From positions 1 to 58,065 of IMG/VR virus record IMGVR_UViG_3300027911_000015: 58,065 bases of DNA. The stretch is one strand, 5' to 3'. Under the pieces are notes generated by a model. That model worked only from the letters and a program-made list of their open reading frames with translations. It was not told where the DNA came from and made no database searches. A program made the translations under genes and the position numbers. Shown here in pieces: positions 1 through 58,065 of this stretch (within the stretch, counting starts at the first letter, position 1; each line of letters starts with the position of its first letter). The stretch is from a virus.

Positions 1-1652
1 CCAGTAGCACCCACCAGTCCACTATTAGGACCAACCCAGGCACCAGAGTTGTTTACAATCTGTGTTCCTGCAACATAGAAGCCTGCATTAGCCGTCACCG
101 TGCCTACTACGATAACATTACCTGTCTGTTTCACATTACCTGAAGAAGGAAGAGCATTGTTGGCAGTAGTGAATGCTGAGTTTGCTTGAAGAAAAGCAGC
201 AGCCGCATTATTCGTTACAGTCGTGATATTCGTATTCTGTGTAGCATCAACACCACCGATGAATGTATTCGCCGTGTCTGTATAAGTCTTAGCCGATGCC
301 AAAGTAGTAGAGTCGTTAGCCTGCAAGAAAGTGTTGGCTGTATCGGTATAAGACTTAGCCGAAGTCAATGTGGTAGAGTCATTACCTTGCAAGAAGGTAT
401 TTGCCGTGGCAATCAGTGTGTTCAGTGTGTTCGCTGCACTTGATGTAGCTGCATTGGCTGTGCTGGTCGATGTAAGTGAAGATGATAGGTTCAGAGCCAA
501 CAGAATCTTGGAGTAGCTAGCCGAACCCATATCCAGAATATCCCAGTAACCGCCAGCCTCATACCAGCGAATCGTAGCGTTGGCATTAGCACCACCTCCA
601 CGATACACATTGATTGTGCTGGTGATAGGAACGCCTGTGTTTGCTGAGATTGTGAATGCATTGCTGTTGTATACCGTAGTTCCGTTGATCTGGAAGTTTC
701 CACCAACCGTCAGGGCGCCGCTGATGACCGCCGAGTTCGCGGTGATGTTGTTAGCCTTGAATGTGGTTGCCAGCGATGCATCGAACGAGGTATTTACTAC
801 CTCATTGGTGCTGGTCATAGTTCCATTCACCGTGACATTGTTGTTGGCTGTCAGGTTATTGGTGAATGTGTTTCCTGTGACACTCAGAGTAGCCGTGTTG
901 ACCACTGAGTTTGCTTGCATCGTTCCAGCGAATGCTGTTCCTGTGACACTCAGCGTTGTGGTGTTCATTGCCGCATTGGCTTGGACATTGTTTGCTGTGA
1001 CCGTGACAGACAGTACGCCCGTGTTGGACACAAACGAACCTGCCGTGAGTGCCGTAGTGATCGTGGCAGTTCCATTGGAAACCAGATTTCCGACCCACGA
1101 GTTCTGAAGAATATTGATTGTATTGCCGCTGATATTGTATGATACGACAACATTGTTTGCCGTAGCATTACCAACTACCGTTGAGTTACCGCCAGCATAT
1201 GTGTTACCGATAACCGTCGTATTTCCGCTTACAGTGACATTACCACTGATCGTTTCATTACCACCAATCGTCACATTACCGCCAACGATTGTATTGTTAG
1301 ATACATTCAGACCAGTTCCGCTTGCGAGTGCAAGAATGACGCCGCCAACATTGATTTGACCTGATGCAGTAAGACTGAGTGCAGTGTTCGTGAAGTAGAC
1401 TTGCTTGTCCACTTGCATGTTGTTCTGAACATAGACAGATGAACCGACACCGGCGACCGACAGTTGACCAGCAACCGTGGCATTGTTAGCAACCGACAGA
1501 CCCAGTGTTGGGTCATTCAGATACAGTGTGCCGGTTGGCTTGATGTAGTTGTTTGCTGCGATATCGTTGTTTTCCTTGGCGAGCGCATTGATAGTGACCA
1601 TCTGGTCACCAAATGTGTTCGCATAGGAAAGAATCGTTACGGTGTTGGACAT
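1..1652 (-). CDS. Partial repetitive tail-fibre-like structural protein (C-terminus outside window)
   Basis: The minus strand is open from an ATG at 1652 through the left edge, so at least 550 residues are present and the C-terminus is missing. It starts MSNTVTILSYANTFGDQMV. The ATG overlaps the stop of the upstream 77-residue gene by one base (TAATG). Composition is Asn/Thr/Val/Gly/Ala-rich. A stretch of short beta-repeats of the type GNxTVxGN spans roughly residues 110-160. Later come repeats such as QANDSTTLASAKTYTDTANTF, also found in the fibre gene at 10.2-12.0 kb. Low-complexity repeats of this kind are typical of trimeric phage fibres. Position at the end of the baseplate run supports a fibre or baseplate-attached role. 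Receptor specificity cannot be read from this part. Confidence 0.72.
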   Translation of the reverse strand, partial: MSNTVTILSYANTFGDQMVTINALAKENNDIAANNYIKPTGTLYLNDPTLGLSVANNATVAGQLSVAGVGSSVYVQNNMQVDKQVYFTNTALSLTASGQINVGGVILALASGTGLNVSNNTIVGGNVTIGGNETISGNVTVSGNTTVIGNTYAGGNSTVVGNATANNVVVSYNISGNTINILQNSWVGNLVSNGTATITTALTAGSFVSNTGVLSVTVTANNVQANAAMNTTTLSVTGTAFAGTMQANSVVNTATLSVTGNTFTNNLTANNNVTVNGTMTSTNEVVNTSFDASLATTFKANNITANSAVISGALTVGGNFQINGTTVYNSNAFTISANTGVPITSTINVYRGGGANANATIRWYEAGGYWDILDMGSASYSKILLALNLSSSLTSTSTANAATSSAANTLNTLIATANTFLQGNDSTTLTSAKSYTDTANTFLQANDSTTLASAKTYTDTANTFIGGVDATQNTNITTVTNNAAAAFLQANSAFTTANNALPSSGNVKQTGNVIVVGTVTANAGFYVAGTQIVNNSGAWVGPNSGLVGAT

Positions 1653-1885
1653 TATTCAGCCGCCTTTTGTGCTAGTAGTTGCTGGAGAAGGGCTTTGATA
1701 GTAACCACATCGCCTCTGATAGAAGCAACCTCATCCCGCACCTTATTTAGATCGTCTTTTTGCATCTTCAGAACTCTTTGCTTCGCCAAGTATTCTTCTT
1801 TGGCAACAGGATCTACATTAGATAGACCCATTGATTTGATATCACGGACGAAGGGGGTTCCCTCTACCTTTACGAAGTTGTTCAT
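1652..1885 (-). CDS. Small coiled-coil structural-cluster protein, 77 aa
   Basis: Starts MNNFVKVEGTPFVRDIKSMG. The C-terminal half (about residues 27-77) is a heptad-like charged/leucine helix, so a coiled coil is likely. It lies between a 1084-residue structural protein and a fibre-like gene and abuts both, so a virion or fibre-assembly role is plausible. T4-like phages often keep a short ORF of this kind in their fibre cluster, but I do not recognise a named family. Confidence 0.7.
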   Translation of the reverse strand: MNNFVKVEGTPFVRDIKSMGLSNVDPVAKEEYLAKQRVLKMQKDDLNKVRDEVASIRGDVVTIKALLQQLLAQKAAE

Positions 1886-1886
1886 A

Positions 1887-4800
1887 TTAGATTCCTGTGC
1901 CCGAAGGTAGTGCCAGTGCGCGCATATTTGTTAGAACTGGGACCATAGTGTTATCTGCGGTCGTCATAACAATTTTGAGAGCAAACTGGTTGAAGTTATT
2001 GAAGATCGTTCCTTGACTGTTTGTGTATGACACATTGTTATTTGCCACACCATTTACACCAGGTGCCGCTTCAAACTCAAGGAGATTGGTGCGATCTGTT
2101 GAGTAGCCGTTGGTGCCATTCACCAATGTCATCAGTTGCCATTGATTGGTTTCAAACGGTTGTGTATCATTACCCGCCTTCAACTTGTAGAACACATAGA
2201 TGTTCGTTCCCGAAGGACGATATGCTGTGAAGAACACGCGAAGGTCCTGTGAGTCGTTTCCTGGAGCCAGCGTCACCTTTTTCGTCAGATATCGGCAGAG
2301 AGCATTACCACCAGATGCCGAGAACTCCGACACCGCCACCACATTGGCACCAGAACCTGGCACCGTATTAGCATCTGAAATCGTGATCGTTGGTGCCTTC
2401 AGATATCCAGAACCACCAGTTGTGATTGAAACTGACTGAACAACACCGTTTGCCACGTTTGCCGTGGCGTATGCCTGGGTTCCACCAACAAGGTCAGGAG
2501 CCGAGATAGCAACCGTCGTATTGGAATTTGTAGAATCGTATCCTGTTCCACCGTTGACCAGTGTGATTACATTGTTAGACAGGCTCAGATTGTTGATGAT
2601 CCAGTCCAGATTGTATAGAGACATACCATCATCAGCAAGAACCGGCGACATTGTGTTATCTGTTGAACCCAGTGTTGCATACAGAACGAACGAGTTACTG
2701 CTGTTCGCTGTAAGTTGACGTGGACCCTTGCCATCTGCTAGATAGATATTGTCATATGTTGGCGAACCGTAGCGACCAGGAACAACAGGCAACTCTACGT
2801 CAGGAAGACCGGTCGATTGCAGTGTGGCTAGGAATGTATATGAAAGACTTGTTCCTGATGGAGAGAAGTCGGTCGTAGAGATATTGTATGCATCCGATTC
2901 TTTGTTTGCTCCTGTGACCTGCGAGACAGCCGCACTGACCAGTGTTGGATCATAGAATGCTGCCAAGTCCTGGTTACCCAACTTGCGGGTTGGGAGACCA
3001 TATGGAATCGTGAAAGCAATCTTCGGCGTCTTGGTCGTATCGAACACGCAGCGATCCAGAACGAACATCAGAGATTCGGCTTGGTTGGCTGTCCAAGTGA
3101 TCGAGTTCTGTGATTCGAACAGAGCACCAATGTAAGGAGCCGTTCCAATCTTCGTGATAGCCGTTGGTGTAGGATCTGAAGGAAGATTCTTGACAGATGA
3201 AGAGATAGCCGTAGCATTCTGAGCAGCCGCATATAGTTCGTAGTCAGCCGACTGTGAGTGCAGCATGAATGCATACAGAACACCTGGCTGGATGTATACA
3301 GGAGCAGGGAATGTGAATAGTGTGGCCGATGTTGGATCCAGATAGTGAGGTGTTGCCGAAACATTCACTTGGTCAGGAGTCATTGTGACTACCGAGTTAT
3401 CCAGTGTATCACCATCAGGATATCCATTCAGTGTATGAACGATAGACAGTGTGATTGGAGCCATCGATGATGTTGGCTTGCTGGCGAAGAATAACTTCAG
3501 TGAGGCAAGGAAACATCCATTAGGATAGTTCTTCGCATCGATCATGAAGGTCTGCGCGATAGGATCGAATGGGTTCTGAACATTCAGTGTATTGATAAGG
3601 TTCGATTGCTTTGCTGTAGCCGTGAAGGTATTCTTGGCAGCCGAAACAGAAGGAGAGAAATCGCTTCCGCTTGTCTTGCTCACCAGAGAAGATGCCGTAA
3701 ATGTAGCCTCTGCCCATGTCGTAGCCGATGCACCACCGTCCGTAGGAACAAGGCGATTGTCCACACGGAACACGCGGTCGCCTGTCTTGAAGGTTGAGTC
3801 GGGTAGGTTGAAGATTGCGGTAAAGATACCGTTTTCGTTTGTGGACAGTGAAGGCAGTCCAGAGCCATTCTTGACAGCAAGAAGATAGCTGGTGGTTGTT
3901 CCTGTCAGACTATATGACGATGTGACTGTTGAGTTGGTCTTGCTGTTGAATCCGATAGACACATCAACAGGAGCATCCAGCGTAGCAAGACGAGTTGAAC
4001 CCACATAGCTCACCACATTTGCAGTGAATGTCTTCGTGATCTTTCCGACATTACCCTTGTTGTCCTGCGTGACTCTGGTCGATGTGATATTGATCTTGGC
4101 GCCGTTGTAATAGTTATCAACACTTGATGCGAGAGCCGATAGACCGACGACAGTAGCTCCATTGAAGTAGTTTCCGCCGCCTGGCATCGCATAGTCTGTT
4201 CCGGCTGCGGTTGGGAATGTAGCAGGAGGATTGCACAGGTCGAAATAGATTGGACCACCAACAGGATTTCCTGGTCCTGTAATCGTACATGCAACAGAGC
4301 CAGGTCCACCGAAGTTGTATCCTGCACATTTGACCGTGTGTGTTCCTTGTGTGACTGTGATATTCGCTGTTGCCGCAGAGCCATATGTTGGAGCATGGAG
4401 AACTTGGACACCATCAATATAGAAATAACCATCATTGTCGCAAGAACCGAAAATCTCATAGGTGCCTGTATATGGGAAATATACGCTCCACGTTGAAATG
4501 AAGTTCGAGCCAGGAGCAGCCACAGGAGTATTCCATACGCCGTGACCGTTCAGATAAGCACAGTAGTTACCATTGCTCTGGCGATACAGACTTACTGTGT
4601 TGGATGATACGTCAGTGAATGAACCACCGACAGACGAGATACCACCAGAAAGGTGCACCGCCTGGGTGCCAGTGGTCGTAAGTTGACCCATCGCCGTATT
4701 CGACACATAGTTTCCGCTAGAGTTGAATAGAGCATTGGAAACAACCGAGTTGGTTGTCGTGTTTGTAAGACCTGTGTGGAAATCTGATGCGATATAAAGT

Positions 4801-5141
4801 CTGGTATTACTGGTTCCTGGATAGTTGTAGACCGATACGACAGTGGCAAACGCCTGATACGCAGAAGCCTCGTTGTTATAGTAAACCAGAACGTCATCTT
4901 CCTTGAAAGTTCCCTTCACATTCTGAAGTTCCAGTACGTTAGGCGATGACATATACTTGTCAACATTGACACCATCGAACCAGGTCGAAACTGGTGTATT
5001 CACCTTCATACCCTTGGCACGAATGACCAACTGTTGCGCCCGGATATACGGTTGAATAGAAATGTCGGTGATGAAACCGTTCGACTGGCTGTATGATGAG
5101 CCGAGTTGTTGGTTTACACTAGGAACAGAGGACAATGACAT
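1887..5141 (-). CDS. Large baseplate/fibre structural protein with PA14-like module, 1084 aa
   Basis: The N-terminus (residues about 25-75) has the pattern of T4-like structural proteins that begin with an RARGxxxNTxVxxxFDG-like motif, here IRAKGMKVNTPVSTWFDG. Around residues 215-300 is a PA14-like carbohydrate-binding segment (TGTYEIFGSCDNDGYFYIDG followed by a TVTQGTHTVKC strand). Further on are GGTGYD and GGSGYLKAP loops, a beta-sandwich repeat seen in several other proteins here. The PA14-like module suggests contact with a surface glycan. It sits immediately downstream of the DUF4815 protein in the same orientation. Placement among virion proteins is firm; the exact baseplate position is inferred. 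Confidence 0.75.
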   Translation of the reverse strand: MSLSSVPSVNQQLGSSYSQSNGFITDISIQPYIRAQQLVIRAKGMKVNTPVSTWFDGVNVDKYMSSPNVLELQNVKGTFKEDDVLVYYNNEASAYQAFATVVSVYNYPGTSNTRLYIASDFHTGLTNTTTNSVVSNALFNSSGNYVSNTAMGQLTTTGTQAVHLSGGISSVGGSFTDVSSNTVSLYRQSNGNYCAYLNGHGVWNTPVAAPGSNFISTWSVYFPYTGTYEIFGSCDNDGYFYIDGVQVLHAPTYGSAATANITVTQGTHTVKCAGYNFGGPGSVACTITGPGNPVGGPIYFDLCNPPATFPTAAGTDYAMPGGGNYFNGATVVGLSALASSVDNYYNGAKINITSTRVTQDNKGNVGKITKTFTANVVSYVGSTRLATLDAPVDVSIGFNSKTNSTVTSSYSLTGTTTSYLLAVKNGSGLPSLSTNENGIFTAIFNLPDSTFKTGDRVFRVDNRLVPTDGGASATTWAEATFTASSLVSKTSGSDFSPSVSAAKNTFTATAKQSNLINTLNVQNPFDPIAQTFMIDAKNYPNGCFLASLKLFFASKPTSSMAPITLSIVHTLNGYPDGDTLDNSVVTMTPDQVNVSATPHYLDPTSATLFTFPAPVYIQPGVLYAFMLHSQSADYELYAAAQNATAISSSVKNLPSDPTPTAITKIGTAPYIGALFESQNSITWTANQAESLMFVLDRCVFDTTKTPKIAFTIPYGLPTRKLGNQDLAAFYDPTLVSAAVSQVTGANKESDAYNISTTDFSPSGTSLSYTFLATLQSTGLPDVELPVVPGRYGSPTYDNIYLADGKGPRQLTANSSNSFVLYATLGSTDNTMSPVLADDGMSLYNLDWIINNLSLSNNVITLVNGGTGYDSTNSNTTVAISAPDLVGGTQAYATANVANGVVQSVSITTGGSGYLKAPTITISDANTVPGSGANVVAVSEFSASGGNALCRYLTKKVTLAPGNDSQDLRVFFTAYRPSGTNIYVFYKLKAGNDTQPFETNQWQLMTLVNGTNGYSTDRTNLLEFEAAPGVNGVANNNVSYTNSQGTIFNNFNQFALKIVMTTADNTMVPVLTNMRALALPSGTGI

Positions 5142-5159
5142 ATCATTACACCTTTACGA

Positions 5160-8100
5160 TTAGAACAACTTGATAGATACATTTCGTGTAGTCTGACCAC
5201 CACCAACTCCTGCCAGACCAGCAACCGTATTGATTAGGGCTGCGGCAGTGATAGGCTTGACAATAGGCTGAGTTCCTGGAACCGACTGCCAGTTTCCTAC
5301 ATTCAGAACAGACAGACTGTTGTTTGCTGTTTGTTGAACTTGTAGGTTAGGATCAGTAATGACCGTATCAGGAGCCTTCGAGTTATCAACCCAGTTATCC
5401 ATTGGAGGATTCAGTTCAACGATGCCTTGGAACACTGGGTTCGAGAATGGGTTCACCGAAACCGTATTCGAAGCCAACTGCTGAACCACCACATTCGCTG
5501 TTGTATATGGCAGCGTGAAATAGTTCGTTGCCTTGTTCACCGTATTTATCTGGAATCCCAAGGTCGATGGAGAAGTTGCCGAACGGTTCATCGTGCTAAC
5601 TACAGCCACGGAATGTAGAGGATAGTTCGAAACCGTCTGTGCTGCCGACATTGTGCGGTTCAGTCTGTCGATTGCCACTGAGAAGTCTGGGTTCGAAGTA
5701 TCAGCCGTTCCATATGAACTGAAGTCATCAACAAGAATACCATTCTTGAATCGGTTTAGACCATTCGCATCAGGAACTTGAAGTCCCTGCGTGTTCTGTT
5801 CCAGCGTATTCAGACTGGTGTAGTATTCAATGTTATTGATGCGTGTCTGAAGATCCGAAATGTCACTCATTGTCCAACGACGATGCTGAACCTTTTCCAC
5901 GCTAAGGTTAGGAACCACACCCTTAGGTGCTTCAGAAGGAATGAATGCTGTATATGGATCGTGACTTAGCTTGGCAAGAATCAGAGAACCATCTGGTGCC
6001 GCAGGGAAGGCTGGATTGACCGATGGATTACCCTGAACGACCAAGAAGTTCTTATCCTTATTCAGAACCAGCAAGTCCTTGCGAGCCAGATAGTAAGCAT
6101 AGTTACTTGTAAAGTTCGTCAGGTCCTGTGGAAGATACGTTCCCGTATCGTTCGTTGATGGACTTGCTGAGTAATCGAATGCGAATGTCGCCGTTCCATT
6201 TACACGGGTAGGTCTGAAGTCGATACAATCGCGCAGTTGATAGAAGTTACCACCCGAACTTGTGAAGGTAGGAATCTGTGTGTATAGTTCGTTGACATAC
6301 GACATAAGTGAGAAATAACCATCACCACCCGTATGCTTATAGAAGTCGAAAATCACCAACAGATTACCTTGTGGCACAGGCGCACCAGGGTTCAACGTCA
6401 AGAATGCGTGGTCGTAATGTGAGTCCTTCTGACCATTGTTGAATGTGTAGTTCGAAGTCACATCATAGGTTGGATCCGAAAGCATAGCAAGCGTAGGACC
6501 AGCCGAAGAAGACTTCGTATCAATAATCTGGACGATATCCTTCACATCAGAAACATATAGTGATTGGTGAACACCAACACCGACGATAGCAGCATTCTTG
6601 ATATACACTTGTCCATTCGTCAAGTCAACATAGGTATTCGATGCAATGATACCGTCAGGACCTGTGTTGGCGATGACTGCTGTGTTTCCTGATACCAGCG
6701 TCTTGAGTTTCAGAATGTGCTGGTTGTTATCAGCATTCAGAACATTCATCTTGGCGATGACTGTGACTGTCAGAGGAGCCTTATATTTCGTTGAGGTCAA
6801 TGTCAGGATTTCAGAGTGTGTTCCGGAGATAGCGATTGTATTTCCTGACGTACTCCAATCCATGATTGAACCAGGATTTCCGTTGTTCGCCACGTCACCT
6901 GTGCTTACGCAGATGATCGTGTAGTTCTGCTTTACTGAATCAGCAGACAGTGTTCCTGTTCCGCCTTCGAAGCTAACCACACCCTGTAGAGAAACAGGCA
7001 GCGTGACCGACAGAGAACCGCCCGAGAACGCCTTGTTACGGAAAACTTCAGTGGAGTTATAGAAACCACCACCCAGTGTGCTTATATATGGTTGACCGAT
7101 CTGGAATACGAGTTCAGGTGCCGATGAGTTTTCATAGATCGCATCACCTGTTGGGACACCGCCGACCTTACCTTCGTTGTCGATGTTAGCCCATGCAGCC
7201 AAGTTCGTCGTTCCGCTAGCCGTGTTAGCGATTGTTTCAACATCCTTCGTGCCGAAGTGGAGAACGAACTGCGATGTGGTATCTGGTGTGAACGAGAACG
7301 GCGTATCCACCGTCGCAACATGAGAAGCATAACTTACAATCCTACGAACGTCACCAGCAGAAGTTCCCGAAGTGATCGTTAGTGTTACGCCATAATATGC
7401 GTTGGCGACACCCGAGAATGTTCCGTTTGTATCATAGAAAGTGATTGTGTTTGCCGTTCCCGATGCCGCGTTCGATCCCAACGTATTCGTCGTAATATCA
7501 TATACGTATGCCTTATACACATATGATGCCGTGTTAGCATTCGAACCATAGTGGTCGAACACCAGTCCGCGGATGTATCCAGAACCAGCCAGTGTCGATG
7601 CGTAGGTCGTCGTATTCGTAGAAACGACCGAACCGTTAGCAACCGTGTGAAGATCCACTGGCATACCCGTGGTCACGTCGAACACACCATTCGCTGAGTT
7701 CACGAAGAAATAGTTACCGTAGTCGGTAAATACTGGGTTGTTATTCTGTGCTACTGTGTTGCGTGAGCGAGTATTCGTTAGCTTCAGAGTAGACTGGTTC
7801 TCAGCGCGGTAACCATGAACATACGCGATACCGCTACCGATATTCAGATCGTATAGTGTAGATGTGGTATTTGATGATGGGGTGATGCTGAAATCGTTGA
7901 CGATGTAATCGCCGTTCGTTTCGAAGGTTCTCTTGGCGAAGTAGTCATCGATGACACCGTACACCGAACCGTCCACCATCTTGGTAATGATGCCGTTCTC
8001 GATACGGACCAGTTCAACGAAACCATCATCGTCACCAAGAGACAATGGACGGCTTTCCAGCGTAAGGATAATCTGATATCTGTCAGCACCAGGCGCCTGA

Positions 8101-8804
8101 TAGTTCGACGCACCGATAGCTGGATCAAGCAGGGACGGGTCTCCGATGTAGTCTTGAATCGTTTCTGTGATATTCAGACCAACACGGGCACTAGGAACAT
8201 TGGTATACTTGGAAAGAATGGCTGTCTGTGGGTTGACCTGAACGAATGTTCCGTTGGAGATATTGATACCGTCTGCGCGAGTGTAGTTGGACGCGATGTA
8301 GAACACACCTTGGGCGATAGAAACTACAGAACTGGCGCCAGTAGAGGCACTAGGAACAGCCTGAACCGCAGCGTTCGAAAGCACATCATAGATGACCTGG
8401 TTGTCGGTGAAGTGTGTTCCTGATTGGTAGGACAGGATGAAGGTAGGAGGGTCTCCACCAGTGGCACCAGCATCCACGGCGATGACGCGGGCTACGATGG
8501 TTCCGGTAGAATCTGTGACAAGGCGACCCAGGAATGTCTGAACATTGATAGGAGAACCGTTATATACTGTATTCAACTTGACATAGAAGCAGTTTAGGTT
8601 GGTCGTGACTTGACCACCAGTAACAGGTGAGTTCTGCTTGAAGATGTTATCTGCGAACTTGGTGATTTGGTCCTGAAGAATCGTCTGACCTTGGGTCAAC
8701 TCGCGAGCCTGAACAGCGAAACCCGGCTTGTAGAGGATACGATAGAAGTTCTTCGTAGGGTCAAAGTCATCAAAATATGGGCTAGAACTGAAATCTAATG
8801 CCAT
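5160..8804 (-). CDS. DUF4815-type baseplate/tail structural protein, 1214 aa
   Basis: The N-terminus (residues 5-60: FSSSPYFDDFDPTKNFYRIL, then KPGFAVQARELTQGQTILQDQ) is the recognisable start of the DUF4815 family, found in large tail or baseplate proteins of T4-like phages. The rest is a long beta-rich chain with many Asn/Thr turns. It lies between gp8 and another large structural protein in one transcription unit. The family has no assigned enzymatic activity. I infer a peripheral baseplate or fibre-anchoring role, comparable in position to the gp9-gp10 region of T4. Confidence 0.82.
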   Translation of the reverse strand: MALDFSSSPYFDDFDPTKNFYRILYKPGFAVQARELTQGQTILQDQITKFADNIFKQNSPVTGGQVTTNLNCFYVKLNTVYNGSPINVQTFLGRLVTDSTGTIVARVIAVDAGATGGDPPTFILSYQSGTHFTDNQVIYDVLSNAAVQAVPSASTGASSVVSIAQGVFYIASNYTRADGINISNGTFVQVNPQTAILSKYTNVPSARVGLNITETIQDYIGDPSLLDPAIGASNYQAPGADRYQIILTLESRPLSLGDDDGFVELVRIENGIITKMVDGSVYGVIDDYFAKRTFETNGDYIVNDFSITPSSNTTSTLYDLNIGSGIAYVHGYRAENQSTLKLTNTRSRNTVAQNNNPVFTDYGNYFFVNSANGVFDVTTGMPVDLHTVANGSVVSTNTTTYASTLAGSGYIRGLVFDHYGSNANTASYVYKAYVYDITTNTLGSNAASGTANTITFYDTNGTFSGVANAYYGVTLTITSGTSAGDVRRIVSYASHVATVDTPFSFTPDTTSQFVLHFGTKDVETIANTASGTTNLAAWANIDNEGKVGGVPTGDAIYENSSAPELVFQIGQPYISTLGGGFYNSTEVFRNKAFSGGSLSVTLPVSLQGVVSFEGGTGTLSADSVKQNYTIICVSTGDVANNGNPGSIMDWSTSGNTIAISGTHSEILTLTSTKYKAPLTVTVIAKMNVLNADNNQHILKLKTLVSGNTAVIANTGPDGIIASNTYVDLTNGQVYIKNAAIVGVGVHQSLYVSDVKDIVQIIDTKSSSAGPTLAMLSDPTYDVTSNYTFNNGQKDSHYDHAFLTLNPGAPVPQGNLLVIFDFYKHTGGDGYFSLMSYVNELYTQIPTFTSSGGNFYQLRDCIDFRPTRVNGTATFAFDYSASPSTNDTGTYLPQDLTNFTSNYAYYLARKDLLVLNKDKNFLVVQGNPSVNPAFPAAPDGSLILAKLSHDPYTAFIPSEAPKGVVPNLSVEKVQHRRWTMSDISDLQTRINNIEYYTSLNTLEQNTQGLQVPDANGLNRFKNGILVDDFSSYGTADTSNPDFSVAIDRLNRTMSAAQTVSNYPLHSVAVVSTMNRSATSPSTLGFQINTVNKATNYFTLPYTTANVVVQQLASNTVSVNPFSNPVFQGIVELNPPMDNWVDNSKAPDTVITDPNLQVQQTANNSLSVLNVGNWQSVPGTQPIVKPITAAALINTVAGLAGVGGGQTTRNVSIKLF

Positions 8805-8817
8805 GTTAGTATCCTAA

Positions 8818-10197
8818 TCAGAATTGAAGGACAAAGCGGAACTGTTCAATACCACTAGCACTTCTCTGGACTCCTGGTCGGTTTTCAACGAATGTGATAT
8901 AACCAGAGAACAGATTGAATGATGGCGTGCTGATAGTCAATATGGTTCTCGCTGTTCCTGATGTATTTCCGAACACCAGTGCGTTTGTTGTTGGTTGTCC
9001 AGTGATATTTATGAGGCTCAGCACATTGGTTGCGAGATTGAAATCCAACACCGTCGCCATAAAGGTAGCGGTATTTAGTGAGGCTCCTTGGTAAATCGTT
9101 TCACCCGACACGAAGGCTCCAAAGCCCGATGATACTGTAAGGTCGGTTGAGGTCTTGTAGATTGCTCCGTTGGCCGGATTCGGTTCGTTCAGCTTGTCTG
9201 TCGGATTCACAAGAAGACCTACTTGGTGATAAGTCACGTCCGTAGGAACCACACCACCTTCACCATCAGTAAACTCCACCGAATACATGGCGTTGAAACA
9301 ACCAAGTTCCAGTGCAGGATCGAATCCGTGACCACCCACAGGAGACACAGGTGCCTTCAGAACGGCTCCTGAACCTGTAGACGAAACAACCGAAGCATTG
9401 GCATACGTAAAGTTTGTGCCTGGGTTCGTCACGATGATATCCGTGATGACTCCGTTGGCGATGACAGGGGAAGCAACCACACCTGTTCCATCACCAGTAA
9501 CAACGATGGAGATAACTGAGTTCGTTGGGTCATATCCAGAACCACCGTTCACCACGTTGATTACGTCAATGCTTCCGATACCGGCAGGTTGATTTAGTGG
9601 GTCAGGGAAGGCATCCGACGGTGACACTGGAAGCCAGTTGGTATCCATGAACTTGATCTTACGACCCGCATCAATCGTAAACGAGTATTTCCATTTGTAA
9701 CCATCAGGACCTTGATAGATATTGTTCGTTGAGTATGTGCCAGGTTCAAAGAACGGTTCTGATGTAGAAAGAGCGCCTTTGTTATTGCTCAGACACTTGA
9801 ATACCTGGTCATACTTGTTCTTGACATAGAAGTGGTTGATTAGAGAACCGTCTGGGTTCCTCTGAAACATATCCACATGGTCATCATACGCAAAGAATAC
9901 TGTGTTTGCTGCCCAGTCCACACGTTCAATGACAGGATTGATATCGTTTGTGGTGATCTTCTTGACCGCGAAGATGTTTTTCCATAGCTTTTTCAGAGAA
10001 TATGTGTCTTGTGTAGGAGCAGGAGGCGATGTATCAACTGGCCATGGGTCGACCGTAGCCAGAAAACAATATGGCAAACGAAGGGGAATCGTTGGTTCCG
10101 ACATTGCCACTGCCACAGGAGAAAAGTATTCCTGTTGAACCAGAGACAACTGTTCACCGAATGTAAGTAAATTTTGCGTTTGGGTTGCCGTTGGCAT
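8818..10197 (-). CDS. 8: Baseplate wedge protein gp8-like, 459 aa
   Basis: Residues about 70-210 carry the pattern of T4-like gp8 proteins: LKKLWKNIFAVKKIT, then VIERVDWAANTVFFAYDD, then FYVKNKYDQVFKCLSNN and GPDGYKWKYSFTIDAGRKIKF. T4 gp8 is a 334-residue wedge subunit forming dimers. This version is longer because of an inserted GGSGYDPTNS-type beta module (about residues 215-285) and an extended C-terminus. Its place after gp25, gp6 and a gp7-position protein matches the order of T4 wedge genes. Confidence 0.75.
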   Translation of the reverse strand: MPTATQTQNLLTFGEQLSLVQQEYFSPVAVAMSEPTIPLRLPYCFLATVDPWPVDTSPPAPTQDTYSLKKLWKNIFAVKKITTNDINPVIERVDWAANTVFFAYDDHVDMFQRNPDGSLINHFYVKNKYDQVFKCLSNNKGALSTSEPFFEPGTYSTNNIYQGPDGYKWKYSFTIDAGRKIKFMDTNWLPVSPSDAFPDPLNQPAGIGSIDVINVVNGGSGYDPTNSVISIVVTGDGTGVVASPVIANGVITDIIVTNPGTNFTYANASVVSSTGSGAVLKAPVSPVGGHGFDPALELGCFNAMYSVEFTDGEGGVVPTDVTYHQVGLLVNPTDKLNEPNPANGAIYKTSTDLTVSSGFGAFVSGETIYQGASLNTATFMATVLDFNLATNVLSLINITGQPTTNALVFGNTSGTARTILTISTPSFNLFSGYITFVENRPGVQRSASGIEQFRFVLQF

Positions 10198-10209
10198 TAT
10201 ATCATCCTA

Positions 10210-12006
10210 TTATTGGTAAGTGATTGCAACGCGACAGTTTGCAACCGTAGTATCAAATGCTGAATATTCCAACAATGCTGTTTGTCCACCCACCAGTGTT
10301 ACAGTTGTTGCACCTACAGTAGACCTCAATGCTGAGAGTCCGTGAGTGATTGTGTGGTTAGAACCACCGCCTGTTGATGTATTGGTGACCCATAGCTTGA
10401 CTGTTTTTCCTGCAATCAGGTTTGAAGGTGTAACAACCATGTTGGCAGCAATGTTGCAGCCTTGCAGTGCTGATTGCGTAAAGTCGAGCGTGATTGCTGT
10501 TTGTGAACCAGCAAAGACCACAGGGGGATTTACCACACCAACGTTTGAGGTCAGATTTCCTGTGACTATCAAATCTCCACCAAAGATTGTGCCTGATGTA
10601 TTGGCTAGAGCATTGTTGGCTTTTGTAAATGCCGCATTAGCCTGTATAAATGCTGATGTAGTATTTGTCGTAACTGCTGTAATATTGGTGTTCTGAGTAT
10701 TCTCAATGCCCTGGAAAAACGAAACATTAGATGATAGCCACGAAGTCACGTTAGAAACGTTGTTAGCATTCGTATTCGCAACACCAAATACCACATTCAC
10801 CTGCGAGAATGCTGCATTGGCTTGAGCAAAGGATGCCGTGATCGATGCGTTCTGAGTTACGTCCACGCCTTGGATTACAGTGATACTGGTGTTCTGTGCA
10901 GCATCCACACCCTGAATCGTTGTGATCGATGTGTTCTGAGTATTCTCAATGCCCTGGAAGAACGACACGTTTGACGCGAGCCACGAAGTAAGGTTAGAAA
11001 TGTTTGTATTCTGAGTAACATCTACACCCTGGATGATGGTGATAGAGTTGTTTTGCGCTACGTCCACACCTTGAATATTCGTGATAGAGGTATTCTGTGC
11101 ATTATCTACACCTTGAATCACTGTAATGCTGGTGTTCTGTGCAGTGTCGATGCCTTGAATATACGTATTGGCTGTGTTGGTGTAAGCCTGAGCCGTAGCA
11201 ATAGCAGCCGCAAGGGTGGTCGAGTCGTTGGCTTGCAGGAATGTATTGGCTGTGGTGGTGAATGCCTTGGCAGTAGTCAGTGTGGATGCGTCGTTAGCTT
11301 GCAACCAGGTGTTGGATGCATAGGCATAAGCATTTGCCGAGTTGGCGAGAGCGAAGGCTGCGTTTGCGTAGTTCGCTGAAGCAGCAGCGGTTGTTTGCAC
11401 TGTGCCATCAGCAAAAGTCAAGGTCGCAGCAGTGTTTGTGTCGAGAGAGTGACCAAGAACAATATCTTCGTGGAACAGAGCATAGTCGTTATTGAATACT
11501 GCAAAGGTGTTTACTGTGTTGGCACCTTGAATAACGAATACAATATTTCCTCCAGTCGCATAGGTTCCGAGAATCAGGTTTCCTGTTTCTGTCATTGGAG
11601 GAGTAACCGTCAGATATCCATCGTATGGTGTTTCAACCGTTTGGTTTGGGTCGTTGTGATTAGGACCAGCGATACCAAGGTCAAGGAATCCCATACCACC
11701 AGGAGTGCCGTTGTTCGCGGTCAGGATAATGTCTGCCGAAGCCAACGTGCCCATGCTGAAGTTCTGGAAGTTTACTTGTAACTGGTCGTTCACCGAACCA
11801 CCAAACTGCGCGATAGTATGTGGAAGAATGATCTGGTTATTTCCGACCACCAGGTTGTTGTTAGAGAACAGTCCAGCCGCCAACACCGTCATCGTCATCT
11901 TGCCGGTGGTGTTGGATGGAATATCAACTGCGGCAACCAGCGTGTTCGCTGTGTTAGAGTTGATTTGTGTGATTTCTGGGAGTTCTGATATCTTGACGCT
12001 GGAAAT
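10210..12006 (-). CDS. Repetitive fibre-like structural protein, probably started at a non-AUG codon
   Basis: The first ATG is at 11898 (562 residues), but the frame stays open upstream for 36 more codons and reads ISSVKISELPEITQINSNTA, a typical N-terminus of phage fibre proteins (KISELPE). No ATG, GTG or TTG occurs in this extension. An AAGGAG sequence lies seven bases before an ATT codon at 12006-12004, so I place the start there. The frame is closed just upstream by the stop codon of the GIY-YIG gene. The body holds many repeats of IQGVDxxQNTSIT (about residues 245-420) and QANDxxTLxxAxAxT, which suggest a trimeric coiled or helical fibre shaft. It shares repeats with the partial gene at the left edge. 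Confidence 0.75.
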   Translation of the reverse strand: MSSVKISELPEITQINSNTANTLVAAVDIPSNTTGKMTMTVLAAGLFSNNNLVVGNNQIILPHTIAQFGGSVNDQLQVNFQNFSMGTLASADIILTANNGTPGGMGFLDLGIAGPNHNDPNQTVETPYDGYLTVTPPMTETGNLILGTYATGGNIVFVIQGANTVNTFAVFNNDYALFHEDIVLGHSLDTNTAATLTFADGTVQTTAAASANYANAAFALANSANAYAYASNTWLQANDASTLTTAKAFTTTANTFLQANDSTTLAAAIATAQAYTNTANTYIQGIDTAQNTSITVIQGVDNAQNTSITNIQGVDVAQNNSITIIQGVDVTQNTNISNLTSWLASNVSFFQGIENTQNTSITTIQGVDAAQNTSITVIQGVDVTQNASITASFAQANAAFSQVNVVFGVANTNANNVSNVTSWLSSNVSFFQGIENTQNTNITAVTTNTTSAFIQANAAFTKANNALANTSGTIFGGDLIVTGNLTSNVGVVNPPVVFAGSQTAITLDFTQSALQGCNIAANMVVTPSNLIAGKTVKLWVTNTSTGGGSNHTITHGLSALRSTVGATTVTLVGGQTALLEYSAFDTTVANCRVAITYQ

Positions 12007-12018
12007 TTTGGCTCTCCT

Positions 12019-12672
12019 TTATTTTCTCTTGTATGGTTTCTGTAAGAAGGGAGTATCATCACCTTCATATCTACATTGCCATCCTTTGTAATGTCTTCTT
12101 TGACCCTTTGCTACTTTACTCATAACACCTTGACTGATATTATATTCTCTACACAACTTTCTCAAGTTCTTTACCCTACTTATCTGACCCTCCGGACTCA
12201 TTACAATCCAATCCTTGGAGATAGCATCATATCCCGTATCAGACCTTTTCTTCCTTGGTTTTCCACCATTGTAGTTGGGTCTTGGTATTCCTTTATTAGC
12301 CTCGGATATTTTTCTTCCAGTTTCCTTTGAAACCATCCTTCCGACACAGTTTTTGTTACCTAAGTTGACTTTACGTAGTATTTCTCTAACCGCATCCGTG
12401 TGTCTCAATCCTGAAACGCCGTCACCACCATCAGTTAGATTTCTGAGTATTCCTGTGTCAATATCCTTGCGGCCATACCATCTAATCATGCGGCGTTCAA
12501 TAGCCAGGGCGCCGATTTCTGTTAGTTTACTTTCCAATATGAGTATACGTCCCTTATCTTTTGGCACTAAGATTTCGTTCTTGTCTTTTCTCCAAGCCCT
12601 GTTTCCCTTACCTTTACCAATATAATAAGGAGTTCCGTCTTTTCTCATATAAGCATAAACATAGTATTCCAT
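12019..12672 (-). CDS. GIY-YIG homing endonuclease, 217 aa
   Basis: The N-terminal nuclease core has [20 protein letters not shown] (residues 4-23), the two GIY-YIG strands, then a conserved Arg and a Glu region ([13 protein letters not shown], about 55-67). The middle has a NUMOD3-like DNA-binding motif ([15 protein letters not shown], about residues 114-128). These are free-standing mobile endonucleases that cut homologous empty sites. It is inserted directly in front of a fibre gene that now lacks a normal start codon, and its stop lies in that gene's frame. Confidence 0.88.
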
Positions 12673-12680
12673 ATCAACGC

Positions 12681-15467
12681 CTAGTCTAGTAGGATGAAAC
12701 TTCCACTCTCCGTCAACAGAGCTTCACCCGCTTCTGTGGTGAGACTTGGGAAATACTGCACTCCCACAGGACCGTAAATGACCACATTTCCTCCTGTAGC
12801 CACGAAGTTTCGTGCTACTGCCATCGTAGAGTTCGCATTCGAACCCCAGTTATTCGCAACGGTAATCACACCGTTAGTATAGTCAATCTGTGTTACTTTT
12901 TGCTGTGTGTTGTTAGCAATCAACACAGAGTCACCAACAAATACGATATCCTTGAGAGGATGCGTAGGGTCCGAATAGACTCCCATGTTGATGATATTGT
13001 ATGTTCCTGTCAAGGACTTGATATTTATCGTGTTGGAACCTGCATTTGCCGTAATATTTGCGACATTTCCATAGGTCAGCCAAGTATTGCTTCTCAGCGT
13101 AGCCGTATTATTAGCTGTGTCTATGGAAACAACGGTTCCACGAATCTTGTATCCGCTAACATCCGCCGTGGCTGCCACCACAGAAGTGTTGACATTCAAG
13201 AATCCTGCGATATTGGCACCCGACAGATTTCCAAAGACGATGATGTTGTTACTCTTATTCGTGAAGTCGGTCGTCATTGTGACCGTAGATGCATTGGCAC
13301 CTGTATAGTAAGGCAACGGAAGACCAGAGTTCAGAGCGTTCTGGATAGCCAAATCAACATCGCTCTGTGACTTCATGGCAAACACACCGATGACCTTGGT
13401 TCCTGTTGGATGAAGCAGATTCAATAAGATATCACGGTATTTCGCGATTTCCTTTTCCACGGTCAAACGATAGGTGAAGTTGTTGTAATCTTCACTTTCC
13501 AGAACACTGAATGAACTTAGTTGACCTTGTGTGGTCAGATAGGTTCCCTGTCCAATAACCAGACCGTTCTTGAACGATGCCGTAGCCTGAGCGGTTCCGT
13601 CGCCATACACGATAGAACCGTTCGCAGAGTAACCACCCACATAGTTTGGAACCACATTCAGGTGGATATTACGACCGTTAGCCACCAAAGGTAGGGCAGG
13701 ATTCAGTGTTCCTGTGTAGTTGTATACACGGAGACTATACACTGAGTTTGCTGGGTTCACATCAGGAGACAGTAAGGTAATCGAGTCTACTGATGCCTGG
13801 AATGAGTTTGTGTTGATGTTCGCACCCTGGAACATCGTGTCTTGGTTATCAGGGATTAGCAGCAGAGACACATTAGACACCGCGATATCCTGAACCACCA
13901 ACGAAACATTCGGTGTCGCAATGTAATCCTCGCCGTTGTTCGTCAGGGTAATGCTTGTAATAGCACCGATACGGTCGACGATAGGAGTAAAGGTTGCTCC
14001 TGTTCCTAGAATATTTGTGACTGTCAGAACCGCATTGGCACCATTGGCTGAAGATACTGTCAGCGTAGGAAGACCAGTTGGTGTGTATCCCATACCACCA
14101 AGAGGGAAGTAGCGACCGTCATTTGTATTGACATATGCCGTGGTCAGAATGGCTCCGTTAGCATCCACGGTTACCACATTAGCCGACACACCGTATCCCG
14201 TGCCACCTACGAAGTTGATCTTGTCATTAGCAGCGTATCCTGTGCCAGCATTGATGATCTGTATGGGAGCCAGGATACCCAGTGTCTCCAGATCAGCATT
14301 GGTAAATGCGTCCGTGGGATATACAGACTCCGCGGAGACCACAGGAACTTTCGTGATTCCACCGCCACCATTTTCCACGATAACCGATGAGATTGGATAT
14401 GTGGTGAAGGAAAGGAACGAGAGGGCATTCAGAAGTGTTGTGTTTGCATTGGAAACCGCAATGTTAGAAAAGTTGTAGTTCGTATTTCCAATCAACACAT
14501 TCTTCTTGAAACTGATTGTGTCCTGTGGGATCAGGCTTACATTCGCGTCCTTCACAGGATTCGTATCAACAGAACCGACAATGGCAAGAGCCGTAGGAGC
14601 ATTCTGAATATTGATAATCGTATTTGGATTTGGACGATATCCAAAACCACCATTCAGAACCGTGATACGCTGAATGGATCCTGATGTGGTAGTTCCAACT
14701 ACAGCCTTCGCACCAACGCCCGTAGGACTATTCAGACCACCATACACAACTACGGGATTTCCTGGTTGATATAGAAGACCTCGATGATTTGGATTGATTG
14801 TGATCTGTGAAATCTGACCCACAATCTTGGCACGAAGAACATTTCCGCCAAACAGAACATCTTGATTGTTATTGTCTACGACACGAACAAACTCACCTGA
14901 CTGGAATAGACGTTCAATGTTTGAAACGAAAACCTCGGTCTTGTTTCCTGCCAGAACCGAGTTTTCAATCGTAGCAATAGTCTTGGTGGTTTCACCAAAC
15001 AGTCTATAGTTGTTGATCGACAACCACTTCGGATCAATCGTTGATAGCTTGACAGACTTGGTGATGAACCAAATACCATCAGATGCGCGAAGAACATTGT
15101 CTCTCGTATAGAAGATTTCAGCATCAGAGTTGTATAGAACACGGAAGAGGAACTGATATGATGCCGGCGTTCCCTTTGATTGATATAGCTGTCTCGCCAA
15201 CTTGACTACGCGAGCCTTGGAGACCAGCGCATCTTCAGGAAAGTAGGGAAGGAAATCGTTGATGTAATAGTTGATGAAGTCAGTGGTTGTTTTGTCAATG
15301 TCATCATAGTTCAGGATGTTCTTCGCCTGCGCCGTCATTCCACCCGTTGTTTCCATCCACTCATAGTATGCCTGAACGAAAGCAACGAACTTGGAATAGT
15401 CCGGATTGTCCCTGATGAATTGTGGGAGTTGTGAAGGAATGAGCAGAGAAGTTGCAGCCGTTACCAT
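12681..15467 (-). CDS. Large baseplate structural protein in the gp7 position, 928 aa
   Basis: The N-terminus ([20 protein letters not shown], then [11 protein letters not shown] at about 12-42) and [20 protein letters not shown] through [20 protein letters not shown] (about 67-115) match a family of large virion proteins of T4-like phages. The rest is beta-rich, with several GGxGYxPN turns like those of the neighbouring structural proteins. In T4 the large wedge protein gp7 follows gp6. The same location and size here make a gp7 equivalent plausible, though I cannot show homology from sequence alone. Confidence 0.78.
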
Positions 15468-15644
15468 TTATTTTCCTAGCATTGCCATTGATAGTCCTAC
15501 ATTAGCGATGGCATACGAGAAATATGCCAGCGACCATCCCCACTTATGCCCTATTGCGTGCGCAACGGCAACGCCCAGATAGATAGCACCCACTCCAAGG
15601 TTCAGAATCACTCCAACCATCAACGAGTCCATTTTGTTTCCCAT
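15468..15644 (-). CDS. Small two-helix membrane protein, 58 aa
   Basis: An unbroken frame begins MGNKMDSLMVGVILNLG and ends AMLGK; its stop codon directly precedes the ATG of the next gene (TAAATG), and it starts three bases after the gp6 stop. Two hydrophobic stretches (about residues 8-28 and 36-55) with few charges indicate a two-span membrane protein. A small membrane protein inside a late baseplate operon could be a holin or a virion-associated peptide, but nothing in the sequence decides this. Confidence 0.65.
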   Translation of the reverse strand: MGNKMDSLMVGVILNLGVGAIYLGVAVAHAIGHKWGWSLAYFSYAIANVGLSMAMLGK

Positions 15645-15646
15645 AG

Positions 15647-17737
15647 TTACTTACGCGATTTTGCTGTTACACTCACAGTCACCGCAGTAGGATCGAAAGG
15701 ATCCACCGTGATGATCTTGTTATATGTTGAAGAAATAATCGTTGACTGTGGGTTCACTGTGATAGCCAGTTGTCCCAGGTCATTGTCAACACCATAAGGA
15801 GCAAATGATTTCAGTGTGACGATACCATTTACATAGTCAACCGTTCCTACATTTTCCAGGAAGATGGTCTTGACATTCTTACTGTTGTTATAGAACATGC
15901 GCAGTGTTCCGAACTGTCCTTCCAGTGTCACATTGAGAGCACCAAGGCGTCCCGTAGAATCGCTAGGTGCATTCGTAACCGTAGCGATAGCACTGGTATA
16001 TCCTGTTCCTGGGTTCGTCACTGTGATTGACTTGATGTTACCCGCAGCATTCAGAACAGCGACCGCAGTGGCTCCTGTTCCATCACCCAGGATAGTCACT
16101 GTAGGTGGAACAGAGTATCCGAATCCTGGATTCAGAACCGAGATAGATGCCACACCGCCTGTTGTTACAGGGACTTCTTCGATGTAGATACCATCAATGA
16201 TGTTCGACAGATTCGTTGGATCGCGATATTGAATCGCAGGAGAACTGTTGATTCCGCTTGTCAGCATACCTCTTTGCAGAGGAACACCATAATCGAATGT
16301 GTATGTAGCTGGCACAGTGAGGCTAGGATAGAACTTCTTTTGCAACTGGATTTCCGCCTCATTTGCCACGATTGATGGATCCGTATACTTCACCGCATTG
16401 TTCAGGTCTGTAGCTGAGAAGGTGGAGTTGAATGTGTTCAGTGTAGACAGAGCAAAGTTGTTGATCGAATTTGCGATGGCTGTCTGTAGCTGTGGTGCCG
16501 TGAGAATCGTCTTGGTTGAATCATACAGAACATTCGCACCAATCTTGATGTAAGTGTAATCAGGATCCAAAAGGGTAGGAACCACTGTAAGAACCGAGAT
16601 TGGCTTGATAACATCGGTAATCAGGCGTTGTTTCTGTGTGTCTGTGAGGGTATAGGCACCGGCAGGCTTCAGTGAAATGAATACCTGTCCATACACAGGA
16701 GGATTGTTTTCTTCTCCGCCCCACACATTTACTGCATCAAACGAGTATCCCAGTGTGTTTTGTTGGATGAGCGTGATATAGTCATCCTTCGTAACCGCAC
16801 GACCTTGAGCAGAGTATGCCTTGGGTGCCGTGAACTTGATAGAGTCGATTGTTTCAGCAGCCGAACCAGCGTCAGCTTGCACTAGAGGAGTTACTGTGAT
16901 ATTCGAGAAACCGGAGATTGGATTCTGAACGACGAAGTTGTTTGCTCCTGCCGCCGCTGTTCCACTGGTCGACAGATAGCTGATAGTGATATAGTTTCCA
17001 TCTGTCAGAGCAGAACCCAGAACACCATCACCGAAGTAAATCTGGTATTGCCCATTAGGACCTTCTTGAAGGAAATACACATTGGAAGTTCCTGTCAGTG
17101 CCAGGACCGACGATGCTGCTGTAAACACCGTTTGTACATTGGATGAACTGGTTGTTTGGACCACCACGGACAATGTTGATGTATCGATGTTCGTATCTGG
17201 AATCGTAAAGATGGAATCTGGATTGTTCAGTGTATCAGCAGTGAAGTTCATTGTGATAAACTCACCCTGCTTGATTTCAATATTGGTGAATGTGGCCACC
17301 GTGTTTACTGTAGAAACCGTTGAGTCATTGACAACCACGAAAGGATAGTTTACGTTGTCGATAGGTTCTGATTGGAGGGTTGTTCCCTTTTGCAGGGTCA
17401 ATGATGATGTTGTGACTCCACGCACCGTGATATCAACGAAAGCCGTAGGACACACAGCAGACTTCGGCGTATAGTTCAGGAGTTTTGCATGAGACACCAC
17501 AGAATCTCTCTGTGATGCGGTGTCCAGAAACATTTCATTGCCGACCATATTCAGATAGAAGGCATTGTAGTGGGTGTTGTAAGCCAGCAAATCAACCAGA
17601 ATGTTCAGTGCAGAACCCTCAAAGTTATAGTCCTGATAGGGATTACCTGGCAATCCTTTCAGATACGCCAGGAAGTTCTGCTTGATCTGGTCAAAGTCCA
17701 GTTCAGTAAGTTGGAGCGAAGAGTTTGCTGAAGCCAT
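15647..17737 (-). CDS. 6: Baseplate wedge protein gp6, 696 aa
   Basis: The N-terminus is a clear gp6/baseplate-J-type start: LTELDFDQIKQNFLAYLKG, then NPYQDYNFEGSALNILVDLL and LAYNTHYNAFYLNMVGNEMF (residues 10-72). T4 gp6 has 660 residues and forms the dimeric ring that joins neighbouring wedges around the hub. A C-terminal GGSGY-like module (VLNPGFGYSVPPTVTILGDG, about 560-580) is an addition shared with neighbouring baseplate proteins. The start overlaps the gp25 stop by one base, as expected for coupled wedge genes. Confidence 0.92.
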   Translation of the reverse strand: MASANSSLQLTELDFDQIKQNFLAYLKGLPGNPYQDYNFEGSALNILVDLLAYNTHYNAFYLNMVGNEMFLDTASQRDSVVSHAKLLNYTPKSAVCPTAFVDITVRGVTTSSLTLQKGTTLQSEPIDNVNYPFVVVNDSTVSTVNTVATFTNIEIKQGEFITMNFTADTLNNPDSIFTIPDTNIDTSTLSVVVQTTSSSNVQTVFTAASSVLALTGTSNVYFLQEGPNGQYQIYFGDGVLGSALTDGNYITISYLSTSGTAAAGANNFVVQNPISGFSNITVTPLVQADAGSAAETIDSIKFTAPKAYSAQGRAVTKDDYITLIQQNTLGYSFDAVNVWGGEENNPPVYGQVFISLKPAGAYTLTDTQKQRLITDVIKPISVLTVVPTLLDPDYTYIKIGANVLYDSTKTILTAPQLQTAIANSINNFALSTLNTFNSTFSATDLNNAVKYTDPSIVANEAEIQLQKKFYPSLTVPATYTFDYGVPLQRGMLTSGINSSPAIQYRDPTNLSNIIDGIYIEEVPVTTGGVASISVLNPGFGYSVPPTVTILGDGTGATAVAVLNAAGNIKSITVTNPGTGYTSAIATVTNAPSDSTGRLGALNVTLEGQFGTLRMFYNNSKNVKTIFLENVGTVDYVNGIVTLKSFAPYGVDNDLGQLAITVNPQSTIISSTYNKIITVDPFDPTAVTVSVTAKSRK

Positions 17738-18129
17738 TAGCGGAGTCTCTCAAGAAGAAAGTTTATTGTTACGGGGTCCGGTTGATTGACAATATAAAAT
17801 GTCAACGTTGCTGTATAACTGTTTTGGTCGGGGTTTACTTGCACCACGACCGAATCAAGTGTCACACGCGGCTCAAAGTTCTTGATCGTATCTTGTATTT
17901 CCCTTTGCAGATAGTTCGCTGTCAGTGGAGAAATAGGCTCAAACAACATTTTCTGCACATTGGACCCAACGTTGGGTTGAAATGGACGCTCGTAGTGGTT
18001 CGTAAGTATCAGATTACGGACCGCACGAATCACCGCCAGGTCTCCAACAGAGAGAACCAGATCGTGCTTGACAGGATGAGGATTGAACCTCAAGTCCATG
18101 TCTGAATATGTTCTTTGTGTGTTTGCCAT
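17737..18129 (-). CDS. 25: Baseplate wedge protein gp25, 130 aa
   Basis: Matches the gp25/GpW (lysozyme-like fold) family in length (T4 gp25 has 132 residues) and pattern: SDMDLRFNPHPVKHDLVLSV, then DLAVIRAVRNLILTNHYERPF (residues 9-47) and the C-terminal strand pair before NFLLERLR. gp25 joins sheath and baseplate wedge; the family is not an active lysozyme. A T4-late-type octamer TATAAATA stands only six bases before its ATG, and gp6 overlaps its stop. Confidence 0.93.
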   Translation of the reverse strand: MANTQRTYSDMDLRFNPHPVKHDLVLSVGDLAVIRAVRNLILTNHYERPFQPNVGSNVQKMLFEPISPLTANYLQREIQDTIKNFEPRVTLDSVVVQVNPDQNSYTATLTFYIVNQPDPVTINFLLERLR

Positions 18130-18135
18130 ATCTTC

Positions 18136-18143
18136 TATTTATA
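18136..18143 (-). promoter_or_regulatory. T4-type late promoter before gp25
   Basis: The minus strand reads TATAAATA, an exact match to the T4 late -10 consensus. It lies six bases from the gp25 ATG. If initiation occurs at the usual distance, the transcript would begin at about the start codon, giving a nearly leaderless message. gp33 in this window supports use of late promoters. Confidence 0.65.
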
Positions 18144-18150
18144 GTGTGTT

Positions 18151-19965
18151 TTATACCGTTCGGATGAGTCCATACTGAAGTCTTTGTAGGGTCGAATCGT
18201 CATTTCTCACTCCAACCGATCCGCCTGAACCACCTCGGCTTGGTGCCGGTGGTGCCATCGTAGTCTTGTTCACTACGATTGGAGGAGACTGCATACCTCC
18301 TGCCACAGGCAACGTCATTGCTACATGAGAATCCTGAGCCGCGTTTAGTCTGTTTGTCGTTGGTGCAGGAACAGGAGCCGCCGGTGTTGCTTTGGGCATT
18401 GTGCCGAATCTACTGGTCTTTTGGTTTTGCACAGGGGATGCTGTTGGTGTCCCTGGAACCCTTGATACTCCAGGAATAGGCACGGCCTCTGTAGACTTCT
18501 TATCATTCATGAAGAAGTCATACATTTTTTCTGCGCCCCACTCACCAATCTTATCGCCACCCAGCAATGATGCTGCTACACCACCGAGGCTTCCTACAAT
18601 CGTTCCGACTCCTGGAAACACAGCCGAGCCCAATAGTCCACCAATGATAGGGAGGGCACCTGATGCCAAAACTCCTCCAAGAGCCTTGACGATTTCTTTC
18701 TTCATATCCATTTGTTCGCCTGCTTCTGCACGCGCCATGATATCCTGGATTCTCATAATTGCATCCACACCACCAGCAATCAGACCGATACCAGGGATAG
18801 ACTTCATGAAACCAAGTAGTTTTCCTAGACCCTTCAACATCTTACCACCGGCACCTGCGACTCTAGATACCTTGGTTGCCGTGTTCGCAACCTTAGCCAT
18901 CTTGGAACCCTCTTCTACTGCCGTAGCAGATTCGGCCACCGTGCTTCCTGTTTTTGCACCTTGAACCAATGCCTCAGGGGCACCCCTAGCAGCCTTCGCG
19001 GCCGCGGCGGCCCCGGCTCCTACTCCAAATAAACCAAGAGCCTTCGCACCGATACGACCCATGAACTTGAGAGCCTTGCTGCCGTATTTTAGTATGCCTT
19101 TTCCTAATCTACTAATCAGACCGATACCTTTACCTAACATACCACCGCCAGGGAGAAGGTTGGCTAACATAGGCAATAGTCCGGCGAGTCCTCCGCCACC
19201 CCTTTCATTGCCTGTTGCCGCAGGAATAGTTTCTCCTCCGACCTTATGCATCATAGGAACGCCGCGTTCGTCTTTGTTGAACTGACTTGCGATTTCCCTC
19301 AGGCGTTTATCTTCTTCGAACTTGTCATGAATCAACTTGTAAATCTTCTCCAAAACATCAACAGCCGTCTCCTTGTTTGGTCCCATAGGAGTAGCAGTAA
19401 GGTCTGTAGGTGAAGGAGGAACCAGGGAGTTGGTGTCTTGTCTTGCTTTGCGAGCAGAAGCCTTCATTCCTGTGACATGAGCAATATCTTCAGGGGCATA
19501 TCCGAATGCCTTGCCTAGCGATGTGGCAAGGAGGTTGCCTAGTGGAAGAGATTTCGCCATACGCAATGGAAGAGACTTGAATCTCTGCTTGCGGGCTTGG
19601 AATCGTTCTGCAATTTCAGCACCGATAGCGCCGCCAAGTCCTTTTCCTTCCATCATCCTCTGTGCAGCGATATCACCGAATGATTTCTTTCCTGTTCTTT
19701 CTGCTGCGGCCAATCCGCCTTCGGCTTCAGGCATTACACTGGGCTTAGCTTTCTTCTTTCCAGCAAGGGTCTGTAGTTTCTGAGCAGCTTCAGGAAGAGG
19801 ACGTTCAACCGAACTCTGAACACCAAATTTTGCATCCAAGGCATCCGCAACTTCCTTCTTGACAGGCTTTGGGTCACCCTTTCTGTCCATAGGGAACCAC
19901 TGACTCACTGCGGGGTCAAAGATATAGTTTTCGCCTTGAAAGGTCTTGATTAGTGCGCTTGCCAT
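18151..19965 (-). CDS. Probable tape-measure-like tail protein, 604 aa
   Basis: Starts MASALIKTFQGENYIFDPAV and has no clear enzyme motif. The N-terminal 240 residues are charged and helical. The middle and C-terminal part (about 255-480) is rich in Gly/Ala/Leu with long hydrophobic helices (LGLFGVGAGAAAAAKAARG; later PIIGGLLGSAVFPGVGTIVG), as in tape-measure proteins that carry membrane-penetrating segments. T4 gp29 (tape measure) has 590 residues. Like classical tape-measure genes, it directly follows a gene that appears to use a -1 frameshift (gp26). The last 100 residues are Pro/Thr/Ser-rich. The assignment rests on composition and context. Confidence 0.5.
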   Translation of the reverse strand: MASALIKTFQGENYIFDPAVSQWFPMDRKGDPKPVKKEVADALDAKFGVQSSVERPLPEAAQKLQTLAGKKKAKPSVMPEAEGGLAAAERTGKKSFGDIAAQRMMEGKGLGGAIGAEIAERFQARKQRFKSLPLRMAKSLPLGNLLATSLGKAFGYAPEDIAHVTGMKASARKARQDTNSLVPPSPTDLTATPMGPNKETAVDVLEKIYKLIHDKFEEDKRLREIASQFNKDERGVPMMHKVGGETIPAATGNERGGGGLAGLLPMLANLLPGGGMLGKGIGLISRLGKGILKYGSKALKFMGRIGAKALGLFGVGAGAAAAAKAARGAPEALVQGAKTGSTVAESATAVEEGSKMAKVANTATKVSRVAGAGGKMLKGLGKLLGFMKSIPGIGLIAGGVDAIMRIQDIMARAEAGEQMDMKKEIVKALGGVLASGALPIIGGLLGSAVFPGVGTIVGSLGGVAASLLGGDKIGEWGAEKMYDFFMNDKKSTEAVPIPGVSRVPGTPTASPVQNQKTSRFGTMPKATPAAPVPAPTTNRLNAAQDSHVAMTLPVAGGMQSPPIVVNKTTMAPPAPSRGGSGGSVGVRNDDSTLQRLQYGLIRTV

Positions 19966-20172
19966 TTATTTTTTCCTATTCTTCTTGGCTTGCTGTTGTT
20001 GCCTTAGCTTTTCGTTCTCTTCTTCGATATACTTTATCAAAAGAGATACGTAAATATCCCTTTCCCACGGAACCATATTCTCTATCTCCGTCAAGGACCA
20101 CTTATGGTGCTGCAATAGATTGAAGTTCGTTCTGTAAAGATTTGCAAGCGTATCGTTAGAGAACGTTATGCG
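19966..20172 (-). CDS. -1 frameshift extension of gp26 (C-terminal 68 aa of the fused product)
   Basis: After the gp26 stop the minus-1 frame is open and reads RITFSNDTLANLYRTNFNLL, then QHHKWSLTEIENMVPWERDI and YVSLLIKYIEEENEKLRQQQ before ending KKNRKK. It has no ATG, GTG or TTG at its beginning; the first ATG is internal (ENMVPW). The codons TTT TTC just before the gp26 stop sit in the slippery heptamer T_TTT_TTC, so a -1 shift would join both frames into a 307-residue protein. The segment ends with a stop touching the ATG of the tape-measure-like gene. The PWERDIYVSLL pattern is that of small baseplate/hub assembly ORFs of T4-like phages. Confidence 0.7.
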   Translation of the reverse strand, partial: RITFSNDTLANLYRTNFNLLQHHKWSLTEIENMVPWERDIYVSLLIKYIEEENEKLRQQQQAKKNRKK

Positions 20173-20888
20173 AAAAAACCATCTAAGCCTTGTACCGTAA
20201 TACTATGGTCGAATCCGCACTTCCCACACCTGATATTCAGAACCTTCTTCAAAGAAGGCAGAGAATCAAAGTATGTATCAATCTTTTCAAATGACTCGGC
20301 ACTCAGAGATTGTAAGAATGCCATCATTTCTTCTTTCGTTGTTTCTTTCGCATAATACATTTGGTCATCGTCAAAGACATAATCAACACATCCAGCGACC
20401 AACTCAAAAGCCACATCGGATGCCGATTCCACACTATTCAGCTTCTCAATGATAGAGAACTCTGGATAGTTGAACTTGATTCCAATCTTATCAGTAACCT
20501 TTACAATATCATTATATTTGTCTAGTCCATCCACTTTGATATCCAGTAAATCAACTTTGTGTTCCATCATGTGACCACACTTGTTGCCTTCAACCAGGTT
20601 TTCGCAGCGATACTTCAAGTCTACGATTTCACCAACAGACCTTGCGCGAATATTCAAAAAGAAAAACTCCACATCAACTAAAGGAATCTTGTTGATATCC
20701 AAATCGCTCAATGTGCAGTTATTCAGAATTTGCTTTACTGCACGTTCCATGGAATCCTTGTCTCCTGATTCCATTGCCATCATCAGCAATTTCTGTTCTT
20801 TCACCAAGAACGGTCTAAACGTAACTTCCTTCTTCGAAAGAGGAAGAGTCAAAACATAAGTCGGAAATTCAATTTTTGGCAATGCCAT
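20166..20888 (-). CDS. 26: Baseplate hub assembly protein gp26-like, 240 aa
   Basis: Follows the T4_baseplate (gp26) family: FPTYVLTLPLSKKEVTFRPF, then LVKEQKLLMMAMESGDKDSM (residues 9-48), then NNCTLSDLDINKIPLVDVEF. Two CxxC-like pairs (CENLVEGNKCGHMMEH near 108-123 and CGKCGF near 223-228) could bind zinc. T4 gp26 is needed for assembly of the baseplate hub. The last codons form a slippery run that can lead into a 68-residue -1 extension, so two products are likely. Confidence 0.82.
   Translation of the reverse strand: MALPKIEFPTYVLTLPLSKKEVTFRPFLVKEQKLLMMAMESGDKDSMERAVKQILNNCTLSDLDINKIPLVDVEFFFLNIRARSVGEIVDLKYRCENLVEGNKCGHMMEHKVDLLDIKVDGLDKYNDIVKVTDKIGIKFNYPEFSIIEKLNSVESASDVAFELVAGCVDYVFDDDQMYYAKETTKEEMMAFLQSLSAESFEKIDTYFDSLPSLKKVLNIRCGKCGFDHSITVQGLDGFFA
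20172..20178 (-). promoter_or_regulatory. Slippery heptamer T_TTT_TTC for -1 frameshifting at the end of gp26
   Basis: The minus strand reads GG T_TTT_TTC GCA TAA with gp26 codons TTT TTC GCA TAA. Both tRNAs can re-pair after a -1 slip (TTT, TTT), continuing as CGC ATA ACG into a 68-codon open frame. The site lies one sense codon before the stop, a favourable place for slipping. Confidence 0.65.
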
Positions 20889-20902
20889 GATTATTCACCT
20901 CA

Positions 20903-21622
20903 TTAGAATCTAGCGATTGATGTTACTCCATAAGGAACATTAGGTAGTTGAACTCGGGTTTGTGGTCCACCATTTTGCAATAGCGAACTCTGCAATTCTT
21001 GGTTTGGATTTCCACCCTTTATTGGATTACTTATCTGGTTCGAAAGGTCTGATTGTGTTGTCAATACCTTGAATGGTGTTGTATCTGTCAGGACTTCCCA
21101 ATAGAAATATGCGAATGTGATTGTCAGTCTGTGGTGGTTATCGTCACTCCAATTCAAATCCAACTGATTCATTGAGTGAGGAAATGCATCGACCAGCCTT
21201 ACTGCATATACCAATTGGTCTGATACGTCATACTGGTTGATAACGATATCTGCTGTGTATGTTTTTCTTCCTGATTCATCGATCTTGTATTCCATGTCCC
21301 AGTTGCGTGTGGGACTGATCTTCTCGAACCAGATATCAAACAGTGACTTCTCTTTCATGTCCGAGCCGACAATGAATGTCAGAGTAACGTCCTGGAATTG
21401 AACTTGGTTTGGATAGCGTTCGATAGGACCATAGATCCGCTGGTCGTGGGTGTTGAGGGTCTTACCTGGAAACTCCGCCGATTCGCAACGAAGGGTCATC
21501 GTCCTGTCGCCAATACCTGCGAGGGTTGCAATCGTAAACGGAATATTCAACTGCACATTGAATCTGTTGGTGCGGCTGATATCGTTGGTGAAACTACTGA
21601 TGAATTCGTAGATTTCTGGCAT
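20903..21622 (-). CDS. Tail-tube family protein (gp54 or gp19-like), 239 aa
   Basis: Shows the conserved tube-protein layout: EFISSFTNDISRTNRFNVQL (residues 5-24), LRCESAEFPGKTLNT near 44-58, YPNQVQFQDVTLTFIVG near 71-87, FDIWFEKISPTRNW and DQLVYAVRLVDAFPHSMNQL, and a FAYFYW strand. gp19 forms the tail tube; gp54 caps the baseplate and starts tube growth using the same fold. Here it lies with hub genes (gp26, gp48, gp53, gp5) rather than with sheath and head genes, so gp54 is the favoured reading. Confidence 0.72.
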   Translation of the reverse strand: MPEIYEFISSFTNDISRTNRFNVQLNIPFTIATLAGIGDRTMTLRCESAEFPGKTLNTHDQRIYGPIERYPNQVQFQDVTLTFIVGSDMKEKSLFDIWFEKISPTRNWDMEYKIDESGRKTYTADIVINQYDVSDQLVYAVRLVDAFPHSMNQLDLNWSDDNHHRLTITFAYFYWEVLTDTTPFKVLTTQSDLSNQISNPIKGGNPNQELQSSLLQNGGPQTRVQLPNVPYGVTSIARF

Positions 21623-21630
21623 TATTGTTC

Positions 21631-22218
21631 CTATGTGATCTTTCTGACCGACTCTTCTTGTACCACAGTAGCCGGCTTCTTCCTAAACTGCTCCACTGGA
21701 AGGAAACAGGCTACCTCCCACTCATCTGGAGTTACCAAGAGGGGCCTGCTACCCATGTTAGTTACCAGATACCTCTTGATACAGGGCTTGAAAGCCTTCA
21801 GACTCCGAGTGTTCTTCAGTATGTTGTATGTCACGCGGAGTCGTTCCTGGTCGTTCCTAGGCGAATCCTCCGCATAGTCCATCAGCATATCCATGAAAGA
21901 CGCTCTCAACATGACAGGTAGGTAATGAAGGTTCAAACCTAGGAAACCATCCGTATACTTTTCGAGGATGATTACCAGCGGGAAGGTATCATAGTACGGT
22001 AACTTGTTCGCCAGCTTCGGATCGTAGTAGAAAAAGTAGAGTTTTCCGACCATTCCTCCCTGTGCCCGATTGCCTTCTTTAGCAATCGAATTCGCCATTC
22101 TGGCACCACCACGAAGTTCATCTGTCTTTCGGCTCAACCAACGAACAGAATCAGCGGAGAATCGTTGATATCCGAGTTGACCTCTTTGCTGTGCTAATGT
22201 TGTAAGTTTGGATGCCAT
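21631..22218 (-). CDS. gp2-like (DNA end protector) or related virion protein, 195 aa
   Basis: Contains GQLGYQRFSADSVRWLSRKT (13-32), GKLYFFYYDPKLANKLPYYD near 58-77 and DGFLGLNLHYLPVMLRASF near 90-108, then FKPCIKRYL and DEWEVACFLPVEQFRKKP near the end. This pattern is a conserved T4-like protein next to gp4. In T4 the order is 2-4-53-5, and the same neighbours occur here, which supports gp2, the protein that protects packaged DNA ends. Homology to T4 gp2 itself is not shown by the sequence I can read. Confidence 0.5.
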   Translation of the reverse strand: MASKLTTLAQQRGQLGYQRFSADSVRWLSRKTDELRGGARMANSIAKEGNRAQGGMVGKLYFFYYDPKLANKLPYYDTFPLVIILEKYTDGFLGLNLHYLPVMLRASFMDMLMDYAEDSPRNDQERLRVTYNILKNTRSLKAFKPCIKRYLVTNMGSRPLLVTPDEWEVACFLPVEQFRKKPATVVQEESVRKIT

Positions 22219-22222
22219 GTGG

Positions 22223-22230
22223 TATTTATC
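22223..22230 (-). promoter_or_regulatory. Late-promoter-like octamer before gp2-like gene
   Basis: The minus strand reads GATAAATA, one base from the T4 late consensus, five bases before the ATG of the gp2-like gene. The same variant occurs before gp4. Confidence 0.4.
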
Positions 22231-22660
22231 TGATACCCAGATCCTTTTCCGTGATGATTTTGAACTCCCAACCTCTGTCCTTACAGTATTCTGTGGCTGC
22301 CGCCCATTTTGCCTGATTGATTCCGTATGTGGTGACCTCAGAAATGTAGCGTTTAGTGACCCGTTTTCTTACTTTCGGCTCAACCGTCTGGTTCTCCGGC
22401 TTGATTTCGACCACATAGGTTCTCGGAATACCATCCTTCATGACTTTGATAATCATGTCTGGGAAGTAGCGATGCTGCCTTCCGTCCACAGGCGATATAT
22501 ACGGAATAACCAGTTCCTCTGAACCCCAGGCGAGAATGTCAGGGTTTTCATCAAAGAATCGCATTACTCTTAGTTCCCACGTGGACCTCCAAAAGATTTT
22601 CTGGTGGTCTCCAATATACTTTTGTGGATTTCGTGGTCGGAATCGTCCTGAGTACGCCAT
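22226..22660 (-). CDS. 4: Head completion protein gp4, 145 aa
   Basis: Start chosen at the ATG that gives MAYSGRFRPRNPQKYIGDHQ, the typical N-terminus of gp4; a longer in-frame start would run through promoter sequence. The core FWRSTWELRVMRFFDENPDI, then LAWGSEELVIPYISPVDGRQ and HRYFPDMII...VEIKP (about 77-84 and 96-100) has the E/D/ExK-like arrangement of TnsA-type nuclease folds. T4 gp4 (about 150 residues) acts on filled heads before tail joining. The start region overlaps a plus-strand late promoter for gp48. Confidence 0.88.
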   Translation of the reverse strand: MAYSGRFRPRNPQKYIGDHQKIFWRSTWELRVMRFFDENPDILAWGSEELVIPYISPVDGRQHRYFPDMIIKVMKDGIPRTYVVEIKPENQTVEPKVRKRVTKRYISEVTTYGINQAKWAAATEYCKDRGWEFKIITEKDLGIR

Positions 22661-22667
22661 ATAAATA
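22660..22667 (+). promoter_or_regulatory. T4-type late promoter for the plus-strand baseplate operon
   Basis: The plus strand reads TATAAATA, an exact late consensus, 40 bases before the gp48 ATG at 22708 with AAAGGTCTCC as ribosome-binding region. It overlaps the start codon of gp4 on the other strand. This is the only apparent promoter for gp48-gp53-peptidase-hub-gp5. Confidence 0.68.
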
Positions 22668-22688
22668 GTCCATAATATCAATCCACTG

Positions 22689-22696
22689 TATTTATC
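22689..22696 (-). promoter_or_regulatory. Late-promoter-like octamer before gp4
   Basis: The minus strand reads GATAAATA, 28 bases upstream of the gp4 ATG at 22660. It faces the plus-strand late promoter at 22660, so the two transcripts would overlap by about 20-30 bases. Confidence 0.45.
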
Positions 22697-22707
22697 AAAG
22701 GTCTCCA

Positions 22708-23769
22708 ATGCCAGCAATCAGCGTTCAGCCCACAGGAACCAAGCCAACATCCAGCGCAAGTCCAAAAGGACCCTTGGCGAAACTGTACAATTCAGACAAG
22801 TATGATTTCACCAGCAGGACCTACCCTATCGACCTAGCTTCAGATGGTCGAGGTCACTATGTAAATTTCTATATCAATGTGAATAACTCATCTGAGTATC
22901 TGAAGAAGAACAAATGGGTCATTGTAAACCAGAAAAGTTCGGCACAACAAGGCCAGCAAGTTCGTCCAGGACAGCAATTGGTTTCTGGAAACTTCACAGG
23001 TGTTCCTTTCGGTGAGACATTGAACACTGCCAAGAATACTGTCAACAGCATTCAGCAGGCGGTTGTTGGTCGCAATACCAAGAGAATCACACAGGCAATT
23101 TCCATGTATATGCCAGATTCACAGGTCGTGGCAACATACAACTTTGATTGGCAAAGCAGCAGTCTTACCGAGGCACTCGGAAATCTAGGTTTCGGTGCCC
23201 AGGCCATGAAGTCATTGACCAATGTGGATACAGGTTCCATTAAAGGTGCGTTGAATAGCGTAGCCACAGATCCTTTTTATGCTGAACTTGCTGGTAAGAT
23301 AGGTTCTACCGTTGGTCTGACAGGAAACAATGCCGGCGACTTCTTGATGTATGCCAGTGGACATGCTTCCAACCCGCAACTTGAAGTCCTTTTCCGAGGC
23401 ATCGGCTTCCGTGAATTTCAATTCGTGTTCTTCATGTCACCAAAGAGTCCTCAGGAAGCACAGAATTGCCTTGACATTATCAAGACTTTCAAGTTCCATG
23501 CATCACCAGAATTATCAACGCAAAGTCGTTACTGGATCATGCCATCTGAATTTGATATTCAATTCATTCACAATGGCCCCAACGGTGCTGAAGAGAATAC
23601 CAATATCCACAAGATTTCAACTTGCATCATCACCAATATAGATGTGAACTACGCTCAGAATGGTGTATGGTCTACTTTCTATGACGGTGTTCCAACACAA
23701 ATCATGTTGACACTCCAGTTTAAGGAAGTCGAACAGATCACACGTCAACGTATCGATCAAGGATATTGA
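22708..23769 (+). CDS. 48: Baseplate tail-tube cap protein gp48-like, 353 aa
   Basis: The N-terminal LYNSDKYDFTSRTYPIDLAS followed by RGHYVNFYINVN and the C-terminal part (VLFRGIGFREFQFVFFMSPK through FKFHASPE, ITNIDVNYAQNGVWSTFYDG, LTLQFKEVEQITRQRI) are the hallmarks of T4-like gp48, which sits on the hub and templates the first tube ring. T4 gp48 has 364 residues, close to this length. It is first in a plus-strand operon and is followed within two bases by gp53. Confidence 0.84.
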   Translation: MPAISVQPTGTKPTSSASPKGPLAKLYNSDKYDFTSRTYPIDLASDGRGHYVNFYINVNNSSEYLKKNKWVIVNQKSSAQQGQQVRPGQQLVSGNFTGVPFGETLNTAKNTVNSIQQAVVGRNTKRITQAISMYMPDSQVVATYNFDWQSSSLTEALGNLGFGAQAMKSLTNVDTGSIKGALNSVATDPFYAELAGKIGSTVGLTGNNAGDFLMYASGHASNPQLEVLFRGIGFREFQFVFFMSPKSPQEAQNCLDIIKTFKFHASPELSTQSRYWIMPSEFDIQFIHNGPNGAEENTNIHKISTCIITNIDVNYAQNGVWSTFYDGVPTQIMLTLQFKEVEQITRQRIDQGY

Positions 23770-23770
23770 T

Positions 23771-24391
23771 ATGTCAAGATACTTCAACTATTTCCCAAAA
23801 CTGATTTCCTCACAAAACAATTCTGCGCAGATTGTCACCAACATCATCGCCAGGGTTGAAGAGTTGAATTCACTAAAGAATAACTCCCTTGTATACTATC
23901 AATACAGTATCCAAGAAAGTGATACGCCAGAAATCATTGCAGACAAGTATTATGGTGATCCCGAAAAGCATTGGATTATCCTGTTGACAAACGATATTCA
24001 GGATCCATTCTTCGATTGGCCAATGCCTTACCAAATCTTCGCTGATTATGTGGAGAATAAGTATCTTCCTATGGCCAATACGATGGCAGGTCAGACAGGC
24101 ACCGCCTGGGCACAATCCAATATCCAAGCATACCAGAAGGTCATCAGTAGCACCGATGCAGCCTCGGGCAACACCACCGTTCGAACCTATTCCGTTGACG
24201 CGAACACCTATAACACCATCGTATCTCAGACAATCACCACTGCATTGAACACAGTCAAGATTGACAAATCAACCTTGTCTTACTATGACTATGAAGTGAA
24301 TCTGAATGAATCGAAAAGAACTATCTTCTTGCTGAATAGTTCGTATGTGGACCAAATCATGAACGAGTTGATTACTCTGATGGGTCAATAA
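23771..24391 (+). CDS. 53: Baseplate wedge protein gp53, 206 aa
   Basis: Matches gp53 in length (T4: 196) and in core: YYQYSIQESDTPEIIADKYY, then GDPEKHWIILLTNDIQDPFF and DWPMPYQIFADYVENKYL (about residues 42-96), a LysM-like fold. gp53 clamps inner wedge proteins together. The last base pair of the stop is shared with the next ATG (TAATGG), so translation is coupled. Confidence 0.92.
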   Translation: MSRYFNYFPKLISSQNNSAQIVTNIIARVEELNSLKNNSLVYYQYSIQESDTPEIIADKYYGDPEKHWIILLTNDIQDPFFDWPMPYQIFADYVENKYLPMANTMAGQTGTAWAQSNIQAYQKVISSTDAASGNTTVRTYSVDANTYNTIVSQTITTALNTVKIDKSTLSYYDYEVNLNESKRTIFLLNSSYVDQIMNELITLMGQ

Positions 24392-24912
24392 TGGAAAAAC
24401 TGACCTACGAACAAGCCCGCAGTATCATTGAAGATGGAGACATTGTATTTTTCCATGGGTTTCTATCAATCAAACACCCCATCGAAAGCACGATTCGCAT
24501 TGTGACGAGTTCTCCGTTTACGCATGTGAATATTGCATTCTGGGTTGAGATTGCTGGTCAGCGTAGGTTGATGGCGGTTGAGGCACAAGGAGGCACCAAG
24601 CGCCGTATCATCAACATGAGCCACTATTCAGACAAGCCGATGACCGTAGTGAAAGGTCTGAAGCCTTGGAATGACATTGCATCCGATGCCTTGAGTCGCA
24701 TCGAGATTCAGAGATATAGTTATGTGACCGCAGTATACGCAGGACTACGGGATTTCTCCATGCACCGCCTTGGTGCAAAGTTGCCCAAGATGCAGCATCC
24801 AGGTGAAATTTGTTCCGAATTCTGCGCAAGAATGTCCGGTCTCCCTGAAACAGACCTTAGTCCTGGTGCCCTGTATGCGGCATTGATGATGGTTACAACT
24901 GAGAAGAAATAA
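24391..24912 (+). CDS. YiiX/NlpC-P60-type (permuted papain-fold) peptidase, 173 aa
   Basis: Residues 16-50 (GDIVFFHGF ... SSPFTHVNIAFW) give the first strands with a catalytic-type His45, Glu64 follows in MAVEAQGG, and Cys141 lies in HPGEICSEFC. The His-Glu-then-Cys order is that of circularly permuted NlpC/P60 proteins (YiiX, LRAT-like). Such enzymes hydrolyse amide or ester bonds, often in peptidoglycan peptides. The gene is locked between gp53 and the hub by one-base TAATG overlaps on both sides, so the product may act in the baseplate or during cell-wall penetration. Substrate not determined. Confidence 0.72.
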   Translation: MEKLTYEQARSIIEDGDIVFFHGFLSIKHPIESTIRIVTSSPFTHVNIAFWVEIAGQRRLMAVEAQGGTKRRIINMSHYSDKPMTVVKGLKPWNDIASDALSRIEIQRYSYVTAVYAGLRDFSMHRLGAKLPKMQHPGEICSEFCARMSGLPETDLSPGALYAALMMVTTEKK

Positions 24913-26273
24913 TGGCTGAACAAAAAGGTATTTTGTATCCACAGGATTTTGTCTTATTGGATTGTCGCATAGTCACGGCACTAGGACAACCATTGGATAT
25001 CAAGCCTATCGTTCTTGAACTGAATCTGTTTGAGGACCTTTATGCTTCCTATGTGTCTGGCTCAGTTGTTATCTCCGATGCCGGCTCGATCATCAACAAC
25101 TACAATATATCAGGAAATGAATTTCTGATATTGTCTTTCGGCAAGCCCAGTGATACCGACACAATCAAAAGAACATTCCGTGTCTATAAAGTAGACAACC
25201 GAAGAATGTTGCAAGACCAGAATGAAATGTATACACTGCATTTCTGTTCAGAAGAAGTGGTCCTGTCCGAGCAATACAAGATAAGCAGATCATATGTTGG
25301 AAGCAGTATTGGTTCCATCGTCAATGATATTCTTGCTAACATACTGAAGGTTGATCCAAAGAAGATCAACAACATTGAAACAACCAGAGGCATGTATGAG
25401 TTTATCATTCCGAACATGAAGCCTCTGGAAGCCATGAGTTGGTTGTCCACCTATGCTATCTCGTCCTCTCCTAAGACCACAGGATCACCATATCTCTTCT
25501 TCGAGAACAAGGCAGGATTCAATTTTCAATCCCTGCAATCCTTGGTTCAACAGAATGCTGTTCGTTCATATCAATATCGTCCCAAGAATCTGAATGATCC
25601 AACAGATGCCCGTGTCAAGGACCTTGCCGCGGATCTTGTCAATGTTTTGTCTTATGAACACATCAACAATTTTGATATGATCGAATCGATTATGAATGGA
25701 ACATTTGCCAATCAACTTTTGTCCATTGATCCGATCCTTCGCAAATCCACAATAACGAATTTCGATTATGCGAAGTATCTACCAAAGAGTTCGTCCCTAA
25801 ACAAGTATGGCATCCTTAGCAATGCGAAGAATCGTTTCGGTGACACAGCGAATCAAACACCCGAGGCAGTCTATAAGGTCGTCACGACCAACACAGGTCA
25901 AAACAGGGACCCATATATACTAAATCATCAGCCATCAATCAAAGATATCAACGTAGAGACATTCATTCCATACAGAACGTCACAGATTGCGCAGATGAAC
26001 ACTCACAGGATACGTATCTCCATTCCTGGCGACCCAACTATCAAGGTAGGTGATGTAATCATTTTCACGTATCCCGAAATGGAATCCCGAGACACTGGTC
26101 GGAATGATGATAGATACTATAGTGGAAGTTTCTTGGTCACTGCCCTGAGACACCAGATCAACCAAGAAAACAAGTTTGTGTCACTGCTTGAGATTTCTAA
26201 AGAGAGTTCTCCCACAGCAATGCAGAGTTTTGATAATACTCTGCCTGCTTGGAAGACAATGAGGAATTCATAA
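24912..26273 (+). CDS. Baseplate hub protein gp27-like, 453 aa
   Basis: Begins with a gp27/phage-D-like barrel: DFVLLDCRIVTALGQPLDIK, then VLELNLFEDLYASYVSGSVV (residues 12-51), GNEFLILSFGKP and FRVYKVDNRRMLQDQNEMYT. The middle has SIGSIVNDILANILKVDPKK and the typical FIIPNMKPLEAMSWLSTYAI pattern of hub proteins. The C-terminal part returns to a barrel (RIRISIPGDPTIKVGDVIIF). T4 gp27 is 391 residues and carries the gp5 spike, which is the next gene here with a one-base overlap. Confidence 0.8.
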   Translation: MAEQKGILYPQDFVLLDCRIVTALGQPLDIKPIVLELNLFEDLYASYVSGSVVISDAGSIINNYNISGNEFLILSFGKPSDTDTIKRTFRVYKVDNRRMLQDQNEMYTLHFCSEEVVLSEQYKISRSYVGSSIGSIVNDILANILKVDPKKINNIETTRGMYEFIIPNMKPLEAMSWLSTYAISSSPKTTGSPYLFFENKAGFNFQSLQSLVQQNAVRSYQYRPKNLNDPTDARVKDLAADLVNVLSYEHINNFDMIESIMNGTFANQLLSIDPILRKSTITNFDYAKYLPKSSSLNKYGILSNAKNRFGDTANQTPEAVYKVVTTNTGQNRDPYILNHQPSIKDINVETFIPYRTSQIAQMNTHRIRISIPGDPTIKVGDVIIFTYPEMESRDTGRNDDRYYSGSFLVTALRHQINQENKFVSLLEISKESSPTAMQSFDNTLPAWKTMRNS

Positions 26274-28204
26274 TGTATCAGAAGAACCATATAGGAAAAT
26301 CAGGATTTGTTTGGTGGTATGGCGTGGTGGAGAATCGCAACGATCCTCTATTCCTCGGTCGCTGCCAGATCCGTATCTATGGTTACCACTCCGACGATCT
26401 GACACAGATACCTTCCGCGGACCTTCCTTGGGCCCAGCCAGTAATTCCTCCCAACGCATCCAAGACCTTCAGTGCGCCACAAGAAGGTGAAATGATCGTT
26501 GGATTCTTTGCGGATGATGAGTCTGCCCAGATGCCGGTATATCTCGGCGTACTACCAGGTATACCAAGCCAGGCAGCGAATCAGTCGAAGGGCTTCAATG
26601 ATTTACGTGTCAAGGAACAATTGGACAACGCTCCAGTTAAGCCGGTGTCTCGTTTGCTTACGGGCACCGATGGAGTCCTGGTCAAGACGGAGAATCGAAC
26701 CCCATATCCCCGCGACATTGACGTTCCTACCACCAGTCAATTGGCTATCAACGAAAGCACAGCAAACACGGTCATTGACTTTCGGTTGAAGAATTGGGTG
26801 CAGGTAGATTCGGTCAACGGTTCAACATGGAAAGAACCGGTCACAGGATATAACACTCTATATCCATTCAACTCGACCTTCGAGTCGGAGTCCGGACACG
26901 TAATTCAGGTAGATGATACGCCAGGTAATGAGCGAATCATGTTCGCTCATAGGACAGGCACCACCACAGAATACTACAATTCTGGAACAAAATTGGATAA
27001 GGTGGTCAAAGACAACTACACTATCGTACACGGTTCCGATTTCGTTTATGTGCAGGGCAAAGTCGTTCTTACATGCGATAACGTTGCCCACATCCGCATC
27101 AAGGGTGCCGCAGTCATTGAGATTGATGGTGATGTAGATTGGAAGGTGGGTGGTAATATGAATCTGACCGTCGGAAAGAATCTAAATATCAAGACGGCTC
27201 AAGATGTGAACTTTGATGTTGGTGGCAACATTGAGCAGGTGACACAAGGTTCTTTCCATGCTCAAGCAGGAAGTACATTTGATGTTCTCGCCACAGGAAT
27301 TGTTTCTTTAGATGGCGCTATAGTTATGATCGATCCTCTGGATCTATCAGGAGGCGGATCACCTGGTGCCACTGCCGCCGGCATTGAAAGTCCTAATGGA
27401 TATAATAATCCACCTGAAGTCACACCAACACCAGAAAAAATCAAGCCCGTCAAGTATCCAAAGCCGGCTGTTCCTGCGGCGATATTGCCACCAACTGATG
27501 CGACAAAACCGGAGAATGCTATGGTATCAGATACACCACAACCCGCCGCAAATACGACCGACTTCCTATCAAGTTCAACCGATATTTGCTTTACATTGCC
27601 TATGATGCAGGCCGCAACCTTTGGAACCACTCCTGTTTCCATGCTCAACAAGTATCTGCCTGGTCTGAACAAGCTATGCACGAAATACGGAATCAATACG
27701 CCACTCCGCAAATCGCATTTCCTTGCTCAGATTGCTCATGAGTCTGGAGGTTTCTATACGACCGAAGAGAATCTGAACTATGATGCAGCAGGACTTATCC
27801 GCACATGGCCAACCCTGTTTGATGCCACGACAGCACCACTGTATGCCCACCAACCCATGAAGATTGCCAATCGTGCCTATGCTAATCGTATGGGTAATGG
27901 TGATGAGGCTTCGGGCGATGGATGGTTGTATCATGGCCGTGGATTGATCCAGCTTACGGGTCACGACAACTATGTCCGCTTCGCCAATGCCATTGGCATG
28001 TCACTTGCTGATGCGATTGCATATCTACAAACACCCGATGGTGCTGTAGAGTCCGCCGGATGGTTCTGGGCATCCCGTTCAATCAATCTTGCTGCGGATA
28101 ACAATGATATCAATACCGTAACGAAATTGGTGAATGGAGGTCTGAATGGAATCCAAGACCGTATCAACCGATTCGACGCAGTATATCCACTGACCCAGCA
28201 ATAA
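26273..28204 (+). CDS. 5: gp5-like tail spike with OB-fold, beta-helix and C-terminal GH19 lysozyme domain, 643 aa
   Basis: Start set at the ATG overlapping the hub stop (TAATG) with AGGA at good spacing; an in-frame ATG 24 bases upstream is less likely. The N-terminus is a gp5 OB-fold: FVWWYGVVENRNDPLFLGRC, then QIRIYGYHSDDLTQIP and a LPWAQPVIPPN loop. Residues about 280-350 have short repeating strands (WKVGGNMNLTVGKNLNIKTA) of the spike beta-helix. The C-terminus from about 445 is a GH19 chitinase/lysozyme domain: AQIAHESGGF with Glu490, TTEENLNY with Glu498/499, IANRAYANRMGNGDEASGDG and HGRGLIQLTGHDNY. In T4 the lysozyme is a different family and lies before the helix. Confidence 0.86.
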   Translation: MYQKNHIGKSGFVWWYGVVENRNDPLFLGRCQIRIYGYHSDDLTQIPSADLPWAQPVIPPNASKTFSAPQEGEMIVGFFADDESAQMPVYLGVLPGIPSQAANQSKGFNDLRVKEQLDNAPVKPVSRLLTGTDGVLVKTENRTPYPRDIDVPTTSQLAINESTANTVIDFRLKNWVQVDSVNGSTWKEPVTGYNTLYPFNSTFESESGHVIQVDDTPGNERIMFAHRTGTTTEYYNSGTKLDKVVKDNYTIVHGSDFVYVQGKVVLTCDNVAHIRIKGAAVIEIDGDVDWKVGGNMNLTVGKNLNIKTAQDVNFDVGGNIEQVTQGSFHAQAGSTFDVLATGIVSLDGAIVMIDPLDLSGGGSPGATAAGIESPNGYNNPPEVTPTPEKIKPVKYPKPAVPAAILPPTDATKPENAMVSDTPQPAANTTDFLSSSTDICFTLPMMQAATFGTTPVSMLNKYLPGLNKLCTKYGINTPLRKSHFLAQIAHESGGFYTTEENLNYDAAGLIRTWPTLFDATTAPLYAHQPMKIANRAYANRMGNGDEASGDGWLYHGRGLIQLTGHDNYVRFANAIGMSLADAIAYLQTPDGAVESAGWFWASRSINLAADNNDINTVTKLVNGGLNGIQDRINRFDAVYPLTQQ

Positions 28205-28205
28205 T

Positions 28206-28233
28206 AAAAAAAGCCCTCGCAAGAGGGCTTTTT
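28206..28233. terminator. Bidirectional Rho-independent terminator
   Basis: A-tract, GCCCTC, GCAA loop, GAGGGC, T-tract: a perfect six-base-pair GC stem flanked by A and T runs. It serves gp5 on the plus strand and gp32 on the minus strand, which converge here. Confidence 0.92.
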
Positions 28234-28283
28234 AGTTGGATAACGACACTTTCACGTCATCCTTAGTGGTCCAACGACATTGA

Positions 28284-29180
28284 TTACTCGTCGTTAGCCA
28301 GCCTGTCAAAGAACTTGAGGTCTTCATCATCATCAGAAGTACCAACGATATCAGCATCAGATACCGCAGGCTTGGCAGTAGGTAGCTTACCCTGCTTGGC
28401 TTGTTCCACGGTTGTCTGTGGACGTTGCGTGCCATCACCATTCAGACCAAGAACCTTGTCAAGACGAGCCTTGAGGGCATCGTAGGACTTGAAGTTCTTT
28501 TCTGTGACCAGATCCTTCAGAGGATATTCGGACTTCCAAATCTTTTCCATCTTAGCGTCATCGGCAAGCAGGGGACCTGCATCAGCGAATTCACTCTTAT
28601 CGTAGTTCGGATATCCTTCAACCTTACGAATCTTCAGCTTGAAGTTCGCACCAGTCCACATATCGAATGGGTTGATAGGCGTTTCATCTTCAAACTCAGG
28701 ATTCATGGCGCTGGTGATCTTTTCGAAAATCTTCTTTCCGAACTTGAACAGGAACACCTTGCCATTGTTTTCTGGGTGCTTAGGATCTTCCACGATATAC
28801 ACGTTGGCAATGTAGGACAGCTTGCGCTTTTGCTTACGTGCGATTTCCTTGTTAGCTTCGACACCAGAATTCCAAAGAGTGCTGTTGTACTCCGAAACTG
28901 GGTCGTTCTTATTAAGGGTGGTCAGTGAGTTTTCGATGTACCATCCGCCTGGGCCTTGGAAACCATGCGAGAACATCTTGACCCACGGAAGGGCGTCATC
29001 ACCATCAACTTCGGGAGCAGGAAGGAAACGGATTACAGCATAACCGTTACCAGCCTTATCAACTTCAGGCTTCCAGAAATTTTCTTCCTTGGATTGACCT
29101 TCGCCTTGATTGAGTGCTTCGACTGCCTTGGTGAGTTTTTCGAGACTTGAGGACTTCTTGAGGTTTTGAAATGCAGACAT
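28284..29180 (-). CDS. 32: Single-stranded DNA-binding protein gp32, 298 aa
   Basis: The N-terminus MSAFQNLKKSSSLEKLTKAV is the basic self-association arm. The OB core has YAVIRFLPAPEVDGDDALPW, then FSHGFQGPGGWYIE and KRKLSYIANVYIVEDPKHPE, NNGKVFLFKFGKKIFEKI, all close to T4 gp32. The C-terminus is acidic (SDDDEDLKFFDRLANDE), the contact site for replication proteins. There is no Cys at all: the three zinc-binding cysteines of T4 gp32 are missing. It coats ssDNA in replication and recombination and is transcribed toward the terminator it shares with gp5. Confidence 0.95.
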   Translation of the reverse strand: MSAFQNLKKSSSLEKLTKAVEALNQGEGQSKEENFWKPEVDKAGNGYAVIRFLPAPEVDGDDALPWVKMFSHGFQGPGGWYIENSLTTLNKNDPVSEYNSTLWNSGVEANKEIARKQKRKLSYIANVYIVEDPKHPENNGKVFLFKFGKKIFEKITSAMNPEFEDETPINPFDMWTGANFKLKIRKVEGYPNYDKSEFADAGPLLADDAKMEKIWKSEYPLKDLVTEKNFKSYDALKARLDKVLGLNGDGTQRPQTTVEQAKQGKLPTAKPAVSDADIVGTSDDDEDLKFFDRLANDE

Positions 29181-29260
29181 ATTATTACTCCTTTGTATCG
29201 TATTGTCGTTGTATTACGGATTATCCACGGTATTCATAATATAGATTTATTTAGGCTCCG

Positions 29261-29581
29261 TTAGGACCTATATGCGATGTTTTTTACGGTAGTTGGTTCG
29301 GTAGGATAAACTCTACCATTTTCTGCCGACTTTCTAGCTTCGTAATTATCGACCACACATCGTTGAAATTCCCTCTTGCAACATTCTAACATACCGACCA
29401 CATCGTTCATGTCGGAATACCGCATAGTAAGGGGATTGTAAACTTGGTTGATTAGTTCCGAGATAGCATAGTTCATTTGGCCTTCCCGACCCGAATGCAT
29501 ATTCTTGTCACGAATCGCCTGAGCGAGTTTCGTAATTTCTGGAAGAAGGGAATCCCGAAGGTCTTGTGAAATATAAGGCAT
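29261..29581 (-). CDS. Conserved phage protein (DUF6899-like), 106 aa
   Basis: Start taken at MPYISQDLRDSLLPEITKLA with GGGAG before the ATG; a longer start would run into the upstream gene. The pattern with GQMNYAISELINQVY, then YSDMNDVVGMLECCKREFQR and VVDNYEARKSAENGRVYP is a widespread phage family of unknown function, mostly alpha-helical. It follows the deoxyribosyltransferase-like gene by one base. Confidence 0.75.
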   Translation of the reverse strand: MPYISQDLRDSLLPEITKLAQAIRDKNMHSGREGQMNYAISELINQVYNPLTMRYSDMNDVVGMLECCKREFQRCVVDNYEARKSAENGRVYPTEPTTVKNIAYRS

Positions 29582-29582
29582 A

Positions 29583-30287
29583 TTAGTCTCCCAGTTGAGT
29601 CTTGAAGAATTCATAACGATTGAGGCGGGATTCGTGTGTTTCCTTCACGATATCCACACACCTCTTGCATAGCATAGGACTCACCTTCGACACATAATGA
29701 GTCTTGTGCTTTTCTTCCACTTCACCGCACATGGAGCAAAGGTAGTGGTTACCCGACCTGCGATTACCATACTTGTCTCGCTTGAGAATACCAGGATAGT
29801 AGAATTGCAGGTTGTTGAGGTAGCAATGTAGTTCTTCGAAGGTATTGAAAATCTTGGTGGTCTCCGCCTGCATCCAGCCAGGGACTTCCTTCAGGTCACC
29901 ATACGAGTTCACCATGAACACCGGCATGTCCATCATGAACGCTTCGTGAACCTCTGAGGTCGTTCCGGCACCTCGGCGCACAGATTCATCGTAGTAGATG
30001 ATGAGGGCATCAGTGTCGAACTTCAGAAGATTGATATCAGTTTCGATGAAGTGTACGCGAAGATTCGACTTGAATTGAAGGTGGTCGGTCTTAGAGTCAT
30101 AGTGATAGAGTTCTCCGTGAGCCTTAGCGTAGGCGATATCCAATGCTGCGATATCGATAGGGTAGTAACCCATCTCCTTCAGTTGAGGAGAAATCTCTGC
30201 GCGCCAACCTGTGCCCATGTTCTTGGCGAACTGCATTCCCCCACTGAGGTAGATCGAGCCATTAGGATACTTTTGATTATCTATCAT
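29583..30287 (-). CDS. Nucleoside 2-deoxyribosyltransferase-like protein with C-terminal zinc ribbon, 234 aa
   Basis: The N-terminal part has SIYLSGGMQFAKNMGTGWRA, then DTDALIIYYDESVRRGAGTT and SEVHEAFMMDMPVFMVN, the layout of the nucleoside deoxyribosyltransferase/YtoQ fold; the GAGTTSEVHEA segment holds the usual catalytic-type Glu. A C-terminal extension has CSMC ... CKRC (about residues 183-186 and 206-209), a zinc ribbon. Base salvage or nucleotide remodelling is possible. The start overlaps gp59 by eleven bases, within the replication gene group. Confidence 0.62.
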   Translation of the reverse strand: MIDNQKYPNGSIYLSGGMQFAKNMGTGWRAEISPQLKEMGYYPIDIAALDIAYAKAHGELYHYDSKTDHLQFKSNLRVHFIETDINLLKFDTDALIIYYDESVRRGAGTTSEVHEAFMMDMPVFMVNSYGDLKEVPGWMQAETTKIFNTFEELHCYLNNLQFYYPGILKRDKYGNRRSGNHYLCSMCGEVEEKHKTHYVSKVSPMLCKRCVDIVKETHESRLNRYEFFKTQLGD

Positions 30288-30987
30288 TTTCCCTCACCTT
30301 CGTTTTTACAATTTCCTTGAACTTCATTTTATCATAGTTCACGAAAGGAGTATACTTCCTGATCCTTCTATACCAATCAGGAAAGATAATGTCATCATCT
30401 ACCTTCCGTTTCCACATGGGGAGGAAATCCATGAGGTCGTTCAGTATCACTACGGTTTCAATACTGATTCTACCACCCATCAATTCAGACAGCAATACAG
30501 GAAAGGTTCCATACGGAACTTTCAGCCAATCTACAGGTCTCCATTGCGTCAACATATAGTCCAAATCGTTGGAGAATCCATAGGTCAGCGATTGGACTCT
30601 CTTTTGCCATGCATTGTAATTAGACGCAGCATCGTCATTGAGTAGGTCACCTACCCATAGCTTATCGTTGATGATGAAATTGGAAACGAAGAAATTCTTG
30701 GCATCTTCCGCAGTGGTATACTTGCGAGAGAGTTTGTAGAAGAAATATTTGTGGCGGGAGTTCAGGAAAGAATCTTGCTTGTTCTTGGTCTTTCCGTTGT
30801 ACTTGAAGAAATCGTAGGAGTCGGTGGAGAAATGGAGTTTCAGTGCATTGAATAGACAGTAGGTCTCCCATCCACCGAATTCCTTGGGAGCCGTACTGAC
30901 GAAATCACTCTCCTTGCACTTGCAATTGAAAGTTAGTCCGCAGTAGTCACATTCCTGGTCAAACTCATCATCAGAAAGAATGCTCAT
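30277..30987 (-). CDS. 59: DNA helicase loader gp59, 236 aa
   Basis: The body matches T4 gp59 (217 residues): LNSRHKYFFYKLSRKYTTAE, then NFFVSNFIINDKLWVGDLLN and NYNAWQKRVQSLTYGFSNDL, and ISIETVVILNDLMDFLPMW. gp59 loads the gp41 helicase on gp32-covered forks, and gp32 lies close downstream. The N-terminus has a small Cys cluster (CDYCGLTFNCKCKE, residues 13-26) that could bind zinc and is absent from T4 gp59. Confidence 0.88.
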   Translation of the reverse strand: MSILSDDEFDQECDYCGLTFNCKCKESDFVSTAPKEFGGWETYCLFNALKLHFSTDSYDFFKYNGKTKNKQDSFLNSRHKYFFYKLSRKYTTAEDAKNFFVSNFIINDKLWVGDLLNDDAASNYNAWQKRVQSLTYGFSNDLDYMLTQWRPVDWLKVPYGTFPVLLSELMGGRISIETVVILNDLMDFLPMWKRKVDDDIIFPDWYRRIRKYTPFVNYDKMKFKEIVKTKVRENDR

Positions 30988-31595
30988 ACTTTATTTTTAC
31001 AATTATCGAAATGCCACCTAAACATGCCTGATCCTTTACCTGTAAATCCACAAATAGGACACGTATGAATTCTGTTTCCTATTATTTTACCTCCAATTTT
31101 CCCACCTATTTTTCCACCTTTTATTCCTCCTTTTTTACCCATGGAGGAGTACATTTCTGTAGTTGTATTTGCGGCCTTTCTTTTTCCGTTTTGTATGCGG
31201 TGTTCTTTTGTTATGACCTTTATACCCTTTTGTCCGCCTCGAACTTTGGCTTCTTTTGGAACACATCTTGCGGCCATTGCTTGGTGTTTTTTGTCTGTGA
31301 AGAATCTACGAAAAACGACCTTTGCTTCTTCTGAGGACATACCACACGAACTTTTTGTATTATTCATACATTGGGGTTGTCCGAAAACCTCAGAAATATA
31401 TTTTTCTTCTAATATTTTCAATTCTTCTTCAGAATTAGCAAATGACAATATCTCTCTTTTTAATTCAGATTTATCCTTTATACTTTTGATCCACAATCCA
31501 GAACCTAAGTATCCATCATCCATATTATTGGTCGAATGTCTGCCTCGGTAATATTTACCATTTATATGTGTAGTTTGATATATGAAGTGTATCAT
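30984..31595 (-). CDS. GIY-YIG-like mobile endonuclease with C-terminal finger, 203 aa
   Basis: The N-terminus FIYQTTHINGKYYRGRHSTN, then DDGYLGSGLWIKSIK (residues 4-38) resembles the Seg-type GIY-YIG group in which the second motif is YRGRH. The middle has Lys/Gly repeats (GGIKGGKIGGKIGGK) and the end a C-x2-C-x12-H-x3-C finger (CPICGFTGKGSGMFRWHFDNC), shared with three HNH genes in the window. It is coupled at both ends by ATGA overlaps (gp33 before, gp59 after), showing a neat insertion between late and replication genes. Confidence 0.72.
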   Translation of the reverse strand: MIHFIYQTTHINGKYYRGRHSTNNMDDGYLGSGLWIKSIKDKSELKREILSFANSEEELKILEEKYISEVFGQPQCMNNTKSSCGMSSEEAKVVFRRFFTDKKHQAMAARCVPKEAKVRGGQKGIKVITKEHRIQNGKRKAANTTTEMYSSMGKKGGIKGGKIGGKIGGKIIGNRIHTCPICGFTGKGSGMFRWHFDNCKNKV

Positions 31596-31819
31596 TCTTT
31601 GAAATGTAGACTACTGGTTTTCTTGAGTAGGTTGTTTTCTTCCGCTTCTTCGCGAATCTTAGCCTTCAAGGTAGGCGATAGCAGAGTCGCAGCGACTTCC
31701 ACTTCCAATCCCGTGACAGAACAGTGGTGCAGGATGGCATCCATCAGACCACACTTGAGTTCCCTCGATAGGTTCTCTATCATGAAACTGAAGGTCTTAA
31801 TTTCGTCGCGGGTTGGCAT
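31592..31819 (-). CDS. 33: Late transcription co-activator gp33, 75 aa
   Basis: The core FMIENLSRELKCGLMDAILH, then HCSVTGLEVEVAATLLSPTL and KAKIREEAEENNLLKK matches T4-like gp33 of marine phages. gp33 binds the RNA polymerase flap and the gp45 sliding clamp to activate late promoters. The extreme C-terminus (SSLHFKE) lacks the T4-type clamp motif, so the clamp contact may differ. It agrees with the TATAAATA promoters in this window. Confidence 0.72.
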   Translation of the reverse strand: MPTRDEIKTFSFMIENLSRELKCGLMDAILHHCSVTGLEVEVAATLLSPTLKAKIREEAEENNLLKKTSSLHFKE

Positions 31820-31827
31820 ATTACCTC

Positions 31828-32439
31828 TTATAGAATCGTGCTGGTGTAGAAAACGTGTCTACCAATGACCACGAACTGTTTCACGTTGGTCCATTGAGGA
31901 TTTACGTAGGAAGCATGGTAGAACAGAACATTGTATTTCGCTAGTGTAACGTGTGCCACGCCCTTTGTCAAGACATTCTTGGCAATCCACTTCGATTCTT
32001 CCCAATTGTAATAGTTCATCGAGCCAGGTTCGTGATGTTCACCGACCCAGGAGAACTGGTATACCTTGTTTCCTTCCAAGTCTGTTGTGGATTGGTATAC
32101 CACGGCACATATTGTTCCTGGGTATCCCTTCGTGTGCGTCCGATTCATGGTAACCTGAGCTACTGCCAGTTTACCTTCCATCGGTTCATTGCCTGCCTCA
32201 TAGTAGATATTGAGTGCCAGACATTCGATCTGTTTGCGTTCTTCGGCCTTTCTGTCACCGTATTCCTCTACAACCTTCGTGACCAGCTTATCTCTTTCTT
32301 GTGCTTCATGGTGTTGCGCGTGGCTTGTCATCGCCTTTTCGTATTGGTTCTGTGCAAAAAAGGTTGCGCCAGTCAAAAAGACCATGAGTCCTACGGTCAA
32401 AAGGAATGAATTGAGATACTGTTTAATTCGATTAAACAT
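31828..32439 (-). CDS. SleB/CwlJ-type cell-wall hydrolase with N-terminal membrane anchor, 203 aa
   Basis: A basic start and one hydrophobic segment (SFLLTVGLMVFLTGATFFAQ, about 11-30) look like a signal anchor. The catalytic part is Hydrolase_2: ECLALNIYYEAGNEPMEGKL, then AVAQVTMNRTHTKGYPGTIC and YQFSWVG, typical for SleB lytic transglycosylase/amidase-like enzymes. The anchored layout recalls SAR endolysins that are released to start lysis. A good ribosome site (AAGGGAG) precedes the ATG. It follows the tmRNA gene. Confidence 0.85.
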   Translation of the reverse strand: MFNRIKQYLNSFLLTVGLMVFLTGATFFAQNQYEKAMTSHAQHHEAQERDKLVTKVVEEYGDRKAEERKQIECLALNIYYEAGNEPMEGKLAVAQVTMNRTHTKGYPGTICAVVYQSTTDLEGNKVYQFSWVGEHHEPGSMNYYNWEESKWIAKNVLTKGVAHVTLAKYNVLFYHASYVNPQWTNVKQFVVIGRHVFYTSTIL

Positions 32440-32510
32440 GATACTCCCTTGGTTGGTTTTTATTATTCGAACTTTGTTGAATTACTTGATACCATGATGG
32501 TAGTTGAAAC

Positions 32511-32540
32511 GCCAGTTTATGAGGAGCGTGGAAAACTGGC
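32511..32540 (-). terminator. Hairpin after the tmRNA coding piece
   Basis: Eight perfectly paired bases (GCCAGTTT and AAACTGGC) around a 14-base loop follow the tmRNA coding piece. There is no clear T-tract (GTTTCAAC follows), so it may be a 3'-end stabilising or processing hairpin rather than a full terminator. Confidence 0.5.
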
Positions 32541-32857
32541 AAAACCCCGGAGTAATTTAGGCTGCGAGAGCCATTTCCTCAAAGAAAACGCTTTCGTTTG
32601 CGTTTAACGTTTTTGCGCTGTTTAACGTGAGTGCTTCACGATTCTCCGTATCGTTACTCGTCGCCCAATCGAAGCCTGGTCGTCCCCATTAGGAAGCATT
32701 TTAGTTTCAGATGCACAGTGGCGGGTCTGACTCCGGACACTTTCGCTTGCCTTTCGGCCCTAAAATGCTTTCTGGTGGAGACGGCGGGAATCGAACCCGC
32801 GTCTTGGACACCTTTCTCTCAACTTCCTTCCCCTAACGGGGTCTTTCGAATACTGAA
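32541..32857 (-). ncRNA. ssrA: Circularly permuted two-piece tmRNA (ssrA)
   Basis: The acceptor piece is encoded first: it ends with T-arm GCGGGTTCGATTCCCGC and CGTCTCC-A-CCA (CCA end at about 32773). An intervening segment to be removed follows, then the coding piece begins GGGGACGACCAGGCTTCGA at 32687. GGGGACG pairs with CGTCTCC over seven base pairs (one G-U), forming the tRNA-like acceptor stem. The tag frame at 32601-32557 reads ANESVFFEEMALAA and stop. CGGGGT after the tag (32549-32544) can pair with ACCCCG near the acceptor-piece 5' end (32842-32837), a link between the pieces. Permuted tmRNA is typical of Alphaproteobacteria. It frees stalled ribosomes and tags products for proteolysis. 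The outer ends are approximate. Confidence 0.92.
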
Positions 32858-32957
32858 TCTCCGCGAGGAATTGAACCTCACGTAACCCTTCTTCCTGGCC
32901 TGCCTTCACCTTTGCGTCGGTGTTGGCTATCGGTGTTCCAGTGTAGTTACTCGGAGA
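32858..32957 (-). ncRNA. tRNA-like structured element upstream of the tmRNA
   Basis: TCTCCG at the 5' side pairs with CGGAGA at the 3' side. Inside lies a T-arm-like hairpin GTGAGG-TTCAATT-CCTCGC. A long arm closes with GTAAC/GTTAC, CTGG/CCAG, GCC/GGC and CACC/GGTG. No D-arm, no anticodon arm and no CCA can be fitted, so it is not a normal tRNA. Its 3' end touches the expected 5' end of the tmRNA acceptor piece, so a processing role is possible; it could also be a decayed tRNA. Confidence 0.5.
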
Positions 32958-32962
32958 AAAAC

Positions 32963-33376
32963 TTACGAGTGGATTTCACCCTTCTTGTCAATCTGCTCGA
33001 ACATCTTCTTCATCTTATCATCAGCCCATGCCATGACTTCTTGCTCATTGTTCTGAATCTCTTTGACCAACTCACCCTTCACATAAGGAGACAATTCGGT
33101 CTTTCTTGTTTCTTCGGCCAGATTCTTGACGCCTGCCACGAAACACCTCTTCGAGAGGTCTTGAATAATCTCTTCGTTCACACCACCAAGTTCGTGGAAT
33201 GTTCCCACTGTAGCCGACTGTAGGCAGCCGAGGTGATATGCAGTAACTCTATGGAAAAATACCATCTCCTGTAGAGTGACCCTGACTTCCTGAGGGGGAG
33301 AAGGTGCTTTTTCTTCCGCAGGAAACACAGAGAATGCAACGAAACCTAGTAATGCAGCAACCAATAGTTTCTTCAA
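32963..33376 (-). CDS. Exported protein of unknown function, 137 aa, TTG start
   Basis: Start placed at a TTG preceded by AGGGGGT. It yields MKKLLVAALLGFVAFSVFPA, a standard signal peptide with likely cleavage after FPA. An upstream in-frame ATG lies inside the -10 box of a strong promoter, so it cannot be used from that transcript. The mature part is helical and has two Cys (near residues 60 and 88). It is the first gene after the promoter and ends just before the tRNA-like element and tmRNA, probably on one transcript. No family recognised. Confidence 0.72.
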   Translation of the reverse strand: MKKLLVAALLGFVAFSVFPAEEKAPSPPQEVRVTLQEMVFFHRVTAYHLGCLQSATVGTFHELGGVNEEIIQDLSKRCFVAGVKNLAEETRKTELSPYVKGELVKEIQNNEQEVMAWADDKMKKMFEQIDKKGEIHS

Positions 33377-33403
33377 TTTACCCCCTACGCTGTCTGAATT
33401 GTT

Positions 33404-33432
33404 ACTATACATGAACCTGTAGTGGAAGTCAA
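33404..33432 (-). promoter_or_regulatory. Sigma70-type promoter for exported protein and tmRNA
   Basis: The minus strand has TTGACT (33432-33427), a 17-base spacer, and TATAGT (33409-33404). It lies about 28 bases before the TTG start of the exported protein, and no other promoter is visible before the tmRNA. Confidence 0.75.
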
Positions 33433-33569
33433 TCCGTTTCAGGTAGTTTTTGAATCTTGCGAAGGTAATTTACCGAATATCTGTCCTTCGAATTACCTTT
33501 CCACCGATTTTGTGTACACATGGTACACTTCACGGTCCTCTTGCACTTCTTTCTCTTGAAATTTGCCAT
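33429..33569 (-). CDS. Small basic Cys-containing protein, 46 aa
   Basis: Reads MANFKRKKCKRTVKCTMCTQ and then RWKGNSKDRYSVNYLRKIQK. A Cys cluster (Cys9, 15, 18) in a very basic context suggests a small nucleic-acid-binding or zinc peptide. Short proteins of this pattern recur in many phages with no known role. A T4-late octamer TATAAATA stands directly before it; its stop overlaps the -35 region of the next promoter. Confidence 0.7.
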   Translation of the reverse strand: MANFKRKKCKRTVKCTMCTQNRWKGNSKDRYSVNYLRKIQKLPETD

Positions 33570-33576
33570 AGTTCTC

Positions 33577-33584
33577 TATTTATA
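33577..33584 (-). promoter_or_regulatory. T4-type late promoter-like octamer
   Basis: Minus strand TATAAATA, seven bases before the ATG of the 46-residue gene, in the same arrangement as at gp25 (TATAAATAGA...TATGGC). It overlaps the stop codon of the upstream nuclease gene. Confidence 0.5.
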
Positions 33585-34239
33585 CCGAAAGGGACTCCTT
33601 GTAGATTTTGATTGATTCCAGCAGGTATTCCACATGGTCCTCTGTCTTTTCGATGAAAACCTGAGGCTTTTCACCAGTTACACCCATGAGAATCACGATT
33701 TGAGGCACCTCCACCCCCACCAACTCTTCAATCATGTATGAATATGCACAACATTGAGCGAAATAGTCAAGGACATACTCTCTTTTCTTGTGCTTGCGTG
33801 CGGTCTTGAAGTCAATGATGGACAACACACCATCATAATGAGCCACGCAGTCCACTCGTCCAGCCAACTGTAGAGCCTTCGAATACACCGCCTGTTCCTC
33901 ATACCAAATATCAGAGATTCGATTGAGGTGCGGCTTGATATCCAGAAACATTTCCTTCGCGTCTGGCATAGAGGTTCGCAAAGGCTTGTTGTTCAGATAG
34001 TCCTCGCATAAGGCGTGCATACCTGTGCCACGTCCTGATGCTGTCTTGATAATCTTGCGGGCTTCATCCTCACCCACCCTCTTTTTCCAGTCAATGATGC
34101 CTTGTTTCTTGCGAACACCAAGGACGGTGGTTACGGAAGGAACGCGAGAACCGTCCGGCAACGTATAGAAACGTTTACCGGACGGTAGGGTTTGCGATGG
34201 GATATCTTCGAGTATCAGGGGCGGACAATGATGAAACAT
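33580..34239 (-). CDS. PD-(D/E)XK exonuclease (Cas4/RecB-like), 219 aa
   Basis: The motif series is visible: a Glu in IWYEEQAVYSKALQLAGRVD, the GRVDCVAHYD Asp, SIIDFKTARKHKK (D-F-K) and a helix QCCAYSYMIEEL with Gln/Tyr (about 115-175). The front part (LPDGSRVPSVTTVLGVRKKQ) is the usual start of phage exonucleases related to MGME1. It probably degrades or trims DNA ends during recombination or host DNA breakdown. It precedes the small basic gene and follows phoH. Confidence 0.78.
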   Translation of the reverse strand: MFHHCPPLILEDIPSQTLPSGKRFYTLPDGSRVPSVTTVLGVRKKQGIIDWKKRVGEDEARKIIKTASGRGTGMHALCEDYLNNKPLRTSMPDAKEMFLDIKPHLNRISDIWYEEQAVYSKALQLAGRVDCVAHYDGVLSIIDFKTARKHKKREYVLDYFAQCCAYSYMIEELVGVEVPQIVILMGVTGEKPQVFIEKTEDHVEYLLESIKIYKESLSV

Positions 34240-34245
34240 GATGTG

Positions 34246-34965
34246 TTAGAAACCTAACTTCTCCTTTTGCATGAGGTATTCACGAACAAATCCGGAACGG
34301 ACCACATCTTCCATACCAAAGGTGATGTGTGAGGTATTATCGATGCGGTCAAGAATCTGAACTGCTTGACCGAAACCCGATGATTCCTTTTTCGTATTCA
34401 AGTCCGTCTGTCTATAATCACCACAGAGAATGAATCGGCAATTCTCGCCAACGCGAGTCAACACCGTGTCAATTTCGTGGAATGTAGCCGATTGAAACTC
34501 ATCAAAGAACAGAATGGAATCGGTGAATGTCAGTCCTCGCAGAAAACTCGTGGTCTGAAACTGCACGATTTCCTTATGTAGCAGGAAATGCCACGCATCA
34601 CCGCGTCCAACCAGTTCATTGACAATCTGAATGTAAGGGTCTTGATAAATCTTCGACTTTTCTTCCAAAGTCCCCGGGACAAAACCTAGATCGCGGGATG
34701 GTACTGCCGACCGTATGATAACGATTCGGTTGTAATATGATTTGTCTTGCAACAGGTCATTCAGAGCAAGATACATTGCAAGGAAGGATTTGCCTGTTCC
34801 TGCACAACCTGACATGACTATGTTATTGCCTTTACTGTATTCTTGAAACGCTCTCTCCTGATTCCTTGTTAGCGGAGAGATTTTTTTGAGGGAGAAATGC
34901 TGTTTTTGTGCTTCGACCGCGGCTGTCTTCATTGCCTTGCCGCTTCCCTTTCGTGGTGATGCCAT
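34246..34965 (-). CDS. phoH: PhoH-family ATPase, 239 aa
   Basis: Start set at MASPRKGSGKAMKTAAVEAQ because AGGAG lies five bases upstream; the longer frame overlaps the previous gene. Walker A is GCAGTGKS (53-60), Walker B is ILFFDEFQSA, and the family motif LTRNQERAFQEY precedes. The segment SAVPSRDLGFVPGTLEEKSK is typical of PhoH. PhoH proteins are ATPases/RNA helicase-like; their job in phages is uncertain. Confidence 0.9.
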   Translation of the reverse strand: MASPRKGSGKAMKTAAVEAQKQHFSLKKISPLTRNQERAFQEYSKGNNIVMSGCAGTGKSFLAMYLALNDLLQDKSYYNRIVIIRSAVPSRDLGFVPGTLEEKSKIYQDPYIQIVNELVGRGDAWHFLLHKEIVQFQTTSFLRGLTFTDSILFFDEFQSATFHEIDTVLTRVGENCRFILCGDYRQTDLNTKKESSGFGQAVQILDRIDNTSHITFGMEDVVRSGFVREYLMQKEKLGF

Positions 34966-35032
34966 TATTGCTCCTGTTATTATTGATGGGAAACAATTAC
35001 GAAGATGGCCTCCTTTCTCGAATACTACGTTG

Positions 35033-35314
35033 TTACCACTCTCTTGACGCCTTATGCTTATGTCCTTGGACCAGGGTGTTTCCAGGAACATTTCTCTTGA
35101 TTCTCTCGATGACACCCTTTTCGAAGGCATCATTGGCTTTGGTTACACCAGGTAAATCCATTCTCATCGGGTCACCAAGACCTGGCATTGTCTCTGTCGA
35201 ATGATACTGCTCCAGATCAGGATTGGCAACCTTGAATTGGTCAAGTTCCGACATACGCATGGTATGTTCGGTAATATCACCAGTAGTTACATTGCGAAAG
35301 GTATACGTGGGCAT
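35033..35314 (-). CDS. FmdB-like small phage protein, 93 aa
   Basis: Opens MPTYTFRNVTTGDITEHTMR MSELDQFKVANPDLEQYHST, the usual pattern of a short T4-like phage protein related to FmdB-type N-termini but without the zinc-binding cysteines. The second half is helical (DAFEKGVIERIKRNVPGNTL) and basic at the end. It sits between homospermidine synthase and phoH. Function unknown. Confidence 0.72.
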   Translation of the reverse strand: MPTYTFRNVTTGDITEHTMRMSELDQFKVANPDLEQYHSTETMPGLGDPMRMDLPGVTKANDAFEKGVIERIKRNVPGNTLVQGHKHKASREW

Positions 35315-35323
35315 TTTTGCTCC

Positions 35324-36781
35324 TTAGGTCCAAACTCGGAAATTCTCAAATGAACAGGGGTTCTTTGCATCATATTCACGATAGAACAATGAATTCTTGT
35401 CTTGATTAGGTCTCCAATCAGTCTTTTCGAAAGCAATGGGACCCAGATATGGATCAGCATACTTCAGAATGAAATCGTAAGGCATCGCCTCAGGCTCCAC
35501 ATAGCCACGATCTGGATTCTGGATTGCCCAGATGATTCCACCAAGCAATGCAGCACCAACTTGAATAGCCGTGGCGTTTTCACCAGGCACCAATTCGCGG
35601 GCTTCTTCGATACTCAACTGCGAGCCGTGCCATACTGCGAAATCATCGCCAATGAGCAATACGCCCAGTTCATCCATACCACCAACGATTTCGTCCTTGG
35701 CTATCCGAGTTTTGGATTGCAGATCAAGTTCACGGCCGCGAAGTTCATGGACAGATGCGATTGCAGCATCGCATGGCTGGTACACGTAGTATACAGAGGG
35801 ACGGAATTTGCCATCTTCTGTCTCGAAATACTGCGACATTGTGATGGATTCGCTGTGCTGTATACAAAACCCATTGTAACTTCCTCCTTGTGGAACCCAT
35901 GACTTCATGAGTACGGATAGACCTGGTTGTTTTAGATATGCGGCAGTGCCTTGTGATTCACCGTTTTCTGGCTTCTTGTTTTCGTGTGTTCCCCAGCCCA
36001 TTTCAGCAGGAGCCCGACCTTCGGCCCAGAATCCTTCGCAGGACCAGGTGTTCACGAATTCATTCTTTTCCTTTGGCTTATCAATTACCTGTGTGTCTCG
36101 TTCAGCAATATGAATCACCTTGACACCCAAATCACGCATTAGTTCCGCCCAACCTTCCTTGCTATAAGGAGGTAGGACATGATCTAGATCCTTGCGACCC
36201 TCTGCCAGTTTCAGCAAAGCCCGCTTGGTCAACTGCGTGACAAGACCAGGATTGGCTCCATTCGTTACAACCGCTGTCGCAGCATTCGGATACTCTGCGG
36301 CCATTTCACACACCACGGCGTGTGTATGGAAGAGAGTGCGGTCAGCAAGTTCGGGAATCTTTTCATCAGGCTCGGTGCCCCAACGTTCCAGTGAGGTGTT
36401 GGTATAGTGTACACCATTTTCCAGGCACCACTTGATGATGGATTGCGCTTCAATATTCAATGACACATCAATGACAAAGCCACCCTCTTCAGTATACTTC
36501 TTGAGGGTGGCTTCCAGATTACCAGGGAGAATTTCCTTACGGACATACTTGACGCCGTTATCACCGTTACGCTTGGTGAATACGTCCTTGTGGTCGTCCT
36601 TTTCAAGGACCGTGATTTGCGATGGCGAACGTGCGACGTGTTTGATTACAAGAGGAAGAATACATTGACCCACCGAACCATATCCGAGGATCAGGATCTT
36701 CTTGTCGTATTTTACAAACTTGTCTTTGTCAACGATTGCTTCGACCAATGCGGTCTTGAAGGCGCTATATGGCTTGCGCAT
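35324..36781 (-). CDS. hss: Homospermidine synthase, 485 aa
   Basis: A Rossmann GxGxxG (ILGYGSVGQC, Gly33-Gly38) starts the saccharopine-dehydrogenase-like NAD domain. DVSLNIEAQSIIKWCLENGV, YTNTSLERWGTEPDEK and VTNGANPGLVTQLTKRALLK follow the bacterial homospermidine synthase pattern, as does the length (about 475-480 in bacteria). The enzyme makes homospermidine from putrescine (and spermidine) with NAD as a bound redox cofactor. Polyamines neutralise DNA charge, so this may help genome packaging or host-like polyamine balance. It is rare among phages and common in Alphaproteobacteria. Preceded by CGGAGTAACC before the ATG. Confidence 0.93.
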   Translation of the reverse strand: MRKPYSAFKTALVEAIVDKDKFVKYDKKILILGYGSVGQCILPLVIKHVARSPSQITVLEKDDHKDVFTKRNGDNGVKYVRKEILPGNLEATLKKYTEEGGFVIDVSLNIEAQSIIKWCLENGVHYTNTSLERWGTEPDEKIPELADRTLFHTHAVVCEMAAEYPNAATAVVTNGANPGLVTQLTKRALLKLAEGRKDLDHVLPPYSKEGWAELMRDLGVKVIHIAERDTQVIDKPKEKNEFVNTWSCEGFWAEGRAPAEMGWGTHENKKPENGESQGTAAYLKQPGLSVLMKSWVPQGGSYNGFCIQHSESITMSQYFETEDGKFRPSVYYVYQPCDAAIASVHELRGRELDLQSKTRIAKDEIVGGMDELGVLLIGDDFAVWHGSQLSIEEARELVPGENATAIQVGAALLGGIIWAIQNPDRGYVEPEAMPYDFILKYADPYLGPIAFEKTDWRPNQDKNSLFYREYDAKNPCSFENFRVWT

Positions 36782-36816
36782 GGTTACTCCGAAGGAAGGA
36801 AATTGATATATCCTTC

Positions 36817-36824
36817 TATTTATT
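36817..36824 (-). promoter_or_regulatory. Possible late-promoter-like octamer before homospermidine synthase
   Basis: Minus strand AATAAATA followed by GAAGGATAT, similar to TATAAATAGAAGATAT before gp25. It lies 35 bases before the start of homospermidine synthase and overlaps the upstream stop codon. One mismatch from consensus. Confidence 0.28.
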
Positions 36825-37128
36825 CGGCTTGGTCACCGAACTTCGGGATTTCCACAGATCCATCCGCCTTAGCCTTACCCTTCTTGGTCGGGAACTTCTT
36901 TTCGATAAGGGCAGCGTGACTCGCGCAACTCTCAGGAGTAGCAGGTTCCATAGCAAGTTGCAGGAATTGAGAGAAGTTATCCGTCACGCGGAGAGGAACA
37001 AGGGCGCCGTCCGTAAAGAAGATATCGCATCCTCCTTCCAACAGAGGGGCAATTTCTCTCACAGCATCAAGATTGATGATAACAACACTACCCTTGTGCT
37101 TCGAAAATACTTTGACCATGAAACTCAT
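36820..37128 (-). CDS. Small conserved-type protein of unknown function, 102 aa
   Basis: The first 55 residues (MVKVFSKHKGSVVIINLDAV, then DIFFTDGALVPLRVTDNFSQ) resemble the compact beta fold of FlbD-like regulators (strand, loop, strand, helix), but the match is weak. The C-terminus is Lys/Glu-rich. It is coupled by a TAATG overlap to the gene before it and followed by homospermidine synthase. Confidence 0.65.
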   Translation of the reverse strand: MSFMVKVFSKHKGSVVIINLDAVREIAPLLEGGCDIFFTDGALVPLRVTDNFSQFLQLAMEPATPESCASHAALIEKKFPTKKGKAKADGSVEIPKFGDQAE

Positions 37129-37337
37129 TATTTCTGCTCCTTCTTTGCTTGTTTACGGGCGGCTTTGCCGAAAAATTCATCTTCACTATATGGGATGCGG
37201 TTGGCTGCTTCTTCCGCAATTTCAGCGGCGATAAACTGCTCCCGTAAATCGGAACGATATTGACCTGAAAAATTAGCCAGCATTCTCTTGCTTGATTGAC
37301 TGAGTTTGAAGTGACTGTCCCGATTTACGCTTTTCAT
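37128..37337 (-). CDS. Small charged helical protein, 69 aa
   Basis: Start MKSVNRDSHFKLSQSSKRML, whose ATG overlaps the TGA of the upstream membrane gene (ATGA). Arg/Lys/Glu-rich helix (REQFIAAEIAEEAANRIPYS, then KAARKQAKKEQK). No family recognised; T4-like phages often have such a short ORF near small membrane genes. Confidence 0.68.
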   Translation of the reverse strand: MKSVNRDSHFKLSQSSKRMLANFSGQYRSDLREQFIAAEIAEEAANRIPYSEDEFFGKAARKQAKKEQK

Positions 37338-37564
37338 TTCACGATCCCTTTCATATATGTATATACTGCTCCAACAATAACCAATACTGCCAAAATCTTC
37401 CACAGCAAACGAAATCCACAATCGCTGTAATAAACCATTTCCATCTTGGCGAGGTCACGATTCGCCAACATGCGGGCATCAGGGTCCTCACCGAGTGAAT
37501 TGACAATCTCAGAGTAGACCTTGTATCTCTGTCGTGCCTTCCAGTAGTAGTAGAGGGAAAGCAT
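37334..37564 (-). CDS. Small membrane protein, 76 aa
   Basis: Start taken at MLSLYYYWKARQRYKVYSEI just after the stop of the upstream gene. A longer frame exists but overlaps that gene entirely. One C-terminal hydrophobic helix (LLWKILAVLVIVGAVYTYM, about 54-72) suggests a tail-anchored protein. Coupled to the next gene by ATGA. Confidence 0.65.
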   Translation of the reverse strand: MLSLYYYWKARQRYKVYSEIVNSLGEDPDARMLANRDLAKMEMVYYSDCGFRLLWKILAVLVIVGAVYTYMKGIVK

Positions 37565-37565
37565 A

Positions 37566-38105
37566 TTAGTCCCACAAAGAAGAAAAGTGCTTTCCAAATA
37601 GTTCAAATCCTTCCTGGATCTTCTGTTCCATGGCAATATGTCCTTCTTGGTCATATTTGCCATTTACGAAATATTTCGATTCCCATTCGTCATCCATCTT
37701 GGATTCGAAAGAGAAAATCATCTTGTCAAGAATTTCATCCCAGGACTTGATGGCGACTTCCATCGCTGCCTCATTGGGATTACCATATTCGTCGGTCCAC
37801 TCAGGTCCTTCAGGCACCACAGACATTGGAATGCCGTGCTTGGTCGCCTTCAGTTGTTTCAACATAGGCACAATGATAGGTGCGAGGGTGCTATCCATAG
37901 ACCACGTATCATAGACATGAATCTTCACCTTCACAGTACGATTACGCTTTTTGTGGATCCATTGGCAAAGGTCATCTACCTTCGTTTCAGAAAGCCATGA
38001 ACCGATCTTGTAGCAGCGATCCTCAGATACACCAACCTTTTGAAGGAGGCCGGCAATCTGAAATGGGCCAATCCAGTTGATGTATTTCCCGATGTATACG
38101 CGCAT
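37566..38105 (-). CDS. Conserved phage protein of unknown function, 179 aa
   Basis: Contains MRVYIGKYINWIGPFQIAGL, VKVKIHVYDTWSMDSTLAPI and IVPMLKQLKATKHGIPMSVV, then EVAIKSWDEILDKMIFSFES, a pattern widely kept in phages of Proteobacteria. The family has no known function. Its ATG shares a base with the stop before it (TAATG). Confidence 0.78.
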   Translation of the reverse strand: MRVYIGKYINWIGPFQIAGLLQKVGVSEDRCYKIGSWLSETKVDDLCQWIHKKRNRTVKVKIHVYDTWSMDSTLAPIIVPMLKQLKATKHGIPMSVVPEGPEWTDEYGNPNEAAMEVAIKSWDEILDKMIFSFESKMDDEWESKYFVNGKYDQEGHIAMEQKIQEGFELFGKHFSSLWD

Positions 38106-38305
38106 TATCTCTTCTCTCTCGTCACTGATGCAATTTGTTCCACAGGCAAAGGAAGCCCGTAGTCCTCAATCTGTTTTTCCATAATGAGGATAACGCGAGT
38201 GCATTTGGACAAAACGAACGCACGATCCAGTTCACCAAGAACCTGGTTACGTTCAATGTCCTTGTTTATTTCTTCGATGAACTTCTCGATTACTATGTTA
38301 CTCAT
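38105..38305 (-). CDS. Small helical protein, 66 aa
   Basis: Start at MSNIVIEKFIEEINKDIERN, overlapping the stop of the 47-residue gene before it (ATGAGTAA). Amphipathic helices throughout; no motif recognised. Confidence 0.65.
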   Translation of the reverse strand: MSNIVIEKFIEEINKDIERNQVLGELDRAFVLSKCTRVILIMEKQIEDYGLPLPVEQIASVTREKR

Positions 38306-38441
38306 TCTTTTCTCCATGCACAGGAACATACTTTACTTTGTATAGCTTTCCTTGGAAAACAAAGGTGTCTCCATGTTTCAGAGGAAAGCGAAAGCCTACC
38401 TGCATCATGGCTTTCCTGATGGGTGAACAGTAGGCTTTCAT
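38298..38441 (-). CDS. Small protein, 47 aa
   Basis: Reads MKAYCSPIRKAMMQVGFRFP then KHGDTFVFQGKLYKVKYVPV. Its ATG overlaps the TGA of the metallophosphoesterase gene (ATGA) and its end overlaps the next start, so it fills the gap exactly in a coupled gene chain. The GDTFVFQGKLYKVKYV part looks like a small beta domain. Function unknown. Confidence 0.62.
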   Translation of the reverse strand: MKAYCSPIRKAMMQVGFRFPLKHGDTFVFQGKLYKVKYVPVHGEKNE

Positions 38442-39286
38442 AGTTCCACAAATTGAAGTTCGAAGGAATCGGCAATAAGTTCATGACCGATATACCCACG
38501 AGGGTTCGAAACGACCCAAGTATCACCGACTTGGTATTGCTGTCGATGGTGCATGTGACCATGGACCCAGCACTTGATTTGCGGATTATCAAGGATCAAC
38601 TCCGAAAAATCCGACGCATAGCCGAAATTCATGTTGACCATGTGTGCATACTTCGGATTGATAGACTTGAAGGTAGGAGCGTGGTGGGTCACCACGAAAA
38701 CCTTCTTGTCCTTGTTCGCATCAAGTGTCTTGGTTAGTTCAGCAATGAAAAGAGAATTGTCCTCCATTGCATCCCTGGTCGTAAACATGGAAGGTCGGCT
38801 CTTTTGAACCTTTTCTCCAGTCTCAACCTGTGTGGTCCAGAATGTAACGTCTGGCTTATTGCTATTCTTGACGCACTGGAAATCGTTCATCAACCGACCC
38901 ACATCCCAAAGGATGGTGTCGTTTCCCTTGTTCATGTCAGTCCACATGGTTCCACCAAAGAACACCACATCATCGATGACATGCGATTGCTTGTCGAGGA
39001 AATGCAGGTTAGGATAGAATCCCGTGGCGTGCCGAAGGGTTTCAACGGTCTTGCCGAAATCCCCATGGTAATGCTCATGGTTACCCATGACATAGATGAC
39101 CTGAGGAAACTCAGAGCAAACTTGTCCAAGGAAATCAACGTATCTCTTACGGAGAGGACCGTCACGGGTGAAATCATCGGCAACAAAAATATCCCCTGCC
39201 AGAACAAGAACGTCGGCATCATGTTCGTTTTTTGGGTAGATCGGACCAAATTCGAGGTGAACGTCCGAGCAAAAATCAACCTTCAT
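38438..39286 (-). CDS. Calcineurin-like metallophosphoesterase, 282 aa
   Basis: Start set at MKVDFCSDVHLEFGPIYPKN, preceded by AGGAG at seven bases and by a strong promoter. The metal-binding motifs are present: SDVHLE, LVLAGDIF, VMGNHEHYHG, VVTHHAPT and WVHGHMHH, in the usual order of the family. It likely hydrolyses phosphodiesters or monoesters of a nucleotide or nucleic acid; the substrate is not evident. First gene of a unit with two or more small genes behind it. Confidence 0.88.
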   Translation of the reverse strand: MKVDFCSDVHLEFGPIYPKNEHDADVLVLAGDIFVADDFTRDGPLRKRYVDFLGQVCSEFPQVIYVMGNHEHYHGDFGKTVETLRHATGFYPNLHFLDKQSHVIDDVVFFGGTMWTDMNKGNDTILWDVGRLMNDFQCVKNSNKPDVTFWTTQVETGEKVQKSRPSMFTTRDAMEDNSLFIAELTKTLDANKDKKVFVVTHHAPTFKSINPKYAHMVNMNFGYASDFSELILDNPQIKCWVHGHMHHRQQYQVGDTWVVSNPRGYIGHELIADSFELQFVEL

Positions 39287-39310
39287 TTCAATACTCCTAG
39301 TCGAAACCAC

Positions 39311-39339
39311 ATTATATACCAATAGTGGCAGGTAGTCAA
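39311..39339 (-). promoter_or_regulatory. Sigma70-type promoter before metallophosphoesterase
   Basis: Minus strand TTGACT (39339-39334), exactly 17 bases, TATAAT (39316-39311). The ATG of the phosphoesterase lies 24 bases after the -10 box. Confidence 0.82.
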
Positions 39340-39363
39340 TACCTGAAAATCATTATTACCGAA

Positions 39364-39960
39364 TCAGTATCGGTTACATTTACTTGCGTTTTCTTTTGCG
39401 GTAAGTATCTGAAGGTTCCAGGGAACATGTAGTCCTCGAACTCCTTCTCCTTGCAACGGAACTATATGGTCGACCTCATGAGGTATACCAGTTTCTTCGG
39501 TAATCCAAACAGCACAATGGTAAATCCATTCAATATCTATTAGTTGGTCTTTTGATAGCCAGGGTGGAGTCGCTTGGATTTTTGCGGCGCTTCTTTTTGC
39601 TTTTCGTGCGTTTATTTGTCCTCTATTATTTTCGCGATATATTTTTTTCTTTTCCCGAAGTTCTTCTTTATGGGTTTCCCTATATTTTTTCATTCTCTGG
39701 CGATATGGTTCTTTATCTTCTCTATATTTTTCCTTACTGTATTCGCTTCTTTCCTCTTTATGTGTTTCATAATAGCGTTTATTTCTAGCGTTTTCTTGTT
39801 CTCGATTCAATATATGTTTCAATCTCCTTCTTTCACGAATAGTTTCTTTATTTCTTTCCCTATATTCTTTACTTTTGATAAACAGTTCGGCTTTTTTGGA
39901 TTCCCTATATCTCTTATTATATTCTTTCATATAAAGTTGTCGGCCGGTTGGAATATCCAT
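39364..39960 (-). CDS. HNH endonuclease with charged repeat region, 198 aa
   Basis: The C-terminal third has HNH signs: GIPHEVDHIVPLQGEGVRGL, then HVPWNLQILTAKENASKC (about 155-195), with EVDHIVPL and PWNLQ as in phage HNH nucleases. The first 130 residues are Lys/Arg/Glu/Tyr-rich repeats (KKYRETHKEELREKKKIYRE) that probably wrap DNA. I start at MDIPTGRQL right after the upstream stop; an ATG twelve bases earlier is possible. It differs from the other HNH genes here and has no terminal finger. Confidence 0.78.
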   Translation of the reverse strand: MDIPTGRQLYMKEYNKRYRESKKAELFIKSKEYRERNKETIRERRRLKHILNREQENARNKRYYETHKEERSEYSKEKYREDKEPYRQRMKKYRETHKEELREKKKIYRENNRGQINARKAKRSAAKIQATPPWLSKDQLIDIEWIYHCAVWITEETGIPHEVDHIVPLQGEGVRGLHVPWNLQILTAKENASKCNRY

Positions 39961-39961
39961 T

Positions 39962-40216
39962 TTACTTATCATTTCCTGTATTGGAAGGAGTTTTTTGTGT
40001 GATTTGTTTACCTGCTATAATCACAGAACAACCAGCCAACATTTTTAATGTGGATTCGGCATATTCATTCAGTGTAGGTATAGTTCCGTGGTGAATCATC
40101 CAAAAAACATACATATGAAAGGCAATGAAGGTAATACCTGATGCGACCTTAGCCCAACACAACGCAGCGTTATCATCTTCACTGAATATTTCGAATAGTC
40201 TTGAACCGAATCCCAT
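39962..40216 (-). CDS. Small membrane protein, possible holin, 84 aa
   Basis: MGFGSRLFEIFSEDDNAALC leads to two hydrophobic segments (VASGITFIAFHMYVFWM and LKMLAGCSVIIAGKQI). Length, two spans and a charged C-terminus fit small phage holins, but the same layout is found in other membrane proteins. Neighbours (GalE and an HNH gene) give no support. Confidence 0.6.
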   Translation of the reverse strand: MGFGSRLFEIFSEDDNAALCWAKVASGITFIAFHMYVFWMIHHGTIPTLNEYAESTLKMLAGCSVIIAGKQITQKTPSNTGNDK

Positions 40217-40218
40217 GA

Positions 40219-41220
40219 TTATCTCCTGTTGAATGCCATAACCGCGGGACTATTTAGATACCATTTATGGGCAGAATTTATGATTGTGCTGATTTCAGAA
40301 AACCTTGGTGTCCATCCAATCGTGTTCCATGCGAGGTCACCATTGGCCACCAGGAATGCTGGGTCACCTGGTCTCCGTTCCCTAACGCAAACATCAACAG
40401 GTCCTATGTTCTTCTCAACATAATCCAGAATTTCCAGGTTGGAAAAACCCTTTGATGTTCCGAGATTGAATGTGTAATGTGTTGGTTGGTTTGTCATGAG
40501 GTTTCTCATGAACAGCAAGGCTCTCACATGAGCCCTTGCAATGTCCCATACGTGAATATAGTCACGAACACAGGTTCCATCCGGTGTATCGTAGTCGGTG
40601 CCGTATAGTGTGAACGTCCTATCAAACAACTTGGCTTCAAGTATTCTTGCTACGATATGGGTGGCTCCAAGTTCCTGTCCAAGGTCATAACTGAATGGCT
40701 CGGCTCCGGCTGCATTGAAGAAACGAAACGCGACGTATGGAATTCCATATGCTTTGTTGTAATCCTCAAGGACTTTTTCGATCATCAACTTCGTATTGCC
40801 ATAAGGATTTGTTGGTTTCGTAACGGCATCCTCTCTTAAAGAGGGCCAACATTCACCGTATACGGCAGCCGAAGATGAAAACAGAACAACAGGACGTTTC
40901 TTGTTTCTTCTGATGGCATCCATCATCATGATGGTTTTCGACACATTGTTGAGGTAATAGTTCGATGGATCAACGACCGAAGGACCCACAAGGGAAGTTC
41001 CTGCGCAATGAACCACACAATCAATGTCGTTTTCCTCGAACAGTTGCAACACATCTTCGCAGGAATAATCCTCTTCGATGAAGTTATCCACACCAAACAA
41101 GGCATGTGCCCTGAAGATCCGATCAACCACCGTGATATAGGCATCAGGGAAATGGTTGCGCATAGCCCTGACAATATGGCTGCCAATGTATCCTGTTCCT
41201 CCTGTTACGACAATATTCAT
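40219..41220 (-). CDS. GalE-like UDP-sugar 4-epimerase, 333 aa
   Basis: Extended short-chain dehydrogenase: NAD motif TGGTGYIG (6-13), FSSSAAVYG (114-122) and catalytic Tyr140-Lys144 in NPYGNTK, then FRFFNAAGAEP. Length equals that of GalE (about 338). It would interconvert UDP-glucose/UDP-galactose or N-acetyl forms, perhaps altering host surface sugar or supplying a sugar for DNA or virion modification. The start is chosen at the ATGA overlap with the upstream gene, with AAGGTG as ribosome site. Confidence 0.88.
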   Translation of the reverse strand: MNIVVTGGTGYIGSHIVRAMRNHFPDAYITVVDRIFRAHALFGVDNFIEEDYSCEDVLQLFEENDIDCVVHCAGTSLVGPSVVDPSNYYLNNVSKTIMMMDAIRRNKKRPVVLFSSSAAVYGECWPSLREDAVTKPTNPYGNTKLMIEKVLEDYNKAYGIPYVAFRFFNAAGAEPFSYDLGQELGATHIVARILEAKLFDRTFTLYGTDYDTPDGTCVRDYIHVWDIARAHVRALLFMRNLMTNQPTHYTFNLGTSKGFSNLEILDYVEKNIGPVDVCVRERRPGDPAFLVANGDLAWNTIGWTPRFSEISTIINSAHKWYLNSPAVMAFNRR

Positions 41221-41558
41221 TTCATCACCTTCCACAGTTCATGCTCTCGCCATTCCTTCACGAAACTCTTAGGTGCCGCAAAGGTTCTTGCCACGAAAAC
41301 TATATCGAGGTGCGCTCCATCATAGGCTTTCGTAAACTCTATGCAATCACTCTTGTATAGTTCATAGGCCAATCTGTTACATAGTTCCCTTTTCATGTCT
41401 TCATCAGAAACTTTTGCGTTACTCAACTCCATTGGACCCATGTTCATACGAACCATCACCATCTTGCCTTCGACTTTTCGGTCGGTTGTGTCCACTGTTT
41501 TCTGCGGAGTATCGTCGAACATTTCGCGAAACTTTTGGGTGTGAATGTCTATGCCCAT
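41217..41558 (-). CDS. Unknown protein, 113 aa
   Basis: MGIDIHTQKFREMFDDTPQK begins a mixed alpha/beta protein with an MVRMNMGPMELSNAK strand region and a DIVFVARTFAAPKSFVKEWR end. No family recognised. It overlaps the NTase-like gene by ten bases and GalE by four. Confidence 0.65.
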   Translation of the reverse strand: MGIDIHTQKFREMFDDTPQKTVDTTDRKVEGKMVMVRMNMGPMELSNAKVSDEDMKRELCNRLAYELYKSDCIEFTKAYDGAHLDIVFVARTFAAPKSFVKEWREHELWKVMK

Positions 41559-42346
41559 CTGTATCCCCTTTCAAGGAACTTGTGTTCCCGATAGCGATAT
41601 GATTTTCCCGATGAGGCAGCAGGGTTCTGCAAAACCAATCTCTTATCAATACACGCCAGATATTCATCCATGGATATCCACAACTTATTCGTCCCAATGT
41701 CATACCATGGCATACAGTGTAGGAAATCAAATGACTTGCGGATTTCGTCGGGTGTTCCACACATGCAGGTCACATACTGAAACTTGTCTATGCAGGTGAT
41801 GGCTTTGTCGGTTATTAGTTTGTTGTTTGGTGCATCTATGCTCTCGGCATATTCATCCGTGCATTCAGCAATCAGGTCGTCATTATTTTTCAACAGATCC
41901 ACTACATCATTTGCTGTCAGACGGTTCATGAAATAAACATCGATATCGTTAGGTTTATATCCTTGCAACAGTGACGCAATGGCGCCTCCCGAAATGAACA
42001 TCAACGAAGGATTCATCCGATCCGTGAGGTATTTCATCGAAGGGGAAATAGCGCACATTTCTTTCAATACCTGTTTCACACCCAAAAGTAGACTTTTATC
42101 AGAATCACTGAACTCTAATGGGTGTTTGTTATGCGCAGTGACGACCAGGTTTCTGCATCGGCCTCTCCAATCAACATGAGTGACCGAATTGCTCTTATTG
42201 GCCTCATAGAATGCCCGGATATCGAAATTGGGATTCTTGGTGTGTTCCAGATAGGCGTTCAGCAAGACCGTGGCTTGGTGGCCGCCACAGAATGGATCCG
42301 CAACGGCATCTTCGATCTTCTTCAGCAGGTCTTGATTTAGATGCAT
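41549..42346 (-). CDS. Nucleotidyltransferase-fold protein, 265 aa
   Basis: Start chosen at MHLNQDLLKKIEDAVADPFC overlapping the upstream stop. Around residues 120-140 it reads LMFISGGAIASLLQGYKPND IDVYF, the GG...DxD pattern of the pol-beta nucleotidyltransferase fold. Such proteins occur in many T4-like phages without a known substrate; a tRNA- or protein-modifying or toxin-like NTase is possible. The rest is helical with several Cys. Confidence 0.65.
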   Translation of the reverse strand: MHLNQDLLKKIEDAVADPFCGGHQATVLLNAYLEHTKNPNFDIRAFYEANKSNSVTHVDWRGRCRNLVVTAHNKHPLEFSDSDKSLLLGVKQVLKEMCAISPSMKYLTDRMNPSLMFISGGAIASLLQGYKPNDIDVYFMNRLTANDVVDLLKNNDDLIAECTDEYAESIDAPNNKLITDKAITCIDKFQYVTCMCGTPDEIRKSFDFLHCMPWYDIGTNKLWISMDEYLACIDKRLVLQNPAASSGKSYRYREHKFLERGYRWA

Positions 42347-42984
42347 AGCATCAGCAGATTTTCTTCTTCGGGAGTGAGAGCATTCATGATATACGTGAAG
42401 TTGGTGGGCATCGCCTTCCATACACGCTCAATGTTGTATGGTTCGAATCCGGGACGATACCACTTGCGCTCCTGTCGGATGATCCGATAGAACTTGACGT
42501 AGGCATTGGCCTTCTGTGTGTAGGTGTCAACGTCGATTGGTAGTTTATACTCTTCAATACACTTGGCGGATCGTTCCTCGCAATCCGCTTCCAGCCACAT
42601 GCACATATGGATGGCTGTATCCAAGACTTCATTGGTCGGTTCAATCTGTCGGCCAATCCACGCATCAATGATATTATAGGGTTCTTCGCCGTTGATCTTG
42701 GCGTCAACCCAACCAGGAATCTTTTCGTGCCACTGGTGCATGTGGTTGTATTCGTGGACGAGGATAGGCAGCCAATCTTCAATGGGCTTGCCGATAGCTA
42801 CAGCAAGTTCAGGACCTTCATCTTCACCTTCACCGTCGGAGAAATATCCATTCACCTTGACCAGACCCAGTTCATCACCATAGGCGATATGGGTGTCATT
42901 CTCAAGCCGGCACCTTACACCGAACTTCTTGCAGTCCTCTCCGACCTTCTTGATGAACTTTTCAACCGACTTGTGGTGTTGCAT
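42337..42984 (-). CDS. Putative zinc metallopeptidase-like protein, 215 aa
   Basis: Contains LVHEYNHMHQW (HExxH, about 75-85) and later CMWLEADCEERSA, where a Glu could be the third zinc ligand, as in gluzincin-like peptidases. The N-terminus has a small beta part (NDTHIAYGDELGLVKVNGYF). The peptidase function is inferred from the motif only. It is between a DHH phosphoesterase and the NTase-like gene. Confidence 0.6.
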   Translation of the reverse strand: MQHHKSVEKFIKKVGEDCKKFGVRCRLENDTHIAYGDELGLVKVNGYFSDGEGEDEGPELAVAIGKPIEDWLPILVHEYNHMHQWHEKIPGWVDAKINGEEPYNIIDAWIGRQIEPTNEVLDTAIHMCMWLEADCEERSAKCIEEYKLPIDVDTYTQKANAYVKFYRIIRQERKWYRPGFEPYNIERVWKAMPTNFTYIMNALTPEEENLLMLCI

Positions 42985-43855
42985 TCTTCATCTCCCAAAA
43001 CTTCTCGTAGGTCACGCGGAATCCAGCGGCATTCCTGTGTCCGCCACCTCCATACTGCTTGGCAATCTCCGACACATCAACTACCTTGGTGTCATTCGAA
43101 CGGAGCGAAAACTCCACGCCATTCGGCTTGAAATAGAAACAACATCCGAAAGGTTGTGTTTCACAAAGGATATGTCCTGCATCCGATGAAAGGGTGTATG
43201 GCAGGTTCGCACATTTCAGAACATAGCCGCCGACATTGATATCGGTGTATACAACGTCCAGCATTTCCTTGATATCTTTGAAGTGCTTTCGTTCCAGCGC
43301 AGCACCTTCATTCTCCAGTTGTCTGATTCCTGCCGCGCTCTGGGTCATCAGTTCGTCCCAGTTCTCGAACGTATAGTCATAGGAGAATACTGCCGCGTTG
43401 ATTTCACGGGTTCCTTGCAGTTTGAATCTCCACAGGTCACGATCTTCGATATGACGCAGCATCGTGGGAGGTTCTTCATTCGGAAAGAAATAGTTCCACG
43501 CAATCATGGCACCCGAATGGTCATTGTCGAATCGTGTGATATACCACGGTGCCTCAAGACCCGCAAGATCCTCGATGGCTGTCTTGTGGTGGTCAAGGTG
43601 AATGACAGCAGAGGCTTCGTCAATGATCTTTTGCATGACAGGCCTCTTGTAACTGAAATCGACCATGTAAACGATGGCACCCTTGGTATCGGGAGGGTCA
43701 ACCTGATATACGCCAGGATAATATTCGATTGTCATGGGAACCGAAAGTTCCTTCTTTCGTTTCTCAAGATATCTCCGGCAAACCCAGGCTCCTGAGAATC
43801 CGTCAGCACATTTTCCGTGGTAGATGACCACGACACGTTGGGGCTTGGGTAGCAT
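42962..43855 (-). CDS. DHH-family phosphoesterase, 297 aa
   Basis: Motifs: VIYHGKCADGFSGAW (Asp), VYMVDFSYKR, LDHHKTAI (DHH at 88-90), an Asp in IEDRDLWRF and the DHHA1-type end YGGGGHRNAAGF. The family cleaves oligoribonucleotides (NrnA) or cyclic dinucleotides, or ssDNA (RecJ). Length fits NrnA-like enzymes. It may recycle short RNA or DNA, or remove signalling dinucleotides. Confidence 0.87.
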   Translation of the reverse strand: MLPKPQRVVVIYHGKCADGFSGAWVCRRYLEKRKKELSVPMTIEYYPGVYQVDPPDTKGAIVYMVDFSYKRPVMQKIIDEASAVIHLDHHKTAIEDLAGLEAPWYITRFDNDHSGAMIAWNYFFPNEEPPTMLRHIEDRDLWRFKLQGTREINAAVFSYDYTFENWDELMTQSAAGIRQLENEGAALERKHFKDIKEMLDVVYTDINVGGYVLKCANLPYTLSSDAGHILCETQPFGCCFYFKPNGVEFSLRSNDTKVVDVSEIAKQYGGGGHRNAAGFRVTYEKFWEMKNATPQVG

Positions 43856-43879
43856 TATGACTCCAGATGAGAATGGTTC

Positions 43880-44140
43880 TTACTTTTGGCTTGGAAATGG
43901 TGTGTCATCTAAGATCAAGCGGCTTTCCCGGATAGATCCTGGCGTGTCCTGGTGAGTCGCCGGCCACTGGAAGAACCCGACTCCAGTGATTTCCTCGTAT
44001 ACCTTTCGCATATCACTGCGAAGTACCTGCTTCTGATTCTCATCCATCAATCCGAAGGAATGGTCAAAACGGAGACACATTGAGTCTATTAAAGCCTCAG
44101 GAGGAACAATAGGTATAGTTACAAAAGAATCCGATTTCAT
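43880..44140 (-). CDS. Conserved small phage protein, 86 aa
   Basis: The segment IVPPEALIDSMCLRFDHSFG followed by LRSDMRKVYEEITGVGF is recurrent in phage small proteins of unknown function. Its ATG overlaps the stop of the HNH gene (ATGA). Confidence 0.7.
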   Translation of the reverse strand: MKSDSFVTIPIVPPEALIDSMCLRFDHSFGLMDENQKQVLRSDMRKVYEEITGVGFFQWPATHQDTPGSIRESRLILDDTPFPSQK

Positions 44141-44658
44141 TTATTTTCCTTGCAATTTTCGAAGTGCCAACGGTACATGCCTCCTTTGCCTGTTTTGTTA
44201 CAATAAGGGCAAGTGACCACCTTTTGGAATATGTGGGTTCCTTCCTCCACTCTCTTCCTGCTATTTTTTCTCTGAATATTTCCACCTAAGAAATGGTGCT
44301 TACCATCAGCAACTATCTTCCTTTGTATTTCACCTCCTAGTAAATGGTGTTTACCTGAGGCAACATGTTTCCTTTGTATTTCACCTCCAAGTAGGTGATG
44401 GGTTCCGTTGACAACTCTTTCTCTATTCTTGACTCCACTTTTTCTTCCTGCAATGACAGCCAAATCATGAAAAAACTCTTCTTTTCCTATTGTGCCTGAT
44501 AAGGCCTTCCAAGCAACTTTATCTTCCAGGTTTCCATATTGTTCGAATAGTTTTCGGTGTGCCTCTGCATGTTCTTCGACCGTAAGTTCCACCAGGTTGG
44601 AAGGATCATCCGTTCCACCCATATAAACAGGAATAATATGGTGCCAGTGCTTTATCAT
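44137..44658 (-). CDS. HNH homing endonuclease with terminal finger, 173 aa
   Basis: The HNH start is HWHHIIPVYMGGTDDPSNLV, then ELTVEEHAEAHRKLFEQYG (4-42). Three repeats of GxHHLLGGEIQRKxVxxG follow (about 85-140), a NUMOD-like DNA-reading array. The end is a C-x2-C-x11-H-x3-C finger (CPYCNKTGKGGMYRWHFENC). It is tied to both neighbours by ATGA overlaps, so the operon keeps its coupling through the insertion. Confidence 0.87.
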   Translation of the reverse strand: MIKHWHHIIPVYMGGTDDPSNLVELTVEEHAEAHRKLFEQYGNLEDKVAWKALSGTIGKEEFFHDLAVIAGRKSGVKNRERVVNGTHHLLGGEIQRKHVASGKHHLLGGEIQRKIVADGKHHFLGGNIQRKNSRKRVEEGTHIFQKVVTCPYCNKTGKGGMYRWHFENCKENK

Positions 44659-44858
44659 TGAGGAGAATGTAAGTAAATGAAAAGATATTCCACCAACGTC
44701 AATCCAATGATACTACCAAGGCAGATACCAACACCAAGGATTACTTGCTTGCGCATATCACGGACGAAAACGAAGGTAAGGATGAGTCCAAGGACCATAC
44801 CAATGAAAAAACTATTGCACCAGTGGACAACAGTTTGAAAACTTTGCATATCGGTCAT
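44655..44858 (-). CDS. Small two-helix membrane protein, 67 aa
   Basis: Start at MTDMQSFQTVVHWCNSFFIG, where the ATG overlaps the upstream stop (ATGA). Two hydrophobic segments (FFIGMVLGLILTFVFV and ILGVGICLGSIIGLTLVEYL). Function unknown. Confidence 0.68.
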   Translation of the reverse strand: MTDMQSFQTVVHWCNSFFIGMVLGLILTFVFVRDMRKQVILGVGICLGSIIGLTLVEYLFIYLHSPQ

Positions 44859-45217
44859 AGATATCTCCAATCACCCTTAGGGGATTTCTGCCAATCAATG
44901 TCGAAAAACCACTTCACCATCTTGCGTTGAAACCAGTTGGGTTGTTGTCCTTCCTGGACAACCACACCCAAACCATATTTTCCACCGATTGTGAATCTCC
45001 ATGGAAGTTTAGGTTGTGGGGAAATCGTGAATCCGCCTGTCGTGGATACAAACTGTTCGGTATTTGCAGAACCCAAATATGTGTTCGCCACTTCATCATC
45101 TTTCATCATTCTCTCCTTTTGCTTTCCTCTTCCGTGCTTGATATGAGGATCCTTATGAAATACCATGTTATGGTCCGAGTATTCATAACCCTCTTCGTTA
45201 TTCGGTGTAGGGTTCAT
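44855..45217 (-). CDS. Unknown soluble protein, up to 120 aa
   Basis: The frame starts MNPTPNNEEGYEYSDHNMVF, overlapping the previous gene. A stronger ribosome site (AAGGAG) precedes MKDDEVANTYLGSANTEQFV at 45106, giving 83 residues instead. The C-terminal part is Trp/Lys-rich (WFQRKMVKWFFDIDWQKSPK). No family recognised. Confidence 0.6.
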   Translation of the reverse strand: MNPTPNNEEGYEYSDHNMVFHKDPHIKHGRGKQKERMMKDDEVANTYLGSANTEQFVSTTGGFTISPQPKLPWRFTIGGKYGLGVVVQEGQQPNWFQRKMVKWFFDIDWQKSPKGDWRYL

Positions 45218-45446
45218 AGGTCTTTTCGAAAATGTGGGGTTTCACGGGCCAGCATTCACCCTCGATTCCTGTGACAATCCAATCACCTTTAGAAACTCGA
45301 TGCGGACCTTCCAGTGTATGGATGATAGGAAACAGGTCTCTAAATCCAGGAGTTATTTCAATATCAGCCAACACCACGGCAGGGTGGTCACCAACCTTGA
45401 ACCATTGAACCGCCTCTACTGGGATTCTCTTCTTGACGTATCTCAT
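45198..45446 (-). CDS. Conserved phage protein, 82 aa
   Basis: Pattern: KKRIPVEAVQWFKVGDHPAV, IIHTLEGPHRVSKGDWIVTG and IEGECWPVKPHIFEKTYEP. This is a frequent phage protein (PVxxEAIQW ... GDWIxxGxxGExYPxKPxIFxxTY) with unknown function. Linked to the preceding gene by ATGA. Confidence 0.8.
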   Translation of the reverse strand: MRYVKKRIPVEAVQWFKVGDHPAVVLADIEITPGFRDLFPIIHTLEGPHRVSKGDWIVTGIEGECWPVKPHIFEKTYEPYTE

Positions 45447-45616
45447 TGGCTTCCCTTCGGAACACAGACGAGGTGTAGTTCACCAGAGCCTCGGTGTTCG
45501 TTCATCTTCTTGATGACCGATACAGCATTCTCACAGGCTGCCTGGTCATTGAACTCCTGCATCGTAATCACAGGTTGATAGACATTGAACCACACAAGGA
45601 GGATCCAGTGCATCAT
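45443..45616 (-). CDS. Small protein, 57 aa
   Basis: Reads MMHWILLVWFNVYQPVITMQ then FNDQAACENAVSVIKKMNEH. The ATG overlaps the TGA of the gene before (ATGA) and the stop overlaps the ATG of the gene after. A short hydrophobic start precedes a helix with one Cys and a LHLVCVPKG strand. Function unknown. Confidence 0.65.
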   Translation of the reverse strand: MMHWILLVWFNVYQPVITMQEFNDQAACENAVSVIKKMNEHRGSGELHLVCVPKGSQ

Positions 45617-45837
45617 GGCCTCACGAACCGACCAGTGGACGGTGTAGCAAGATACTTCTTCTTGAGGTCTTGATATGCCCTACGAACGTGACCACGAGGA
45701 TACTTCATGGTTGTTGGTCGAATAAACTCAACCACTTCACCCTTTTCATCCCGCTTGAATACGCCTTGGAATACAGAATGATCGATATCCGTATGGTCAA
45801 GGTCCTCAAGGGTCCTGTAAATAAACTTCTTCATCAT
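45613..45837 (-). CDS. Small basic protein, 74 aa
   Basis: Start at MMKKFIYRTLEDLDHTDIDH following TAAGG; longer starts would lie inside the upstream gene. Contains VVEFIRPTTMKYPRGHVRRA and ends KKKYLATPSTGRFVRP. No family recognised. Confidence 0.63.
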   Translation of the reverse strand: MMKKFIYRTLEDLDHTDIDHSVFQGVFKRDEKGEVVEFIRPTTMKYPRGHVRRAYQDLKKKYLATPSTGRFVRP

Positions 45838-45844
45838 GCGAGCC

Positions 45845-46030
45845 TTACTTCCCCTCATTATCGTTCTCCTTGTCATCACACATTGGGCAATCACACTTCT
45901 TCTTGAAAAGACTATCTAGCAATCTTGGATCCATAACCCACATGATACAGAACAGGGCACCAAAACACACAAACATTAGGAGAAAAACTTCAACCATCGC
46001 GAACAGTATTAGTGAAATCAGTGCGTTCAT
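45845..46030 (-). CDS. Small membrane protein with CxCxxC tail, 61 aa
   Basis: A long hydrophobic N-terminus (MNALISLILFAMVEVFLLMF through CFGALFCIMWVM) spans the membrane once or twice, then KKKCDCPMCDDKENDNEGK gives a Cys cluster that could bind metal. Function unknown. Confidence 0.66.
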   Translation of the reverse strand: MNALISLILFAMVEVFLLMFVCFGALFCIMWVMDPRLLDSLFKKKCDCPMCDDKENDNEGK

Positions 46031-46032
46031 GA

Positions 46033-46269
46033 TTATTCTCCGAATTCATCGTAGTCTGGTCGTTCTTGGTATTGTAGCGTATGGACGGCCCAAGTCAAGC
46101 GAAGAACCACCATTACCAAGAACATCTTCCAATAACCTGTTGGATGTATTCCATCAATCATTCCTACCAAAGCATTATTCCATGCCAAGGTAGCCATACC
46201 TGATAGGATGAACAGCAGGACAAAATAGAAAAATACCTGGATGATTGTGGTGATTGTTGATGCCTTCAT
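46033..46269 (-). CDS. Small two-helix membrane protein, 78 aa
   Basis: Hydrophobic stretches at about 8-28 (TIIQVFFYFVLLFILSGMAT) and 46-63 (WKMFLVMVVLRLTWAVH), with an acidic end (QERPDYDEFGE). Function unknown; it is just downstream of the SpoVR gene. Confidence 0.68.
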   Translation of the reverse strand: MKASTITTIIQVFFYFVLLFILSGMATLAWNNALVGMIDGIHPTGYWKMFLVMVVLRLTWAVHTLQYQERPDYDEFGE

Positions 46270-46292
46270 GATATAGTTACCTCTCAGTTGAA

Positions 46293-47783
46293 TTAGAATC
46301 CGCCCCTTCGAACGTCTACAGTATAGTTCTCAAGTTCTTTACCTTCGGGATCCCGAGTCTGCATCTTTACCTCATATCCCCACAGGTTGCTGAAATGCCA
46401 CAAGGTATACAACGCATCGGTATGTTCCAGTGAATGTCTGCGAGTAGTATAGTGTTGGAGTTGGACATGTCGGTCTCCCCACACATCCACGTCCATCACC
46501 TGAATATTTGGAATAAAGTTGTTCGCGTTTTGCTGATATGAGAGGGCTTCCCTCACCTCTTTATACCCTCTATCGTCATGAATCGATTGCACGATCATCT
46601 TCGGGAATCCATCATCGTCAAGGACATGGAACAGCCTGAAATCTCGAATAACCTTGGGTGACAGGTATTGCATGATGAATGATTCGTCCTTGAAATCATA
46701 TGCCGCGTGTTTCAGTGTGTTGATCCAATCACCGTTGCCAGCCCATTCAGGGAACCACTCCCTATCTTCGGCAGTAGGATTCGTGGCGATACGCTTGATA
46801 TCCTGGAACATTGCGAATCCCAATGCATATGGATTCAACTGCGCCATGGGATGCTGATAGGTCACTCCTGTATGCGAATGCAGGAACTCCATCATGAATC
46901 CATCGGTCACCAGACCACGGTCATACATTTCATTGACGATGGTGTAATGCCAGAATGTGGCCCATCCTTCATTCATCGTCTTGGTCAGCATTTGCGGATA
47001 GAAATACTGGGCCACCTTGCGGACGATCCGAATGACTTCACGCTTCCATGGTTCAAGATTTGGAGCATTCTTCTCAATGAAGTAGAGAAGGTTTTCTTCT
47101 GGTTCCTCGACGGACCTGGGTTGCATAGGAGCTTGATTGGCACCACCAACAGGCACCGTTCTCCACATATCATCGAAGTGTTCTTGGTCGAACTTGTCAC
47201 GGTCCTTCTTCAGTTGTTCCAGAACCGTCTTGGACTTCTTGGCGGGCCTCTTGTATCGGTCTACACCATTCTGCCTCAGCGCATGGGCAGAATCAAGTAC
47301 ATTAGCGACCTCATCGGCACCATACTTCTCTTCGTATTCGGCAATCTTGCTCTTTGCGTAATCCAGGAAATCGATGATAGCCTCTGCATCCGTCCACTGC
47401 TTAAAGAGGTGGTTATTCTTGAAGAAGTTATTGTGTCCGATGCAGGCATGAGCCATGACCAACGTTTGCATGGCCATCGTGTTCTCTTCCATCAGATATG
47501 AAATGCATGGATTGGAATTGATGACGATTTCATAGGCAAGGCCCATATCACCACGCTTGTATCTCTCCTGATTGCTCACGAACTCCTTGCCGAACGACCA
47601 GTGTGAATAGTAGATCGGCATGCCGACGGCCGCATAGGCATCCAGCATTTGTTCGGCTGATATGATTTCAATTTGATTGGGATAGTAATCAAGACCGAAG
47701 TCCTTGGCGATCTTCTCGATTTCGATGTATGTGTCATCGATTTCGTTCGCCGTCCAATCCTTGCAAGAATCAATCTTCTTCAT
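46293..47783 (-). CDS. SpoVR/YcgB family protein, 496 aa
   Basis: The whole length matches SpoVR: YYPNQIEIISAEQMLDAYAA, GMPIYYSHWSFGKEFVSNQE, YEIVINSNPCISYLMEENTM and MAHACIGHNNFFKNNHLF, then NEGWATFWHYTIVNEMYDRG and HTGVTYQHPMAQLNPYALGF. E. coli YcgB has about 510 residues. SpoVR proteins work in a shared path with PrkA and DUF444; the biochemical role is not settled. Its ATG overlaps the stop of the DUF444 gene (ATGA), so the triad is coupled. Confidence 0.95.
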   Translation of the reverse strand: MKKIDSCKDWTANEIDDTYIEIEKIAKDFGLDYYPNQIEIISAEQMLDAYAAVGMPIYYSHWSFGKEFVSNQERYKRGDMGLAYEIVINSNPCISYLMEENTMAMQTLVMAHACIGHNNFFKNNHLFKQWTDAEAIIDFLDYAKSKIAEYEEKYGADEVANVLDSAHALRQNGVDRYKRPAKKSKTVLEQLKKDRDKFDQEHFDDMWRTVPVGGANQAPMQPRSVEEPEENLLYFIEKNAPNLEPWKREVIRIVRKVAQYFYPQMLTKTMNEGWATFWHYTIVNEMYDRGLVTDGFMMEFLHSHTGVTYQHPMAQLNPYALGFAMFQDIKRIATNPTAEDREWFPEWAGNGDWINTLKHAAYDFKDESFIMQYLSPKVIRDFRLFHVLDDDGFPKMIVQSIHDDRGYKEVREALSYQQNANNFIPNIQVMDVDVWGDRHVQLQHYTTRRHSLEHTDALYTLWHFSNLWGYEVKMQTRDPEGKELENYTVDVRRGGF

Positions 47784-49132
47784 TGTTTAGCCTTGCGTTC
47801 GAACAACTTGATGAATGATGGATATACATCCTTATCCGATGTGGACAATGCCATTCCCAAGTTGGTGTGTGATTGCGCAATCTTCTCGTAGAGTGGCCAT
47901 AGACCATCCGAGGTCGAAGAGTGCATACCCCAACTCGTATTTTTGTATAGTTGCGAACCGTGATAGTGCGGATCCGCCTGAATGTATGCGAAGTATTGCA
48001 CGATTGGAAGAAGTTTCTTGGTCAGAATGTCCTCAACCTCAAGATTATCTTCGGAGTAGTTATCACCGTCAGAGGCTTGGGCAACATACACATTCCATTG
48101 TTGGAGTGGATATCGTTCCTGAATCGTATCATAGGTCAGTTGGAGGGCCCTTGATACCACCGTGCCTCCTGATTCCTTCGAGTGATAGAACTCATGTTCA
48201 TCAACCTCTTCGGCGTCCGTGTGGTGGCGAATATATACGATTTCGACACGTTCATAGTTCTTTACAAGGAAGAGATACAACAGAAGGAAGAATGTCTTGG
48301 ACATTTTCTTCTTCTCTTCGTCCATTGAACCCGACACGTCAAGAATACAGAACATCACCGCTTGGACAGTAGGAACAGGCACCTTCGTATAGTTGGTGAA
48401 ACGGAGGTCCATTGGGTCAATGAAGGGAACAGCCTTTACACGGCGCTTGAGTGTTTCAATCTGTTTGCAAAGGTCCTCACGTTCCTGTTTTTGTCGGGCA
48501 GCACGTTCGATATCAAGTGAACAATCATGGACACTATGATCCATATCGTACAACTTTTGTTCCGCTTCCTTCAGTTTCTTGGCAAGGGCAGCCCGCAGAC
48601 CGAATCTACGGCCCTTGGCTTGGCGCATTGAGCGAACGATATTCAGTTGGGATGGAGGACCTTCAGAGACATAGCCAGATCGGTGCTTCTCTTCTTCATT
48701 GACCTTGGCAATGGTGCGTTTGAATAGATCGGGAAGTTCGCAGTTCTCAAAGAAGATATCAAGGAACTCTTCTTTCGTCAAGGTGAACTCGAAAGAGTCC
48801 TCACCTTCACCATCCTTGCCTCCCTTGTTTCCTTTTCCCTTACCCTGTTGAGGACGGTCGATTTGGTCACCTGGCACATACTCTTCATTGCCTGGTGCTA
48901 CGATGTGGTGTTCACCAATCGACCTATCATGATGGAAATGAGGCTCTTTGAGGTCCTTTGTTGGGATCTTGACCTTGCCCTTACCATCAGCAAGGTCTTT
49001 CAGATCCGTATCCGAAATGGACTTCCTTACGGCATCCTTCAGGTGTTCTCTCACACGCCCAACAAACTTGCGGCGATTCTCGGAGGATTTACCCTTATTG
49101 TTCAGCCGACGGTCAATGATCGTGTGTGCCAT
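47780..49132 (-). CDS. DUF444 (YeaH/YhbH) protein with VWA-type domain, 450 aa
   Basis: Start set at MAHTIIDRRLNNKGKSSENR, the normal N-terminus; a longer frame overlaps the kinase gene. The middle has the glycine/lysine-rich linker (QGKGKGNKGGKDGEGED) and EFTLTKEEFLDIFFENCELP. From about residue 260 comes a von Willebrand A domain with the MIDAS motif DVSGSMDE. E. coli YeaH has about 427 residues and is encoded beside the YeaG kinase. Confidence 0.94.
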   Translation of the reverse strand: MAHTIIDRRLNNKGKSSENRRKFVGRVREHLKDAVRKSISDTDLKDLADGKGKVKIPTKDLKEPHFHHDRSIGEHHIVAPGNEEYVPGDQIDRPQQGKGKGNKGGKDGEGEDSFEFTLTKEEFLDIFFENCELPDLFKRTIAKVNEEEKHRSGYVSEGPPSQLNIVRSMRQAKGRRFGLRAALAKKLKEAEQKLYDMDHSVHDCSLDIERAARQKQEREDLCKQIETLKRRVKAVPFIDPMDLRFTNYTKVPVPTVQAVMFCILDVSGSMDEEKKKMSKTFFLLLYLFLVKNYERVEIVYIRHHTDAEEVDEHEFYHSKESGGTVVSRALQLTYDTIQERYPLQQWNVYVAQASDGDNYSEDNLEVEDILTKKLLPIVQYFAYIQADPHYHGSQLYKNTSWGMHSSTSDGLWPLYEKIAQSHTNLGMALSTSDKDVYPSFIKLFERKAKQ

Positions 49133-49143
49133 TAGGTTTCCGA

Positions 49144-51081
49144 TCAGTGGTTCTTGCGGAACCTCATATACCATTCGACAAGCAACCGAACCTGCTTCTC
49201 GGTGTAACCCTTGCTCATCATACGATCCACGAAGTTCTTATGCTTCGTATCTTCTTCGTTGGTTGCTTTCTTGTTGAAGGAGATAACGGGAAGAAGTTCC
49301 TCTGTGTTCGCAAACATCTTCTTTTCGATAACGTTGCGAAGTTTCTCATATGAAGTCCATGCAGGGTTCTTGCCACCGTTGTTCTTCGATGCGCGAAGGA
49401 CAAAGTTCACGACCTCATTACGGAAATCCTTAGGATTGTCGATCTTGGCAGGCTTCTCGATCTTCTCCAGTTCGGCATTCAGTGCATCGCGGTCGAACAT
49501 TTCGTTCGTATCAGGATCACGGAAGTCCGCATTCTGAATCCATGCATCGGCGTATGTAATGTAACGGTCGAAGAGATTCTGACCATATTCCGAATACGAT
49601 TCGAGATATGCCTTTTGGATTTCGTCCGAAAGGAACTCGGCGTACTTCGGCGTAAGCACCGAGCGAATGAACTTCAGATATTCTTCCTGTGTATCCTTCG
49701 GCAGACGTTCTTCGTAAATCTGCTTTTCGAGAATATACATCAGGTGAATAGGATTGGCAGCGACTTCGCCCTTATCATAATTGAATGTCTTGGACAGGAT
49801 CTTGAAGGCGAAACGAGTGGACATTCCATCCATTCCTTCGGTCACACCAGCATCGTCACGATACTCTTGCAGTGACTTGGCATGAGGGTCCTTATCCTTC
49901 AGGTTCTTGCCGTCATAGATTTCCAGTTTAGAATATAGTGCCGAGTTAGCGGGCACCTTCAGTCGGCTGAGGACACAGAATTTGGCCAACGTATCGAATG
50001 TTCCTGGTGCGCAAACGGCTTCCTTCAGTGAGGAGTTTTCGATCAACTTCTTGTAGATATCAACCTCTTCAGTAACACGGAGGCAATACGGAACCTTGAC
50101 AATCGAAATACGGTCAATAAAGGCTTCGTTGCGGTTGTTGTTGCGGAAGGCTTCCCATTCCGACTCGTTCGAGTGGGCGATGATGATACCATGGAAAGGC
50201 ATCGCAGCGAATCCCTCTGTGCCGTTATAGTGACCTTCTTGCGTGGCGGTCAGGAGAGGGTTCAGTGACTTGATGTTCGTCTTGAAGATTTCAGCATAGT
50301 CCACAAGGCCTTGGCCCGTAACGTTCAGGGCACCAGAGTATGAATAGGCATCAGGATCGGCTTGCGAGAAATCTTCCAGCTTGCGAATGTCCACCTTACC
50401 AACGAGGGATGAAATGTCCTGGTTGTTTTCGTCACCAGGTTCGGCCTTGGCAACACCGATGCGAAGGAGTTGCGAGGGCCAGACCTTGACGATCTTGAAT
50501 TGGGTGATATCGCCTTCGAACTCTTGGAGCCTCTTGGATGCCCATGGCGACATGATGGGTCGCAGCGTCTTGCGGGGAATACCGAACTGGTCCTCAAGCA
50601 TAGGACCATCCTGTTCACCGTCGAAGAGTCCAAACGGCGATTCATAGAGAGGAGAAATCTGGTCGCCAGCCTTCAGTGTATAGAAGGGAACCTTTTCGAA
50701 AAGGTCCTTCAGACGTTCAACGATGGACGACTTGCCGCCTCCAACAGGACCCAGGAGATAAAGAATCTGCTTGCGTTCTTCAAGTCCTTGTTCGGCTCTG
50801 CGAAGGAAGGACACAATATCTTCGATGGTTGTCTCAAGACCGTAGAAATCAGCGAAGGCCTTGTATACATGGATCTTGCGATTCATGAAGATCCGAGAAA
50901 GGCGTTCGTTCTTCGAAGTATCCACCAGTTCGGGTTCACCGATAGCGGACAGCAAACGAGCCGCAGGCGAAGCATACATGGTCGGATCCGTCTTGCATTG
51001 CTCCAGAAAGTCCTGGACGGACATTTCATGTGCAGTGCGCGAAGCGTAACGGGTCTTGTACTTGCCGAAGATATCGCTCAT
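49144..51081 (-). CDS. PrkA-type serine protein kinase/AAA protein (YeaG-like), 645 aa
   Basis: Very close in layout and length to E. coli YeaG (644). The N-terminus MSDIFGKYKTRYASRTAHEM and SVQDFLEQCKTDPTMYASPA lead to Walker A GPVGGGKSSI (111-120). ETLRPIMSP-type segments (RKTLRPIMSPWASKRLQEFE), GALNVTGQGLVDYAEIFKTN and GIIIAHSNESEWEAFRNN are typical PrkA motifs. PrkA proteins phosphorylate proteins or, as reported for relatives, act as AAA proteases. First gene of a PrkA-DUF444-SpoVR order as in bacteria. Confidence 0.95.
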   Translation of the reverse strand: MSDIFGKYKTRYASRTAHEMSVQDFLEQCKTDPTMYASPAARLLSAIGEPELVDTSKNERLSRIFMNRKIHVYKAFADFYGLETTIEDIVSFLRRAEQGLEERKQILYLLGPVGGGKSSIVERLKDLFEKVPFYTLKAGDQISPLYESPFGLFDGEQDGPMLEDQFGIPRKTLRPIMSPWASKRLQEFEGDITQFKIVKVWPSQLLRIGVAKAEPGDENNQDISSLVGKVDIRKLEDFSQADPDAYSYSGALNVTGQGLVDYAEIFKTNIKSLNPLLTATQEGHYNGTEGFAAMPFHGIIIAHSNESEWEAFRNNNRNEAFIDRISIVKVPYCLRVTEEVDIYKKLIENSSLKEAVCAPGTFDTLAKFCVLSRLKVPANSALYSKLEIYDGKNLKDKDPHAKSLQEYRDDAGVTEGMDGMSTRFAFKILSKTFNYDKGEVAANPIHLMYILEKQIYEERLPKDTQEEYLKFIRSVLTPKYAEFLSDEIQKAYLESYSEYGQNLFDRYITYADAWIQNADFRDPDTNEMFDRDALNAELEKIEKPAKIDNPKDFRNEVVNFVLRASKNNGGKNPAWTSYEKLRNVIEKKMFANTEELLPVISFNKKATNEEDTKHKNFVDRMMSKGYTEKQVRLLVEWYMRFRKNH

Positions 51082-51096
51082 TTATTCTTCTCCTTG

Positions 51097-51372
51097 TTAC
51101 TTTGTTTGGGGCTGCGAAACGTATTTAGCGCGGGCAATCTCTTCTTCCCTCAAGGACATATGCAAAAGAATGTTACCTAGATCCTTGATTTTGTCACCTG
51201 AAATGTTGAATCGCATGGTGTTCTGCGATACCGTGCCATTCTTTCCTATTGTTTCATAGGACAGTTTGATGTTGAACTTGTTCGAATAATGATGGTCAAG
51301 GGTCGCATACAGTTCAATACGATGGTCATCGCCCTTATCGATCACGTAATGGAAATCCAAATTTTGGTGCAT
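51097..51372 (-). CDS. Unknown protein, 91 aa
   Basis: MHQNLDFHYVIDKGDDHRIE begins a small beta-rich protein (LYATLDHHYSNKFNIKLSYE) with a helical end. The gene lies just before the PrkA triad and ends 15 bases before it, so it could be part of the same unit. No family recognised. Confidence 0.66.
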   Translation of the reverse strand: MHQNLDFHYVIDKGDDHRIELYATLDHHYSNKFNIKLSYETIGKNGTVSQNTMRFNISGDKIKDLGNILLHMSLREEEIARAKYVSQPQTK

Positions 51373-51380
51373 GTCTTCTC

Positions 51381-51587
51381 CTATGCCATCAAAGATACGA
51401 GGTGGTTCCTCAACATATCTTCGTAGTTATCCAGGTGTTTCAGGGCTTCCACGGCAGTAGGAAGATCCACTGTGCCATTGTATAGGTCTACCGAATTTTC
51501 TATGGTATGATTCAGTTCACTCATCTTATGGGTGATTTCGATGATTTCGCGCATCGTGATTTCGCGCGCCGTCACATGCTTAGACAT
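51381..51587 (-). CDS. Small helical protein, 68 aa
   Basis: Start at MSKHVTAREITMREIIEITH, with the ATG overlapping the upstream stop. Helical and acidic (KMSELNHTIENSVDLYNGTV). Function unknown. Confidence 0.64.
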   Translation of the reverse strand: MSKHVTAREITMREIIEITHKMSELNHTIENSVDLYNGTVDLPTAVEALKHLDNYEDMLRNHLVSLMA

Positions 51588-51900
51588 TTGGGCCTCCACA
51601 CATATTGCCCGCATAGGAAGGACCCACCTCACGTTTCACCTTTTCGAACAGGTGCCACATTAGATGACCATCTTGTTGGGTCCCGATATACTCATGGACT
51701 TGGTCCCAAGTGTCATCGAATTGCTGGCCTGTTGCGATGATTGCAAAATCCCTTTGTTCCGATACACTGGTTACCGTATCACATAACATATACACGACGG
51801 GGTTGTTATCTTGGATCTGAAATGAAAGAACTTTTGCTCCTTTCGGCAAAAACAACGAGGTCCACCCGTAATACAAACCATACTTGTAGATCACTTTCAT
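51580..51900 (-). CDS. DUF7352-like conserved protein, 106 aa
   Basis: Fits the family pattern IYKYxL...LPKGAKVLSFQIQDNNPVVY, then DFAIIATGQQFDD...YIGTQQDGHLMWHLFE. The family is common in phages and bacteria with unknown function. Overlaps the genes on both sides by a few bases. Confidence 0.72.
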   Translation of the reverse strand: MKVIYKYGLYYGWTSLFLPKGAKVLSFQIQDNNPVVYMLCDTVTSVSEQRDFAIIATGQQFDDTWDQVHEYIGTQQDGHLMWHLFEKVKREVGPSYAGNMCGGPNV

Positions 51901-52214
51901 TTCATCGCGTCCCTGATTTGGTCGGAGATAGGATTTCCGAATTGGTCGTTGATTCCTTCGAACATGAGGGCAAGGCCTTCACAGGCATCCTTCATCAGTT
52001 GAAGGGCTTCATGAGAGAATAGTGGATCGAGTGCGAGGTCGCGATGGGCGTTGATAACATCCGTCAACATTTGGTGTGGATCATTGTAGTTTTCATTGGT
52101 GACAGCAATCATGGCCTCGGCTTCAGCGAGAAGTTCACCTTTCCACTTATTGTGGTTCTCGTCTTCCATCATTTGCCGAACTTCTTCGGATGTATGTAAT
52201 GTGTGAAATCCCAT
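51897..52214 (-). CDS. Unknown helical protein, 105 aa
   Basis: Start at MGFHTLHTSEEVRQMMEDEN after GGCGGACTAAA. Helical, acidic (LLAEAEAMIAVTNENYNDPH, EALQLMKDACEGLALMFEGI). No family recognised. Confidence 0.66.
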   Translation of the reverse strand: MGFHTLHTSEEVRQMMEDENHNKWKGELLAEAEAMIAVTNENYNDPHQMLTDVINAHRDLALDPLFSHEALQLMKDACEGLALMFEGINDQFGNPISDQIRDAMK

Positions 52215-52215
52215 T

Positions 52216-52431
52216 TTAGTCCGCCTTTTTCCGTTTCTTTCGCGTAACATGCAGTTCAACCGAATCATCGATGTATACTGCTACGTATTCCTTCGGTGGT
52301 GTCCAAGAAGCGCCGTCTTTCGGCATTTCCCTGAATAGATCCGTCACGATCATAGGTTGATTTAGGTCGGGTCCAAGGAGAAACTCCAGGTCCCTCTTAT
52401 CAACGTAGCCGATAAGTTTAGAGGACGGCAT
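52216..52431 (-). CDS. Unknown small protein, 71 aa
   Basis: Start at MPSSKLIGYVDKRDLEFLLG. Contains YVAVYIDDSVELHVTRKKRK, ending with a basic tail. No family recognised. Overlaps the gene before by 14 bases. Confidence 0.64.
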   Translation of the reverse strand: MPSSKLIGYVDKRDLEFLLGPDLNQPMIVTDLFREMPKDGASWTPPKEYVAVYIDDSVELHVTRKKRKKAD

Positions 52432-52585
52432 CGTTCTGTCCGCCAACGAACACGGCAAGAATCAGTGCATTGGCGCGGGCTGGTGACATGCCGCCGTCCA
52501 CCAATTCGTTGAAAAGTTCAAGTGCCGATGCATCGGCTTTGCCATCAGGGACGGCACGAAACGGAAGCGGCTTGAAGTTTTTCAT
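52418..52585 (-). CDS. Small conserved-type protein, 55 aa
   Basis: Reads MKNFKPLPFRAVPDGKADAS ALELFNELVDGGMSPARANA and ends VFVGGQNDAVL. A longer frame continues upstream but lies inside the gene before. Helical with a conserved look; function unknown. Confidence 0.66.
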   Translation of the reverse strand: MKNFKPLPFRAVPDGKADASALELFNELVDGGMSPARANALILAVFVGGQNDAVL

Positions 52586-52586
52586 A

Positions 52587-53051
52587 TTATTCCTTTGGTT
52601 TGAGTGCTTCGCGTAGAGAATTGATTTCATCACGCATTGCCTTGACAGCATCAGGCAACTTCGATACGAAAGGTTCCAAGTGTGCTGAGCCGGTGTCATC
52701 GAGATACACATCATAGTCGCAATGCTCTGCGATGGCAAGAAGAATCGAACGATACCAATCTGCATTACGAGCGTACTGGGCTGCGGTATCTTCCCAAGGA
52801 TTGTAGGAACAATCTTGAGGATTCCAGGTAGTCCGGTATTCAGGAGGCAGGTCCTCGAAGGAATCTACCGATTGGTAGCGATCTTGATCGGTCTGTTTAC
52901 AATCACATGGAGTATTCATGTCATGCCAACCATCCGACACTCCCCCATGCGGAGCCTTACACTGGTTTGCGAAGGCGTGGGTTGTTCCACCCACCACACC
53001 ACACGAACCTGGCTTATCGCCCTTGCAACCTTCACATTTACCTTCGCACAT
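52587..53051 (-). CDS. Cys-rich N-terminus with helical C-terminus, 154 aa
   Basis: The first 50 residues hold eight Cys (MCEGKCEGCKGDKPGSCGVV ... CK ... CDCK), perhaps metal-binding. The rest is helical and ends in a short coiled coil (AVKAMRDEINSLREALKPKE). No family recognised. Starts two bases after the HNH gene. Confidence 0.66.
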   Translation of the reverse strand: MCEGKCEGCKGDKPGSCGVVGGTTHAFANQCKAPHGGVSDGWHDMNTPCDCKQTDQDRYQSVDSFEDLPPEYRTTWNPQDCSYNPWEDTAAQYARNADWYRSILLAIAEHCDYDVYLDDTGSAHLEPFVSKLPDAVKAMRDEINSLREALKPKE

Positions 53052-53052
53052 A

Positions 53053-53601
53053 TTAGACCTCTCGTTTCATTTTGCATTTGTCGAAATGCCTTTGGAACAT
53101 ACTTGGTCCCTTGCCTGATACGTTACAGTGAGGACAAGTATGAACTCTATTTCCTGTTAGGTATCCACCTTTTCTTCCTGCCGCAGTTTTTTCTTCTGCA
53201 CTCATACTATTCAATCCTTTTTGATAGCCAACTATACAGCCTATCTTTCCTGCTTTGGATCTATTTTCAAAAGTGCCATTTTTTCCACCAATCTTTCCTC
53301 CGATCTTACCTCCTATTTTTCCTGCTTTTGACCTCTGTTCGCGTGTCGTCTTAGCGTGCATTATGGATATGTTTTTTGATCCATTATTTTTTCCATTCTC
53401 TATTTGTTTCAGTTCAATCAAATCTTGACCTGAAATCATGCCGCTAAGTCCTAACCATGCTACCTTATCTTCCCATTGCCCAAATGCTATCCAACGAACA
53501 TGGTGGATTTGGGCATGAGCCTCCAACGATACCTCAAGAATGTTGGAAGGATCATCGGTTCCTCCTAAGTGCTTAGGTATTAGATGATGCTTATGTCTCA
53601 T
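53053..53601 (-). CDS. HNH-type mobile endonuclease with terminal finger, 182 aa
   Basis: N-terminal HHLIPKHLGGTDDPSNILEV, then SLEAHAQIHHVRWIAFGQWE is the same HNH opening as in two other genes here. The centre has GGKIGGKIGGK repeats like those of the GIY-YIG-type gene at 31 kb, and the end CPHCNVSGKGPSMFQRHFDKC is the shared finger. Coupled to FtsH by ATGA. Confidence 0.85.
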   Translation of the reverse strand: MRHKHHLIPKHLGGTDDPSNILEVSLEAHAQIHHVRWIAFGQWEDKVAWLGLSGMISGQDLIELKQIENGKNNGSKNISIMHAKTTREQRSKAGKIGGKIGGKIGGKNGTFENRSKAGKIGCIVGYQKGLNSMSAEEKTAAGRKGGYLTGNRVHTCPHCNVSGKGPSMFQRHFDKCKMKREV

Positions 53602-55442
53602 ACAGTAACAGGTTCTCCATTCATGATCTGGTCGATTTGTCGTGCATCGAGAGTTTCATATTGGAGTAGAGCCTGCGTCATTGCTTCAACCTTGTCTCTG
53701 TTTTCCAGAATGAGGAGTTTGGCTTTATGGTATTGTTCTTCAAGAATACGGCGAATCTCAGCATCAATGTCCTGCATTGTCTTTTCGGACACGTTGCGGG
53801 TCTGCGTCACACTGCGCCCAAGGAAAACTTCCCCTTGATTCTCCGCATAAACCATGACACCAAGTTTTTCGGTCATGCCGTATTTTGTAACAATATCTCT
53901 CGCCATATCGGTGGCACGTTGGAAATCACTGCTTGCTCCTGTTGTGATTTGTCCCATGAAAACTTCTTCACAAATACGGCCAGCACATAGAATAGCAATC
54001 TTATCGAGCATGTATTTCAGATCATACGTATGTCTGTCCGCGGAAGGGAGTTGCATTGTGACTCCCAGTGCCCGACCACGGGGGATGATCGTGACCTTAT
54101 GCACAGGATCAGTTTTTTCGACCAACCTTGCAACAATGGCGTGACCAGATTCGTGCACGGCAGTATTCTTCAGGTCATCAGGATCCAGAACCATCGAGCG
54201 CCGTTCAGTCCCCATCATGATCTTGTCCTTGGCCTTTTCGAAGTCCTGCATTTCCACCACCTGCGCATTACGGCGCGCCCCCATCAGTGCGGCCTCATTG
54301 ACCAGATTGGCCAAATCCGCGCCACTAAACCCTGGTGTTCCACGGGCCAGCACCTTCACATCCACTGTGGGTGACACAGGAACCCCCTTCATATGTACCA
54401 GTAGGATCTGTTCCCTTCCCTTAATGTCCGGCAATGAAACAGTAACCTGCCTGTCAAACCGTCCTGGACGAAGGAGGGCAGGGTCCAGCACGTCTGGTCG
54501 ATTGGTCGCTGCGATGACGATAATGGTCTGGTCGGTAGAGAATCCGTCCATTTCCACGAGGATCTGGTTCAGGGTTTGCTCGCGTTCATCGTTACCTCCA
54601 CCTACCCCTGCTCCACGTTGGCGTCCAACCGCATCGATTTCGTCAATAAAGATGATACAGGGGGCATGTTTCTTGGCTTGGGCGAACAGGTCACGAACCC
54701 GAGCAGCGCCAACACCGACGAACATTTCAACGAAGTCGGAGCCCGAGATATGCATGAATGGAACACCAGCCTCACCTGCAATGGCCTTGGCGAGCAGTGT
54801 CTTACCCGTGCCAGGTGACCCTACCATGAGGGCACCACGAGGGATGCGACCGCCGAGTTTCGAGAATCGCGTAGGGTCCTTCAGGAAATCCACGAACTCC
54901 TTGACTTCTTCCTTGGCCTCATCGCAACCCGCAACATCGGTGAATCGTGTCTTGACTTGATCGGGCTCCAGCTTCTTACCCGTGGACTTGCCGAAACTCA
55001 TGGCACCACCAGCACCACGTCCACCCATACGGCGCATGAGCCAGATCCACACAATGACCAGAAGGAGAACAGGACCGAACACCCAGAATACATTGCCGAG
55101 GGACGAGGGCTCAGGTGCAGGGATGTATTCGAGATTGACCTTATGGACACTCAGGGCTTCCATCACCACCTTATCGCCCGAAGGAACAATGGTCGTGATT
55201 TCAGACTTGTCTTTCTCCTTGGCAAAGATGCCCGTGGATCCCGCGCGCAGTTCTTCGAGTTTGGCAGAGACAACCTTATCTGCGTTCACCTCAGTGATAA
55301 ACTGCGTGTAGGTGACCTCGCGAGGAGTAATGTGGGTGTGACTGATAGCTTCTTTCCTCAAGTAATGTGCAATAGCAAAGACAGCAATTGCGGAAACAAA
55401 AAGGATTGCCACTTTAATCTGTAGGTCACTTGGCTTTTTCAT
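53598..55442 (-). CDS. ftsH: FtsH-type membrane AAA zinc protease, 614 aa
   Basis: Start at [20 protein letters not shown] (a TTG just before is not needed). Two membrane segments (about 10-28 and 116-136) flank a periplasmic part. Walker A GSPGTGKT (208-215), Walker B IFIDEID (264-270), arginine fingers in RPGRFDR (325-331), pore motif FVG (241-243) and the zinc site HESGH (430-434) are all intact. Length is near E. coli FtsH (644), which degrades membrane and some soluble proteins. A phage copy could remodel host membrane proteins, degrade regulators or process tmRNA-tagged proteins. All catalytic residues are present. Confidence 0.96.
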
Positions 55443-55965
55443 CAATATTCCTTTTCTTACAGTTATCGAAATGGTATCTTTTCATATTGCGAATACTCTT
55501 CATACCACAATGAGGACATTCTAACATCTTGGCATTTTTCTTTAGAAGATGATGTACCCCTTCCTCAACCAATTTCCTATGTATTTTTCCTCCGACCAAA
55601 ACATTTCTTCCTTCTTCTATCAATTTACGCTGAAGTTCTCCTCCAAGGAAATGATGAGTACCTTCTTTTGATCTTTTCAGTGCATGATATCTTTGAAACC
55701 CACTATCTAAGAAATGATGGGTACCTTCTTCAACTCTTTTCTGGCATAATTCTTTACTATGTTTAGTATACACCTCATGTAAGATTTCTTCTTTTCCTAT
55801 TTGGCCGCTTAATCCTTTCCAAGCAACCTCATCTTCCCAATGGCCGTATTGTTCCCACAGCAATCGATGGGCTTCGGCATGTTCCTCTATTGTAAGTTCT
55901 ACGAGGTTGGAGGGATCGTCTGTGCCTCCCATGTGCTTAGGAATGATGTGGTGTGTATGTTTCAT
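55426..55965 (-). CDS. HNH homing endonuclease with terminal finger, 179 aa
   Basis: HNH opening KHTHHIIPKHMGGTDDPSNL, then VELTIEEHAEAHRLLWEQYG. Several repeats of GTHHFLGGELQRKLxEEG (about 80-150) and the finger CPHCGMKSIRNMKRYHFDNC at the end. Its C-terminal codons overlap the first 17 bases of ftsH. Very like the gene at 44.1-44.7 kb. Confidence 0.87.
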   Translation of the reverse strand: MKHTHHIIPKHMGGTDDPSNLVELTIEEHAEAHRLLWEQYGHWEDEVAWKGLSGQIGKEEILHEVYTKHSKELCQKRVEEGTHHFLDSGFQRYHALKRSKEGTHHFLGGELQRKLIEEGRNVLVGGKIHRKLVEEGVHHLLKKNAKMLECPHCGMKSIRNMKRYHFDNCKKRNIDEKAK

Positions 55966-55974
55966 AAACCACTA

Positions 55975-56088
55975 TTACTTCTTCAGTCCCTTGAACAACA
56001 GATATCCTATCGCTACTGCCATGCCAATGAGGATCAGGCGAGATACGAAATAAAGCGTGGCGAAAATAACTAGGGCTACTCCGTGCAT
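55975..56088 (-). CDS. Very small membrane protein, 37 aa
   Basis: MHGVALVIFATLYFVSRLIL followed by GMAVAIGYLLFKGLKK: one or two hydrophobic spans with a basic end. It overlaps the end of the 64-residue gene. Too short for family recognition. Confidence 0.55.
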   Translation of the reverse strand: MHGVALVIFATLYFVSRLILIGMAVAIGYLLFKGLKK

Positions 56089-56270
56089 GGTTCCTCCGGC
56101 ATCCAGATGATCGATACGATGAACTTTCCCTTTTGAAGACCGTATTCATCCTGAGGAATATCGTCCACAACAGGATTGTAATCCGGTTCGAATGCATCGG
56201 CTATATCTTGGTCAAGGTCATACAGCGATTCGCCGTCATATTCCTTTTGAAACACTACGATATGAGGCAT
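56076..56270 (-). CDS. Small acidic protein, 64 aa
   Basis: MPHIVVFQKEYDGESLYDLD QDIADAFEPDYNPVVDDIPQ: very acidic, with a central strand IVSIIWMPEE. Function unknown. Confidence 0.65.
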   Translation of the reverse strand: MPHIVVFQKEYDGESLYDLDQDIADAFEPDYNPVVDDIPQDEYGLQKGKFIVSIIWMPEEPCTE

Positions 56271-56272
56271 GA

Positions 56273-56416
56273 TTATACTTCCTCTCCGTAAACCGGCTCA
56301 ACAGCAAGGACCGATGCATCATCGAATACGAGAGCGATCCGGTCAGCCTCAATAATGGCCTCTTCTTGCGTTACACAATCAAGATAAATGTCCAAGGTGA
56401 TACGATATTCACTCAT
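56273..56416 (-). CDS. Small acidic protein, 47 aa
   Basis: MSEYRITLDIYLDCVTQEEA IIEADRIALVFDDASVLAVE: an alternating strand/helix pattern like a ferredoxin-type half. It is preceded by GGAGTAATC and lies tightly between two small genes. Function unknown. Confidence 0.62.
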   Translation of the reverse strand: MSEYRITLDIYLDCVTQEEAIIEADRIALVFDDASVLAVEPVYGEEV

Positions 56417-56418
56417 GA

Positions 56419-56631
56419 TTACTCCTTCACTCCATGTTCAGTGACCACGGCGACCTTGGTGACCTGATAATCGTTCCAATCACCTAGACTATACAACTTC
56501 TGGCCGCCTTCTCCCGACACGAAATCTCTTTCGAGCAGGTTCTTGATTTCACCAGGTGTATACTCGGTGTGACCTTCCATCATTTCGATTTCGAACTCCA
56601 TCGTAATGACCATCTTCTTGCTTGTTTCCAT
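56419..56631 (-). CDS. Small acidic protein, 70 aa
   Basis: METSKKMVITMEFEIEMMEG begins with a strand and then a helix (TPGEIKNLLERDFVSGEGGQ). No family recognised; alternating pattern resembles the 47-residue gene beside it. Confidence 0.66.
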   Translation of the reverse strand: METSKKMVITMEFEIEMMEGHTEYTPGEIKNLLERDFVSGEGGQKLYSLGDWNDYQVTKVAVVTEHGVKE

Positions 56632-56633
56632 GA

Positions 56634-57125
56634 TTACTCCTTGATATTTCCACGAAGGTATGATTTGATTGTCTTTGCCCTCTTGCTGAATCCGTTGGGA
56701 TAAATCTCGTGTCTGCTATTTCCACTCACACAGTTTTCGTCGTATTCATACACACCAACACATTTGCTACTTTTGTGCGCGCTATGTTTCTTCATTTGCG
56801 TGTAGATGTGTGACAATGTATCTCCATCAGACACGAAATCATCAACGATGAGGTAGTTTTTGATGGTCGTCAGACTAGGATCACACCTTTGCAACAGATA
56901 TTCGACCTTGTCTCCATGTGACTTCTCTCCTTCCTTCCGCACCATGATGATGGGCATATTGAGTAGATAGGCAAGAGGAAATGCGATGGCGGCACCCGAT
57001 GACCCACAGAATACGAGGGCATCAACCTTGAGTTTTCCAATGAGGGTGAGAATGTCGTCCTGGGCCTCCTTGACCATTTTCTCATAGGAGCCAAGGGTGC
57101 CGGATGACCAACCGTAAAAAGCCAT
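56634..57125 (-). CDS. Phosphoribosyltransferase-fold protein, 163 aa
   Basis: KVDALVFCGSSGAAIAFPLA, then PIIMVRKEGEKSHGDKVEYL and the PRPP loop YLIVDDFVSDGDTL (about 107-120; two Asp followed by a Gly-rich turn) match type I phosphoribosyltransferases. It could act in nucleobase salvage or pyrimidine metabolism; the short length and absent specificity motifs leave the substrate open. Confidence 0.78.
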   Translation of the reverse strand: MAFYGWSSGTLGSYEKMVKEAQDDILTLIGKLKVDALVFCGSSGAAIAFPLAYLLNMPIIMVRKEGEKSHGDKVEYLLQRCDPSLTTIKNYLIVDDFVSDGDTLSHIYTQMKKHSAHKSSKCVGVYEYDENCVSGNSRHEIYPNGFSKRAKTIKSYLRGNIKE

Positions 57126-57131
57126 GATATA

Positions 57132-57305
57132 TTATTTGCGGTCAGGGTCAGTGAGAACGGAAATCCATGCCAGTGCCAGGCAGAGGATGGCGGCAGTAAG
57201 GCAGATGCCGGACATTAGAATGTCAATGTAGTGCAGGTAGTTGCCAATCATGCCGAAGGCGAAGGCGATGACACCGAAACAGAGGCCTAGTTTGGTCTGG
57301 CTCAT
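57132..57305 (-). CDS. Small two-helix membrane protein, 57 aa
   Basis: MSQTKLGLCFGVIAFAFGMI GNYLHYIDILMSGICLTAAI then LCLALAWISVLTDPDRK. Two hydrophobic helices; its ATG overlaps the TGA of the gene before (ATGA). Function unknown. Confidence 0.66.
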   Translation of the reverse strand: MSQTKLGLCFGVIAFAFGMIGNYLHYIDILMSGICLTAAILCLALAWISVLTDPDRK

Positions 57306-57484
57306 TTCTTGCCAATGCCGATTTGGGTGGCGGTGATGACAGGAATCCCAAGGGGTCCTGCTTCCGCCCCGATAGCGAAAGAGTTACCTTCTTCGTCCCA
57401 CACCACAACTTCATTGATGGCATGGGCGTTCACGAAGGTAATACGGGCTCCAACAAGGGCTTGAAAGCCCCGCTTGTTTTGCAC
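57302..57484 (-). CDS. Small protein, 60 aa
   Basis: MQNKRGFQALVGARITFVNA HAINEVVVWDEEGNSFAIGA: a compact beta pattern ending PVITATQIGIGKK. No family recognised. Confidence 0.68.
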   Translation of the reverse strand: MQNKRGFQALVGARITFVNAHAINEVVVWDEEGNSFAIGAEAGPLGIPVITATQIGIGKK

Positions 57485-57493
57485 GGTTGTCTC

Positions 57494-57691
57494 CTACTTG
57501 AGAATGTTGCGAACAGCAGTGACGAAATCGAACATAAGAAACGCGAAGATGGTGACGGCAACCACAGGAGCGAACAGAAAGAGGATGACGAAGGTCATAA
57601 CACTATGAGGCTCGCCCTTGTTGGTGAAAGAATGTAGCGTAGCGGCCGCGAAGATAAGACACGCAAGAATATAGAGGGCGGCGACTTCCAT
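57494..57691 (-). CDS. Small two-helix membrane protein, 65 aa
   Basis: MEVAALYILACLIFAAATLH and MTFVILFLFAPVVAVTIFAF: two membrane spans with a short charged loop. Function unknown. Confidence 0.67.
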   Translation of the reverse strand: MEVAALYILACLIFAAATLHSFTNKGEPHSVMTFVILFLFAPVVAVTIFAFLMFDFVTAVRNILK

Positions 57692-57692
57692 G

Positions 57693-57782
57693 TTAGCTCC
57701 AGATTACGGCGACGAAGATAAACACAATGATTAGTGCCATCGCGGTCATTACAACTAGGTTGAACTTATCAGGATCTTTCAT
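57693..57782 (-). CDS. Tiny single-span membrane protein, 29 aa
   Basis: MKDPDKFNLVVMTAMALIIV then FIFVAVIWS. Its ATG overlaps the TGA of the gene before (ATGA), and GGAGGAAGC provides a ribosome site. The short length keeps confidence moderate. Confidence 0.5.
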   Translation of the reverse strand: MKDPDKFNLVVMTAMALIIVFIFVAVIWS

Positions 57783-57988
57783 GCTTCCTCCTCGTTGACG
57801 GTCACATCGCCTGTGAAGGTGGAGACCAACTTGTAGACACGAATAACATCCAGGGGATGCCACTTTTCGATGAGGTCGATGGCCATGTCCTTGGCGTGGG
57901 CTTCGTCATTGGTTTCGCCAATGAACTCACGTTCGCCACCAAGATCCTCTTCCAGTTCCCGAACGATGATATACTTGTGGTTGCTCAT
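57779..57988 (-). CDS. Small protein, 69 aa
   Basis: Start at MSNHKYIIVRELEEDLGGER, with AGGAG seven bases upstream. It has a KDMAIDLIEKWHPLDVIRVY strand/helix part and an acidic end. First gene after a strong promoter at the window edge. Confidence 0.7.
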   Translation of the reverse strand: MSNHKYIIVRELEEDLGGEREFIGETNDEAHAKDMAIDLIEKWHPLDVIRVYKLVSTFTGDVTVNEEEA

Positions 57989-58015
57989 AGTGTTACTCCT
58001 CAATCGAATATGATG

Positions 58016-58043
58016 AGTATATCAGATACCGTCGGCGTGTCAA
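58016..58043 (-). promoter_or_regulatory. Sigma70-type promoter for the right-edge gene cluster
   Basis: Minus strand TTGACA (58043-58038), a 16-base spacer, TATACT (58021-58016). It is 28 bases upstream of the first ATG. It probably drives the run of very small genes that follows. Confidence 0.78.
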
Positions 58044-58065
58044 CAAGTTTTTTCATTCTTACCGA

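Follow-up and report, generated by a model that had tools for sequence, protein, structure and literature searches.

Introduction

Stalled ribosomes in bacteria are freed by tmRNA. A two-piece tmRNA was published in 2022 for Methylophilales phage Melnitz, in work that found 402 phages with tmRNA among 18,146 genomes, counted 53 of 133 unique structures as two-piece and detected permuted tmRNA in 17 of 47 Melnitz-like contigs (PMC9004378). A 2025 database holds 79 unique bacteriophage tmRNA sequences (PMC11915505). Given these published examples, phage two-piece tmRNA is already known and the gene that we describe here is a further case of that kind. It lies in a stretch of 58,065 nucleotides of viral DNA, the whole of which was analysed and which we refer to as the window.

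Results

The gene content of the window marks it as a genome fragment (58 kb) of a T4-like myovirus, one for which environmental DNA is the only source. PHROG profiles identify gp6, gp25, a gp5-like hub lysozyme, gp33, gp59 and gp32, and the top-scoring isolate match of gp6 is Melnitz, with 41% identity over 69%. A circularly permuted tmRNA gene occupies about 32866-32505 on the minus strand. The Rfam model RF04321 matches it from end to end (model positions 1-213) with 108.3 bits (E = 3.2e-20) against a gathering threshold of 47, on a scale where the low-scoring matches of this model to bacterial genomes reach about 27-66 bits, and one inspected match of the latter sort is an ordinary one-piece tmRNA. 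ARAGORN independently calls a tmRNA* at 32466-32866 with the tag ANESVFFEEMALAA. An earlier note on this DNA had claimed a phage-encoded permuted tmRNA and suggested a covariance-model search as a check; the full-length RF04321 match, the ARAGORN call and the T4-like locus bear the claim out. That note placed the gene at 32541-32857 and named no strand. The gene is indeed there, on the minus strand, but the left end at 32541 cuts off a 3′ hairpin and likely pseudoknot at about 32550-32511.

Read along the minus strand, the acceptor piece comes first (32773-32866, from RF04321 and ARAGORN with coordinates set by motif and a 5′ end that is not exact). After an upstream part it contains the 5′ strand of helix P2 (32810-32804), the T-arm (32800-32784), the acceptor 3′ strand CGTCTCC (32783-32777) and an encoded ACCA ending at 32773, all located by motif. 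An intervening sequence of 85 nt follows (32688-32772, from the gene order and predicted fold), whose fold of -25.2 kcal/mol has a terminal hairpin that brings the CCA end beside the start of the coding piece, and this sequence is predicted to be removed from the RNA. The coding piece (32505-32687, from RF04321, motifs and fold, with an approximate 3′ end) starts with the acceptor 5′ strand GGGGACG (32687-32681) and continues through the P2 3′ strand (32668-32662, by motif) to the tag frame ANESVFFEEMALAA-stop (32557-32601, from ARAGORN and translation), which opens with the resume codon GCA (32601-32599). Beyond the tag, a predicted hairpin GCCAGTTT...AAACTGGC (32511-32540) resembles a segment present in other phage tmRNA genes and is likely part of a pseudoknot with an upstream GGGG. 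The order of the halves, with the CCA-bearing one encoded 5′ of the GGGGACG one, is thus as had been read from the letters alone, as are the resume GCA and the ALAA-type, degradation-type tag end. So too is the seven-base pairing between the halves: the acceptor stem forms 7/7 pairs including one G-U (G3-U70), the T-stem 5/5 and P2 7/7, with outer P2 pairing poorly in the Rfam model alignment of the window. Folded as a single strand, the whole region gives a z of -1.35, which is not exceptional and is to be expected because folding of this sort cannot model pseudoknots. From the permuted gene order we infer that the RNA is two-piece.

Permuted tmRNA genes are present in 10 of 50 virus records found via FtsH or PhoH and in 8 of 50 found via the gp6 baseplate protein; the phage gene set was completed by the Melnitz gene and by two loci that a pattern search turned up, and comprises 20 distinct sequences. 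Across these, 94.7% of cells in the three helices (acceptor, T-stem and P2) hold standard pairs, a share that drops to 46-52% in a control in which partners were slid by 1-3 columns, and compensatory, two-sided changes occur in 14 of the 19 pairs. The acceptor and T-stem percentages (100%) are biased upwards because the segments were cut partly by requiring these stems to be paired, and the P2 figure (85.7%) belongs to a helix that was also used in choosing the register; the Rfam and ARAGORN calls are independent of the segment cutting, and the compensatory changes are actual gene letters. Pairing of the two pieces via the acceptor stem and P2 is therefore supported by compensatory change. All 20 genes keep the acceptor-stem U-G wobble, and a G-U wobble in this stem is a recognition feature for alanyl-tRNA synthetase. 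Tag length ranges over 9-23 aa. In 19 of the 20 genes the tag closes with the usual type of ending, a residue followed by AA, and this regularity implies that the tag is under selection. The exception, ANDNSFRQVA (L193/L194), lacks the usual AA end and is identical in two samples. The earlier note had described the tag of the window as longer and more aromatic than usual alphaproteobacterial tags, but the comparison does not support an exceptional tag: few lengths are commoner among related phages than its 14 aa, the Melnitz tag is just as long, and the make-up falls within the range of the group.

The gene order around the tmRNA in the window is PhoH - PD-(D/E)XK - 149-aa protein - tmRNA - cell-wall hydrolase - gp33 - ... 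- gp59 - ... - gp32, and the following neighbours all lie on the minus strand. The PD-(D/E)XK nuclease (33580-34239; PF12705, phrog_298, synteny) is the upstream neighbour in most syntenic phages; here the 149-aa protein (32963-33412), an open reading frame with no match in Pfam or PHROG, stands directly upstream. Downstream are the cell-wall hydrolase, a lysin (31828-32439; PF07486, phrog_938), a gp33-like late promoter transcription factor (31592-31819; phrog_254, E = 8.5e-14), the gp59 helicase loader (30277-30987; PF08993/PF08994, phrog_269) and the gp32 ssDNA-binding protein (28284-29180; phrog_224, E = 2e-115). The placement PD-(D/E)XK - tmRNA - gp33 - gp59 - gp32 is common to the window, Melnitz and Pelagibacter phage Mosig (the latter two with annotated tmRNA genes), and 15 metagenomic virus contigs, among them two near-identical pairs, carry a tmRNA at that locus. 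Eight of the 10 gp6-selected contigs longer than 40 kb have a tmRNA, and five further loci with a tmRNA (L208-L210, L217 and L027) either are without these neighbours or do not extend far enough for a verdict. The locus shared by Melnitz, Mosig, the window and the 15 contigs argues for a maintained phage gene and against a stray host fragment.

Several other genes in these phages deserve mention. A saccharopine dehydrogenase-like gene (35324-36781, minus strand) adjoins PhoH in the window, and a trio of bacterial genes for PrkA kinase (49144-51081), a DUF444/YhbH-like protein (47780-49174) and SpoVR (46293-47783) lies adjacent at 46293-51081 (minus strand); Ralstonia jumbo phage RsoM2USA is reported to have PrkA and SpoVR as well (PMC8504454). 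Beside two other phage tmRNAs ARAGORN places a tRNA with a CTA (amber) anticodon (L190, 1300-1374; L018, 2891-2965).

Upstream of the tmRNA, a motif scan finds a T4-late-promoter-like box, TATAAATA (33577-33584, minus strand), before a 46-aa open reading frame (33569-33429), which is followed by the 149-aa gene and then by the tmRNA. The window has three T4-late-type boxes against 1.05 expected, and as all of them stand just before start codons, late transcription of the tmRNA is plausible. The Melnitz tmRNA gene was placed behind an early promoter by its authors (PMC9004378), and the two genes may differ in expression timing. A sigma-70 promoter directly before the tmRNA was rejected, since matches barely exceed chance (6 against 3.0, s.d. 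1.8). A tRNA at 32857-32957 (minus strand), directly upstream, was likewise rejected: the segment gives no tRNA match, despite a tRNA-like fold (z -2.5) with a T-arm-like TGAGG-TTCAATT-CCTCG. Upstream of another phage tmRNA (L200, 1407-1492) there is a sub-threshold tRNA match of 25.8 bits.

The intervening sequences vary. A riboswitch in that of the window was discarded as a candidate, no Rfam riboswitch matching up to E = 10; by eye, part of it looks like a stretch of the cobalamin riboswitch. Inspection by eye also picks out a small open frame in the intervening sequence of the L207, Melnitz (L189) and L193 tmRNA genes, in L207 a complete frame of 50 aa (MKYKMVVDTGYRIYVKERSKSKEHLVEKALGLSKKHPKWKISVAEEKTII). 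The intervening sequence of L199 is unusually long (276 nt) with GC-rich inverted repeats; this gene does not encode a complete CCA (CCACA) and matches no further Rfam family at the gathering threshold.

Discussion

We propose a model in which a T4-like phage gene for a permuted, two-piece tmRNA adds host-assisted ribosome rescue during infection, and we consider this reading very probable. The model starts from the observed gene, its structure, its tag frame and its conserved phage locus. Two cuts in the precursor, one at the encoded CCA and one where GGGGACG starts, would remove the intervening hairpin, and the two pieces would be held together by the acceptor stem and helix P2. Charging would fall to the host alanyl-tRNA synthetase by way of G3-U70, and delivery to stalled ribosomes to host SmpB. 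Once translated, the phage tag ANESVFFEEMALAA would mark the unfinished protein for proteolysis by host ClpXP or FtsH-type proteases. During infection, when mRNAs may be broken and ribosomes may stall, the phage tmRNA would add rescue capacity, to the presumed benefit of the phage. Neither the window nor any of the 18 tmRNA-bearing contigs yielded a phage SmpB, all of these being fragments with the rest of their genomes outside the search; host SmpB must therefore serve, unless the protein is encoded beyond the fragments, and the RNA most likely works with both host SmpB and host synthetase. That a two-piece tmRNA has long been kept at a fixed place in a broad T4-like group argues that ribosome rescue matters for phage growth.

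The earlier note raised, as a hypothesis, that a phage copy could compete with the host tmRNA and redirect rescued proteins. The tag may instead be specialised, sending its products to a fate other than host ClpXP, be it the phage FtsH or stability, which we judge improbable. Its ANES start, as in L018, is not AND[EN], so that an AND-reading adaptor might fail to bind it. A candidate protease is also at hand, as the window encodes an FtsH-like membrane protease outside the tmRNA locus (53598-55445, minus strand; PF01434, PF00004); with Walker A and HESGH motifs it looks intact, in agreement with the full-length ftsH given in the earlier note. The connection which that note hinted at between FtsH and the tmRNA has fared less well: FtsH occurs in none of the 10 tmRNA-bearing contigs chosen otherwise than via FtsH, one of them of 163 kb, and although the contigs are fragments and the evidence of absence accordingly weak, a functional link was rejected for want of co-occurrence. 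The ALAA end, furthermore, is like that of ordinary degradation tags. It is very improbable that the phage RNA serves as a decoy or inhibitor which binds host SmpB, the ribosome or alanyl-tRNA synthetase and so blocks or diverts host trans-translation, as the tag frame, the resume codon and the AA-type end are intact and kept in diverse phages, and a pure decoy would need none of them. Finally, an unexpressed or unused passenger, copied from host ssrA by imprecise excision or transfer, is scarcely credible: ssrA is a frequent prophage integration site and its fragments are known in prophages (PMC9004378), but the covarying helices, the intact tags and the recurrence of the gene at one locus across many T4-like phages speak against it. 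Host-assisted rescue by a maintained phage gene is thus the reading that we retain.

How the permuted gene came to be shared by phages and bacteria is a separate question. By Rfam clade model, the tmRNAs at the same phage locus include alpha-type (e.g. L195 and L198) and beta-type members (e.g. L200, L201 and L204). Among 60 mature sequences placed in a tree that is unrooted and built from short sequences with long branches, and in which the bacterial "alpha" labels were assigned from T-loop and tag, 16 betaproteobacterial permuted and 13 phage tmRNAs form a supported group (99/100), within which the phage sequences branch around the betaproteobacterial ones; the window has a long branch (0.62). 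The AU test rejects a single clade of phage tmRNAs (p = 0.007). A strictly shared inheritance of the tmRNA and the phage core genes was discarded as well, because the two correlate only weakly (Mantel r 0.24-0.35, p 0.0075-0.07). In the bacterial order that was sampled, few genomes carry a permuted tmRNA (17 of 399).

On such phylogenetic grounds phages may have spread the permuted gene, in a direction that is unproven. It is doubtful, though worth stating, that T4-like phages are an old reservoir and vehicle whose locus carried the gene before the alpha/beta split, such that the betaproteobacterial "third lineage" would be phage-acquired and would need no separate permutation. Either this transfer from phage to bacteria took place, or the gene was captured repeatedly from hosts and recombined into one phage locus. 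The genome of Herbaspirillum sp. YR522 (L226/L227 and L228) appears to encode two tmRNAs, one of the ordinary one-piece form with the tag ANDNSYAQAA, the other permuted and with an unusual tag, ANEPQFVAYGT, that lacks an AA-type end. The permuted copy was rejected as a prophage gene, there being no Pfam phage domain in the eight proteins scanned from the 8-kb locus.

Comparison with known systems

The gene of Melnitz (MZ577097, 45984-46436) shares with that of the window the permuted form, a 14-aa tag ending in ALAA (ANDNYVPVDYALAA) and the locus PhoH - PD-(D/E)XK - tmRNA - gp33 - gp59 - gp32. The two differ in the T-loop, which is the alpha-type GGCAGTA in Melnitz and TTCGATT in the window, and in the intervening sequence, of 142 and 85 nt respectively; the Melnitz tmRNA has also been described as under a glutamine riboswitch (PMC9004378), for which the window has no Rfam match. 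Mosig (MT647606, 111467-111805) likewise carries a permuted tmRNA, between PD-(D/E)XK/hypothetical and gp33, but has the ARAGORN tag GEDNFALAA and a SAR11 host.

Among cellular forms, the beta_tmRNA of Betaproteobacteria (RF01850) resembles the window in the T-loop TTCGATT and a seven-base P2. The alpha_tmRNA of Alphaproteobacteria (RF01849) has the same permuted gene order and domain plan, whereas most sampled alpha genes have a T-loop GGCGGTA or GGCAGTA that the window does not. An alpha model had been suggested for the search, and of the three clade models it is RF01850 that scores best, yet its 61.9 bits stay below the threshold of 84. The score thus stops short of the betaproteobacterial subtype, while T-loop and tree side with beta. 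Set against the known systems, what is possibly new is the evolution, with alpha and beta forms at one phage locus and betaproteobacterial ones nested among those of phages, and this mixture makes the origin of betaproteobacterial permuted tmRNA directly testable.
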